Positions 1 to 64,000 of a stretch of DNA of 64,000 nt are shown here, piece by piece (position 1 is the first letter of the stretch; every line of letters begins with the position of its first letter). The position numbers were made by a program, and so were the translations under genes. Origin of the DNA: Siphonodentalium dalli (Eukaryota; Mollusca; Scaphopoda; Gadilida; Siphonodentaliidae); NCBI GenBank assembly GCA_032622095.1, contig CP136067.1, forward strand, positions 121,245,030-121,309,029, written 5' to 3'. The notes beneath the pieces were generated by a model. That model was given only the letters and a program-made list of their open reading frames with translations, made no database searches and had not been told where the DNA came from.

Positions 1-160
1 AACTAACAAATATACCCCGCATTATTTTTTTACTTTATAAGGTTCCCTGTCAAAACTTCAAAAAGTTCCAAGGTTTTGTACTGGTGGAATATATGATCTC
101 TACGGGAGTTAGCCAGAGTAGAGATTCATGGCATGACCTACTACTCATGTCCAGCTAGTG
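1..160. repeat. Partial interspersed repeat at the window edge
   Basis: This stretch matches, with small changes, 51240-51380 on the plus strand and 50880-50995 in inverted orientation. Shared features are a run around TCAAAACTTCAAAAAGT, a TACTGGTGGAATAT block and a CAGAGTAGAGATT block. Three copies in 64 kb show it is interspersed. The left side is cut by the window edge, and no coding content is seen. Confidence 0.6.
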
Positions 161-256
161 TAAACAATATTTTATTTTCGAACACATCATTCAACATGTA
201 CAAACAAATTGACATAATTATACAACATATATGTTAAATGAAAGTGTCAATGACAC

Positions 257-1049
257 TAGCTCAACTTGGAAATGGAATAATTTCATGTGTTACAGTCAAT
301 GGAGTGATTAGGAAAGTTGAAAGGCCTAGTTATGCAAAGAGTAAAATCCAAGATCGCCGCTGGCAGTCATGTTTTTTTTTGCAGAATGACCCCAAAATGA
401 CTCGTTCCCATTTACATGTCATTGTTAACATCCATCACAAATGTCATGATGATCCGACAAAAGATACGACCTGTAGCCTGTGTCAAAGGATTTAGTCCTA
501 TAAAGAGTAAAATCCAAGATGGCTGCTGGTGGCCATGTTTTTTTTGCCGAATGACCCCAAAATGACTCGTTCCCATCTACATGTCAATGTCAACAGCCAT
601 GACAAATTTCATAATGATCCGTCCAAAGGTACGACATGTAGCCCGTGCCAAAGGATTTAGTCATGCAAAGAGTAAAATCCAAGATGGCTGCTGGCGGCCA
701 TGTTTTTCGGCCGAACGAACCCAAAATGACTCGTTCCCATCTACATGTCAATATTAACATCCATGACAAATTTCATGATCAGACGAACAGTGCGACCTGT
801 AGCCCGTGCTAATGGATTGAATTTTGAAATCCAAGATGGCCGCTGGTGGCCATGTTTTTTTGCCGAATGACCCCAAAATGACTTGTTCCCATCTACATGG
901 CAATGTCAACAGCCATTACAAATTTCACAATGATCCGACCAAAGGTACGACCTGTATACCGGGCTAAAGGAAATTGTTTGACGAATCACACACACACGGA
1001 CGACAAAGCCATGGCAATAGCTCAAACTTTACAAAGTGAAGTTGAGCTA
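257..1049 (+). repeat. Array of ~165-bp units with inverted-repeat caps (copy 1)
   Basis: Four or five tandem units carry a conserved core (CTCGTTCCCATCTACATGTC, then GGTACGACCTGTAGCCCGTG). Core starts near 401, 566, 730 and 882 give spacings of about 165, 164 and 152 bp. Units alternate between two linkers: one with AAGAGTAAAATCCAAGATGG, the other with TTGAATTTTGAAATCC. The left cap reads TAGCTCAACTT and the right cap AAGTTGAGCTA. The architecture (capped central tandem core) resembles the pearl/Helentron-like non-autonomous elements known from bivalves; that family link is inference. Reading frames here come from the unit length and are not genes. Confidence 0.75.
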
Positions 1050-1065
1050 AAAAACGGTGATCAGA

Positions 1066-2147
1066 CGATGCAGACCCTTAAGTTGTTTTGTCATATTTGT
1101 GGATCTTAATGGCCAAGACACTATGCTTGTGTTGTCTTACCAAGAAATCAACGAACCAGCATTCGAGCATTGAACAACAGACAATTACAATGTACATAGG
1201 GGTGTAGTTTTTTTATAGTATTTTTTATCGTATAATTTGGGGTGGGCTATCCTACCACATCATTTATCTGGTCAAGTTTGAATGTTTCCGAATAAGGAAC
1301 TGGGAATAAGTAGCCAATGTCACCATAGTCTCAATGTGTGTTATTTTAAATCACCATTATTGCGATTCTCGGTTGAGTAGCCCAATTTGTTTTGGGGTGA
1401 GGGGGGAATATGTGTTATTTGATAATTTTATAGAATTTGGCTGGACGGGGACAGCAACATTTTTAAAAAATCAATCGGGTTTCGTATTTGGGATTATATT
1501 TGTTTCGCTTTATTATATTTTATAGGTGTTAGTGATGAATATTTTCAAAACCTGTGTACACTTCAGCACCTTTTTTGGTGAGAGTAACCCCTTCAGTGGT
1601 AGTGCTGTCAACACATTGATATTTTGAAAAAAATGTATTTGAAACAATTCCCCCCAAACTTGGTGTTATTTCCTCGAAAATCCAGCTATGACCCTTCTGT
1701 ATCTGTAACTATCGTTACGTCCAAATAACCATTGTTGGCATGCATGCTAAAAAAAATAATATAATAAAATATTTTTAACAAAAATATATTCCTGGACCCA
1801 TGTGATATATATTGGTACATCGCATGAAACCCATATTATATCATTAAAAAGGCCATTACATATTTCCTTATATGTCACTCGTGATGAATAGGGTTCTTTC
1901 CGCCCACTTGGCATTGTGCCAACAAAATGACTTTACATTGATTAATACTGTTTTGAAATTATTGAATTGTTCATTAAAGTTAAATTCTTGTCCAACTTCA
2001 TTGCACTAATAAAAACTGACACAAAAACAGAGGCAAATTTGGGGACTAAATTTTCCGTCGCTAGCCTGAGCGCGCAATACTATCGTATATATACGGTTGT
2101 GAAGCATCTCAGCCAATGATGTAAATGTATGCATTTTAAAGCTTCTT
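1066..2147. other. Intergenic, nothing recognised
   Basis: AT-rich sequence between two repeats. Short open frames lack codon structure, splice signals or family resemblance. I see no gene, RNA or clear element end here. Confidence 0.5.
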
Positions 2148-2151
2148 TTAA

Positions 2152-2541
2152 AGGTACTCCATCCGTTCAGATGCTCCTAAATTACTATTTCTTTGGCTTC
2201 GGGGTCAAGATATTTGATTATATTCGAGGAACCCACCCATCAAAGCTCAGAGTAATCAGATATCGATTTTTGAAGTTTGTTAATTTCTCGAGATGTAGCC
2301 TAGAAAACATGTGGTAATAATAAGCACTTGATTTTATATTTCTCCATCTTAATCTGCAATTTGTCCATTTGACCACGTGTATTCTGGGTCACATCTCAAG
2401 AAATTAACAAACTTCTTAAATTGATATCGGATCACTCTGAGCTTTGATGGGTGCATGGGTTCCTTGACTCGAATCAAATATTTTTCACCCCCTAAGCCAG
2501 AGAAATAGTAATTTAGGAGCATCTGATCGGATTGAGTACCT
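2152..2541. mobile_element. TTAA-flanked foldback MITE, family A (copy 1)
   Basis: The left end AGGTACTC(C/A)ATCC and the right end GGATTGAGTACCT are inverted, and the inner arms are also complementary (the TTTCTTTGGCTT and AAGCCAGAGAAATAG sides). TTAA lies on both outer sides (2148-2151 and 2542-2545), as expected for piggyBac-type target choice. Relatives are at 15800-16268, 22599-22889, 25326-25613 and 44903-45352. No coding capacity is seen. Confidence 0.75.
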
Positions 2542-2603
2542 TTAAGGATTTTGTTTTGTTAAAAAGTCATATCAAGCCATAATTGTTTTCATGCAATATA
2601 CAA

Positions 2604-2691
2604 GATCTTCCAGGAGTTATGTTGGGATATATAAGATTTTATGAAACTCGTTTCATAAAATCTTATATCCCAACATAACTCATTGGAGATC
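2604..2691. repeat. Near-perfect 88-bp hairpin
   Basis: Two arms of about 40 bp are complementary around the centre near 2648 (TTATGAAACTCGTTTCATAA). The arms contain AGTTATGTTGGGATAT and its complement. This is probably a very short foldback transposon. No flanking duplication was clear. Confidence 0.7.
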
Positions 2692-3066
2692 CTTTATATA
2701 TAATACTGGCTGATGTGCCCGACTTCGTCCGGGCTATTTTGAGATTTCTTTGTGATGGCCAGCTATTGACAATGAGAGATTGATCTACTAATTCAAAGTG
2801 ACAACAATACTGAGCGAACAACGTTCGAAAAGTATTAGGAGAAAGAAAAAGAAAAAGAAACTTTTGTTCCATCGGTCCAGAAACATGCTTATATATGAGC
2901 GAGGTCAATGTCAAGGACACGGTCGCACGTGAAATTGGACCCGCCCATATTGTTCCAGGGATCAAGGTAGGCCTACATATATACCATATTTGAGTCGGAT
3001 CGGTCGAGGTCAAGAAACATGCCTATATAAGCGAGGTCAGGGACGCGGTCGCACGTGAAATTGGCG

Positions 3067-4566
3067 GTCACTATGAATACCGGACACAACCGAACACGAC
3101 CGAAAACAAGTCCAAATAAGGGTTAAAAGACAGAAATATATTAAATAAAGTCTATAATGATGTGTGTGTATATGTAAGCTAGTGATATGTGAAGTTTAAT
3201 GCAATTTGGTCGATTAAAAGTTATGTTAATGAAAGTTTTATGTAATTTTACGCCGTCTGCGCATAAGACAGAGTCCGGCGTGATGGCGGCAAGCTCTATG
3301 AATACCAAACACAAGTTCATATAAGGCGCATATGAGGGAAATATATGAAATAAAGTTTATAATGATGTGTGTGTATATGTAAGCTAGAGATATGTGAAGT
3401 TTGATGCAATTTGGTCGATTAAAAGTTATGTTAATGAAAGTTTTATGTAATTTTACGCCGTCTGCGAATAAGACAGAGTCCGGCGTGATGGCGGCTAGCT
3501 CTATGAATACCGAACACAAGTTCAAATAAGGCGTATATAAGGGAAATATATAAAATAAAGTTTGTACTGATGTGTATTTATATGTAAGTTAGTGATATGT
3601 GAAGTTTGATGCAATTTGGCCGATTAAAAGTTTAGTTATTTGTAGGTTTATGTACAATATTAGCTGTCGGCACGCAAACCAGAGATTAATTACCGATGTG
3701 CGATCGCGGATTACTCTGGCTTACCGAAAAGATTTCAGGGATGTTTTGACAGTGATATTCAAGCAAGGTTTCACAGGTTTCATAGAAACCAAAATGGTTG
3801 AATAAACAATATATGGGTGATGATTAAATGAGTTGATGGTGTCATATCCATGCCGACATAGAGATCTCATATTTTCTATCTCGCCATTCGACGGAAAAAC
3901 CAAATTCCATGAAAAAAAGAAAAAAGAATTTTATCATCAAAATGCTTTTCTTTTTTAGCTTCTTTCTTAATAATGAGACTAATCTGAGACTAATGGCGGT
4001 GGCGAACAATGGTATGGTCCTTAATGACGCAAAAAAAACCCCAACTTTAATTCTACCTGAAGCTCAGTAACAAAGAGATAATAACACAAAATATCCTGTT
4101 TGGTGATAGCCAGCCAACTGATTACCTGTAAGCTAATTTATTAACGGTGAATGCATGCCGAACACACGGCGTAAAATTATTATAAAAACTGCCAATAACA
4201 TAACTTTTAATCGCCCAAATTGCATCAAACTTCACATATCACTAGCTTAGATATACGCACACATTATTATAAACTTTATTTCATATCTTTCCCTTATATA
4301 CGCCTTATTTGATGTTGTGTTCGGTATTCATAGAGTTAGCCACCATGATCACGCCGGACTCTGACTCGGCGTGAAATTACATAAAACTTTCATTAACGTA
4401 ACTTTTAATCGACCAAATTGCATCAAACTTCACATATATCACTAGCTTACATATACACACACATCATTATAAACTTTATTTAATATATTTCCGTCTTTTA
4501 ACCCTTATTTGGACTTGTTTTCGGTTGCGTTCGGTTATGTTCGGTTGTGTTCGGTATTCATAGTGA
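3067..4566. repeat. Large foldback repeat with tandem ~205-225-bp units in both arms
   Basis: The left arm has about three direct units, each with CTATGAATACC (3071, 3296, 3501), GATGTGTGTGTATATGTAAG and TTTTACGCCGTCTGCG-like segments. The right arm, 4150-4566, carries about two units in the opposite orientation and ends in CGGTATTCATAGTGAC, the complement of the left start. Direct copies of a segment with CCCATATTGTTCC lie outside at about 2938 and 4575. It looks like a foldback-type element with internally repeated arms. No transposase is seen. Confidence 0.65.
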
Positions 4567-4574
4567 CCCGAAAT

Positions 4575-5394
4575 TGGACCCACCCATATTGTTCCCGGGA
4601 TCAATGTCGGCCTACATACCAAATTTTAGTTGGATCGGTCGAGCAGTTTTCGAGTCTATAACACATACATCCACGCACATACATACAGACAGAAGTTCCA
4701 AAATTTATAATAGATATATACGATTTAGTTGATATACGACCACAATATATGCCTTGGAGTCCCGACATGACATTTTAGAACATGGTTTTTTTTTCAGAAA
4801 AAAAAAATATAAAATAAATTTATATTTGTACAATCTCTACATGCGTCCTGAATATCTATTAAATATGTTCAAACAGTATGATTCCATTTAGCAAATAAAC
4901 TAAAATGTTCGCGCCAAAACGATAGACTTGTGTCTGGACGGTGAAGCATTATGCGCCATTTTGATAATGGGCGTGCCTTTTCTATGACGTCACTTAGCAA
5001 AGTGCGCGAATGGAGTTTCCGCCAGTCAACAAACCGCGGCTGCAAATCGATAACTTTTGATATTACACAAATTCATATTGTGTGGGATTTTTGTGGAACT
5101 ATCTTTACATTGTCGTTATTCAGTGGCCCGATCTAGTTAAAACACTTAACACTGATCGGTTTGATTAATATTTTACTTGAACAGAAGTCATGAAGTGGGC
5201 GGAACAGAAGTAGTCTTGATCTGGGAATAACCTTAACCTTAATAAGAGTGTGTTTCTTCTATAAATAGAGTTATCCTTCTTGGTCAGCTGTGATCGTTGG
5301 CTGTTGTGGGTTATTTAATATTGGGTAATTCGATTGCAATGTACATTCAACGCGGCAAGTTTTATGACTGTTTAAACACATTTATTGTATCCAC
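4575..5394. other. Intergenic, nothing recognised
   Basis: Only the outer direct-repeat copy (4575-4640) is recognisable. The remainder is AT-rich unique sequence without a supported exon or RNA. The 5' UTR or promoter of the downstream sulfatase gene might lie here or up to 6520, but no motif settles it. Confidence 0.4.
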
Positions 5395-5511
5395 AGAAGT
5401 TGGAATCACTGACTTTTATGCCATTTTTTTTGATTTTTTTGGAGTTATAGGCATTAACCTAATGCCTATAACTCCAAAAAAATGGCATAAAAGTCAGTGA
5501 TTCCAACTTCT
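5395..5511. repeat. 117-bp hairpin repeat
   Basis: AGAAGTTGGAATCACTGAC at the left is the complement of the right end. The arms meet near 5459 (AGGCATTAACCTAATGCCT). The left arm has an extra T-rich stretch, so the pairing has one bulge. It is a foldback element remnant or short MITE. Confidence 0.7.
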
Positions 5512-5627
5512 ATGATTGTATCAAACAATCAGACACACAAAATCCAGACATGGCATCATGTGCTGGCAATTCGATATAATTTTTTTGAAAATAACTACTT
5601 TGACCTACATTGTGCCTGTCATTTGCA

Positions 5628-5717
5628 GAATGAGGTTCCCAGATGGTGAATTTGGTGATGCTATTCCACACGGCAGGATAACGTCACCAAATTCACCCTC
5701 TGGGAATCTCATTCTAT
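5628..5717. mobile_element. Foldback MITE fragment of the hairpin family at 7517
   Basis: The arms AGAATGAGGTTCCCAG..GGTGAATTTGGTGATG and CACCAAATTCACCCTCTGGG..CTCATTCT are inverted. The family's outer CAAGCCTTG ends are missing, so this is an internal or truncated copy. Intact copies are at 7517-7663 and 23954-24104. Confidence 0.6.
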
Positions 5718-5867
5718 GAGCACAATTACTATGGGGGACCTACATGTAGCTACATGTATGATCAAATTGAAGTTCCCCAGTTGAAGTTGGTGATGTTTGC
5801 CCAATAGTCGCCATTAGTATATGAGAATATAGATTATAACTTCCCAAAAGATGAGGCCCAGCAGGGA

Positions 5868-6450
5868 CGTAGCTGGAGGGTCTTTGATATTGGGGGGGGG
5901 GGGGGGGGGAGATCCACCTAAAGTTGGAATTGTCAACGGACCCCCCTTGTGTAATACCAATATATTTTGAAAACTGAAAAATCCTAGCATCTAGAGGTGT
6001 ATACTCCAGGCAAATTCAGGCCTCAATTTTCTTTCATTAATTAGTAGTTTTTGACCATTCACTGGCAACACAGTGGGAGAAAATATTTAAATGTGAACCT
6101 GAAAACTGCAAAATCTAGACTGGCACCAAGCTCTCCAAGTGTTGGGAAATTTCCGACTTGACACCCCCCTGATGCTGGAAAATTCCAACTGATGCCCATT
6201 TCAGTTCAAGATTTTGACCAAAAGCAGGAAAATATATACTGTTGGTATAAAAACAAAAAAATCCCCACTAATAACTCGTTGGAAAATCAAACTTTGAGAA
6301 TACTTTCAACCTATTGTTGGTGTGAAATTTCCAACTACTGTTGTGTTAGGTATGAAATTTCCTACTGTTGAAAATATTTTGACCACAGTTGAGAGGGGGG
6401 TTGAGACATACCCCTCATTTCCCCCTCTGCAACCCCCCTGTCGCCATGTC
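5868..6450. mobile_element. Repeat with CAGGGACGTAGCTGG end (family copy 1)
   Basis: It starts CAGGGACGTAGCTGGAGGG and ends near CGCCATGTCCCT, giving an imperfect terminal inversion. Inside are repeated phrases such as TGGAAATTTCCAAC and TTTGACCA. Related copies are at about 26690-27685 and 37356-37650. An 18-base G run lies at 5892-5909. It ends about 70 bp before the sulfatase start exon. The superfamily is uncertain. Confidence 0.5.
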
Positions 6451-6528
6451 CCTTGTTCCCAGGGGGTGAATTTACTGCTATTGTTGCTACATAATTGAAT
6501 TTCTAACTTTCTATACTTTTAGGTATCT

Positions 6529-6642
6529 ATGATGGTCAAGAAGGGTATTATTTGCTTTAGACTGTTGCTAGTTACACTATGCACAGCCTTGGGAGATGGC
6601 CAGAAGAGGCCTCATATCATCATTATCCTGGCTGATGATTTG
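6529..6642 (+). CDS. ARSB: Sulfatase exon 1 (signal peptide and first metal site)
   Basis: It encodes 38 residues ending in ILADDL, the start of the sulfatase fold with the two metal-binding Asp. The donor is GTAGGT (6643), phase 0. There are two in-frame starts: ATG at 6529 has T at -3, whereas ATG at 6532 has A at -3 and G at +4 and fits the Kozak context better. Either leaves an intact signal peptide. An acceptor-like TTTTAG ends at 6522, so a non-coding leader exon may lie upstream. Confidence 0.88.
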
Positions 6643-9600
6643 GTAGGTCTATATACATGCATATTAACCCTTTGTCGAGTAGAACGACACATATGTCGCC
6701 GTACGGTTTCGCGAGTGGAACAACATCAAATGAGTAGACTAATTAAAAACACGGGAGTCAGAGTTAATTGTGTCTACCTATATGACGTCATCTGAGTGGC
6801 GATGTAAAATGCTGAATCGACATGAACGAGTGAGTGTAAAGGAATTACTGCCGGGCATGTCAATAACATTGTGTATACGTGGTGGATTGTCATCTCCAGG
6901 TGAGTTATCTTCACTTGTGATTTGTCATAAGTGCTGTTTGGAAAGTTTTTGTTTCGACAAAAATATAGAAGTCCGATTGAGGGGGTAGATAACACTAAAT
7001 CTTATAAAATCAAGCCGACATGTGAACTCTATTTGGGTGCGTGTTCACGATGTTGTTTTAATTTTGCATATATATGCTCCGAGTGTCCCGTATATTCACA
7101 ATCATTTTTCGTTCAAATAAAGAGCGTTTAATTTTACGTCGTGCATTTTTACGAATACATAAAATTTCAGTTAAAGTGGGGAGTATATTGATTAATAATT
7201 TAGTAAATATTCGCGATGACAACTATTCTAAGTCGACTCCCCACCTTCCTTCACCATGACTCAATAAAGAGCGTTCCATGTTCAGCTTATTCCTGATATG
7301 GCACGAATAATAAGCGTTTAATAAACCGGAAATTGCTATGACTTTGACGGATATATAAAGCATGTGCATATATATATATATATCGAAAGTTTGTGTACAT
7401 TTATTTACGTGTATTGATGTAATTAGTAAATATTCACGATGACAACTATTCTAAGTCGAGTCCCCATTTTCCTCTACCATTCCTGATATGGTGCGAATAA
7501 AGAGCGTTTGTATATGCAAGCCTTGATATAGTGTGTCTGTCATTTGCAGAATGAGGTCCCCAGAGGGTGAATTTAGTGATGCTACCCCGCATAGCGGGCT
7601 AGAATCACTAAATTCACCCTCTGGGGACCTCATTCTGCAAATGACAGACACTATCAAGGCTTGTGTATATGTGATTACTTATTAAACCGGATTAGTATCC
7701 CTCCTTCAAAAAGTGTTATATATAATTGGATGTTCAAACGAACCACGGCCAACGTTTATATCTTTTATAATGCTATTGTTATGAGTAATTGACACAACGA
7801 GGTTGATAATATATGCCCAAATGCCATATATACACAGATAAACTGGCAAACAGCATAAGGCAGTGACAAATTGGTATAAATTCAAATAATTGTGAGAAGT
7901 CGAAATTGGCTGTCGTTTTGTTTTGATAGTAATGGGAATTCACATAATCGCTACGTCATTGTCAAGTGTTAAATGATGTGACCCCACCGACTGCTGATCA
8001 TGTAACTTCAATCACGTGATTTTGTCTACAACATAAGATCTTTGGCGTTTTTTGGATTTTTTTTCTGTTTGTTATAAATACCAAATTAGCGATCAAACAC
8101 AAGATTATTCGGAAAATTGGACATTTTAATTATATAATATATGTATATTGTAAGAAAATACTAACAAATTTTCAGAATAATATTCCTTTAAGTGCAATTC
8201 GTTTTAATTATGCTTGAGCATAATTCATTTACGCTTAAGCGTAATTCATTTACGCTTAAGCAAGCATAATTCATTTAAGCTTAAGCGTAATTCAATTATG
8301 CTTAAGTGTAGTCGGGTTCATCAGCTATCTTACCTCAGGTATAATCTGATGTAGGTTACTGTCATTAGTAATGTGGTTGCATCCATTTCAGCTTGAGGGG
8401 AGTTCAATGAGAGTATATATGAATTACACTTAAGTATTTCATTTATTATTGAAGTATATGCCGTATGAGTCTTAAATGGTGTTACTTTATTTTATTCCCA
8501 TTTATTATTTCATTTATGCTTAAGCTTAATTCATTTACGCTTAAGTGTAATTAAAATGAATTATGCTTATGCATAAATGAATTACGCTAAAGTGTAAATG
8601 AACATATGGAGTTTGACACTCACGATCCGCATGAATCATGCAGATCCACCAAATCAGAGCACAAGGGCACAATGACAGCTTGCAGATGGCAAAGGAACCT
8701 CTCAATTCGCAGAAGACTCGGCCACTAACTTAGATATATATTCGAAGTTGGTGGTAACGTCGCCTGTGAATTCTGTGAATCACTCGGTTTGCAAGCGAAT
8801 GGTGGAGTGATTTTGTTGTTAATCTCAACATAAAATGACAAAGATATGAGAAGGAACCTTCAACATGGTAGTTGTGATTTACCTGTTCTAATATGGTCAA
8901 GGGAGATATTTCCAATGAAGAAACAATTTGAGTCATACAACAGTAAAATAGTTAACTACTGAAATGCAATGTAATTTGGCAGAACTTCAGATTAAGGCAT
9001 ATGTTTTTATATATATATATATTAGAGCTTCTGTCTCCTATTGCATATTTGTGTAGGAGCTGAGGAACTATGTGTGACTTTAATATTTTGTATATGTTCC
9101 TTTCAGGGATGGAATGATGTGAGCTTTCATGGATCAAATCAAATACCTACTCCAAACATTGACAAATTAGCTAGTCAAGGCATCACACTCAACAACTATT
9201 ATGTGCAAAACATATGTACACCAACTAGGAGTGCGCTGCTCACAGGCCGACATCCCATACACACAGGTAGGCTAGCGATTGGTTGATTTATTGCAATATT
9301 CAATACATAAATAAAAATAAATTAAGGTGGTATGTTGCTGGTGCATAGCTGCTTTCAAGAAATTCTTACCATGAATAATAATATTCAGTTTTAACATCTA
9401 GGACCTCCGCAAGTGTAATATTTGATGGAATAATTATCATCAAATATAATTATTTAATAGTCAGTGGTGAGGTGCACACCCTCAGTTCACTCTCTAGTAG
9501 CCAGTGTACCAGTCTAATAAACCTCAGCTGAAAATCGCCGGGGTTCACTTATTCCCATTAATTCAGTTGTAGTGATTTTCAACTAATACAAACCATTCAA

Positions 9601-12600
9601 AAATTTTATACTCTGAACATCCCTAGAAATTAATGGATAGGAATCCTAGGCTGTTTATTGGAATACATAATGCCAAAGAAAAATAAACATCTGGTTCGTG
9701 TTACATAAATGACAGGAAAAAAAGTTACTAGGCAGGCTTGAATTTTTTTTTATTTTTGACACATTCTTATGGCTTTCGTGTCTTCTGCAAAATTTCTATA
9801 ACATTAATTATTGTTTTGTTTTTCTTTATTTCTGTTATAATAAAGGGTCAGCAGTGTCGATGCCGCGTTGTTAAAAGAAATTAAAATTAAATTCGAAAAG
9901 GGTTAATAACTCCGTAAAAAAAACAATTCCATCATCTATATACATGTTGCACATCTCCAATATGTGGGTAACAATACTCTGAAGTTTCAAAATCTACGAT
10001 CAAAACTGTAGGAGGAGTTGATAACACCATGAAGGTACCCTCATACAGAAAATTCTAAAAAATATTGAAATTTTCTAAGTCGAAAAATAATTGTTCCGTC
10101 ATCTATATACATGTTGCACATCTACAATATATGGGCAACAATATTCTGAAGTTTCAAATCTCTGGGATGAAATCTGTAGGAGGAGATGATTACACGGACG
10201 GAAGAACGGATGGACGGACGGACAGAGCCCGTTTCTATAGTCCCCCAAAAATAAATTTTTCAGGGGACAAAAACAATGCTTTGGCAGATAATGATCCATT
10301 CTGAGATATTGAAAATTGTGTTTTGTTTTTTTTAATAAACATTTTCAGAAAAAGTTCTTGAAAACCATGAAAAAAGTGTAGGGTAATTAAGGGGTTTAAA
10401 ACAGTGTAGGTAGGGAAACCCAAACCACAAATATTTTTTACTTTGGTCTATTGAAAAATTATATAAACTTATATATTGTCAAAGAATTATGTATCTGTTG
10501 CTTCACTTCAGGGTTGCAAGTTGGTGTGATAATTGGCCCTGCGCCATATGGTCTGGGTCTTAACGAAACCATATTTCCACAATACTTGAAACCTTTAGGT
10601 TACAGATCACATATAGTGGGGAAAGTAAGTAATAACCTATTAACTCAGTTGTCAACTTAACCCTTTAACTAACTAAATATTTCAATATTCGCTATTTGAA
10701 TAGATTGTTTGAAGAATCTTTTGAATAAACAGAAAAGGGTTTCGCTGTCTCTTTTATGATCTGAACATTTCTCTATCGTAGAAGATGAATGTCTGCAAAG
10801 TACAATACCCACATGGCTTGATATTATATATATATTATGATATATTGTGGGTGGGCTTCTAAACGGTCGTGCCTGCCATTTTGGCGTGAAACTTTTTATT
10901 GCATTTTCGTAATCTACGGGTTCGGTTACATAAGTTCATCAGATAAAATTGCCAATATTTCAAGTATAAATGCCATTTATCGCTGTTTTTTTCATGGAAA
11001 TTTGTGTTCTAAATTGTCGTATCTGCTATATAAATTACATTTTCGCTGTTTTTTAGTGAAATTTGTGTTCTAAATTGTTGTATTGTAACTATCGTTAATT
11101 CTAAAATGCAATAAATGTTATTTTTGAAACCGTTCCTGGTAGGATAAATCTGATTGGATTATTTTGAAGAAGACTAGCCGGAGGGCGTATCCTCCTTATG
11201 TCGTAAAATGTCATATCTCAGTACAATCTTACAGATTTCTATTTTTCCTTCTGAAGTATCGTAAAAATCATAAAATCATGTTTTCTCACCAACTAGAAGA
11301 TTATTGGATATGAAAGTGTATCTATTATTTTTACATAGCCCATCTCTGTTACACTCAACTTACACTAAATCATGCTTGGTGATTGGTCAACTGCCAATTG
11401 GGTCACCCATTTTACATTCTGCCAATGGCGATATTGTTATGATACTATTAAACTGGTTGGTTTTATTCAATGAAATAAGTCCACAATATGTCTCAGTGTA
11501 GTGTTTTACATCACTTTAATCTTCATCTATTCCAGTGGCATGCACCTAAGCTTCTCTGACTATGATATTAATCTTCATCTATTCCAGTGGCATCTAGGCT
11601 TCTTTGAAAAGGAATACACACCAACATACAGAGGATTTGAATCTCACTTTGGTTACTGGCTCGGTGAAGAAGATTATTTCAGTCATTTCTCAAGTGCAGA
11701 TGTGAGTTTATGTGATGTTTATCATCATGGCTAAAGGATGATGTAGGTGTGTTCTACGTATTCTCATTTGTGGATGTCAATGGCCCAGTGGTGAGAGCAA
11801 GTCTGTAAAACCATCACCGCTAAGAAGAATACAGAAAAAAATAGATAGACTTTATTTCTTATTTATATTATTGATAACTCTCCAGTGATGAGATTTCACA
11901 TGTTGAAACCATTGTTATGTAAACTTTTTTATTATCCATCCCTTAACTAACACTATTTCTGATTGGGCAAAAGCCGCCACATGATAATCCGGGAAAAAGT
12001 CATATTGGACTCCCGAATGTCATAATGGACTCCCAAGTGTGCAATATGACTTTTTATCGGGACTCTGTGATGTCACGAATTAACTCTATTGTGAAATGAA
12101 TCGGTGAAATTGTGATGCGCGCAACACTGGTGGATTTAGCAGACGTTTCACTTCCGCATTGAGTATTTTTTCACTTCCGTGTTTACTCTTCCAAATCATG
12201 CTTTCTGATGATCAAAATACAGGCTTTTATAAAGAATTAAGTGCCGTCAAATACCAAAAATAACCACAAAAGTTTTATTCCCAAAATTTGGATAAACATA
12301 CAGATGGATAATAAAAATGCCATTATACAATGTTGTGTAATAACTTTATACTGTTACAACAAAAGTAATTGTACCAACAAACTTCACCATATGTAACTGG
12401 AAATGAAATGTTTAAGTTGAAAATCTGTGTTTTATTGAATATATTTCATTGCTCTGATCATTTGTAATGTAGATTTCCTGATTTGATCAAAATTTGCTCA
12501 ACTGGTTGTTGATAAAATGGTAGGCAAAGGTTTTAACATGCGGTGTCTCATCATTGAAGTAATATCAATAACAGATATAAGAATATGTCTATCTATTTTT

Positions 12601-15600
12601 CTGTGTTCTTCTTAGTGACAATGGTTGTACAATCTTTGATTACAAGTGATTCCTCTGGTATCGATACTATGGGACCAAGTTAGTATAGTCACTTCAAGAA
12701 TGTATCATTCAACTAATATTTTGAAAAACGTCAAATAAGGCCAAATAAATAAAACTTCTGTGTTCTCAGACACCTTCCACGTTACTGAAATTTTCTTTTA
12801 AAAACCCTGTCAAACAATTTTTGTCAAAATTTTCTGTTTATCAACGAAAATGAATTTTTGTTTGTTTGTTGAGAAAACAATAAATATAATTAGCCTCCCT
12901 CCCCATCCCTAGGATATAGTAATGGGTTCCGTCCGTCTGTCCGGCTGTCCGTCCCGAATTTGTAAGAGTCATAACTTGAACAAATGTAAATGGATTTCAA
13001 AGATTTGTGGTATATGAGTTCACCTGACCATTACCTAGAATGAGTTCGCAAGCCAGATCTGGCCAGATATTTTTACCGGAGTTATTGGACTTTGTTTATT
13101 ATTTTTGTCGAATTTACCAAATAGCAAATAGACGACGTCCCAGGGCTCGTTTCCACAAATCTCAGTATCTCACCGGATTTCTAAGATATTTGGTATATGA
13201 GTTCACCTGACCATTGCCTAGAATGAGTTCGCAAGCCAGGTCTGGCCGGTTATTTTTACCGGAGTTATTGGACTTTGTTTATTATTTTTGACAAATTTAC
13301 CAAATAGCAAATAGATGACGTCCCAGGGCTCATTTCCACAAATGTCAATGGATTTCAAAGATGTTTGGTATATGAGTTCACATGACCAGTATCTAGAACG
13401 AGTTCGCAAACCAGGTCCGCCCAGATATTTTCAGCAGAGTTATTGGACTTTGTTTATTTTTTTGTGTGCAAATGGACGACGTCACAGGGCTCATTTCCAC
13501 AAATGTCAACGGATTTAAAAGATTTTTGGTATATGAGTTCACATGACCAGTATCTAGAACGAGTTCGCAAACCAGGTCCGGCCGTTTCGGCAGAGTTATT
13601 GGACTTTGTTTATTTTTTTTTGGTGCAAATGGACGACGTCACAGGGCTAATTTCCACGAATGTCAAGTTGTTACATTGTCAACGGATTAAAAAGATTTTT
13701 GGTATATTCGTTCCCATGACCAGTACCTAAAATGAGTTCGCAAGCCAGGCTTTTTGACAAAATCCCACCTCTTGTTTAGCACATACTGAGATCGCAAACA
13801 TTATTGAGAATGCACTTCCCCAACTGCACAATTCGGCGGGGGATACCGCCATCTGCGACTGCTTTTTGTTTTAATGGCCTTACATACATTGCACCATTTG
13901 AAAAGACAATGCCTGAACTGCATAGAAATGTAGATGTGTATACTTCATTTCGTCATGGAATTAACAATTCAGACCATAAATGAAAACAACAGAAACTGCT
14001 GGGATAAATGAAATATATTTTTTGCAGCCGACTTTAAAATATTATGGTCTGGACTTTCGGAGAAATATGGAAGTTGCGTATAACTACAGCAACCAATATT
14101 CAACCGAGCTGTATGCATCAGAAGCACAGAGGATCATAAATGAGCACAACGAATCAGAGGTTGGTGGTTTAGGCATCGAAAATTTTATTAGTTGGTTTAC
14201 GCATATCAGGGATAAAATCTCTTTTATGGAGGAAGGGGGAAAACATCATGTCTTGACATTCTGATTACATTTGAATTTATTTGCATTCTCGGTAAAAACG
14301 TTGTCGGTGTGTTCGTAAATCAACTGATTAAGGGCACGGATGGCCTTCGTGGTGGGTATTGCTGATAAAATAGTCACATCCATAAAAATGGCCATAAACA
14401 GAAAGAATATTAAAGTATAGACAGACTGATACCAATCATAGATATCGCGTAAATGGTATTTTATTGTCAAGTTGGTACAAAAGTCAAAAATGTTTCAGAA
14501 CCTGGCTTTTGTTTACATAACACAGCTGACAATTAGAGCTGAAACGGTTAGACGGATAGAATCCGGTTATCGACGTAACCGGTTAGAAAAAAATGAACCG
14601 GACGTAACCGCATCCCGTTGTCAGTTGAATGTGAACGTGAATAATCCTCAAAATATTAGGTTAAATGATGCAAAACTAATACTAAATCCTGTGTCACCGA
14701 TAGTAGAGTGCAATGCAAGCATTAATTGGTACACGCGGTAGTATCAGATACTTAGTAGCAATTCTCGAACTGTCTGGAAGTGTCGGCGACCTTCAATCAA
14801 TTCCGACCCTTTGAAGTTTTCTCTGATCTTCCGACAAAAGCACGTGTGCAGTCACTGTGTATCAAGTCTGAATGCACACAAGGAAGTGACAACGTAACAG
14901 TGGCGTTGTGTGGCAATGCGTGCTTTCGTAACAGTGGGGTTTATAAATACTATGTAAGTCGACAAAGTTTGATGATTGAGATCAGCTGCACAATGTCTTC
15001 ACTCTTCCGCGTTCTTCCTCCCTGTTGTGATCTAATATGATCAATTCAATTGAGTGACCAAACAGACATCGTAGTTGAAGCAACCCAAAACCTCTTTAAC
15101 TTCTTCAATGATCTTCCCTTTTATCAAGGAAATTGATGCTCCATGCTACTCTGTAACTGGTTGTGCCTGTGGCACTAAATGACACTCAATTTGGCAGTAA
15201 TTTCTATATGTTAAGTGATTGCATACTAAAACCGAAACCGAGGGTTTTTTACCCAAAAAAACGAAACCGAAACGTAAATTCTATAACCTTCCAACACTAG
15301 TGTCCGCGATCATGATACCGACGAATAGCTCGAATACTGAATAGGACTGCGAGTCTGACCTAACTGACCTTCCTTTTTGTTCTATAGTTATTACTTTCTT
15401 GTCTTTATATATAATTCATTGGAGGATATACCAATGATAATGATATATTACAGATCTTTAATATATAGTTTTGTTACTCATTTTACCAATACCCATACTA
15501 TTGTTACTCGTTTTACAAATGCCCAAACATATGCTGATCACGGCAAATAAGCGATCCCCCCTGCCATTCACAAATTTCACTTGCTCACGTCATTCCCCAT

Positions 15601-18600
15601 CACGAGAGCCAGCAAAAGAACAGTGAATGCGTGTTTTTGAATATCGTTAAATGCCGTGAATAAGGTCTTTATTTCAGCTACTATTTCTCACCTAGGTTTG
15701 TCCCTGGAGCATGGCATAATGTCGACATAATTAGTGTGAGAGAAGTCCGCTAGAAATTAGCAGTTAACCGGTTGAAATCCGGCTAACCCCGATGGTTAAA
15801 GGTACTCAATCCGAACAGAGGGTCCCCATCTCAACAGATTCCAACAACAACAATCCGATCAGAGGGTCATATATTACTATTTCTTTGGCTTTGGGGGTAA
15901 ACAATATTTGATTTGAGTCGAGGAACCCATCAAACAAAGCTCAGAGTTATTAGATATTGATTTTTGAAATTTGTTATTTACTCGAGATGAGTACTAATAA
16001 TTGCCTTCAACTGCCCTAATCTGCTCGGGATGTGTACACCAAAATCTATTCAAACAGACAAGGATGGATAACTCTAAAATCAAATGGTAATTTTGACTGA
16101 GTTCTGGGCCAGGAAGTATTCCCGATAATGAAAAATAATAGATTTCTAAAATCGATATCTAACAAATCTGAGCTCTGATGGGTGACTTCCTCGACTCGAA
16201 TCAAATATTTTTGACCCCCAAAGCCATTGAAATAGTAATTGAGAGGAGTTTTATCGGATTGAGTACCTTTAACCGGTTAGAAGAATGGGTCAACCGTTTC
16301 AGCTCTACTGACAATAAAACAAAACAAAGCTGACAATAACATACTATTTTCACAATATTTATGATTGGTATAAGAACAAAATATGTCAATATTTGATCAT
16401 ATTTCCATTTATGTTAGTTTTAATGGGCGTGACACTATTAACAGTATACCCACCTCGAAGGTCATCCATGCCATTAAATTGGTTTCACCTTACTTAGAAG
16501 AAATCAGATGTGAGTTTTAATGGGTGTGACAATATTAATGTGAGTTTTAATGGGTGTGAAATCAGATGTGAGTTTAAATGGGTGTGACAATATTAATAGC
16601 ATACCCACCACGAAGGTCATGTGAGTTTTAATGTGTGTGCCAATATTAATGTGAGTTTTAATCGATATGAAATCAGATGTGAGTTTTAATGGGTGTGACA
16701 ATATTAACAGTATACCCACCACGAAGGTCATATGAGTTTTAATGGGTGTGACTATATTACTGCGAGTTTTAGTGGGTGTGAAATCAGATGTGAGTTTTAA
16801 CGAGTGTGACAATATTAACAGCATACCCACCACGAAGGTCATGTGAGTTTTAATGTGTGTGCCAATATTAATGTGAATTTTAATCGATGTGTGAAATCAG
16901 ATGTGAGTTTTAACGAGTGTGACAATATTAACAGCATACCCACTATGAAGGTCATCCATGCCGTTAAATTGGTTTCACCTTACTTAGAAGAATTCAGATG
17001 TGAGTTTTAATGGGTGTGACAATATTAATGTGAGTTTTAATGGGTGTGAAATCAAATGTAAGTTTTAATGGGTGTGACAATATTAATAGCATACCCGCCA
17101 CAAAGGTCATGTGAGTTTAATGGGTGTGACAATATTAATGTGAGTTTTAATCGATATGAAATCAGATGTGAGTTTTAACGAGTGTGACAATATTAACAGC
17201 ATACCCACTATGCAGGTCATGTGAGTTTTAATGTGTGTGCCAATATTAATGTGAGTTTTAATCGATGTGTGAAATCAGATGTGAGTTTTAACGAGTGTGA
17301 CACTATTAACAGCATACCCACTATGAAGGTCATGTGAGTTTTAATGGCTGTGACAATATTAATGTGAGTTTTAATGAGTGTGAAATCAGATGTGAGTTTT
17401 AACGATTGTGAATATTAACAGCATACCCACCTTGAAAGTCATGTGAGTTTTAATGGGTGTGACTATATTACTGCGAGTTTTAGTGGGTGTGAAATCAGAT
17501 GTGAGTTTTAACGAGTGTGACAATATTAACAGTATACCCACCATGAAGGTCATGTGAGTTTTTATGGGTGTGACAATATTATTATTGTGAGTTTTAATGG
17601 GTGTGAAATCAGATGTGAGTTTTAATGAGTGATAATATTAACAGTATACCCGTCACGAAGGCCATGTGAGTTTTAATGTGTGTGCCAATATTAATGTGAG
17701 TTTTAATCGATGTGTGAAATCAGATGTGAGTTTTAACGAGTGTGACAATATTAACAGCATACCCACTATGAAGGTCATGTGAGTTTTAATGGGTGTGACA
17801 ATATTAATGTGAGTTTTAATGGGTGTGAAATCAGATGTGAGTTTTAACGATTGTGAATATTAACAGCATACCCACCTTGAAAGTCATGTGAGTTTTAATG
17901 GGTGTGACTATATTACCGAGAGTTTTAGTGGGTGTGAAATCAGATGTGAGTTTTAACGAGTGTGACAATATTAACAGTATACCCACCATGAAGGTCATGT
18001 GAGTTTTAATGGGTGTGACAATATTATTATTGTGAGTTTTAATGGGTGTGAAATCAGATGTGAGTTTTAATGAGTGATAATATTAACAGTATACCCGTCA
18101 CGAAGGCCATGTGAGTTTTAATGGGTGTGACAATATTAATGTGAGTTTTAATGGGTGTGAAATCAGATGTGAGTTTCAATGAGTGTGACAATATTAACAG
18201 TAGACACACCACGAAGGTCAACCATGCCGATAAATTGGTTTCACCTTACTTACAAAAAATCAAATCTGAATTTGGTCTAATGTTTTTGTCAGAGTTATGG
18301 CCATTTTCATCTTAATATACTCTCAATAATTGTTTTCTGGATAATAACTAGTTATAGTTCCTGATCAATTTGATATTCTGGAAACATGTGATGCACTTTT
18401 GGCAGTTGTGAAATGATATACATATTTTTTACAGCCCCTGTTCCTATATCTCCCATTCCAAGCAGTCCACTCAGGAAACACAGAATCAGACCCACTTCAG
18501 GCACCGCAGAGATATGTGGACAGATTTCCTTGGATTAAGAATGTGAAGAGGAGAATTTTTGCAGGTATATATATCAGATCTATGAAGACACGGACTCAGT

Positions 18601-21600
18601 ATGAGGGATCATTGCTTCAAATGTTCTTGCTTCAGTGAGTGTGAACAAATTCTCATTTTTTATCAAAATGGTCGTGTATTGATCAGAACTCAGATCAAGC
18701 TTGAAAATCAGTCCCATTTTTTGGCCATGTCGAGGTTCTAACCCGTGCCAACCTCATCTAGCCCAGACTTCGATTATCTTATGCATGACCTAACCACCTT
18801 GACTACAGGGACATCCTTAAAAGGAAACCTTTTCCTCGATAGTTGGGAAGTGTATCAGTCTGAACATGGTTTTGAATATTGACACAAAACGGATCTTGCA
18901 TTGTATTGGTACAGCACAATGAACTTCCTCTGAAATTGTATCTGTGACCATACGATTAATGTTACTGGCATATATGGCCCTTTGACAAAGAGGGGAAATC
19001 CCTGTTGCAAATATCTGGGGGCAATTCCATTCATAACGCTGGGGTACAATGGGTAAATTACTCTGGGCAAAAGTGAATGGAATGATTTTTGGTGACCAGA
19101 GAAATCTAAAAACAGCACAGTTACAACTGCAAACAAATCATAACTTTTTATTGAGGAAATTTGACAAAACTCACATTGGGCGTGTCGAACAGATGAAGAC
19201 TTAAGTAAATGAGCAAAAAAAATATCTGATATTCAAAATGAAACTAACAAGAATTTTGACTTTTATCGAACAAGAAAAATACCTAATTTTAGAACAAAAA
19301 TTAGAAGTATCTAAAACTTTGGATACATAATTTTAACTGTCATCAATTCGAATTCTATATATATCAGAATTATATATTATATAATCATGATAAATTATAC
19401 AAAATAAAATTCATTTAATCTATTACATAAATATTTTCCATGTGCTTTCTCAGTTGACAACCGATCTTCGCACGGAAAGTGATGTCACATTACAATACTC
19501 TCGCAGTTACACCACCTCGGCTGTTGTGAGCACAGCCTGGTGTATTTACGCCTGGTCATTCCATTCATTGCCCATTGTAATATCATTACCCATTGTAGCC
19601 GAACATAATGAATGGAATTGCCCCCAGGTAGTATTACTTAATCAGGACCTAATTTATAAATATGAAATGCTTATTTAATTAACCATTTCTTTACTGAATG
19701 AATTTTCCCGTTTAGTTATAAATATACAATAGATTGTTCTATTATTCCTTCGGAGGGATGTTCAGAAAATATAAGCAGATGACAGACAGATGAACAGATA
19801 ATACAATTGCAAAAAGGTATCTTATTCTTTGATAGGAAAATAGGAAATGTGCAGATAATATGTTCAACCTACAAAATTATGTGGCCGTTTGTTGAAGTTA
19901 TTATCTGAACATTTGCTAAGGGAACTAACTACTTGTCAATGAGTCTTTATTAAAGAAAGGGTTAAGCTTCAAACTAAACTAAATAAAGCTTTCTTGTCTG
20001 ATGTTTCGGGGATAGGTAGTTTAAATACCTTTAAATAGCTTTATACAGACTTTCTATGCTTCAGAAAAACATTTTAAAGTCATATAAGTGTCAGTACAAC
20101 AACAATGGTTTTGACATGTGAGATCTCGTTATTGAGAGTTACGGATGATGAAATTAGAACAAAGTCAATCTATTTTAACATGTACTTGTGGAGGATATTT
20201 TTTTTACAGACGTTTATTTAAAATTGATTTTATGTTGCATGATCCCACTTTGAAGGCTTTGTGGGACACTTTCAATCACACAAATAAAGAAATGTCAAAA
20301 TCTGTATGAAAACAAAACTGGCTGCCTATATATCTATATATATAGATACTATATGCACCATCAGACCTGTTTACTTTCCCGATTTCGGCGGGAGTCTCCC
20401 GATTTTGTGTCATTTCTCATGTGCTCCCAAATCGGGAAACCAAATCTCCCGATTTCAAAAGCTGAACCCCAAATTAGCCGACGGCTGTAACAAGCGTTAA
20501 GCCATGCACGCTATAGTGTTACAAATCAATTATGAATATATCGCCTGCGAGTCAAACAGTGACAAAATGTTGACTCCAGATTTTTCACTAAATCTCCCTC
20601 TTTCTGAGCACAAATCTCCAGATTTCCAATTTTAAAAGTAAACAGGTCTGTGCACCATAGTTTTCTATTTTCCACAGGTATGGTGGGAGCTCTAGACGAG
20701 GCTGTTGGGAATATCACAGATACCCTCAGAAAACGAGGAATGTTAGATAACTCTATCATTCTTTTCTCCACTGACAATGGCGGTCCTTCGAATGGTTTCG
20801 ATGCTAATGCTGCTAGCAACTACCCTCTGAGGTGAATAACTCTATCGGGAATCGGAACTGTCGCATACTACAATTTAGCATCAAATTAATATTTTTCCAG
20901 AACCATAGCAAATTTAAATCTCGTATGTTTCATTATTTTATTTTTATTCTCTGATGGAAATTTGAAGACAGATGTTTGCTTCCGGGCTACCGTTACAACA
21001 ACAACATAATTTGTATAAATCCCGATTTCAAGACAACAGTGTGATTACGTAAATAATAAAGGACCATCGACTGTTGGTTATTTGTAAAGAATTTGGAGAC
21101 AGTAAACCATATGTTGACAGGCACCATTCTGAAATGACCAGCACCATCCATTTGGTGCCTGTTATTTTGAATGGGAGTCAAAAAAGATTATTTTGAGCCT
21201 TGTTGATGATCACTTCTGCTGTAGTTGTCTGAATGATCTAAAACCTGATACGTGGATCATTGAAAATAAGTGTGAAGTTCAGGGCATATATTTCATCTGT
21301 TTTTGCGAGAATCCAAACATACTTTTTCGCGAGAATCCAGGGTAATTTGCGAGAATATTTACGAGAATCTAGATTTGGATTCTCGCCGAAATACAGTAAT
21401 GCTCTAATTAATCGACCTCTTAACCACAGCAGAATTATGGGTAACTTTTCAGGATTTAGTCGGAAATATGGCTTGTTGCCATCCATCGGAAAGCTCTCGT
21501 CGAGAGCTTTCCAATGAATGGCAACAAGCCATATTTCCGACTATATCCTGAAAAGTTACCCATAATTCTGCTGTGGTTAAGAGGTTGATTAATTAGAGCA

Positions 21601-23937
21601 TTACTGTATAAGCCCTGTGAAGTTTGAATATGACTTCAGTTTCATGATTGTTGTTATGCTAATTTTTTATCGAGTTTAAAACAAAAAATCAACTTATGCT
21701 TTGACGAGGGCGGTTGGTGGGAGGGCGTCTGTACGGGTGGTCTGTTGTAACAATATCTCAAAGAAATTTGAAAACCAGGTCTGTCCAATCTTTTATACTA
21801 GAGCGGGACTTTGTCTATTTTTTTAATGATTTTGATCCTTACCCTTAGCAACATAACGCAAACAAACTTAGACAGATTTCAACGATATTTGGTATATGAG
21901 TCTTGGATCACCTCCAGATGGGAGATAGCTCAACAAAAGCACATATCTGCTTGCTGCTAAATCCTCTTCCCCTTTTCTATTCTACTCATGTTTCCATCAT
22001 CTAAATGTTGTTCATCATAAATGTAATATTGGGGCTAATAAATATTGTTTAAATCAGATGGGAGCTATCAAATTTGAATGATTTTTTATGAATTTAATGA
22101 TGGTGTCCCGCATAGCGCGCTAGCATCACCAAATTTACCCTCTGGGGACCACATTCTGCTTAGGCCTCATCTTCTGGGAGTGTCTATAGATATCTCAAAT
22201 TAATATTAGTTTTAGTTTCTTTTTCTGTTCTGTACAGTTTCCATATTAGTCGTAATTCTCAGAAAAGACATTTCTAGAAGCATTTCCGCGGAAAATTGTC
22301 AAACCAACTTTTTTACCATAATTCGAAGGTGCCGAACACGAATAGACTGCCTATCGCCCGATTGGATGAACATAGGGTTCAATAAAAAGCTTTTAAAATC
22401 TTCGTGTTTTCTTCGCTGGAGGTTTGTTGATACGGCGCACCGTACAATATCATATGAAATCACGTAACTGGCCTTGAACTTACTCAAGCTTATATACTCC
22501 TCGCGGAACGTTCAAAGCCGCGTTGTATCATGATACTATCATCACAGTAATAATTCAGCTATAAGAATTGAATAATTGCCCAAAAATATTGTTAACCATT
22601 GTCAACTATTAGTATAAAATTGGCCGAAATGTGTTATTTATCAACATGCTGTTCGATGAAATTTGGCCTTATTATCAACACAAAGCCTCTTAATTTTAGA
22701 GTTATCCATCTTCATCCACAATTTGGTCTGAGACCGTTGGCTTGTCGACTTTTTACTGGGCCACTAATAAGTCTCGATTGTGAAAAATATTTGATTTCAA
22801 AAATCGATATCTAATAACTCTTGAGGTTCCTCGACTTGAATCAGATATTTTTTACCCCCCTAATCTAAATAAATAGTAATTGAGGGACATTTAACCCTTT
22901 GGCGAGTAGAACCACATATATTTCGCCATACGGTTCGTGAGTGGAATGACAAATATGTCGTTTCAGAAAGTGTCATTTTTATGTAGACACAACTTCAATT
23001 AATCATCTCATTTATAAATGAATTGTATATGAGATATTTTGATTAATATAAAGTCCCAATGTATAAGTGCAAAAGATTATGATAGCACAAGTAAACATAC
23101 ACATCAATTAAATGAATTATTGGATCATTTTGACCAGAATTTGTTAATAATAATTGCTATGACGTTGACGGTAAACTCATTCATGGCGTCATGTATATGA
23201 CGTTATAAATACTCTCCAAAGGGTTAATCGGATTATTCATCTTTAATTTCAGGGGGTTGAAGGCCACACTTTGGGAGGGCGGTATTCGAGGTGATGGCTT
23301 CTTATATAGCTCGCTCCTAAATAAATCTGGATATATATCAGAGCATCTGATTCACGTCTGTGATTGGCTACCTACATTATATAAGGCAGCCGGTGGCGAT
23401 CCAACTTCTCTGAAAAATTTGGACGGATTTGATATGTGGAGCGTTTTATCAAACAATGAAAAGTCAGTTCGAAAGGAGATCTTACACAACATCAACCCAC
23501 GACATAATCTCACAGCTATACGTGTCGGTGACTATAAGCTTGTTCAAGGGGAAATTGGCTATGGCGGCCATAATGATTGGTATCCACCATGGCAAGAAAA
23601 AGAAGATTCAGAAAATTACCATGTGTCAAATCATAAGAAACCATCATCTAATTATGATTATATAGATAGTGAAAAATATACTGTGAAATGTGGCAAGAAA
23701 CCATTCAATGCTTTGACTAATTGTGATCCTAAATCCATTCCATGTCTGTTCCACATTCCATCAGATCCATGCGAGTACCATAACGTAGCTGCCGAAAATC
23801 CAGGTATTGTGAAATCCATTCTAGCACGGTTGGAGGAATACAAAAAAACAATGGTGTCACCTCGAAATAAGCCTTCTGATCCTGAAGCCAGCCCAGCACT
23901 GCATGGCGATGTTTGGATTCCATGGATGAGCAAATAG
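6529..23937 (+). CDS. ARSB: Arylsulfatase B-like sulfatase, complete gene of 8 coding exons
   Basis: Joined exons are 6529-6642, 9107-9266, 10512-10624, 11588-11701, 14028-14159, 18435-18564, 20678-20831 and 23253-23937. All junctions are GT/AG and keep frame, giving 1602 nt and 533 residues including a hydrophobic N-terminal signal (about residues 8-21). Family residues are visible: ADD metal-site Asp36/37; CTPTR with Cys75, the site converted to formylglycine, and Arg79; Lys129 and His131 in GKWHLG; His223 in FQAVHSG; Asp287/Asn288 in STDNGG; Lys309 before LWEGG. The known family hydrolyses sulfate esters, ARSB acting on N-acetylgalactosamine 4-sulfate in lysosomes. A lysosomal or secreted site here is inferred from the signal peptide. 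Paralogues I and J share the same motifs, so the exact subfamily is not settled. Introns are packed with transposons, yet the frame is intact. Confidence 0.93.
6668..6870 (+). mobile_element. TTAA-flanked element, family C, left part
   Basis: TTAA (6664-6667) is followed by CCCTTTGTCGAGTAGAAC, matching the left end of the intact copy at 22895-23223 (CCCTTTGGCGAGTAGAAC). The following AGTGGAACA and GTCTAC segments also match that copy. A right end was not found, so the 3' limit given is approximate and the copy may be truncated. It begins only 25 bp after the exon 1 donor. Confidence 0.55.
7517..7663. mobile_element. hAT-like foldback MITE with 8-bp target duplication
   Basis: This 147-bp near-perfect palindrome starts CAAGCCTTGATA and ends TATCAAGGCTTG. 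It is flanked on both sides by TGTATATG (7509-7516 and 7664-7671). An 8-bp duplication is typical of hAT transposition. The arms carry GAATGAGGTCCCCAGAGGG and its complement. A sister copy with its own duplication is at 23954-24104. Confidence 0.88.
8201..8602. repeat. Clusters of short GCTTAAGC palindromes
   Basis: Repeated variants of TTACGCTTAAGCGTAATTCA occur at 8201-8310 and 8515-8602, separated by about 200 bp of unique sequence. Each unit is itself palindromic. A similar pair lies at 51945-51996. The origin is unknown; it is possibly a palindrome-rich mobile repeat. Confidence 0.65.
9107..9266 (+). CDS. ARSB: Sulfatase exon 2 (formylglycine motif)
   Basis: The acceptor is TTTCAG and the donor GTAGGC, phase 0 in and 1 out. 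It encodes GWNDVSFHG, then [13 protein letters not shown] and the sulfatase signature [12 protein letters not shown]. The Cys (residue 75) is the one modified to formylglycine in this family. The exon continues with HPIHTG, characteristic of the arylsulfatase B/I/J branch. Confidence 0.95.
9267..10511 (+). other. Sulfatase intron 2
   Basis: This 1245-bp intron holds the repeat at 9931-10270; the rest is AT-rich with no further feature seen. Confidence 0.8.
9931..10270 (+). repeat. Interspersed repeat with duplicated CATGTTGCACATCT block (copy 1)
   Basis: Two direct sub-units (about 9935-10050 and 10098-10195) contain ATACATGTTGCACATCT and GTAGGAGGAG(T/A)TGAT. They are followed by an ACGGACGGAC stretch and TTTCTATAGTCCCCC. 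A second copy with the same order lies at 36190-36545. It is non-coding. Confidence 0.65.
10512..10624 (+). CDS. ARSB: Sulfatase exon 3
   Basis: The acceptor is CTTCAG and the donor GTAAGT, phase 1 in and 0 out. It encodes [33 protein letters not shown], matching the PYGLGLNE and Y..H.VGK blocks of arylsulfatase B. Lys129 at the end is an active-site Lys. The WHLG that completes the motif is on the next exon. Confidence 0.93.
10625..11587 (+). other. Sulfatase intron 3
   Basis: This 963-bp AT-rich intron shows no recognised element. Its 3' end carries the duplicated acceptor described separately. Confidence 0.75.
11516..11610 (+). repeat. Tandem duplication of the exon 4 splice acceptor
   Basis: TTAATCTTCATCTATTCCAG, then TGGCAT, occurs twice about 60 bp apart: AG ends near 11535 and at 11587. 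The similarity extends about 15 bp into the exon (CTAAGCTTCTCTGA versus CTAGGCTTCTTTGA). Use of the upstream AG would bring in a TGA after seven codons (WHAPKLL), so only the downstream AG gives the sulfatase frame. The duplication spans the intron-exon boundary. Confidence 0.85.
11588..11701 (+). CDS. ARSB: Sulfatase exon 4 (catalytic His)
   Basis: The acceptor is ATTCCAG (second of two copies) and the donor GTGAGT, phase 0 to 0, 38 codons. It encodes [31 protein letters not shown]. His131 of WHLG is an active-site residue, and RGFDS/RGFESH with a GYW..G..DYF block is typical of the family. Confidence 0.94.
11702..14027 (+). other. Sulfatase intron 4
   Basis: This 2326-bp intron includes an inverted pair GATTATCCATCC-like (about 11930) and GGATAATAAAAATG (about 12305), with a palindromic AAAAAGTCATATTGG segment near 12000-12060. 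That may be a degraded MITE. The ~175-bp tandem array at 12985-13765 is also here. Confidence 0.75.
12985..13765 (+). repeat. Tandem array of ~165-185-bp units in intron 4
   Basis: Four to five units share GGATTTCAAAGAT, GGTATATGAGTTCAC, ATGACCA, GAGTTCGCAAGCCAGG and GAGTTATTGGACTTTGTTTAT. Units start near 12991, 13176, 13349, 13510 and 13685. A GTCCGTCTGTCCGG stretch lies just upstream. A related single copy lies near 21770-21905 in intron 7. Open frames through the units are repeat artefacts. Confidence 0.8.
14028..14159 (+). CDS. ARSB: Sulfatase exon 5
   Basis: The acceptor is TTTTTTGCAG and the donor GTTGGT, phase 0 to 0, 44 codons. It encodes the linker from [10 protein letters not shown] to [19 protein letters not shown]. 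This corresponds to the DFR..G..YSTNIFT..A..LI region of arylsulfatase B, which precedes the strand carrying the active-site His. Confidence 0.88.
14534..16307. mobile_element. hAT-like element, 1774 bp, TIR TAGAGCTGAAACGGTT
   Basis: Inverted ends TAGAGCTGAAACGGTT are flanked by identical 8-bp CTGACAAT (14526-14533 and 16308-16315). Subterminal repeats around AACCGG(TTA) occur near both ends (14568-14600 and 15765-15795). No transposase frame is recognisable, so it is non-autonomous. Removing it and one duplication restores a continuous older sequence. Confidence 0.9.
15800..16268. mobile_element. TTAA-flanked MITE, family A (copy 2), nested in the hAT element
   Basis: It begins AGGTACTCAATCCGA and ends CGGATTGAGTACCT, with TTAA on both sides (15796-15799 and 16269-16272). 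It lies about 40 bp inside the right end of the 14534-16307 element, so it inserted later or was carried with it. The arms are complementary as in copy 1. Confidence 0.8.
16430..18240 (+). repeat. Higher-order minisatellite, ~110-bp repeat made of ~28-bp monomers
   Basis: The basic monomer resembles ATGTGAGTTTTAATGGGTGT and alternates between GACAATATTAA-, GAAATCAG- and AACAGTATACCCACC-type linkers. The landmark ACCCACCACGAAGGTCAT recurs roughly every 105-115 bp, about 15 times. A longer landmark (CATGCCATTAAATTGG, then TTTCACCTTACTTA) appears near 16468, 16957 and 18213 and marks larger blocks. It lies wholly within sulfatase intron 5. An apparent minus-strand reading frame at 16504-16842 is only the repeat translated. 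Confidence 0.9.
18435..18564 (+). CDS. ARSB: Sulfatase exon 6 (substrate-site His)
   Basis: The acceptor is TTTTACAG and the donor GTATAT, phase 0 in and 1 out. It encodes [14 protein letters not shown], equivalent to PLFLYLALQSVHEP of arylsulfatase B, with active-site His223. The segment continues with [24 protein letters not shown], matching the L.VP..Y......I......Y.G region. Confidence 0.93.
19015..19627. mobile_element. 613-bp element with inverted CTGGGGGCAATTCCATTC ends
   Basis: The left end CTGGGGGCAATTCCATTCAT is the complement of the right end ATGAATGGAATTGCCCCCAG, and the next about 60 bp also pair loosely (CAATGGGTAA and its complement). No target duplication was clear. It has no recognisable coding region and is a likely MITE of unknown superfamily. 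Confidence 0.6.
20362..20650. mobile_element. hAT-like MITE, 289 bp, abutting exon 7
   Basis: Perfect 16-bp inverted ends CAGACCTGTTTACTTT are flanked by 8-bp TGCACCAT (20354-20361 and 20651-20658). The inner part has repeated TCTCCCGATTT and CCAGATTT motifs. The right duplication ends 19 bp before the exon 7 boundary. Confidence 0.92.
20678..20831 (+). CDS. ARSB: Sulfatase exon 7 (second metal site)
   Basis: The acceptor is TTTTCCACAG and the donor GTGAAT, phase 1 in and 2 out. It encodes [36 protein letters not shown]. Asp287 and Asn288 of STDNGG are metal ligands in the family. MV..LDEAVGN matches arylsulfatase B closely. Confidence 0.95.
21394..21606. mobile_element. pogo/Tigger-like foldback MITE (copy 1, full length)
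   Basis: This 213-bp palindrome has ends CAGTAATGCTCTAATTAATC and the complement, flanked by TA on both sides (21392-21393 and 21607-21608). The arms carry CCACAGCAGAATTATGGGTA, CAGGATTTAGTC and ATGGCTTGTTGCCA. CAG-starting TIRs with TA target duplications are typical of pogo/Tigger elements. Other copies are at 43983, 47813 and 48582. Confidence 0.85.
22095..22175. mobile_element. Fragment of the GAATGAGGTCC hairpin family
   Basis: It contains ATGGTGTCCCGCATAGCGCG, AGCATCACCAAATTTACCCT and GGGGACCACATTCTGC, then TTAGGCCTCATCTTCTGGGA. That is one arm of the family seen intact at 7517, plus the longer tail seen in the 33451-34740 cluster. Confidence 0.55.
22599..22889. mobile_element. Family-A MITE fragment (copy 3), cut by the family-C insertion
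   Basis: The centre (AAATTTGGCCTTATTATCAAC, TTATTTATCAACATG) matches 44903-45352 in opposite orientation. The right part has GAGGTTCCTCGACT and AGTAATTGAGGGACA, then stops at TTTAA, where the family-C element begins. The expected GGATTGAGTACCT end is missing. Confidence 0.55.
22895..23223. mobile_element. TTAA-flanked (piggyBac-like) MITE, family C, abutting exon 8
   Basis: The ends CCCTTTGGCGAGTA and TACTCTCCAAAGGG are inverted at 13 of 14 positions and flanked by TTAA (22891-22894 and 23224-23227). CCC-starting TIRs with a TTAA duplication are typical of piggyBac. It is 329 bp with no coding capacity. Only 25 bp separate the right TTAA from exon 8. Confidence 0.82.
23253..23937 (+). CDS. 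ARSB: Sulfatase exon 8 (C-terminal region and stop)
   Basis: The acceptor is TTTAATTTCAG, phase 2 in; the stop is TAG at 23935-23937. It encodes [16 protein letters not shown], with Lys309 equivalent to an active-site Lys. [21 protein letters not shown] and EILHNI follow, then the C-terminal domain [10 protein letters not shown]....WYPP, DPCEYHN and GDVWIPWM. These follow the arylsulfatase B order, including the final VW.PWM block. Confidence 0.96.
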
Positions 23938-23953
23938 CTTAGGATCAGTTAGG

Positions 23954-24104
23954 CAAGCCTTGAAATAGTGTGTCTGTCATTTGCAGAATGAGGTTCCCAG
24001 AGGGTGAATTTAGTGATGCTACCCTGCATAGTGGGCTAGCATCACTAAATTCACCCTCTGGGAACCTCATTCTGCAAATGACAGGCTCACTATTTCAAGG
24101 CTTG
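23954..24104. mobile_element. hAT-like foldback MITE in the sulfatase 3' UTR
   Basis: This 151-bp near-perfect palindrome has ends CAAGCCTTGAAATAGTG and its complement, flanked by 8-bp CAGTTAGG (23946-23953 and 24105-24112). It is the same family as 7517-7663. It starts 16 bp after the stop codon, so the mRNA 3' UTR should carry a long hairpin. Confidence 0.92.
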
Positions 24105-24167
24105 CAGTTAGGTCATGCAAAGTCAATTTCCAGTTTCTCATGCCAGGAAGAGATACATGTAGATCAT

Positions 24168-24360
24168 CTTTAAGTCTTGAATTTGTTTTACATATGATCT
24201 GTTGTCATTATTTGGTGCATTTGGTTTTGTTCTAATCTTGACTTTTTGGGGGCACACTATATATGATACATCACCTTTAAGTCTTGATAATTGTTTACAT
24301 ATGATCTGTTGTCATTATTTGGTGCATTTGGTTTTGTTCTAATCTTTAGTTTTTGGGGGC
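24168..24360 (+). repeat. Tandem duplication of ~85 bp in the 3' UTR
   Basis: CTTTAAGTCTTGA.., ACATATGATCTGTTGTCATT and TTTGGTGCATTTGG..TTTTTGGGGGCA occur twice, 107 bp apart (from 24168 and from 24275). Copies are nearly identical, so the duplication is recent. The candidate poly(A) signal follows. Confidence 0.85.
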
Positions 24361-24380
24361 AAAAAACGTGTGTTTCATAT

Positions 24381-24386
24381 AATAAA
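24381..24386 (+). promoter_or_regulatory. Candidate poly(A) signal of the sulfatase gene
   Basis: AATAAA lies about 444 bp after the stop codon, on the plus strand. It is the first canonical hexamer I see after 23937. Use is inferred, not shown. Confidence 0.45.
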
Positions 24387-24390
24387 ACAG

Positions 24391-24527
24391 TTATCGCATT
24401 GTTTCTTGGTTGACACGAGGAATTGTCAGTCCTTGGAAGTCAATATTCACGTCGGCCTACGGCCTTGGTGAATATTGTCTTCCCCGGGTTGACAATTCCT
24501 CATGTCAACCTCGAAACAATGCGATAA
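24391..24527. repeat. 137-bp foldback repeat
   Basis: TTATCGCATTGTTTC.. at the left and GAAACAATGCGATAA at the right are inverted. The inner arms (GTTGACACGAGGAATTGTCA and its complement) pair too. A GTCGGCCTACGGCC loop lies between. A similar AGTAACCTCATATCGACCTT segment follows to about 24595. Confidence 0.65.
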
Positions 24528-24599
24528 TTGTATAATATCAGCCCTCAGTAACCTCATATCGACCTTCGGCCTCAGGCTGATATTGGGCCCAATATCAAA

Positions 24600-25320
24600 T
24601 CAACCAAGTTATATCCTTATTATTTATTAGATCGCCTCTTAGTAACTGACAACTCTTTCAAATGAGTGACAAGATAAAAATCGATAATTACACATTATTT
24701 ATCGGTGAAGTAGATTTATGGCATGTCATAAAACCATATTACTCGGATTTTTGAATATGTGAAAATCTATGATATTAGTGTAAAACTAAAAAAAGTGTGG
24801 ATTCCATATTTTTAACTGGTATGCAGGCTTCACCCCTCTTTGTAAACTGGTATTCAGGATTCAGGATGGTGTATATATATATACATTATATTTAGTATAG
24901 AAATGGTTAATTCTAGTTATGAGAAATTGCTAATTTGTTGCATTTATTCTGTTCTAGTCTCTATCTTTCAGTCTACACTATGGAGGTCTGGGCAATTATC
25001 CCCCATGTGATGCTACAATACTAATCACGTCATTCCTTGAAAATTGCTATGAACGTGTTTTTATAAAAATAGTTGTCATGTTGACTTTCAAAACTATTTA
25101 TATATTATATTTATCTATGTTTATTTTTAATCTGGTCATGGCTATAGAAATAACCTGTGTTAATTCATCTGTGTGTGAATGTGTTCGCCAAATGGTTTGT
25201 GGGAGATATCTTCATAATTGAATGAAATAATCTATTGGTATGGGCGCTTGTTCGTCAGGGTCACAGCTGATTATTACATGAGAAAGTTTGAATTTGGGTC
25301 CGGTCCGACCATTTCTTCTC
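24600..25320. other. Intergenic, nothing recognised
   Basis: AT-rich sequence after the sulfatase gene. No exon, RNA or element end stands out. Confidence 0.45.
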
Positions 25321-25325
25321 TTTAA

Positions 25326-25613
25326 AGGTACTCAATCCGATCAGACGCTCCTAAATTACTATTTCTTTGGCTTCGGGGGTAAAAAATATTTGATTCGAGT
25401 CGAGGAACCCACCCATCAAAGCTCAGAGTGATCAGATCTCGATGTTTGAAATTTGCTGTTTCTATTGTTTGTGGACCAGAACTTGTCCAGAACCACGTGC
25501 TCAAATGGACAAATTGCAGTTGTAAGATGGATAACTCTAAAATCAAGTGGTTATTATTGTTGATAGTAACCACTTGATTTTCGAGTTATCCATCTTACAA
25601 CCGCAATTTGTCC
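25326..25613. mobile_element. TTAA-linked MITE, family A (copy 4, right end lost)
   Basis: It starts TTAA (25322-25325), then AGGTACTCAATCCGATCAGA, with TTTCTTTGGCTTCGGGGGT and CGAGGAACCCACCCATCAAA as in the other copies. It ends in an internal hairpin (TTGTAAGATGGATAACTC and its complement). The right terminal GAGTACCT is absent. Confidence 0.7.
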
Positions 25614-26689
25614 ACCGATTATTTTTTTATAATGTCTTGATATACGGTTTTAATAATAATCTATGCCATAAAATATGATTAAAATACTATAAATCATCAC
25701 CATTTGGAACATCTGTGTCTCAGAAGATGCCCATATAGTAATAGAAAGGTAATTTTACTTGTAAAAGCTTTTACATTGTGGATGGATAAGGGTGATATAG
25801 TGTCACTGGGTATTTCAGATTCCATTTATAGTATATCCGTAGTATGTCACGTTCATTCATATCGGTAAAATATCCCTGGAACCGAATTGACACTAGTTTT
25901 CAATAGTAGCCTGTCAGCTGGGAAGAAGTGTTTACATTTACAGTATCAGCCAATCAGAATTACGCTTCGGAAGTGAAGACGGTCGCCAGCCAATCAAATA
26001 CCGCGTATCATTTCTCTTCGAAAAGGAGTAGGCTGCCAGCCAATCAGATACCGAGGATCGTCTAGGTCAACACGAATAGCGTCTTTTAGACTACAATAAT
26101 CAGTTCCTTTGTTTTAAGTCTAGAGCGTCAGTCCAGGCAGTTAAAGAAATCTTTTAATTTTCCCGCCCACCCTCCCAATTATTGGTTAATGTTATTCGGA
26201 CATAGCTGTTGGCGGCGGTATGGTATACATCCACTTGGCCCGGATATATTACAATATATTGATAGTTGAGCTACATATTCACTAACGTGTTTGTATATAT
26301 ATACATGTATTTGTGCAATCATATTTGTGCACCAGTTTACTGTTCGTTATGATTTTATTATGTTTGTTGGCAATAAATATGCCCAAAATGGAATCTGGTG
26401 TTGAGTGAGTTCTGTCCCCTTCTCCAGGAAACAACGTAAAATAGCCGCCCACTCTTCATTAAGTGTAGAGGGCGGGGTTGGACGGGAAGGAATGGAAATA
26501 TTATAATAATAATAGTAATGCTGATGTCGTTTGAGAGAGAGAGAGAGAGAAAGTTTTGCGACTCGATCATTCCATTTTAGCATGGGTATGAAGATGCCAT
26601 GACATAGATATAGCACTCTCCGTCATTGTACTTCAAACACTGCATTGGTACAAAGAAACATATGAAATTAGCACTGTCAGATTTTGAAG
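25614..26689. other. Intergenic, nothing recognised
   Basis: It contains three loosely repeated AGCCAATCA segments (about 25950-26045) and a short GA-rich microsatellite near 26537-26551. No supported gene. Confidence 0.4.
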
Positions 26690-27685
26690 CCTTCATAGAG
26701 TTGGAAATTTCAAACCGGACACCCCCATTTAATTGGAAAATTTCCAACTGATGACAATTCCAATGACAATGTTGACCAAATTTATAGGAAACTATTGTTT
26801 TCTTAAATTAACGAGCAGATTTGACTGGCCACGAGGGGAGGGACCAGGACACAAGCTTTCCAAGTGTTGGGCATTTCCAACCTGACACCCACTTAAAGAT
26901 ACAGGCAGCATTGACGGTGGGTATGCTGTTAAAATATTCACCTCCGTCAAAAAACGCCATAAACAGAAATAACAGTAAAATATAGACAGACTTTGTTCTT
27001 ATACCAATCAAAAATATGGCATAAACAGTATATTATTGTCAATTATATTTCCTTTGTTATGTAAACAAAAGCAAAAAACGTTACATTACCTGGTTTTTGT
27101 TTAGATCCGGATATGGTAAACATAAAGAGCATTATTTGTTACTGTTTTCCTGATATGGAAATAATAAAGAGCGTTTATATCATCTGTGTGTGATTAACCA
27201 ATAAAATTGCACTGTGTTATGTAAATAGAAGCACAACTTCTGTAACACGAGCAGGCTCTTGTTTACGTACACCATCGTACGTCTTGACGACACTATACTA
27301 TTTACGCGCTGATTATGTTTGGCAAATGAACAAAACTATATATATTTTAATATTCCTTCTGTTGGTGGCGATTTGAACAAATATGAATATTTCTGCAACG
27401 AACGCCGCCCGTGCCTTTAAGGTTAGAAAAATTCCAACTAACTAAACTTTTTACCGAAAGTAGGAAAATATGCAAATATTGGTCCAAAAACAATAAATTA
27501 CCCCCTAATAAATTGTTTGAAAATCAAACTACAAGAATAATTTCCACGTATTGTTGGGATGAAATTTCCAAGGAATGTGCATATCAGGAATGAAATTTTC
27601 AACTGTTGAAAATTTTGACTAAAATTTGTGCGGGGGGAGCTAGACACCCCCCAAACCCCCGTCGCCACGTCCCTGCAACCTGTAT
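26690..27685. mobile_element. CAGGGACG-family repeat (copy 2), split by a family-B MITE
   Basis: The left part (CAACTGATGACAATTCC, AAGCTTTCCAAGTGTTGGG) and the right part (AGGAAAATATGCAAATA, TGATGAAATTTCC-like, CCCGTCGCCACGTCCCTGC) match successive parts of 5868-6450. Between them lies the 26897-27416 MITE with its TTAA duplication, so the MITE inserted into this older repeat. The left boundary is approximate. Confidence 0.55.
26897..27416. mobile_element. TTAA-flanked MITE, family B (copy 1)
   Basis: It is 520 bp. The left end is AGATACAGGCAGC and the right end AACGCCGCCCGTGCCT, with TTAA on both sides (26893-26896 and 27417-27420). The clean relative at 35228-35741 shows the same order of internal blocks. 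No coding frame. Confidence 0.82.
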
Positions 27686-27689
27686 TGTC

Positions 27690-28058
27690 ACCAACACCTG
27701 GAAACTATATAAAGTTCTCAATTTATGTTTGTATCTCTCGTATCATAATATGCTTAAAAGAGTGAATAAATGAATCTGAAATCTGAATCTGGTAGCTAGC
27801 CTTCATCAAACAATGGCACATTGGTAGCTACCTCATACTATTCAGTTGTCGCGAGGAACTCACCTGTTTAGTGAGTGCCTGGTCAAATGTCAAAGAATTG
27901 AGGATGGGTAGTCAAGGCTGTATGACTGGGATAATGGTGGAAAGATCATGGAACTGATTACTGTGCAATTTTCTTTACAAATATATCCTTTATTTATTGC
28001 TGTCAAATAGTTTGTTGTTTCTGTTTTTTTCAATCATTTCAAGTTTCCACAGCATTTT
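27690..28058. other. Intergenic, nothing firm
   Basis: It ends a repeat near 27795 with AATCTGAAATCTGAATCTGG, which could be the tail of a retroelement, but no body is present. Otherwise unassigned. Confidence 0.35.
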
Positions 28059-29856
28059 TAGCTCAACTTTACTTTGTAAAGTTTGAGCTATTGCCATGGC
28101 TTTGTCGTCCGTCGCACGTGTACGTAAGGCGTCAACAATGCAGGCTACAGGTCGTACCTTTGGTCGGATCATTCTGAAATTTGTCATAGCTGTTTACATC
28201 AACATTTAGACCAGAATGATTAATTTTGGGGTCATTCAGAAAAAAAACATGGCCGCCAGCGGCCATCATGGATTTCAAAATTCAATCCATTAGCACGGGC
28301 TACAGGCCGTAATGTTTGTCTGATCATCATGAAATTTGTCATGGATGTTAATATTGACATGTAGATGGGAACGAGTAATTTTGGGGTCATTCGGCCCAAA
28401 AACATGGCCGCCAGCAGCCATCTTGGATTTTACTCTTTGTATGACTAAATCCTTTAGCACGGGCTACAGGTCGTACCTTTAGTCTGATCATCATAATTTG
28501 TCATGGCTATTGAAATTGGAATGTAGATGGGAACGAGTCATTTTGGGGTCAATCGGACAAAAAACATGGCCACCAGTGGCCATCTTTGATTTCAAAATTT
28601 AATCCATTAGCACGGGCCACAGGTCGTACTGTTAGTCTGATCATCATGAAATTTGTCATGGATGATAATATTGATATGTAGATGGGAACGAGTAATTTTG
28701 GGGTCATTCGGCCAAAAAACATGGCCGCCAGCAGCCATCTTGGATTTTACTCTTTGTATGACTAAATTCTTTAGCACGGGCTGCAGTTTGTACCTTTAGT
28801 CTGATCATCATAAAATTTGTCATGGATGTTAAAAATGACATGCAGATGGGAACGACTCATTTTGGGGTCATTCGGCTGAAAAACATGGCTGCCAGCCGCC
28901 ATCTTGGATTTTACTCTTTGTATGACTAAATCCATTAGCACCTGCTACAGGTCGTACCTTTAGTCTGATCATCATAAAATTTGTCATGAATGTTAATAAT
29001 GACATGTAGATGGAAACGAGTCATTTTGGGGTCATTCGGCCAGCAGCCATCTTTTATTTTACTCTTTGTATGACTAAATCCTTTAGCACGGGCTACAGGT
29101 CGTACCTTTAGTCTGATCATCATAAAATTTGTCATGGCTGTTGAAATTGGAATGTAGATGGGAGCTAGTCATTTTGGGGTCATTCGGACAAAAAACTTGG
29201 CCGCCAGCAGCCATCTTGGATTAAAAGAATTTATCCATTAGCAAGGGCCACAGTTCGTACTGTTCGTCTGATCATCATGAAATTTGTCGTGGATGTTAAT
29301 ATTGACATGTAGATGGGAACGAGTAATTTTGGGGTCATTCGGCCAAAACACATGGCCGCCAGCAGCCATCTTGGATTTTACTCTATGTATGACTAAATTC
29401 TTTAGCACGGGCTACAGGTCGTACTTTTAGTCTGATCTTCATAAAATTTGTCATGGATGTTAACAATGACATGTAGATGGGAACGACTCATTTTGGGGTC
29501 ATTCGGCCAAAAACATGGCCTCCAGCAGCCATCTTGGATTTTACTGTTTGTATGACTAAATCCTTTAGCACAGGCTACAGGTCGTAACTTTAGTCTGATC
29601 ATCATAAAATTTGTCATGAATGTTAATAATGACCTGTAGATGGGAACGAGTCATTTTGGGGTCATTCGGTCAAAAAACATGGCCGCCAGCAGCCATCTTG
29701 GATTTTACTCTTTGTATGACTAAATCCTTTAGCACGGGCTACAGGTCGTACCTTTAGTCTGATCATCATAAAATTTGTCATGGCTATTGAAATTGGAATG
29801 TAGATGGGAACGAGTCATTTTGGGGTCATTCTGACAAAAAACATGGCCACCAGCGG

Positions 29857-31431
29857 TAGTGATGCGGACCGGACCACTGCCAAGGCGGTCCAGTCTGGTC
29901 CGGTCCAGGCCATTCCGGTCCGGTACACATGCCTGGACCGGTCCAAAATGGTCCGGTCCACCTATAATAGGCTATATGTTAATGAAATCTCTGTTTTCTC
30001 AAAGTTTTTACTCTGTATAGTACAAACTATAAGGTTACTGAGTTCAGTGCATTGCAATGAGTCCATATATGTAATAACTTACATTGTTTGCCGATTGTAT
30101 GCATCATTGTCTGTCTCTGGTGGGATATAATGGGAACGATGCACGATAATAGTATTTCTAGTAATGCGAACATGCACTAATTAAATGTATTGGACAGATA
30201 TATAGCTAGGGCCAGAATCTGTTATAACCAATCTAACATGGCACTCAACTGATCGTATGCATGATTCGTATCATACTTATTTTCATTAAATTGAAATTTA
30301 AACGAAATAACTATACTGATGACAATTATACAAATGTGTACTAATATGACTACTGCATTAATATTGGAGTCTTTGGAGATTGTGATGGCTGATCGTACAG
30401 TCCTGACAATTACAGTTATATACCTAAGTACAACTACTATTGGATTAATGTGACTGTCTTGTGTATGTACTGTGTAATGTGGTTTGCTTGTTTCTTCGAT
30501 AATTATAACTGTGAAAAACGATAGAATACTCGATTCGATATCCATCCAATTGATTAGTTGATGCCATGTTACACTGTTTATGACAAATAGTTCCATACTC
30601 ATTCAGTTACATGTTTGTCGCATTGATAGGGTGCTACATAGTGTAGGATAGTAGTTATTCAAAACAATTTAGATCGAAACAAGCAATTTTTATATTTTGA
30701 AAATGTTTTCAGAATGCTTAACATTTGGTTTACAGTAACAAATTTGAAAATGTTTTCAGAATGCTTAACATTTTAACATTTGGTTTACAGTAACAAATTT
30801 GAAAATGTTTTCAGAATGATTGACATATTAACATATGGTTTATTCTAACAAATTTGAACTTTTTTCAGAATGTTCAACAATTTAACATTTGTTTTGTTCC
30901 CAACAAATTAAAAAACAAATCTCAGAATATTCAATTAACAAATTAACATTTGGTTTATACTAACAAATTTAAAATGTTTTCAGAATGTTCAACTTTTTAA
31001 ATACCAAGACTGATTTAGTTTCAAAAGTTGAGTTAGTTGACAACTTGACATACACATTAACACTTAAACTCTTTCAAAACCTTCTGCGACATCAAAGAAG
31101 GCGGCCGGAAATCGGCGACATCAAAGCAGGCGGCCGCCCACGCTGGCACTTTCATTATAAGGAAAGTGACATGTACAAAGTACATCTATACATTGTTTTC
31201 GTGGCATCAAACGTTTAATAGATATTAACCACTTGAATGCGTCAATACATCGTTGGTATGTCATAATTGATATGACAGCAAGTACGCAATAATATTCGTG
31301 ATAGTTTATTATAACTGAAGTAAAATAGTGGACTGGACCGGAGAGTACCGGACCGGCGGCAAAAAGCGGTCCGGTCCGGTCCAGACCGGACCGCGGTCCA
31401 CGCGGTCCACGCGGTCCGGTCCGCATCACTA
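29857..31431. mobile_element. hAT-like element, 1575 bp, TIR TAGTGATGCGGACCGGACC
   Basis: Perfect 19-bp inverted ends are flanked by 8-bp ACCAGCGG (29849-29856 and 31432-31439). Subterminal regions are rich in GGTCCGGTCC repeats on both sides. The centre is AT-rich and contains a tandem repeat (30690-31000). No transposase frame was recognised; the 126-residue minus-strand frame at 30222-30602 shows no family motif. Confidence 0.93.
30690..31000 (+). repeat. Tandem ~60-bp repeats inside the hAT element
   Basis: Five or six units share AAATTTGAAAATGTTTTCAG, AATGCTTAACATT and TTTGGTTTA. Later units are diverged and of variable length. They lie wholly within 29857-31431. Confidence 0.75.
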
Positions 31432-32356
31432 ACCAGCGGCCATCTTTGATTTAAAAATTTAATCCATTAGCACGGCCCACAGGTCGTACTGTTCGTCTGA
31501 TCATCATGAAATTTGTCATGGATGATAATATTGACATGTAGATGGGAAACGAGTAATTTTGGGGTCATTCGGCCAAAAAACATGGCCGCCAGCAGCCATC
31601 TTGGATTTTACTCTTTGTATGACTAAATTCTTTAGCACAGGCTGCAGTTCGTACCTTTAGTCTGATCATCATAAAATTTGTCATGGATGTTAAAAATGAC
31701 ATGCAGATGGGAACGACTCATTTTGGGGTCATTCGGCTGAAAAACATGGCTGCCAGCAGCCATCTTGGATTTTACTCTTTGTATGACTAAATCCTTTAGC
31801 ACGTGCTACAGGTCGTACCTTTAGTCTGATCATCATAAAATTTGTCATGAATGTTAATAATGACATGTAGATGAGTCATTTTGGGGTCATTCGGCCAAAA
31901 AATATGGCCGCCAGCAACCATCTTTTATTTTACTCTTTGTATGACTAAATCCTTTAGCACGGGCTACAGGTCGTACCTTTAGTCTGATCATCATAAAATT
32001 TTCATGGCTGTTGAAATTGGAATGTAGATGGGAACGAGTCATTTTGGGGTCATTCGGACAAAAAACATGGCCACCAGCAGCCATCTTGGATTTAAAAATT
32101 TAATCCATTAGCACGGGCCACAGTTCGTACTGTTCGTCTGATCATCATGAAATTTGTCATGGATGTTAATATTGACATGTAGATGGGAACGGGTAATTTT
32201 GGGGTCATTCGGCCGAAAACATGGCCGCCAGCAGCCATCTTGGATTTTACTTTTCTCTTCATGTCTATAAACTAGTATTAGACATTCAACTTTCCACATT
32301 CCTAATCGCTCCATTGACTGTAATACATTAAATTATCCCCTTTCCAAGTTGAGCTA

Positions 32357-33450
32357 CAGTGTCATTGACACTTTCATTTATTATTGTTTTAGCAGTTTTC
32401 CTTTGCATGTTCTTTACTTTTAGCCCAGTGGCTTAGGGTCAAAATTTATGGTAACACCATTTTTAGGAAACAAAGTGATAAGAAGCTTGTCAACATTGGT
32501 TTCCACTGTCTCCATTATATGGGCTTTATGAAAAAATATGTTGCTGAAAATCCACAAAACATTTTACGAAACTCATTTTTTTTTATTACAAATGACAGGC
32601 TATTACCATGGCTCAGGCCCTGTATATGACAATTCAAACAGTTCAAACTGGAAAACGATAATTTATACATCTATAAGGCAGTTCACACACCAAATTGAAG
32701 GCAAGAAACCTCCGATTCTAAATAAATTACATGGTTTAGGGTTATTTGCGAAATAAATTCATTTAGGCCAGGTGAATGTACAATTACTTGTTGTAAATGA
32801 ACATATTATTAAATGACCTTAACCTTAGTAGATGACCTTGACATAAATGTCTCTTCCCATTTATATTATGAAGTGGCCAACCACTTGTATTCTCAATTTA
32901 GATACTAATATCAAACAGAGTAACAATTAGTTTCACAGAAACAGGTATTTCCCGTTTCCTCCAATTTTCCAGATGCCGTTACCATGGAAATCAGATTTAT
33001 TCCCCACCAGTATCTGGTAGTCCGGGCACCCCCCCCCCCCCCCCCCACCAAAAAGATTACCGTTTGTTCAAAGAACATATGTTCCAAATTTCATGCTTTA
33101 ATCCGGCCAGTCACAATTTTTTTGTTAATACACTGGGCTATTTGTGTTCAGGCATATTTTGGATTATTTTGACAGAAATGAAGAGAAATGTTAGAAATTA
33201 TCATTTATTGGAGGATATCGGGAATGTATAAAAATAAACGGTAAGAAACATTCAATGTACAGTAAGAATCATTTTCAAAATTGTATAAAAATGACATAAA
33301 ATCACAACATAATTATACATAATTGTGGCTAGTCATGCTATGCACAGAAGTTTTTGTTCATTCTGGAATACTGACTAGGCTAATTTTTCGCTCATGTGAA
33401 TCCATTTATCATGTGAATTTGCCTTGTAGTAATAGTAGTTCAGTGTAAGA
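32357..33450. other. Intergenic, nothing recognised
   Basis: Contains an 18-base C run (33029-33046). No supported exon; short frames lack motif support. Confidence 0.4.
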
Positions 33451-34740
33451 TCCAAACCTGCAAATAATGTGTCTATCATTTGCAGAATGGAGGTCCCCAG
33501 AGGGTAAATTTAGTGATACTATCCCGCACAGTGGGCTCGCATCACCAAATTCACCCTCTGGAGACCTCATTCTGCTTTGTGTGGGATAGCATCACTAAAT
33601 TTACCCTCTGGGGACCTCATTCTGCTCAGGCCTTATCTTCTAGGAAGTATGCATAGTCTCAAATTAACATTAGTTTTAGTTACTTTTTCCCAACTTCAAC
33701 TGGGGAACTTCAATCTGATCCTAGGTCTCCCATAGCAGTTGAGGCCTTAGCAAAATGAGGTTACCAGAGGGTGAATTTGGTGATGCTAGCCTGTATTGCC
33801 AGCACCACTAAATTCACCCTCTGGGACCTCATTCTGCAGACCATCGATCTATATACGTCGATGTGCAGACAGACACTCTATTTGCAGGTTTGGTGAGATG
33901 ATAAAATCCCCAGAGGGTGAATTTAGTGTGATGCTATCCTGCATATCAGGCTAGCATCACTAAATTCACTCTCTGTGGACCTCATTCTGCTTAGGCCTCA
34001 TCTTCTCTGGAAAGATTCTATAGAAACTTCTTCATATAGATTCTATTTCTTTTTTAGTTTAGTTTCTCTTTATCCCAAAATTGGCAGATGACACATTGCA
34101 TAATCGAGGTACCCAATGGGTGAACATCACAATATTCACAATTTTGGAACATGAATCTGAGTCTATGTCTCCCATAGCAGATGAGGCCATGCAGAGTGAG
34201 GTCCCCAGAGGGTGAATTTGGTGATGGTAGCCGGCTGTGAGGGATAGTGTCACTAAATTCACCCTGTGGGGGACCTATTTCTGCAAATGACATGCACACT
34301 AAACTCAAGCTTGGTTGGGATTCAGGATATTTCTGAATCTGTTCTTGGGCAAGCCTTCTAATAGTGTGTCTGACATTTGCAGAATGAGGTCCCCAGAGGG
34401 TGAATTTAGTGACTGCTTATGGCTCATCTTCTGCGGAGTATCTATAGTCTCAAAACAATGCTGTTTTAGTTACTTCTGTTCAGTTTTTATATCCCCTAAT
34501 TTGCAGAAGATAAAATTCATAATCAAGGTGACTAATGGCTGAACATCGACAACTTCAACTGGGGAACTGCAATCTGACACTACAGTGTATGTCTCCCATA
34601 ACAGTTGAGAACTGAGTAGAATGAGATTCCCATAGAGTGAATTTGGTTATGGTAGCCCGACGTGCAGGGTAGCATCACTAAATTTACCCTCTGGGGACCT
34701 CACTTTGCAAATGACTGACACACTATTTAAAGGTTTGTTT
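33451..34740. mobile_element. Composite cluster of the GAATGAGGTCCCC hairpin family
   Basis: At least five hairpin arms or pairs lie in 1.3 kb (about 33484, 33750, 33905, 34195, 34380, 34620), each with CCAGAGGGTGAATTTAGTGA or its complement. Spacers share AGGCCTCATCTTCT, TCAACTGGGGAAC and TCTCCCATAGCAGTTGAGGC. The outer ends CAAACCTGCAAATAATGTGTC-like and GACACACTATTTAAAGGTTTG are inverted, so the whole may be one large foldback element. No target duplication is visible. Confidence 0.6.
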
Positions 34741-35223
34741 GTGGGCTGCCGAATATTTTATCTCAATTTCTCTGCATTCCAACATTTTTTTTTTAAAGGC
34801 CTACTTTATTTTCGAACCCCCAAATCAAATTATATAAAATATATGCCATATTTAATATATTCCATTTGAAAGAGGAAGCTCCAAAACATTGTATTTTCAA
34901 TTTATTCGATGTAATAAACTGTGAACATGTTGCTTTTGTTGAGAAACCGACGTCTGTTCTGTGCTGAAGTTTCTACATAAAGTCTATTATTTTCAATGGA
35001 AGGGGAAGGATATTTAGATATAGAGTTATTCTTCTTCCATTGAGAATAAACTATAGTTTGAATTCTGTTGCATTCTGGGAGCCATAGTGGGCGAAATGAT
35101 ATTATGATTTCAGCTATTTTCTATTAAACTATGGGCACCTTCTGAGACTTTTAATCATATTTTATGGCTTAGATTGTTATTAAAACCGTACATCAAGGAA
35201 CTTAAAAAAATAATCAGTGGCCT
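34741..35223. other. Intergenic, nothing recognised
   Basis: A short segment around 35145-35215 (AATCATATTTTATGGCTTAGA) is the inverted copy of about 25612-25680, so it is repeat-derived. No gene. Confidence 0.4.
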
Positions 35224-35227
35224 TTAA

Positions 35228-35741
35228 AGATACGGGCGGCGTTGGCGGTGGGTATGCTGTTAAAATATTCACCTCCGTCAAAAACCGCCATAAACAGAAG
35301 GAATAGTAAGATATAGACAGACTTTGTTCGTATGCGAATCAGAAATATGGCATAAACAGTATGTTATTGTCAATTTTTTCCCCTTTGTTATGTAATCAAA
35401 AGCAAAAAACGTTATGTTACCTGGCTTTTATTTAGATCCGTATATGGTAAACATAAAGAGTGTTATTTGTTACTGTTTTCCTGATATGGAAATAATAAAG
35501 AGCGTTTATATCATTTTTGTGTGATTAACCAATAGAACTGCACTGTGTTATGTAAACAGAAGCACAACTTCTGTAACACGAGCAGGCTCTTGTTTACGTA
35601 CACCATCGTACGTCTTGACGACAATATACTGTTTATGCGCTGATTATGTTTGGCATATGAGCAGAACTGTATATATTTTGGTGTTCCTTCTGTTGATGGC
35701 GATTTGAATAAATAATTCTGCAACGAACGCCGCCCGTGCCT
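35228..35741. mobile_element. TTAA-flanked MITE, family B (copy 2, best ends)
   Basis: Inverted ends AGATACGGGCGGCGTT and AACGCCGCCCGTGCCT are flanked by TTAA (35224-35227 and 35742-35745). It is 514 bp and about 90% alike by eye to 26897-27416. No coding capacity. Confidence 0.85.
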
Positions 35742-35849
35742 TTAAGTCTAGTTTATATGTCAGATTTTGATTTCAACATTTTTAGTGAAATAAAGCAAAG
35801 AATGATGTTGTTGCTGTAACTGAATACATCTTTAAATAAATACCCACGC

Positions 35850-36735
35850 CTGAGTTTAGTGTGTCTGTCATTCGCAGAATGAGGTCACCACTGTGTGATT
35901 TTAGTGACGCTATCCAGCAAAGTGGGCTAGCATCACTAAATTCACCCTCTGGGGACCACATTCTGCTTAGGCCTCATCTGCTATGGGAGACATAGACTCA
36001 GATTGAATTTCCTAAATGGTGAATATTGTGATGTACACCGATTGGGAACCTCGATTATGCAATGTGTCATCTGTCACTTTGGGGATATACAGAAACTAAA
36101 CTAATAAAAGGTCAGTCAACCACAGTGTCCCCCGAAAACGTGGCAAGTCGATGCCGCTTTGTTAAAGAAATTAATTTTTTTTTTAAAAGGGTTAAAATAA
36201 TTTTTCCGTCATGTATATACATGTTGCACATCTCCAATATGTGTGTACTAATACTCTGAAGTTTCAAATATCTACAATCAAAACTGTAGGAGGAGTTGAT
36301 TACACCATGAAGGTACCCTCATGCAGAACTTTGTCAAAAAAAAAAAATTCCGTCATCTATATACATGTTGCACATCTTCAATATATGGGCAACAATATTC
36401 TGAAGTTTAAAATCTCTAGGATTAAAACTGTAGGAGGAGTTGATTACACCATGAAGGTACTCAAAAGTGTGACGGACACACGGACGGACAGACATGTGAA
36501 CGGCTCGACAGAGCCCGTTTCTATAGTCCCCCATATGTCGGGGGACATAAAGGAAATAGAATCTATGTGAAGAGGATTCTAAAATTTCCAGATAAGATGA
36601 GGCCTAAGCAAAATGAGGTCCCCAGAGGGTGAATTTAGTGACGCTAGCCCACTATGCGGGATAGCATCAATAAATTCACCCACTGGGGACCTCATTCTGC
36701 AAATGACAGGCACACTAAACTCAGACTTGACAGCT
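35850..36735. mobile_element. Foldback element with hairpins at both ends
   Basis: The left hairpin is at about 35860-35965 and the right at 36605-36710. The outer ends read CCTGAGTTTAGTGTGTCTGTC and its complement. The centre contains a copy of the CATGTTGCACATCT repeat (36190-36545). It may be a longer relative of the short hairpins at 7517 and 23954, or two MITEs flanking another repeat. Boundaries are approximate. Confidence 0.5.
36190..36545 (+). repeat. Interspersed repeat with CATGTTGCACATCT block (copy 2)
   Basis: Two direct sub-units carry ATATACATGTTGCACATCT and GTAGGAGGAGTTGATTACAC, then ACGGACGGACAGACA and TTTCTATAGTCCCCC, in the order seen at 9931-10270. It is non-coding. Confidence 0.65.
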
Positions 36736-37021
36736 ACGCTGGTGTATAGAAATATAGTTAAAAATTAAGTGAAATTGAACAAAATAACACCCAAGAAATT
36801 GACTGTCAACAAGTTTTTATATACCGTTGATTATATGGATAATAATTTGTTGCAAGTCAAAGACAATTAAAACCTAGTCAATGTGAATATTTAAACAACA
36901 GTATGAATCTTCAAAGTGTGTTAAAATTAAAGCCCTTCTATCCATGTGTTTAGATAGATGGCCTTATTGAGTGATTATGAAGATGTATGTGAGGTAAATT
37001 CAGCAATGATTGAGCATCCTA

Positions 37022-37165
37022 TTATTCCTGTGTCATCGCAGAAAATGTTCTGATGCGCGTACAGATGACGGCCATCCATTCTGCTTACTATGGAATCACA
37101 TGAGTTATTGTTGCAAAATGACGGCCATCCTTCTCTGCTCACTATGGGATCACATGAGTTATTGT
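37022..37165 (+). repeat. Tandem duplication of ~58 bp
   Basis: ATGACGGCCATCC..CTGC and TATGG(A/G)ATCACATGAGTTATTG occur twice in tandem. Nothing else is recognised nearby. Confidence 0.7.
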
Positions 37166-37355
37166 TGAATTGCCACCACCACCACTGCTGCTATTTTTCC
37201 ATGGCTTCAATTCAACTGTAATGAAAGAAAGTGAATAATAACAAGACAGTCAATGACTGTAGCGACTGTAAAGACGGAGAAGACTGGGACTCTGAAGACT
37301 ACAATAGTCATTACTTGTCAAATCACTTTAAAACAAGTAGTTCTAAACATCTAAC

Positions 37356-37650
37356 AGGGACATAGCTAGAAGGTCTTTGTTGGGCGTGGCTCTTGAAATT
37401 TCCCACTGCACACCCCTGACCCATAGCCCGTCCCCTCTCAACTGGACCAAACTAATTTACAACTGGTAATTCAAGCTCTCCAACTGTTGGAAATTTCCAA
37501 CCTGACATCCCCCATAAAGTTAGAAATGTTCTAAATGTGGCATTTGTTGGTCTAAATACAACACATTCTCCTCTATATACCAAAGTTGGGGGTCAAAACC
37601 AGAATCCACCTACCCCTGCACAGATGGCCATCATTATAATTTAGAAACAG
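37356..37650. mobile_element. CAGGGAC-family repeat fragment (copy 3)
   Basis: It begins ACAGGGACATAGCTAGAAGG and contains AAGCTCTCCAACTGTTGG, AAATTTCCAACCTGACA and CCCCC blocks as in 5868-6450. The right end is not clear. Confidence 0.5.
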
Positions 37651-37689
37651 TTACCAAATTATGAAAATTTCCTCTAGAATGTACTACCT

Positions 37690-38920
37690 TACTTGTACAT
37701 GTATTTAAATTCGTGCAGTACTATTTTTTTTTCAGTTATGAATTTACTTATGCACTTATAATTCGCGCACCAGGCTGCGCGAATTCAAAACTTACAAAAA
37801 TACTTTTTGTAAAAGTCTTGTTTCAGTTCTTAATTATCCCTGAAGAATCATGTGTAGATCAAAGATCGTCTCAAAGAAAATTTCATATCGAATAGAACAC
37901 AACTGTGTAATAATTCTGCTGTGAAGACGGTTGCTTACGTATTGTCCATATAAGCATTCTGATATTTAATAAATATCTATGGACATCATAGAATTGAACT
38001 CAAAAGAAGTAAAAACACAACCACGTTTCTATATATGTTGCTGACTTTAGAAAACAAATCAACTCTTACATGGTTGTGAGTATTTTAATATATAACTAAC
38101 ACAGACTGCTTGACCACGGTGTAAACCCAGGGTGAATAGGAGAATGCTTTCATGCACCTTCAGTCTGGAATATGTGCAGTTCTTAGAAGCATTTCAACAT
38201 CTAAGTTCTAACCACGATTTATTACTTTACATGTACATATGATTGATGGCATTGAGATTGATATGTTACCCATTTGTAAATATAAGTGTTTATTATCTAT
38301 CTAAAATACCCCCTCTTATTGTCCCTATTGTTTGGTATAAACTTAAGACTCCTACTATTTTTGCTCAGTTTTAAATTTGCGCATCAATGGGTGTGCAAAA
38401 AATAGTACAGCGGGAATTTAAATACGAGTAAGGTAATACACCTAGTATTTTATGATAGTATGAATGTGATATTATCCACAAAACATACTTTGTGCGAATA
38501 GCACCACTGATAACTGTTTCTTGAAATTATAGAATAATAGATATGAATGAACATTCTCCAGCATATTATGTTATTTATTTATTAAACAGTGTCAGATAAG
38601 ATCAGATGTCATGTGTAATTACCAATCCACATGGGACATGGGAGAGAGTGTATGGCAGGCTTATTGTCGTCAGTGAAAGCGATTAACTTTCAAAGAATTC
38701 TTGTTGCATTGGGAATGTGAAAGAAATATAACATAAACTGTTGAACTTATTATCTGAACATCTTTAGATGGGAATCCATAGTTTATGTCTGATGTTTACC
38801 TATATTATCTGAACATCACTAGTTTATGTCTGATGTTTACCTATATTATCTGAACATCACTAAAATTAATAGACCATTCGAATTATATTTTTGAAACTGA
38901 ATGGAAGAATCCCTTCAGGG
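37690..38920. other. Intergenic, mostly unassigned
   Basis: Contains a small tandem duplication of about 50 bp (38765-38865, with AGTTTATGTCTGATGTTTACC). No gene is supported. Confidence 0.4.
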
Positions 38921-38925
38921 TTTAA

Positions 38926-40927
38926 CCCTTTCATGACACGAGCTGTGCTGGTGCAGCATTAAAGATCCTGTGCCAGTGTATTCCCTTATATATGGGAGTC
39001 TCCCATTGGGAGCCACGCATTTGTAAGATAATGCACTGGCTTTACAAGTAGGGCCCTGCGATTCGGGCATTATTAATTTGATTCGATTTTCGATTCGATT
39101 TGGATACATAATCGCGATTCGATACGATTCCGCAAAAGTAGACCATTTGTGCAGACATTGGGCGAAAAATCAAGGTAAAAATTGTTAACGAGGTCCGCAT
39201 AACTTATATCTGACTCATATGTGAATGTCCCAACGTCTGTTCTTGACGAAATACAGACGCAATTTGTTATCGGAGATGCTACGCGAATGATTTAGATAAC
39301 TTGAACTATCAGATTCGCACACAAACGGAGAGTCCAATCTCGCCAAGAAGATGTTTGTCTAGCATGTGAGAGAAAACCTCGATTTCAAATACGCATGCGC
39401 AGATGCGCTATTCAATTTTACACTACCAGTCACTCTTATCTGTTCTTCGCGCAATCGTCAATGAATTTGAATCACTGATTAATGATTATCACTCATTCAC
39501 AGAACATTGCATTGGCAATGATACATTTGGTATATTGATACAATGCACGTGAGAGGCAGTCATATTGCAGTGTTTGTCTTACTCGTCCAGTCACCCATGA
39601 CCCACCCTGATATTAGTAGAATAGAATAAATTATATACTAAGTACATGTTTAATTATTAACAAAAGTCACAACTCATCAGAAATTTGATGATTCAATTGA
39701 AAATATAAATTGTCATAATAACTAAAGGCGATCGCCATCCATCTTCCGATGCATGCAAACTAAAACTGTGGATTGTGGAATGTCATTCACTAATGTCACA
39801 TGAATGGCTATATGCTATAGAGTGAAGGTTATTCCCCAATTTCCCGGATTTCCCACTAGCAGACGTAAATAGAACTGATGTCATGGCTAAGCTGATCTAA
39901 AATACGGACTACTTATAATGTGGAACCGCTGGGTAATTTAAGGACTAAATTACGGTCTATATTCCCATGTGCGATACATACACAGAACGACACGATGTGT
40001 AAATGGGATTGTCGATACGGCACGAGTGCTGTCGCGGAAGGATATAGAACGAGAGGCGCTACTGTGTTTATTACACGCTTCGCGTCCTAGAATCCGTGCA
40101 TTAAAATACAGGATTAGAAGGTTTATATATGCTCATACAGGGCGTGTTTGTTATGTGTGATGATTCTTTTATTTAAATAGTTCCAGTTTTATGGTTGAGG
40201 CGAACGTCATTTTACGTCAACGAGATGCGTATGGAACGTACGTTCCATACGGATTTGTAAATATGGAACAGCAATAACACTGTATTTCTAGGAACAAGCA
40301 TGTAATAAATATTATATAAGTTAATCTTTTAATTAGACATGCATGTTCATGCATGTATAGAAAGAAGAAGATGGAATGAAGCATACACATTCTATTTTCC
40401 ATCATGTCGCGTATTTGCTAGTAAACATGTACACCGCAAATGAAAAACTGATCCATTTATAATTAATTTTCAGCTACCGCCATTTTAGCAGATCTGCGTT
40501 GCGTTATCGATATTCTATGATGATGTGCCTGACACCAAATGTTGCCAATATGATGGTCCATGCATTTTGATAGGGCAACATCGGAGTTTATTCAATTGTA
40601 TCACGGGAATTTTTGAGAATTTGATATGCTAAATGTTTTGGATTATTGGTAAAACGATCGATCTACGCCTGCTACTAGAAATGTGCAGTGTACTCGAAAC
40701 TGGTACTCAAAATCAAAAACAATTCTATTCGATTCAAAAGGGATGAATCGAAAATCAACTATCGATTTGATGCATCGCAGGGCCCTATTTACAAGGTAAA
40801 TATTGTTAGGCCAATGCATTCTCTTATATATGAGAGGCTCCCTATGGGAGATTCGCATATACCAGATCAGAGAATGCATTGGCACAGAGTTTTAAAAAAA
40901 ATTCTGGATGCTCCAGACATGGAAGGT
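38926..40927. mobile_element. TTAA-type MITE, family D, split by a hAT element
   Basis: The left half (TTAA then CCCTTTCATGACACGAGCTG, to 39048) and the right half (40796-40927, GTAAATATTGTTAGGCC, ATTCTCTTATATATGAG, ending CATGGAAGG) are parts of one element of the kind seen whole at 41322-41574. The hAT element at 39049-40787 separates them, with a perfect 8-bp duplication. Confidence 0.75.
39049..40787. mobile_element. hAT-like element, 1739 bp, TIR TAGGGCCCTGCGAT
   Basis: Inverted 14-bp ends are flanked by identical TTTACAAG (39041-39048 and 40788-40795). Subterminal regions carry repeated ATTCGATTTTCGATTCGA motifs. A 63-residue frame at 39969-40160 is arginine-rich but shows no hAT transposase motif I can recognise, so the element appears non-autonomous. 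Confidence 0.93.
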
Positions 40928-40964
40928 TGAAAGACATATTATGGACGTCTAAATGAATATGTAT

Positions 40965-41041
40965 GGGATACTCACATATATTAGAGAATGCATTGGCACA
41001 GGGTTTTCGCAAAATTTCAGGAAGCTGCAGTCATGGAAGGG
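40965..41041. mobile_element. Family-D MITE end overlapping the VAMP 3' exon
   Basis: ACTCACATATATTAGAGAAT, GCATTGGCACAGGGTTTTCG, CAGGAAGCTGCAGTCATGG and AAGGG reproduce the right part of 41322-41574. TGAA stands where TTAA would be expected. The minus-strand VAMP frame reads into this end and stops there. Confidence 0.75.
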
Positions 41042-41215
41042 TGAACATGTTATTAGTGTATTTAGACTTACTAAGTATGGCAATCACTATAGCTGCTATT
41101 ATAGCCAGTATAACTATAATCAATATACACATCATTTTGAAGTTTTGACAACACATCTTCCTCTTCAGCTTGATGGCTTTCCTTCTGAACTGTATAGATG
41201 ACTCTTGTAGACTCT
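41031..41215 (-). CDS. VAMP: VAMP exon: SNARE end and membrane anchor
   Basis: The acceptor (minus) is CACATTACAG, phase 1 in. It encodes ESLQESSIQFRRKAIKLKRK, then MCCQNFKMMC, about 18 hydrophobic residues and SKSKYTNNMFTLP. Two endings are possible: readthrough to TGA at 41033-41031, inside a transposon end, or splicing at the consensus donor GTAAGT (plus 41066-41071) directly after ..IAIL, giving an exon 41215-41072. VAMP genes commonly have an intron at this position, and mammalian VAMP1 is alternatively spliced there, so the spliced form deserves weight. No further 3' exon was identified. Confidence 0.8.
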
Positions 41216-44200
41216 CTGTAATGTGATAATCATGGGAGCTTGCAATGGACAAATGAAATAAAAAAAGAAACATCTCTGAATCATGTCTATGCGAAACAAA
41301 GATGGGAAACATTTGTATTAACCCTTTCATGAGAAGAACTGCGCTGGTACAGTATTAATGATCATGTGCCAGTGCATTCTCTTATTTATGCGAGTCTCCC
41401 ATTGGGAGCCTCACATATATAAGAGAATGCACTGGCTTACAAGGTCAAGGTAAATATTGTTAGGCCATTGCATTCTCTTATATATGTGAGGCTCCCTATA
41501 GGAGAATCGCATATAAGAGAATGTATTGGCACAGCGTTTTCACATAATTTCAGGAAGCGCCAGTCATGGAAGGGTGAAAGACATATTATGTACTTCTAAA
41601 AGAATGAGTACCATACACTGGTACTTTTCTCACCTGAAGAATATAACATTCAGCTAATATTACTGAAAGCTCCAGACATGCAGATTGTAACATTTCAGAA
41701 AACCAACATCTTAACCACACACTATTGTAAACATTTATTCCTTAATACGGGACAAATATTCGCCAATAAACAAGTGTCAATGGTTCCCCCAATGAGAGTC
41801 ACTTCATATAATTTATCTACTTTTGAAAATTACACTCCGAACACAAGGGCTCATCGAAAGAGGGGGCCCAAATTTTTTGTATAAATTAGGTCAATCATAT
41901 ATCCGGGTACATGAGAAATCCGAGATTCACAACTAGAAATGAGGGTTCACATGGACACGGATCCCGGTAGACGGTATTATCAATACCCCATGTATTGAAT
42001 CGTTCCTGCGTAAACGTATATTAGGTCCAGTCTAGTGAAGCGAAATCATTTGTCCTGATACGAAATGACAAATGCAGCCTTGTTTGGATTGACGTCATGA
42101 CGTCGTAACTGGTTTTCTGCTAACAAACGTTGGAAATTCATCTAATATGAAAAAATTTATTGATAATAACTGTTTATAAATAAATACTTCCAATTGTTCA
42201 TAATTCCGATAGTAATTCCCCTTATTTTGGAATACCAGTAATCGAGACACAGTAACAAAATTTTAATGCTTTACGCCCACCATTCTACTGTGAGACAAAA
42301 GTGGTCGCATAAATTCACAACAACAGCGTCGTATTAAATAATGTAGCTCAACTTGGAAAGGGAATAATTTCATGTGTTACAGTCAATGGAGTGATTAGGA
42401 ATGTGGAAAGTTGAAAGGCCTAGTAAAATCCAAACATGGCCGCTGGCAGCCAGGTTTTTTTTGCCGAATGATCCAAAAAAGACTCGTTCCCATTTATATG
42501 TCATTGTTAACATCCATGACAAATTTCATGATGATCCGACAAAAGATACGACCTGTAGCCTGTGTCAAAGGATTTAGTCATGTAAAGAGTAAAATACAAG
42601 ATGGCTGCTGGCGGACATGTCTTTTGGCCGAATGACTCCAAAATGACTCTTTCCCATCTACATGTCATTGTTAACATCCATGAAAAATTTCATGATGATC
42701 AGACAAATAGTACGACCTGTAGCCCGTGCTAATGGATTGAATTTTGAAATCCAAGATGGCAGCTGGCGGCCATGTTTTTCTGCCGAATGACCCCAAAATT
42801 ACTCGTTCACATCTACATGTCATTGTTAACATCCATGACAAATTTCATGAGAATCGACCAAAGGTACGACCTGTAAGCCATGCCAAAGGATTTAGTCATG
42901 CAAAGAGTAAAATTCAAGATGGCTGCTGGCGGCCATGTTTTTTGGCCGAATGACCCCAAAATGACTCGTTCCCATCTACATGTCAATATTAACATACATG
43001 CCAAATTTCATGATGATCAGATGAACAGTACGACCTGTAGCCCGTGCTAATGGATTGAATTTTGAAATCCAAGATGGCCACTGGCGGCCATGTTTTTTTG
43101 TCGAATGACCCCAAAATTACTCGTTCCCATCTACATGTCGTTGTTAACATCCATTACAAATTTCATGAAGAATCGACCAAAGGTACGACCTGTAGCCCGT
43201 GCCAAAGGATTTAGTCATGCAAAGATGCAAAGAGTAAAATTCAAGATGGCTGCTGGCGGCCATGTTTTTTGGCCGAACGACACCAAAATGACCCGTTCCC
43301 ATCTACATGTCAATATTAACATCCACGACAAATTTTATGATGATCAGATGAACAGTACGACCTGTAACCCGTGCTAATGGATTGAATTATGAAATCCAAG
43401 ATGGCTGCTGTGGGCCAATTTCATAATGATCCGACCAAAGTTACGACCTGTAGCCCGTGCTAAAGGAAATTGTTGATGAGTCACACACGCACACGCACCA
43501 ACACACACACACACGGACGATGGATACCAAGCAATGGCAATAGCTCAAACTTTACAAAGTAAAGTTGAGCTAATAATTGGTGACATCACAAAATCAGATA
43601 AAGTCTATATGCGACCCAAATTTTCTGGCTTTGGTTCGTTATCATATATTATGTATGCATTACACTAAGTTTGAAAGTAGCCATGTGCATTTACATACAA
43701 GCTTTTTTGGCAATGTATTCAGCTGGTCATATTTTCAACCCACAAGGCAAATCAGACAATACAATCCAATGTTTTAAGCTATGGATGTAACACGATGCTA
43801 GAATAATTCTTTATTGTTATCAGTCCTTTCCATGAGAAACATACAGCGGTAGCAACTACATTGCATATGCATTCACAATTCAGAACACAATGTATGGGTG
43901 CAAGTTGTAGCCATGATGTAATCACAATTTGGGTCTTCTTGGTTAAAGTTTCATTCTGAGATATCCCAAATGCCTGCTTATACAGTAATTCCCTAATTAA
44001 TCGACTCCTTAACCACAGCAGAATTATGGGTAATTTTTCAGGATTTAGTCAGAAATATGGCTTGTTGCCATTCATTAGAAAGCTCTCACTGAGAGCTTTC
44101 CGATGAATGGCAACAAGCCATATTTCCGACTAAATCCTGAAAAATTACCCATAATTCTTCTGTGGTTAAGGAGTCGATTATTTAGGACATTACTGTACTT

Positions 44201-47200
44201 TTATATGCCTGTACTTAAATTGAGACAGACAAAGGTTTAAACAACACACACGATCACAGTGACAGTAGATCATACCATGAATCTTGTGGGCATAGCCAGA
44301 CCAGAGATTGATCACATGATCTAATGGGGCGAAAGGCGTAGTTTGCAAGAGTTATCTATCCTAGTCCCGTCAGTCCGAAGAGGTGTTCAGAATGGAAAAG
44401 CAGATAGCCATGCCAAAATTAAATATTTGGTGTCCAAATTAACAGAAATTACATGTTTTGACTATTGTTGGCGGAAGCATTGACATATATTTATAACAAA
44501 ATAAAACGTCCCAAATAAAGTAGTAAATATTTACATAGATCAAAGCTTGTGTTGATTTGCACTGTTGATTTGATTGGAATTTTCAATAATCTTAGCTAAT
44601 TGCTACATTATTTAAGTGAAGATACTAGTAGTGTTTATGCATAGATGATCTCTAATGAGTCGCAATTCTATACAAAATTTATTAACCGGGTGCATTAATT
44701 TGATTTGACCCAAGCTTTAGCGAATTGAATTTAGTGGACGACGTTAATAAATTTTGTATAGAAATGCGACAAATTTGAGATCCTTTTTATCACATTTTAG
44801 CAAAGAAAAACAATCTCGAAATGGCTGGGGTTAAAAATAATTAATATTGATATCCTCATCAGAACCCTTTGGTAGAAAGAAAGTAAAGACACTTCCATTT
44901 AAAGATGCATCATCCGATTTAAGCGCCCCTCAATTACTATTTATTTGGATTCGGGGGTAAAAAAAATATTTGATTCGAGTCGAGGAACCCACCTATCAAA
45001 GGTTTGAGTTATTAGATATCAATTTTTGACATCTATTATTTTTCACCATCAAGAATTATTAATGGCCCAGTAAACAGTCAACGAGCCGACGGTCTCTGAC
45101 CAAATTGAGGATGAAGATGGATAACTTTAAATCAAGAGGCTGTCTGTTGGTAATAAGGCCAAATTTTGTCGAACAACATGTTGATAAATAACATGTTTCG
45201 GGCAATTTTATACTATGGGTTGACAGTGGTTAGCATTATTTTTGGGCAATTAATCAATTCTGATAACTGAAGCGGCATTTCTAAAAATATTGTTGTTGTT
45301 GGATTCTGTTTATATGGGGACCTGTCTGACCATCGAATCGCATTGAGTACCTTTAAATGTGTCTTTTCATGTTGACAAAATTGTTCAACCACCCTTATCA
45401 CTAAATAACCAAACACAAATTAGATATCATAATTTTATTTTAATTAACATAATGATACCATTGATCCACATCGATGCCCTAGCTCTTACGTCACTGTGTG
45501 TGCTGATAATACATGTGTGTCTTACTAAAAATATGAGGCCAGGTTCATGGGCTAATTATATGATAAACTAATTTATCAGTTTTATTCACTGAAATAAGTC
45601 CACAATATGTCTTTGACCTTTCGAGATAACCATCTGCATGCATTTTATTTATTAGTTCCGGATACTTACAGTGATGGACATTTTGTATATTCCTCTATTT
45701 TTGTGTATTTAACCCTTTCATGACTGGAGCTTCCTGAAATTTTGTAAAAACCCTGTGCCAATGCATTCTCTTATATATGCGAGTCTCCCATAGGGAGCCA
45801 TCATGAAAGGGTTAAATTATACATTACTATTAAGAAACGAAAGGCCGATCACGATCGGCAGATATTTAACCCATACCTTGGCAATGGTGATTAGCTATTT
45901 TCAGCTTGGAATCTAAAATCCATAACATTCATTGTTAATCTTCAAAGAAACTGACATACCTAATTTGATTTGAGATATATTTTTTTTTAGTTATTGCATA
46001 TTGCAGCATGCGTGAATTCTAAGTCGAAGAACGGCCATAACTCCATAAAAAAAACTTGGATCAAACCCATATTTTTAACTCGATCTGTATTTTGGGCTGA
46101 GAAACAGATATACAAAATTGGTTCCAATCGAATAAAAATATGTTTGAGTTATTGCACCATGTGTAAAGTGTCTACAGACAGACGGACGGACGACAAGTGG
46201 TCAAAATAAATTAGACGGTTCGTTTTCGGCGACAAACGAGATTTTCTTCGTGTTTGGGCATTCAAACGGAATTGCCGTGACAAATCAGGTTTCATATCAT
46301 CATATCGTTATTTTAGTTACTAATATCCATCAAAATCTAGACGCTACAGTGAGTAAAACCAATAGAATCGCCATTTAAAAGTCACGCGACGGTTCGTTTT
46401 CCGATAAAAAACGAACCGTCGCGTGTCTTTTATCGGAAAACGAACCGTCGCTTGACTTTTAAATGGCTATTCTCTTGGGTTTAGTCATTGTATCGTCTAG
46501 ATTTTTATGGATATTAGTAACTTAAATAACGATATGATGATATGAAACCTGATTTGTCACTGCAATTCCGTTTGAATGCCCAAACACGAAGAAAATCTCG
46601 TTTGTCGCCGAAAGCGAACCGTCTCGTTTATCGGATTTCCACCGTCTCTTTATCGGAATTCCACCGTCTCTTTATCGGAATGCCACCGATCCTCACGTCG
46701 CAGTTCTCCTCCCGTGTATAACAGAAGATTGATTAATTGAAAATTATAATGAGAACATCCCTACAAATGACTGAATGGGAGAGTCCATTGAATAATGAAT
46801 GGGTTACAGCTTCACTGCTATGTGGTATATATGGTGGCTAAAAATAACTAATTCAATAAGACAACATTACAGCTAGTCTCTCTATTGCAGTTAAGCTTCT
46901 ATTACTGGAAGTTAATTGTAAGCTACCTGGGTTATCAAAAACTCAAATCTGTTCAATTCTTAGTTGAAAAAGGCCCATAACTCTGGTATAACAAATCAGA
47001 TCTAACCCATATTCAAACGCTATCTGTATTTTGAGTTGAGAAACTCACATACCAAATTTGGTTCCTATCAGATGAAAAATGGTTGATTTATCGAAGCATG
47101 CGTGAATTCTATGCCAAAGGGCCATAACTCCCGTTAAAAATAATCTGACCAAACCCATATTCGAACCAAATTTGGTTCCGATCAGATAAAAAATGTTTGA

Positions 47201-48846
47201 GTTATGGCAGAATGCGTGAATTCTAAGTTGAAAAAGGGCCATAACTCTGTAAAAAAAAAGGTCGTATCAGACCCATATTCGAACTCGATCTGTATTTTGG
47301 TCTGAAAAACCCATATACAAAATTTGGTTTTGATCGGATAGAAAATGTTTGAGTTATCGCATTACACGTAAAGTGTCTACGGACAGACGGATGCACGACG
47401 AGTGGTCAATCCGGACGTCGACACTATGTGTACCATACTATGGTATGGGTACACATAAAGAGTGTGCACATAAGTTGACACTTCCACGATAGATAACTCT
47501 TCAAAACCTATGAAAACTACACCGATCGATTTCATATGACAGGAGCATATTTTAGCACCCATGATTTGAAATTATGGGTACAGACAGATTGCACCTGTTT
47601 CAAGGAAAGGACTGTTATTAGTGTACAATTACATGTATACCTGCTCTATCATCGAGGCTCTCAATCTTGTCTCCCCTTTCAACGACCTTCTCCACATTAT
47701 TCTTGAGCAGATGTGTGACTTCACTGACTTCTGATTCTAAGTGATCAATGTGCTGAGTGCGTGACCTTTGACAAAATGAATGACAACATGATTAGACTCA
47801 TAAGTGCATGTACAGTAATTCCCCAAGTAATCAACTCCTTAACCACAGCAGAATTGTGGGTAACTTTTCAGGATTTAGTCAGAAATATGGCTTGTTGCCA
47901 TTCATCGGAAAGCTACCCATAATTCTGCTGTGGATAAGGAGTCGATTAATTAGGGCATTACTGTACATGTGTGACAGTGTCTATCAACTCAAAGCATCAT
48001 ATACATTTAACAATAGCATGATTTTGAAGACAGGAATGATTAGCATCCAAAGGGTCATTAATCATTCTGAGAGGGCCGTTAATTAAGAAATGACTTGCAG
48101 TCCTTCCCACGAGGAAAACACAGTGAGAGCATTTATTTGCTCCCGCAATTCAGAGACAGGTGTAATATTGCACCCTTAATTTGATAATATAATCATGAGT
48201 TGCGTTTTTTTCTCAAACAAAATGTCATTGTGGGATAGACCTATCTTCATTTACACTTCCTTATAAATGCACATAATTGAACTGAGATGGGAAAGGATCT
48301 AAATAAACCTTAAAATAGTTCAATATTGAATCAACGATAAAGTCAACATAAGCATTTTAACAAGAGGGACGAGTGAGAATTTTAGCACCCGTTAATTGAA
48401 AATTAACTAGTGTATGCCTCCTGTTGTCACTCACACATCAGTTCCTGTCAATTCCAGTCATTTTTCATATAATGATGGAATAATTTTATAATGTCATGAA
48501 AACATTATTCCTGTGGAAAAAGAAAACAGGTCATATCATGTCACTTTTTAAAATATACTGAGGGTACCATCAAAACGTGTACAGTAATGCTCTAAATAAT
48601 CGACACCTTAACCACAGCAGAATTATGGGTAACTTTTCAGGATTTAGTCAGAGAGAGCTTTCCGATGAATGGCAACAAGCCATATTTCCGACTAAATCCT
48701 GAAAAGTTACCCAAAATTCTGCTGTGGTTAAGGAGTCGATTATTTAGGGCATTACTGTATCCACAAAACATGTAATTATTGCTCAACATATCCAACTGCC
48801 AAGTAAACCTGTGTTCCTCATCACTTCCTAATGTCCCTACTATCAA
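41031..48846 (-). CDS. VAMP: Synaptobrevin/VAMP-type R-SNARE, 3' part of gene
   Basis: Minus-strand exons are 48846-48809 (probable), 47765-47641 and 41215-41031. Phases agree at both junctions (2 then 1). The product runs SRTQHIDHLESEVSEVTHLL, NNVEKVVERGDKIESLDDRA, ESLQESSIQFRRKAIKLKRK, then a hydrophobic anchor ILIIVILAIIAAIVIAIL. Known VAMPs have this order: heptad SNARE helix with a central Arg (here in VVERG), basic KLKRK, anchor. They sit on vesicles and pair with syntaxin and SNAP-25-type partners. KLKRK..NFKMM resembles VAMP1-3, whereas the SNARE half also recalls VAMP4/8, so the paralogue is open. The initiator exon was not found. The 3' end is ambiguous (see exon). Confidence 0.82.
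41322..41574. mobile_element. TTAA-type MITE, family D (copy 2)
   Basis: TTAA (41318-41321), then CCCTTTCATGAGAAGAACTG. Two internal hairpins of about 60 bp (AGTGCATTCTCTTATTTATG.. and CATTGCATTCTCTTATATATG..) follow, and the copy ends CCAGTCATGGAAGGG. TGAA replaces the right TTAA. Confidence 0.75.
41580..42343. other. Intronic (VAMP, minus) or intergenic, nothing recognised
   Basis: Unassigned AT-rich sequence inside the interval between VAMP exons. No exon is supported. Confidence 0.45.
42344..43572 (+). repeat. Array of ~165-bp units with inverted-repeat caps (copy 3)
   Basis: Same structure and orientation as 257-1049: TAGCTCAACTTGGAAAGGG at the left, AAAGTAAAGTTGAGCTA at the right, and about six alternating units with CTCGTTCCCATCTACATGTC and GTACGACCTGTAGCCCGTG. 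A CACACACGCACACG microsatellite lies at about 43483-43513 near the right cap. It is inside the large VAMP intron. Confidence 0.85.
43983..44195. mobile_element. pogo/Tigger-like foldback MITE (copy 2, full length)
   Basis: 213-bp palindrome, left end CAGTAATTCCCTAATTAATC, right end complementary, TA on both sides (43981-43982 and 44196-44197). It has the same length and arms as 21394-21606. Confidence 0.85.
44198..44898. other. VAMP intron, nothing recognised
   Basis: It contains an inverted pair TATACAAAATTTATTAA (44669) and TTAATAAATTTTGTATA (44744), about 90 bp overall, probably a small foldback. No exon is supported. Confidence 0.45.
44903..45352. mobile_element. TTAA-flanked MITE, family A (copy 5)
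   Basis: TTAA on both sides (44899-44902 and 45353-45356). The left end is diverged (AGATGCATCATCCGATT), the right end GCATTGAGTACCT. The centre (ATAAGGCCAAATTTTGTCGA, ATTGGGCAATTAAT-like) matches 22599-22889 in the opposite orientation. Confidence 0.7.
45713..45811. mobile_element. TTAA-flanked MITE, family D (copy 3, short)
   Basis: 99 bp with inverted ends CCCTTTCATGA and TCATGAAAGGG, and intact TTAA on both sides (45709-45712 and 45812-45815). Internally deleted relative of 41322-41574. The clearest evidence that this family duplicates TTAA. Confidence 0.85.
45990..47405 (+). repeat. Diverged ~110-130-bp repeats flanking a large palindrome
   Basis: Units with GCATGCGTGAATTCTAAGT, GGCCATAACTC, AACCCATATT, CTGTATTTTG and ATGTTTGAGTTAT occur at 45990-46200 (one) and 46955-47405 (about three to four). 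Both blocks end in AAAGTGTCTACGGACAGACGG-like sequence. The palindrome 46213-46624 lies between. Confidence 0.7.
46213..46624. repeat. 412-bp long palindrome
   Basis: AGACGGTTCGTTTTCGGCGA at the left mirrors the right end. The arms (about 200 bp) stay complementary throughout, with GAAACCTGATTTGTCA and GATATTAGTAACT seen in both senses. The centre has nested GGTTCGTTTTCCGATAAAA inversions. TCTCTTTATCGGAATTCCACCG repeats follow it. It resembles a large foldback transposon. Confidence 0.85.
47641..47765 (-). CDS. VAMP: VAMP exon: SNARE motif
   Basis: The acceptor (minus) is TTGTCAAAG and the donor GTATAC, phase 2 in and 1 out. It encodes SRTQHIDHLESEVSEVTHLL and KNNVEKVVERGDKIESLDDRA. Heptad spacing and the central Arg of VVERG (zero layer of R-SNAREs) are visible. 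The polypyrimidine tract is weak. A pogo-like MITE ends about 45 bp upstream of the acceptor. Confidence 0.88.
47813..47963. mobile_element. pogo/Tigger-like MITE (copy 3, arm deletion)
   Basis: 151 bp with TA on both sides (47811-47812 and 47964-47965). The left arm is complete to GGAAAGC; most of the right arm's inner part is missing. It lies in the VAMP intron close to the acceptor of the SNARE exon. Confidence 0.8.
48582..48757. mobile_element. pogo/Tigger-like MITE (copy 4, opposite arm deletion)
   Basis: 176 bp with TA on both sides (48580-48581 and 48758-48759). Here the left arm is shortened after GGATTTAGTCAGA and the right arm is complete, the reverse of copy 3. It lies about 50 bp downstream (minus sense) of the 38-nt exon. 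Confidence 0.8.
48809..48846 (-). CDS. VAMP: VAMP probable 38-nt exon
   Basis: The acceptor (minus) is a pyrimidine-rich TTTCTCTCATTCAG; the donor is GTTTAC. It encodes LIVGTLGSDEEH, then AG that joins the next exon's G to make Arg. Phase matches the SNARE exon, which is the main support. It contains no ATG, so an initiator exon must lie upstream. Short variable N-terminal exons are usual in VAMPs. Confidence 0.5.
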
Positions 48847-48967
48847 CTGAATGAGAGAAATTCAATTGTGGAAATTTCTCAAAAACAAAAAAATGGCTGC
48901 CTCTCCATACTATCGTTGCATGTTTTTATAACTGAGCAGCCAGTGACGCTGAAATGGTCACTGTCAC

Positions 48968-49062
48968 CCCCTTTCGTTCAGTTGGGTACCCAGCTTTATA
49001 AAACTTTCAGTTGGGTACCCAGCTTTTATTAAATTTACATTTGGGTACCCAGCTTTGTGAAA
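48968..49062 (+). repeat. Three tandem ~34-bp units
   Basis: CAGTTGGGTACCCAGCTTT recurs three times (about 48977, 49010, 49040) with A/T-rich spacers. No function is seen. Confidence 0.75.
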
Positions 49063-49098
49063 CCAGTCTGCAGCACCTACATGTATATCTTCTATGCC

Positions 49099-49829
49099 TA
49101 CAATTCTTCTACGCATATATAAGAGAATGCATTGGCCTAACAATATATACCTTGAACTTGTAAGCCAGTGCATTCACTTATATATGCGAGGCTCCCTATG
49201 GGGGACTCGCATATATGAGATTGCAAATGCATTCTCTTATATATGTGATTCTCCCACAGGGAGCCTTGCATATATAAGAGAATGCATCGGCCTAACAATA
49301 TTTACGTTGATCTTGTAAGCCAGTGCATTATCTTATATACGTGAGACTCCCTATGGGAGAGTCGCATATATAACAGAATGCACTGGCACAGGATCTTTAA
49401 GCCTTTCATGATGGGAGCTGAGCTGGTGCAGCATTAAAGATCATGTGCCAGTGTATTCTCTTATATATGTGAGTTTCCCATCTTTTAAAACACATAAACC
49501 TTTCATGGCGGGAGCTGCACTGGTGTAGCATTAGCCCTTCCATGACTGGAGCTTCCTGAAATTTTGTGAAAACCCTGTGCCAATGCATTCTCTTATATAT
49601 GTGAGGCTCCCTATAGGAGCCTCACATATATAAGAGAATGCAGTGGCTTACAAGGTCAAGTTAAATATTGTTAGGCCAATTTATTCTCTTACATATGCGA
49701 GGCGCCCTATGGGAGACTCGACACAAATATAAGAGAATGCATTGGTACAGCGTTTTCGCAAAATTTCAGGAAGCTCCAGTCATGGAAGGGCTAATGCTAC
49801 ACCAACACAGCTCCCGCCATGAAAGGGTT
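49099..49829. mobile_element. Cluster of nested family-D MITE copies
   Basis: Many inverted GAGAATGCATTGG / CCAGTGCATTCTC hairpins and GAGTCTCCCAT / ATGGGAGACTC centres, with several CCTTTCATGA and TCATGAAAGGG ends. At least three overlapping or nested copies are present, and the 49829 end reads TCATGG or TCATGAAAGGGTTAA. Order of insertion is not resolved. Confidence 0.7.
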
Positions 49830-49892
49830 AAAAATGGTATATTTGTTCCTAAGCACGTTTTATATAATTTCCGTGTTATAAAATAATAAATT

Positions 49893-50151
49893 TGAGTCAA
49901 AGACACCTGTCTGGAAAAGCTTCTATCAATTAATATTTATTTTATATTGATATTTTCTAATATGTCACGTGATAATCAATTGGGACATTTTTTTACTGCT
50001 AATTTAGAACATACCGGCAGGCGATATCAGATAGAGATAGAGTTCTCCTGCCGTAAAAAGTCCCAAATTGATTCTATGTATTAAACCATAAAATTTGAAA
50101 TAAAATAAATAATAATTGATAGAAGCAATTCCGCACAGGTGTCTTGGCTCA
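49893..50151. mobile_element. 259-bp inverted-repeat element
   Basis: Ends TGAGTCAAAGACACCTGT and ACAGGTGTCTTGGCTCA are inverted. Inner AGCTTCTATCAATTA / TAATTGATAGAAGC and AATTGGGACATTTTTT / AAAAAGTCCCAAATT also pair. No target duplication is clear. It is a MITE of unknown type. Confidence 0.7.
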
Positions 50152-50521
50152 TATTTATTAGTTTATACCCCAGAAACTATATAAAACTTGTTTAGGAAGA
50201 GATAGACCATCTTTTATTATTCACCAAACAAATTACATTGAATGATATAATAGTTTTGAAAATTTTCAGCTTGGAATTCAATTAACCGGATCTATTTTTA
50301 TCCAAATTTCAGCTTTAGTTTTTTGTGTGCAATTAATCAAAAATTATCGGCGGGTTCATAATTATATTGGTGTTGACTGAAGTTTCATGTATTAAAAATG
50401 CTGTGTTATGTATTAATAACAGGCACATACCAATCCGATCATGAGGCGATTTCTATAAACTGAACACCTCCCTAAACCGTACACAAAGGTCGATCCTGAC
50501 GGTGTTCGGTTTGGACAGGTT

Positions 50522-51380
50522 TCACTTACACTCATTGCGCAGAAACTGACCAATTATTGCCCACGGCAAAATGTGAGACATATCGCATATTGTTTCACCG
50601 CGCCTGTCTCGCAATGGAAAATGCGGGATTTTGCATGTTTTGTCGCATGACGAAAGTGTCATAATGTCACATGACAGAAGTGGCATTAGGTAGTGGCCCC
50701 AATAGTGCCCATTTATGGGATTAGCACTATTGGGTGAAACTTTGGCATGGCTTTGTAAAATGGAACAGTAAACACATGCACCAGCCACCCTTTCAAGTAT
50801 ATTTTCTATATTGTTCCAGAAATTCTGTTTGTGGTGTGAATCTTTAGACATGTTCATTATTTCGTAGATCATGCCATGAATCTGTACTCTTGCTAACGCC
50901 GTAGATATCATATTCCACCAGTACAAAACCTGGGAACTTTTTGAACTTTTGACAGGGAAATTTAATAAGTCGAAAATATAATGCGGGGAATATATTTCTT
51001 AGTTGTTATCTTTTCCTTAATAATGTACTTCACTGTAGGTATATGTCCCAACTCAAAATTGCATGCTTTTCTCTGACTTTTGTGAGACGATATCGCAATA
51101 AACATCAAATTAATTATCCTGGGAAAATGCCATAATTGTATGCGATGCAAAGCAAAATCGCTCATAAATTCACTTAAATCATGAAATTTCGAGTTGGGTC
51201 CTTCACCTACAATTAAGTACATTATTAAGAAACAGATAATAACTAAGAAATATATTCCCAGTGTTATTTTTTAGACTTTATAGGTTTCCCTGTCAAAACT
51301 TCAAAAAGTGAAGGTTTCGTACTGGTGGAATATGATCTCTACAGGCGCTTGCCAGAGTAGAGATTTGTGGCATGATCTAG
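50522..51380. repeat. Repeat region with inverted copies of the window-start element
   Basis: Inverted segments at 50880-50995 and 51240-51380 (GGTGGAATATGATATC-like, CAAAACTTCAAAAAGT) flank about 245 bp. A 134-residue minus-strand frame (50522-50926) and an 86-residue frame (50962-51222) are longer than chance suggests in AT-rich DNA. I recognise no family in either, and both overlap the repeat, so they may be remnants of element proteins. Confidence 0.5.
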
Positions 51381-51544
51381 TTATTTCGTAAAAGTTATAT
51401 TTCACGAAATAAAGTGCGTCTTTGAAACAGCCGATGAACACTGACGAAGTTCCAAATTACCAATCCAACATCCAAGCTGCTGTGTTGTTTAAATTTATAC
51501 AAATGTAACAGAACGAGAAAGAGAAGTGCGGAAGTTGCACCGAA

Positions 51545-51645
51545 AGTTGGCAGCACCCGGAATCCCAAGCCGGTCACCCATCCAAGGACTAACCGAGATG
51601 TTGCTTAACTTCGCGGTGATTACACAAAGCGTTTAACGACTGTGA
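51545..51645 (-). pseudogene. 5S rRNA-like segment, probable 5S-derived SINE head
   Basis: Read on the minus strand it contains GAAGTTAAGCAACATC, then GGTTAGTCCTTGGATGGG, TGACCG and TTGGGATTCCGGGTGCTG. These match the internal promoter (box A to box C) and 3' part of animal 5S rRNA. The 5' third does not match, and the 3' side runs into unrelated AT-rich sequence. It is therefore not a functional 5S gene; a pol III-transcribed 5S-derived SINE or an old 5S pseudogene fits. Confidence 0.7.
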
Positions 51646-51944
51646 CCAAGAGATCTAGACCTCTCGAGCAGAGAAGTCATCGGCCTTCTATATTTACAAC
51701 GCGATCTGTGCAGGAGATATCCCTTTAATAAAATATACTAGAGCTCTGGGAGTGAGACACCAATTCCTGGGACACCAGGGACAGAGAAGCTGATATGCAT
51801 ATGGAAATATGTTTTTTCTTTAACTTCGAGTCTGTATGGACTATGGGGCTATTACTATGGGCCCATCATAATATACTATGCCTCAGTATGAGATGGACTC
51901 AATCATTCACAATCAGAGGGAAGTAAGGGAGTGTTAGGTATTTA

Positions 51945-51996
51945 CGCTTAAGCGTAAATCATTTGCGCTTAAGCGCAAATAATAAATGCGAAAAGG
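51945..51996. repeat. GCTTAAGC palindrome pair
   Basis: TTTACGCTTAAGCGTAAAT and TTTGCGCTTAAGCGCAAAT lie side by side, the same motif as the clusters at 8201-8602. Each is a perfect or near-perfect palindrome. Confidence 0.7.
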
Positions 51997-51999
51997 GCC

Positions 52000-52700
52000 T
52001 CCCATATGATTGCGCTCAAGCAAAATTAATTAATAAACGTGAATTTGGCCTCCCATAGGTGTAAGATGAAATACTCCACACTATATCACCAGTGGTCACA
52101 TGGTCTCGAAGAACCTTGATCGAGGTTTTTTACACAGATCGAGGTTTAGTACATCGGTTTTGGGTTCTTTCTCCCTGACCTTTCTAAATTCTAATTCTAT
52201 ATTTACATTACAACGCGACCGCTACACAAAATATATTCTAACCGAGTTGCTTTCATCTATAAGACTATTATATTATTAGTAATATGTTAAGCGGCTACAT
52301 GTAAAACCAATTCAACATACATAGTTCATAAATATCAGTGTGCTCTGATCTAAGTTATTTTCTTCACACAAAAGACAGTAAAACTCTGAATCCTGTCAAT
52401 CTTCTACTTTCGTTTTCTTTTGTTGTGGTCATGTGACATTAATTTATTTTTTTGACCGTGACCTCTGACGTCATAAATCATTAAACTGATGTCGTAAAAT
52501 ATTCAGAGTAGAAAAATATTTTATTATATGGTTCCAATTGATTTATCTAACATTAACTTATCTTACGAAAGCATTGTCCAAAATTAGCAATTTGGATCAA
52601 TATTTAGACACATGTGTTATGTTCAATAATCACAACGAATATATGTCATAATGTACTTTCTGAAAATCGTACCATATGGTGCTTCGTGATTATATTCATC
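52000..52700. other. Intergenic, nothing recognised
   Basis: AT-rich stretch before the orphan exon. No upstream companion exon was identified on the plus strand. Confidence 0.4.
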
Positions 52701-52708
52701 TGTTCCAG

Positions 52709-52788
52709 ATCCAGAGATCGACGCATTGAATGTCCACGATGGTGCCATCCACGAATACACCGGAGGCTGTCCGGAGCTCTTAAAAGCG
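52709..52788 (+). CDS. Orphan coding exon, family unknown
   Basis: The acceptor is CTGTTCCAG and the donor GTATGT, both strong, around 80 nt. In the frame entering at phase 1 and leaving at phase 0 it reads PEIDALNVHDGAI, then HEYTGGCPELLKA. The composition is soluble and protein-like, and CpG and GC content are above the surroundings. No neighbouring exon could be joined. It lies 799 bp before the importin start on the same strand. It may be a real internal exon of an unidentified gene, or a fragment. The minus strand is also open here, so the frame is not certain. Confidence 0.42.
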
Positions 52789-53586
52789 GTATGTCTAAAT
52801 GAATGCACCTAACGAGAATAGGTTCAACCGATTATTAATAAACATAATATAATCGTCCTGTTATATAGTTAGTCAGTGGATAACAATTGTAGGCCTACCC
52901 GGTGTCTTACTATTAAAAAAAAATAACAGAATGGGACAATACTATTGTTAAAAATAAGTCAGCGAAGTCAAAAGGAGTTTAAGACCTTATGTAATCACAT
53001 GTGTGATTCATATATAGTCTCCAATCTGTTATTTCAAATTTTAAATCTTCTGAAAAGCGTACCTCGGTACGTAGCCAACTATAGTCCTACACTACCGGTA
53101 TATATACCGTAGTAAATTTACCCAAAATTGTCCCTAATATCGAGGTAAATTACCCTGGTAGAATTACTCCGGTAGAATTACTCCACCAGAACCACCACAC
53201 ACATGGGCGGGTCTACATACCAATCTTGGTTGGATTAAATGTACATGATGTAGCCTACGCCGAAGAAAAAAAATAGCTGAGCAGAGTTTTCCTTGTTAGT
53301 AGGGCGGCTATGAACAACAAAAACAGGCGAATCGTGTAAGTTATGAACTTATAATGGTAAAATCGCCAAACTTTGTAGCATGTCAACGGGACAGCATACC
53401 GGTACGACAATTTAGCGGTACGTATATCTGCAAAATTTACGACATTGAAATGTTCATTTCCGGGCACATGGACGGAGCACATTTTCCTCGTTGGCGCGAC
53501 TTGGCTGATTGCAATTGATTTTTAATTCGATATATTTTAAGAGAAAACCAACAAGTCGTCGGTGTTGAATATACCACTATTTGAAG

Positions 53587-53670
53587 ATGGATCTCGGGAA
53601 ATTAGTCGAGGTCCTCCGTGCTACATTGGATCCCACACAGAGGGAAAATGCGGAAAAAGAATTACACGAG
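53587..53670 (+). CDS. IPO7: Importin-7/8 exon 1
   Basis: 28 codons, MDLGKLVEVLRATLDP..HE, then donor GTAACT, phase 0. It begins the first HEAT-like helix pair. Upstream sequence (53255-53586) is locally less AT-rich and may hold the promoter, but no core motif is convincing. Confidence 0.9.
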
Positions 53671-56600
53671 GTAACTTTTTTTCCGTCGTAAATTATGTCT
53701 CGATCGGCAATTGTTTGTTCTGACATTACTTACATCAAATGCGTAAATTAAAATTAAAAGTCAGTCTGATAATAAAATTTGGTTATTGTAATAAAATTTG
53801 GCGATTTTAACATTTGTACCTATGGTTACTCAAAAATGGTCTACAAATACAATTTACACATTCACATTGTGTTATGTCCACAATCACGACCTGATCACTC
53901 ACTGAATCAGATTCGCCATTAGTTCAGTCATGAACGAAGTGTGTACCCTTCTACATTCCGTCTACGTTCAGTCGAGTGCCATTATAAACTATGGGGTAAT
54001 TACGCCATCTAAGTTCCATCACGAGTCCTAAATGTTATGATGCGAGTATGATTTCTATAAAACTAAAAGTAACAATTATGACCAACGTACATGTATTTAT
54101 CAACTAAATACTAATATAAGTGTGAAACCATGCACTGACATGCGTGTCATTTACCGTTAAAATCCAGCTATAAAATCCGACAAATAACAGAATGTGAACA
54201 CTGACATGTCTACCGTAACTAGTCCTCCTCACGAAGAATTCCTCGCGAGAGCAATAAATTACTCCTGCATAAGGCCAAAACAAATTGAATGCGTGTTTCC
54301 CGTAACGAGCCCAAAAAAAAATAGGGGCGGGCGGTAGGCTTTTCATTTTATTTTATTTTGTTATGGTCTCGTGTGGGCCATGCCTAATCACCATCAAACA
54401 CCATACAATGACCCAGAGCAACCAACAAATTGGTGATAAAACTGATATATTGAGGGGAAACAGATAACAGTAGACAGTTTACTAAAATTACTTTTAAATA
54501 AACCTGAAACAGGCACTGCCTTGCCATGTGGCTTGGCCACAACAGGCATCAGCCCTGCATTGAAACAATTGATACAATGGGAATCGACCCATGTGCGACC
54601 GCCATCGTTGAAAAGAACTTATTCCCGCGTTTGAATTTCGGAGAACATCCATGTTATAAATACTCCATATCAACACAAACACGTGCTTCCGGTTAGCGAA
54701 GAGGAACGATAACTCGTGATCTTCCGGTATAGCGTCTGGTCGTAATTTGACTTTCCGTTTGAAGAGCGACGATGTGGCTTTGCGAAAAATATATAAAGAT
54801 ATCATTTATCTCTCGAGGTGAATCAGATAAAATGGAACCACGCGTACACAGTTTGGTTAACAGTGTGGTCGGTCGGTTTATAGATTGATTTTTTTTTATT
54901 TAAAACCAATAAAATGAACTGAGTCTGGGGGGTTTTGAAGACGGTCGGTCGGGTTACGGGAAACACCCATTCAATTTGTTTTGGCCTAACAGGTTACGGG
55001 AGCAATTGCTCCCGCAATTCACAAATGAGTAAATGTTCATCTACTGTAAAAGTACATTTATTCGTGGGGGTCACGTAATTAAAAACCCCACGAAACTAGA
55101 TCGATTTTGAGAAATAAGAAATGTCACGTGGGAGGTAACTCTATTGTCCCAATTTAAAATCAAAGCCTAGGTAGGTAACTCGAAAAAACTGGGAGTACAT
55201 TAATGGAAGAGTACATGTAGCTACGGTCCAATTACAATGTTTAATTAACTTCATATAAATAAATAACATAACAATAACACATCAACAATCACTGGTCACG
55301 CATACCGCGCACAGTTTTCACTAACCTTCATGTTCAATAACGCAGAATATTTTCGAGATGCAATGGCAACACCACTGTCTATTGAATGTCTCGCAATTTT
55401 CGCACTGGTTTCCTCATCGTAAGTCACATACGCGCCACGTTTTCTTTTTCGAGATTGTTGACAGAAATTAGAGCCGAGTTTGTTGTCAACAGAATCGTTG
55501 GCTACTTGCGTAAGAAGGGCAGTATCATATTCCGAACTATGGTTCGGGTCAGGTAATCCAGGAGTTGTAGGACGAAAATCAATCTTACCACTTTTTAAGC
55601 AGCTTTTAAGAAACATATTTGCATTATGCTGTTGACCATTTGGGGTTGTATTTCATATTGTGCAGAGTCTGCAGACTAATAGATGTTGGCTTCAGTAAAT
55701 AATCCCCAGTCTCACATTGATTGTTTTGAGAAGCGAGTACTTTCACCTAGCTTTTGTATGCTTAAGTAATACAATCCCGTCGTTAATATTCTCGATAGCC
55801 GGCAACAAAAGCTTGTACACGCGACGTGATAATTACGCCTGCAGTGTCTTCACGTCTATTTGTTCGATTTGATTGTTATTGGGGATTTGGAGGTGAAATT
55901 TAGCACCGGCGGAACCACGAATTTACGAACCCACGAAAAAGTCATAAATGGCTGAATCACAAAAATTGATGGCAACGAATTTAAAGCCATTCACAGTAAT
56001 TGGTAAATTGAATAGTTATTACTGTATTATATATTAAAATTTTAATTTACAATGTACATGTTATTGTTTCTACTTTGTGTTTGTGTTGACTTAAATTATT
56101 ATTCCCTGAGCAGGGATTTTTTTAGGTGTCCTCAGGGTCCGGTAAACGGACCCATTCCCAATGGGAAAAAGGCACCTTTATTCCCAATTTTCAACCACCA
56201 AATTCCCAATTGCAGGCAGGTATATAATATCATCGGGTTTATTGAATAATTATCAAAGTTTGACAGTTATTATAGTAAATACGTCACTCGCTTGAGAGGA
56301 ATTCCCACAAATAAACATAGCAGGGCGAGCCAGGTGTTTACCTCCCCGCATTCATTTGAAAGTGGCCGCATCCGACTTGTAAGCCAGTATATATTACTTT
56401 CGCGCACGTGGTTGCTAGGATTATCTCATTATCAGGGGGACGCACCATGTTCTTCCAGAATACACATCCCCCCGCATTCCGTTAAAAGTGGACTCATCGG
56501 TTTATGATTAAGCCGTGTATCCATGACGTTTGCGCACGTTTTCAGCAGGATTATCTCATTATTAGGGGGGACGCACCATGTGGTTACCGGAATACACATT

Positions 56601-56716
56601 TTTTACTGTGGCAGCGTGAGGCTCCATTTAAACAAAAATATAATCTTGCGGAGAAGAAAAAGCTTGCCGAGTTATGTATAAAATATAAAAATTTCACGTC
56701 CTCACCAGCTGTCCTC

Positions 56717-56755
<39 letters not shown>

Positions 56756-59700
56756 ACTATTATTACCGTTTTTCCGTCGAAGTTTGGTGGATGGCTTGAA
56801 TCCTTCCGTTGTTATCTGTGAATTTTCAACTCACCTGAGGCTGAGAAATGGACCCCAATGGGCTGGGATTTTACTCCATCTTTGAGTTACCTGTGTTTAA
56901 GTAGCGTTATACACCGAAAATTACGGTATTAATACTATTTACTTGTGTGTAACAGTGATTAATTGAATTTTTCTAAAACATGGAAAATTCCCAATTTTGG
57001 TCTGTAAAGACACATTTTTCCCAATTCGAACGGACCCGGACCCATTCCCAAAATAGGCAGAAAAATCCCTGCTGAGGTCTTATTACAATGAATGCCAAGT
57101 CAATTAGGGTCCATGAAATTTTATTAATAAATAATTCAATTAAAATAAATCTATGAAAACAATACTAGTACCAGTTGTTGTACTATTTTCGGCATCAAGT
57201 TGCTCGAAATACACAGCACTCAGGTGGCTTTTTGTGTTTAAGTGCCGCTCCAGAGTCCATTTGGAAATAAAAGACTAACTGGCTGCCATTTCGTCAAACT
57301 GTTTTACGGCTTAACGGTAAGTTTTTTTCCAAACACGGTCAGAATGCCTGGTGCATGCTTTGCAATAAGCTTTCATGACGATTGTTTTTGAAATTTTCCA
57401 TCCCTGTACTCATTCCCATAACCAAAAAATATTTTAAACGTCCATGATAGGAACCTTGACAGGAAAACCATGAATATTTATTTTATTTTCAAAATGTGCT
57501 TGGGTGCGTTCGATATGGTTTGCCGGAGTTTCCAGTGAGAATACATTCCGGCCAGAAATTCACACTAAAGCGCCGGTTTCCACTTTGTAAAAGACAGGAG
57601 CGATACATCACGCCAGGGAAATCGAAAATGGGGGGTGCTGGCGAGCGCAATAGCACCCGCTTCCTGAGGAAGACTGATAACACGTGACCACAGCATGTAA
57701 TTGCACGCACTCGTGAATCCACCCCGGAGTTACCCAAACTTTCGGCTGATCGGCTCAATCAGGTCGAGTGTAACTACTCTGTGCATGCGTAACCTTTGTT
57801 CTACTAATCTTGCTACCGATAACTGAACCAGTTTGTAGTCACATGTTATGATTTTCCCGTGCATTGGTAGTCATGTGATGTTTAGGACCGCCTACTCGGC
57901 CATCTTACAACGTGGTTTCAACATTATGTTACCGACTGGATTTTTTTATTAAATAATTACGGAATTATACACGCTTTCTGGTAGGTGTCAAGGTTAATAT
58001 AAGTTAACTTGCAATATTGTAAACAATAATGACTGTGTATTTAAACAAATTAGATAGTCGCTCATGCTGAAGAGCGACAGCGGTCTGACCTGAGGTCGTT
58101 AGCCCTGTTGTCAGGTCGGAGTCTGACTAACTACGGGGGTGACCTGGCACAACAAATATCTTTTGGCAGGGAAAATGTGAACATGCCATCATTGTTTACG
58201 CATTTTACGGGGCTCCAGTGAGTCCAGACGTGATAACAAAACTATTATTGATTGTACTTTGACTTCCGTATCATCCGTTACAGAAGATTAAGAGGGAGGT
58301 AAAGTGGCAACATTTGAATGGGGAATTCGGAATTAATTTTTGGGGAAAAGATTGATCAAATCTTACAAAGAGCGGTGATCATATCAGCCTTTTAGGAAAG
58401 TTTGAATAGTTATTTAGTGACAACGCGAAGCGGAATTTTTATTTATATCCCAGGTTGGATATTGCACATAAGGCCAAAGTTGGTTTGGGTTTCCCGACCG
58501 ACCCTATTTTTTGCGTGTGACCCTAAACCTTTTTCCACCCCGTCGGCAAAAGGAAAAAAATCGCGTATCATACAGGTACGAATTACCGAAGTGTGTTACT
58601 GGTACGAATTATCGTAAGTACGTGCATCCACTTTTATCGGAGTGCATAACGAACACACGCAATATAAAACGTCCAGTTTTTACGCACTTATATTCCGCAA
58701 ATGCGAGCATGTAGAATGCAAACAATTAATATGAATATCAAACACACACAAACTTTTCAAGACATTTCAAAGCCAATCATTATGATGATTTGATCAAGCT
58801 TGAAGTTTGGTGTAGCGCCAAATCCCTGATATCGAAAGATAAATTGTAGGGGTGTTACAATACAGGGTATGGGGTGTATCAATGTTTATCGCGATACGGA
58901 GGTCACGATACGATACGTATCGCGATTTTACTTACCTAAAATTATAGTGATATCGCAGAGTCTTCGTACGGACTGTATATACACTGATATATAGCGATAA
59001 CGACGGGTGGGTATGTGCTTGCATGGCTATAGGTAGGCCTACATGAACTCACTAAAATATGTGTACTAGATATTCGTCTAAAATGTTTGTTGTTGCAACT
59101 TGTATTGTATTGTCTAAGAAGAAAAAATTAATTAAAACCTCGTCGATGTATCGACTATCGGTGATATCCTATCGGCACGGAAGCATACAGATGCCGACAT
59201 TGAGCCCATTGTTGCACTGCGTTATCTGAACAAAATTAATTAGAGAGTACAAGCACTACATGTTGACCAATGAGGAATGTCCTCTCCGAAAATCTCTGTC
59301 AATGTCACGAGATTGACAGTTGAATGGGAGGGACTTTATATTAATAACTCATGTCAAGTTGTCAACTTTATAACGGGAATTGGGGGGGGGATTCATTGTC
59401 TGTTGACAAGTTTATTCCGGAAAGTTTAACAATTGCTCAGCAACCCACATGGGCCAGTGCACAGAGTGCAGTGTTGACGTGACATGGGGAAAGACATACA
59501 TGTAGATTGATATGATATAGGTTGAGACTACAGCAGCTGCATCACTCTGGTTAACAGTGAAATAAAATTGCAGCAATAGCAGTAAGATAGGCATCAAAGG
59601 TTTGCCGCCGGTTGTAAACGACATGTCATTGACAAAGTAGGTCACTTGCTGCATGACGTGTACTATTGAAATAGGTCATTAAAATTGAGGTCACTCAGGT

Positions 59701-62036
59701 CAGGTCTGTGCTTTGATCAGTGGACCACTAGCGACTGATCTATTAATACAATGTGTTTCAAGAAGATGGCATCGTATTGTCCACACATGCAAATTGATAC
59801 AATGCGGTCTGTTGGCCTCACGGTTACTCTGTGATAAATACAGAATGCTTATCACTTTTATTACTTATTGTGGGGGATTACCTTAATTTTGTGTTAGATT
59901 ATGATTCAACATTGACCTTTCTCGTTCGTGACGACCGCTGCTTACTTGCCTGAATAGGTAATAACAACATGCAATTTGTGTATCGAGATACGTATCGTTT
60001 GAACGCCCTTATCGATGACCGTATCGTCAGTGCTGTATCGCGGTCACATCGATGTACATGTATCGTTACACCCCTAATAAATTGTTCTTTTTAATTTGAC
60101 GGAGCCTTTATCGACGACCCGGCCACTGTGATACTGATGGGAGAAGTTGTAGATATAGACTTATCGTGTTTAAATGCATAGACACTGATAAGCAGCACAA
60201 ACAAATTACAAATGAAGCAGAAGTTACCAAAAATGCATTTGAAGTGATGCTTAATGAGTCTAAAAAGGGGTCTTTCACCAGAAAAAAAACCATGAACTTT
60301 ACAACCAGGTTATTAAAATGATTCAGGTTGATTGACTTGATTTTTCAAAATTAAATGTTGCTACAGAGGGTGACTATATCACGACAGTTCTGTGCAATTA
60401 CATGTATGTATGGTACACAAGCAAGCAACACAAGTCTCATCATTCCAACCAAGATCAAGCAGTGCGCACACAGACAGAACAAATAAAATTATAAAGTATA
60501 ACAACTTGCCCATTGAGAATAAATTAGTCACAGCATGGCCTACTTATCAGTTATATTATTTAAAAGCACAGTGATACTGATAGATGTGACATACGAAGTG
60601 AAATTTCAGCAAATCCAGAGTTTATTAAATTCATGCCCATTGCATTTGCCATGAATGAGATTCATGTTTCATTCCCCATCCAGTTTTAAAAGTATCACAT
60701 TGAATGTTATATTCATCTCTTGGAAGAATGTATTAAAAGCAAACAGCGGACAGAAAATTACTATTTGATTTCTCATTCTCCATTTGGATGGAATATGTAT
60801 TCAACAAACTGACATATTATGGACTTGTTCAGGTGCGTTAAACTGTTAAGTTAGTATTCAGGCACTATGCCAACTGGAGGAATGTAGCATTCGAAAATCT
60901 CAAACAAATCGATCGTACCACTCCATAGAAAACATCATCTGAACTACGCTCAATTGTAAATATTTACTTCTCGATTCGGGACGCAACTATCGGCGATAAA
61001 ATAACGAAAACGATTTCGCCATCGAGAGTCACTGAATTTAATTAATATACAATAATGACGGTGTGTGTTGTCAGTTTGGATTTAATATTTGTAAAAGTAA
61101 TTACTTTGAGCAATATTATCATCCATTTCTATTTGATCACCCTACCGGAGTGTTTAAGGATTTTTGTGGGAATTTATCTGTCAGAACATCCCTATAAGGG
61201 ATAAATGGGGAAACCACCTGCTAGTGTCATATCATCCAGTTAATACACACAGGCAATGCTATAGCCAATTGTATTGAATGAAATTGATGTATTCATTTTA
61301 TCTCTCATACGGTCAGTCGGTCATACTGTAGGAGCTTGGAAGTTATTTCAGAAAAAACATCAGTTTTATTTTATTTCTTTATTAAAATTGTCACAACATG
61401 TACACCAAGTCTGGACTTGAATGGATAATATCTCTGGCCAGTCATTTATGAAAACACAGTATTCTTCACCAATCGTTCTGCAAATAAAAGTATATATAAA
61501 AAGAAATCCCTACCTACCGACCCTATTTTTTTTGGGCATGTGACCCAAACCACAACATTAATTTTGTTTGGCTTAATTAAAATGTAGGTCACCATTGTTC
61601 AGTTTAAAATATTAAACTCCATCAAATGTCACAAAACAAAGTAAAATCTGCTTTGCGTTGTCACTAGATATACATGTATGCTCAATCATTCCAACAAGAC
61701 GTGAAGCATTATTCTACGGTTTGTAAATAACGAGTAATCCTGTCTTGAAAATTAACACTGAATTCCCAATTTAAATGTTAAACGTATCCACTTTACCTCC
61801 TCTTAACAGGATAAATCTTTGACGTAAAACCAACATCTATGCCAACCATTATCAGAAGTTGGTTTACGCGGAAGGAACGTAGGAGTCAGGACTTTCATTG
61901 AAAGAGGCTTTTTAGTTATTCACAGATCTTAATTTTTTTTCATTTCTATTGTAGGTCCACAAGATTATTGGCTTCTCACCAATATTGCTGCAAGTTGTAA
62001 TGTCTGATCAGCTAGACATGCCAGTTAGACAAGCAG
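53587..62036 (+). CDS. IPO7: Importin-7/8-type nuclear transport receptor, 5' end (partial)
   Basis: Two exons, 53587-53670 and 61955-62036, join in phase 0 to give MDLGKLVEVLRATLDPTQRE, NAEKELHEVHKIIGFSPILL and QVVMSDQLDMPVRQAG. This matches the N-terminus of importin-7/8 in length and order (I.ALR.T.DP..RE.AE..LNE, LLQ..M.EQLD.PVRQAG). Family members bind Ran-GTP through this importin-beta N-terminal domain and carry ribosomal and other cargo into the nucleus. The start has AAG before ATG and G after it, a strong Kozak context. Intron 1 is 8.3 kb. Later exons lie beyond the window. IPO7 and IPO8 are vertebrate paralogues; most invertebrates have one. Confidence 0.9.
55296..55616 (-). CDS. 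Open frame with basic helix-turn-helix-like domain
   Basis: 106 residues. The N-terminal part has RPTTPGLPDPN; the C-terminal part has KRKRGAYVTYDEETSAKIAR, then HSIDSGVAIASRKYSALL. From memory this resembles proteins scattered in invertebrate genomes: a GLP.P stretch, then a KRG.Y...T.E..A.IG..A.E.G helix-turn-helix-like module, often repeat-associated. The frame ends soon after this module, and GTTAGT after NMK could be a donor, so it may be the first exon of a longer gene or a fragment. It sits inside importin intron 1 on the opposite strand, between CCCACGAA-type repeats (about 55065-55100 and 55910-55940). Confidence 0.45.
   Translation of the reverse strand: MFLKSCLKSGKIDFRPTTPGLPDPNHSSEYDTALLTQVANDSVDNKLGSNFCQQSRKRKRGAYVTYDEETSAKIARHSIDSGVAIASRKYSALLNMKVSENCARYA
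56110..57072. mobile_element. 963-bp TIR element, ends GCAGGGATTTTT
   Basis: Left GCAGGGATTTTTTTAGG and right AAAAATCCCTGC are inverted, with TGA on both outer sides. ACGGACCC..ATTCCCAA motifs appear near both ends. A 3-bp duplication would suggest PIF/Harbinger, but CAGGG-type ends also occur in hAT; the superfamily is open. A 36-base C run lies inside. Confidence 0.65.
56718..56753 (+). repeat. Homopolymer run of 36 C
   Basis: Uninterrupted C tract preceded by CTCA and followed by TCACT. Such runs are unstable and prone to assembly error. Confidence 0.9.
58847..60076. mobile_element. hAT-like element, 1230 bp, TIR TAGGGGTGT
   Basis: The left TAGGGGTGTTACAATACA and right TGTATCGTTACACCCCTA are inverted with few mismatches, flanked by 8-bp ATAAATTG (58839-58846 and 60077-60084). 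Subterminal ATCGCGATACG and GATACGTATCG repeats occur near both ends. No transposase frame is recognised. Confidence 0.92.
61955..62036 (+). CDS. IPO7: Importin-7/8 exon 2
   Basis: The acceptor is TTCTATTGTAG and the donor GTATGG, phase 0 in and 1 out. It encodes VHKIIGFSPILLQVVMSDQL, then DMPVRQAG. The PVRQA block is strongly conserved in importin-7/8 and related importin-beta proteins. Confidence 0.92.
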
Positions 62037-64000
62037 GTATGGTCTTTTATTCTTTGTCCTGTCAGACGAGTACATGTACTGATCAGATGACTAATTGACG
62101 TTGACTCGATTATTGAATAAATCAAACCTGAAATCTGCCAGTTGATTAAGAGCCGAAAAAAATCCCAAAACTTTGCCTCCTGATCGCCTTATGCGGCAGA
62201 AATGTAACAGTCCATTTCAAATAATTAACAATCTTCAAGAAAATGGTACTCAAATTGTTCTAAGATCCAATTACTAATGCAATTTAGCAACACTTTGGTA
62301 ATGCCCCCGGCTTGCCGCGATGTTTAGTGTTGTGTAGCATGTGTCCTCTTGAGCAGAACTCGACATGCGCATTGTCTTTCAAAAATAATTCTAATTTATC
62401 TCTAAATACACCCAATTCATAGCGCTGTGTTTTGTGCGATATTGAGCTGGAATGTTGTTTAAATGATGTCTACCTTTTAAGGGAGGAGGGATAAGATATG
62501 TCGATAACGCCACAGCAGGCTTGGGTCAATTACTTGTGAATGTAATTAATAACAATTACAATTACTTCAAATTTTTTCAATTACAATTCCCATTACATCT
62601 ATTTCACAATGTAGTAATTAATTGCAATTACTTTGAAATGTAATTCAATTACATTTCAGTACAGAATTGAAGTGGGAACACTATTTATTTGTTTGTGTGA
62701 CTGGTTTGTAGATATCTCAATGCTTTCGCTGTAAAATGAAAATAAAAGAGTATTTTAGTAACACATACAAGTATCCATCATTTCATTATTAAGGAAATAA
62801 GAATGTCTCAGTCAGACACATAGCCAGGCCACTGTAAAGGACAATAAGATAATCACCAAGCTGATTGTTAATTAGAGTCATAAACATATGTGCCCATAAT
62901 TATGCAGGCACAATGTAATCAATAAATCACCTTGTTAAATAATTAGACTCCATGGCCACCAGCTTACAGGTGACACAATCCCTCTACTAGACAGTGCTAA
63001 TTGGGGGATTATTGAGGCAGATATTTATCACCACTTTGTCATTCAGTTACAAATTAGAAGGGACAACAAACAATGCACACACCAATATCACCATATGATT
63101 GAATTAATGGAATTAAACGATACTATGGAAATACTAATGGAAATTTATCTTCAGATGTGTCACAAAATTGGTGGTTACTTTTTTGGAACCGGAGATTGTA
63201 GTTGGGCAAAGTTTGCACTTAGCTTTCATAGGACCCGATGTGTCTTTCGGCAAATCAAAATACTGCCAGATTAACGAAGAACTTTTTGTAGACATGTTGA
63301 TGGCATTAGCAATGGTTGGTATGAATTTCTCACAACTAGCATAGCTTCTATACCATATGAGATGGAGGCAATGAAAACATGATCATAACTGCTGACAAAA
63401 ATGCTCTAAAATGGCATACAAAAGGACAGTGCCAGTCATGTATATTAATGTAAATATGGGAGTGGGTTTCGACAAGTCAACTTTCATTAATCGTTTCAAT
63501 GTTGATTCATTGTTGATGTTTTAAATACAAAATACATGCAACAGCCAAATAAAAGACCGTGCTTCCAGTTGGGCACAAAGAACGATGACTCAACTTTTCA
63601 TTCCACAAGCAGAATTGTAGTTTGTATCCAGATTCTTCGTGATTGGTCTTAAAAAGTACTTATTGGTCGAATGCGCATGAAATGATAAAGCTAAAAAAAA
63701 TTGCAAGTGGAGAACTGGGGATGGATCCAAGGCCCTTTTCATACCAGTAAGGCCAAACAAAAAAAGAGTTTTTGTTCTCGGCAATGTTTTTTTCAAATCA
63801 ATGAGGGAGGGAGGGTTTTATTTTTTTTTGCACATAGTAATCATGGCAAAGATTCATTCCTCTGTCCAGTAATAACCAGAAATGTAGAGGGAACTGTTAT
63901 GCATATAAACTCATTTAATCTTATATAAAAATGACATTGTACTACCAGTGTATGACTGGGATTACCTAACATTATATATTGCACCTGACATTAACTGTTA
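62037..64000 (+). other. Importin intron 2 (partial), mostly unassigned
   Basis: A stretch at 62519-62665 has repeated AATTACAATTAC and TGTAATTCAATTAC motifs, a pattern often seen in subterminal parts of DNA transposons, but no ends were identified. The expected next importin exon (YLKN-type) was not found. Confidence 0.5.

Follow-up and report, generated by a model that had tools for sequence, protein, structure and literature searches.

A 289-bp hAT-like MITE was identified in intron 6 of an ARSB-like sulfatase gene of Siphonodentalium dalli, with 27 nt separating it from exon 7. The insertion is real, clean and close to the exon. The explanation that we favor, at a probability of about 0.7, is that the 8-bp target duplication kept the native branch-point zone next to the exon and that A20657 or A20654 is used as the branch point. 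All positions are on the + strand of the window, the 64-kb stretch of DNA that was analysed (64,000 nt, G+C 37%).

Structure of the insertion

The element is non-coding and occupies positions 20362-20650. Its termini (20362-20377 and 20635-20650) are inverted repeats, CAGACCTGTTTACTTT / AAAGTAAACAGGTCTG, that are complementary at 16 of 16 positions, and the 8-mers bordering it on the left (20354-20361) and on the right (20651-20658) are both TGCACCAT, an 8-bp target duplication. A preliminary description of this DNA had placed the element 27 nt before sulfatase exon 7 and this was borne out, but the interval that it had given (20362-20677) is correct for the element start only, as the element stops at 20650 and the remainder consists of the right duplication copy and the 19 nt at 20659-20677. 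The window was scanned for exact inverted ends of 12 bp combined with an exact 8-bp direct duplication around elements of 60-1500 bp. Three such structures were detected in the 64 kb, this element included, and none in 30 first-order Markov simulations.

The element had been described as a hAT MITE. The 8-bp target duplication and the short terminal inverted repeats starting with CAG (CAG...CTG) fit that label, and like the hAT MITEs reported as Mar in Drosophila (PMC3517528) the element is short and non-coding, with inverted ends inside the 5-27 bp range given there for hAT MITEs. In addition, repeated TCCCGATTT / TCCAGATTT motifs in its interior resemble the subterminal repeats that hAT elements carry (PMC10368747). 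The target site fits less well: TGCACCAT has A at position 7 but G at position 2 and AC in the middle, matching neither the hAT pattern nTnnnnAn nor the Buster pattern nnnTAnnn (PMC10368747, PMC3517528), a comparison of one site with patterns that are preferences across many sites. As this single site follows neither published pattern, membership in hAT is likely rather than proven and we use the term hAT-like. Neither a second copy nor a transposase was found within the window. Searching the window by blastn returned self matches, the element's own repeats and otherwise short matches at E 0.051 or worse, and a Pfam search of 7 other ORFs from the window gave no transposase domain, with no match for six and a match below the cut-off for one. 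When viral contigs were scanned for the 16-bp end, seven stretches contained one match each and the paired repeat was present in none of the seven; these matches were taken as chance.

Further repeats were observed in the window. Two near-palindromic fold-back elements at 23954-24104 and 7517-7663 are members of a single family, with 92.7% identity across 151 columns. Both carry an exact 8-bp duplication, and the former is separated from the sulfatase stop codon by 16 bp. Partial relatives of this family are located at 5611-5715, at 22089-22159 and between 33453 and 36717. An additional inverted-end structure (GGGGGCAATTCCATTCAT ... ATGAATGGAATTGCCCCC) at 19017-19625 in intron 6 and a long near-perfect palindrome at 21392-21609 in intron 7, the latter with approximate ends, were spotted by eye.

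The sulfatase gene and exon 7

The sulfatase gene (6532-23937) has eight coding exons at 6532-6642, 9107-9266, 10512-10624, 11588-11701, 14028-14159, 18435-18564, 20678-20831 and 23253-23937, joined across GT-AG introns into an intact frame of 532 aa; an alternative in-frame ATG is present at 6529. The predicted protein contains a Sulfatase domain (Pfam PF00884, 5.9e-51) and its best solved relative is 1fsu, N-acetylgalactosamine-4-sulfatase (E 8.7e-116). Both motifs looked for in a sulfatase were found, the metal motif as STDNGG and CxPxR as CTPTR, the latter at the sulfatase active-site position. The domain is shared with human arylsulfatase B (1fsu), with DDLGWNDV and FSTDNGG aligned, while the predicted protein differs from it in weak C-terminal similarity (0.9 and 24.3 bits) and in six additional residues in exon 6.

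Exon 7 (154 nt) encodes FSTDNGG. Both the gene model and the 1fsu alignment agree with the earlier statement that this exon is in frame and encodes STDNGG. The alignment to ARSB is free of gaps across the exon 6/7 junction, and therefore the acceptor at 20676-20677 yields the expected protein. Because the exon encodes STDNGG and omission of its 154 nt would disrupt the reading frame, exon 7 is expected to be correctly spliced.

Two other features of this gene bear splice-site-like sequence. The exon 4 acceptor with the first exon bases (CTTCATCTATTCCAG|TGGCAT) is present twice within 11521-11593, 52 bp apart, and reading on from the upstream copy leads to a stop after 7 codons. Intron 5 contains a tandem array at 16400-18230 with a unit of about 111 bp, which holds 39 of the 50 + strand GTGAGT motifs of the window and thus many donor-like sites.

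Host sequence retained beside the exon

Because a target duplication leaves the host 8-mer on both flanks, the 27 nt beside the exon (20651-20677) are the pre-insertion end of intron 6, barring later mutation. The right duplication copy spans -27 to -20 relative to exon 7, within the usual branch-point zone, as branch points are mostly reported 18-37 nt upstream of the acceptor (PMC8531310). All intron sequence upstream of -27 was displaced. The claim that the element replaces the branch-point region was therefore unsupported, since the 27 nt next to the exon lost no host sequence to the element and the 8 bp at -27 to -20 were duplicated instead. Similarly, the 19 nt described as neither element nor duplication are correctly counted if the AG is included (20659-20677), but this figure understates the native sequence, of which 27 nt were kept.

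The native stretch 20659-20677 includes the polypyrimidine tract and the CAG acceptor, and begins with the AG of a TAG (20659-20660, -19/-18) that restricts where the branch point can lie. According to published work splicing takes the nearest AG 3' of the branch point, except that AGs less than 12-15 nt away can be bypassed (PMC1431707). An AG at -12 to -25 is in itself common, being reported for 10,330 of 49,876 human introns, and where present it speaks against a branch point far upstream (PMC1431707). A YAG beyond BP+8 was reported in 0.28% of human introns (PMC10655562), and new AGs in the acceptor-proximal zone are often used or trigger skipping (PMC7317903). Use of the TAG itself as acceptor would add 17 nt, shift the frame and reach a stop after 11 codons.

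Adenines were scored with a matrix built from published bovine proportions (PMC8531310), whose classes were divided evenly by us. Whether the bypass limit was set to 8, 12 or 15 nt, one and the same set of three adenines was permitted for exon 7, A20657 (-0.69), A20654 (-4.18) and A20659 (-5.4), under AG rules and a matrix that are vertebrate-derived and may not be those of the host. A20657 at -21 and A20654 at -24 both lie within the right duplication copy. No adenine of the element passed the AG-exclusion rule at any of the three limits. For the empty site, the top permitted adenine at a limit of 8 was the A at -21, which tied with an A at -30 at limits of 12 and 15. The insertion may have cost the intron an older branch point at -30, though this need not be assumed.

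The permitted adenines of exon 7 are weak motifs. A permitted TNA motif was found at all seven other acceptors of the gene, including an inferred non-coding one at 6521-6522, making exon 7 the only acceptor of eight to lack one, both before and after insertion. Among the other AGs in the introns of this gene, 430 of 667 have such a motif too, and for this reason its lack at exon 7 is unremarkable.

Predicted RNA folding and alternative explanations

All folding was prediction for naked RNA. The inverted ends were predicted to pair with a mean pair probability of 0.946-0.976 across four fold contexts, and the element alone folded at -84.6 kcal/mol as compared to a mean of -53.8 (sd 9.1) for 100 simulated sequences. 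Predictions beside the exon are unreliable because the real acceptor A20676 was itself paired in some contexts (unpaired probability 0.00-0.85). A20657 likewise ranged from 0.03 to 0.87 unpaired between contexts, and A20654 was predicted unpaired at 0.63-0.93 in seven of eight contexts and at 0.07 in the remaining one. G20660 of the limiting TAG was predicted paired in all four of a further set of contexts (unpaired 0.02-0.10). Such pairing could let the TAG be skipped, in which case the AG rule would fail at exon 7; 44.4% of the AGs between human branch point and acceptor were reported as potentially hidden by pairing (PMC10655562). An AG within the terminal repeat (20644-20645, predicted unpaired probability 0.00) was ruled out as a used acceptor, as it is paired in the predicted stem and no pyrimidine tract precedes it.

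The preliminary description had put the branch point probably in transposon or target-duplication sequence. Our analysis points to the duplication as the probable location (A20657, A20654), with the element disfavored by the TAG at 20659-20660. A branch point supplied by the right end of the transposon, with the TAG at -19 skipped, is unlikely even though A20635 (-43, score 4.09), A20634 (-44, 2.87) and A20641 (-37, 2.84), each with T at -2, were the three highest-scoring of the adenines up to 60 nt from the acceptor. The predicted pairing of G20660 and the open prediction for A20634 (unpaired 0.99) are consistent with this reading, but all three adenines sit 18-25 nt before the TAG, beyond the published bypass distances (PMC1431707, PMC10655562), and two of them are further disfavored by the predicted inverted-end stem (A20641 paired at about 1.00, A20635 at about 0.77 with 0.23 unpaired). 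URA motifs that a MIR insertion brought into OGDH minigenes, which were followed by AGs and had no U-rich tracts, yielded no lariats that could be detected (PMC7969005). The stem might instead loop the element out so that an upstream pre-insertion branch point is still used, for example A20351, which lies at -30 in the empty site. In 300 sampled structures the path from A20351 to the exon had a median of 32 steps as compared to 327 nt of linear sequence, with the predicted stem closing the element, and hairpins in yeast are reported to shorten the distance from branch point to acceptor and to conceal cryptic acceptors (PMC12350175). A20351, however, was predicted paired (unpaired 0.01), its motif is no better than that of A20657 (both -0.69) and several AGs lie between it and the acceptor. 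A branch point looped across in this way would be possible though unneeded, and we regard it as very unlikely.

The element also contains a candidate cryptic acceptor, ACTAAATCTCCCTCTTTCTGAG (20587-20608), ending in GAG at 20607-20608. Its use would add 69 nt, or 23 codons before GMV, in frame and without a stop, giving a minor isoform that could coexist with whichever of the proposed branch points serves the main one. Pyrimidines occupy 13 of 16 positions and branch motifs precede it at -18 (actaAat), -22 (tttcAct) and -36 (gttgAct), but the GAG was predicted paired (unpaired 0.05-0.06) and the insert would interrupt the region aligned without gaps to ARSB. A GAG followed by C makes a poor acceptor. 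By our reckoning 69 open in-frame nt arise by chance roughly one time in ten, and so do not argue for use; we consider such an isoform unlikely. It also appears improbable that these possibilities act together, with a stem that hides the AGs of the MITE and draws upstream sequence near the exon, a transposon-borne or looped-across branch point, and occasional production of the 23-codon isoform.

Discussion

The sequence shows the insertion, the duplication and the intact gene; from these we infer the branch point and the splicing outcome of the favored explanation, in which the native branch zone was retained through the duplication. A hAT-like MITE landed 27 nt upstream of exon 7 by an 8-bp staggered insertion, leaving the exact host 8-mer on the exon side and the branch zone, polypyrimidine tract and AG as they were before. 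U2 snRNP would most likely use A20657 (-21) or A20654 (-24), both available before the insertion, and splicing would proceed to the acceptor at 20676-20677. The element would probably fold with its inverted ends paired into a closing stem and be removed with the lariat. This would most likely make it an ordinary tolerated insertion, neutral for splicing since the duplication preserved the native branch zone.

Gain or loss of branch points through transposable elements has been described previously (PMC7969005, PMC6822395). As here, the OGDH/MIR minigenes (PMC7969005) and the BLOC1S2 MIR-AluSp case (PMC6822395) involve a transposable element near a 3' splice site; in contrast to both, the sulfatase gene kept the final 27 nt of its intron 6 and the branch point is probably outside the element. 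We found no account of this exact arrangement in the literature consulted on transposons or MITEs and branch points, AG exclusion, RNA secondary structure, hAT MITEs of molluscs, hAT target sites, target duplications and the spacing between elements and splice sites, which does not prove that none exists. The retention of host bases on the exon side suggests why target-duplicating elements can be tolerated very near acceptors. If the branch point were in the element after all, the gene would offer a clean natural example of splicing supplied by a transposon, and in an exon indispensable to the enzyme.
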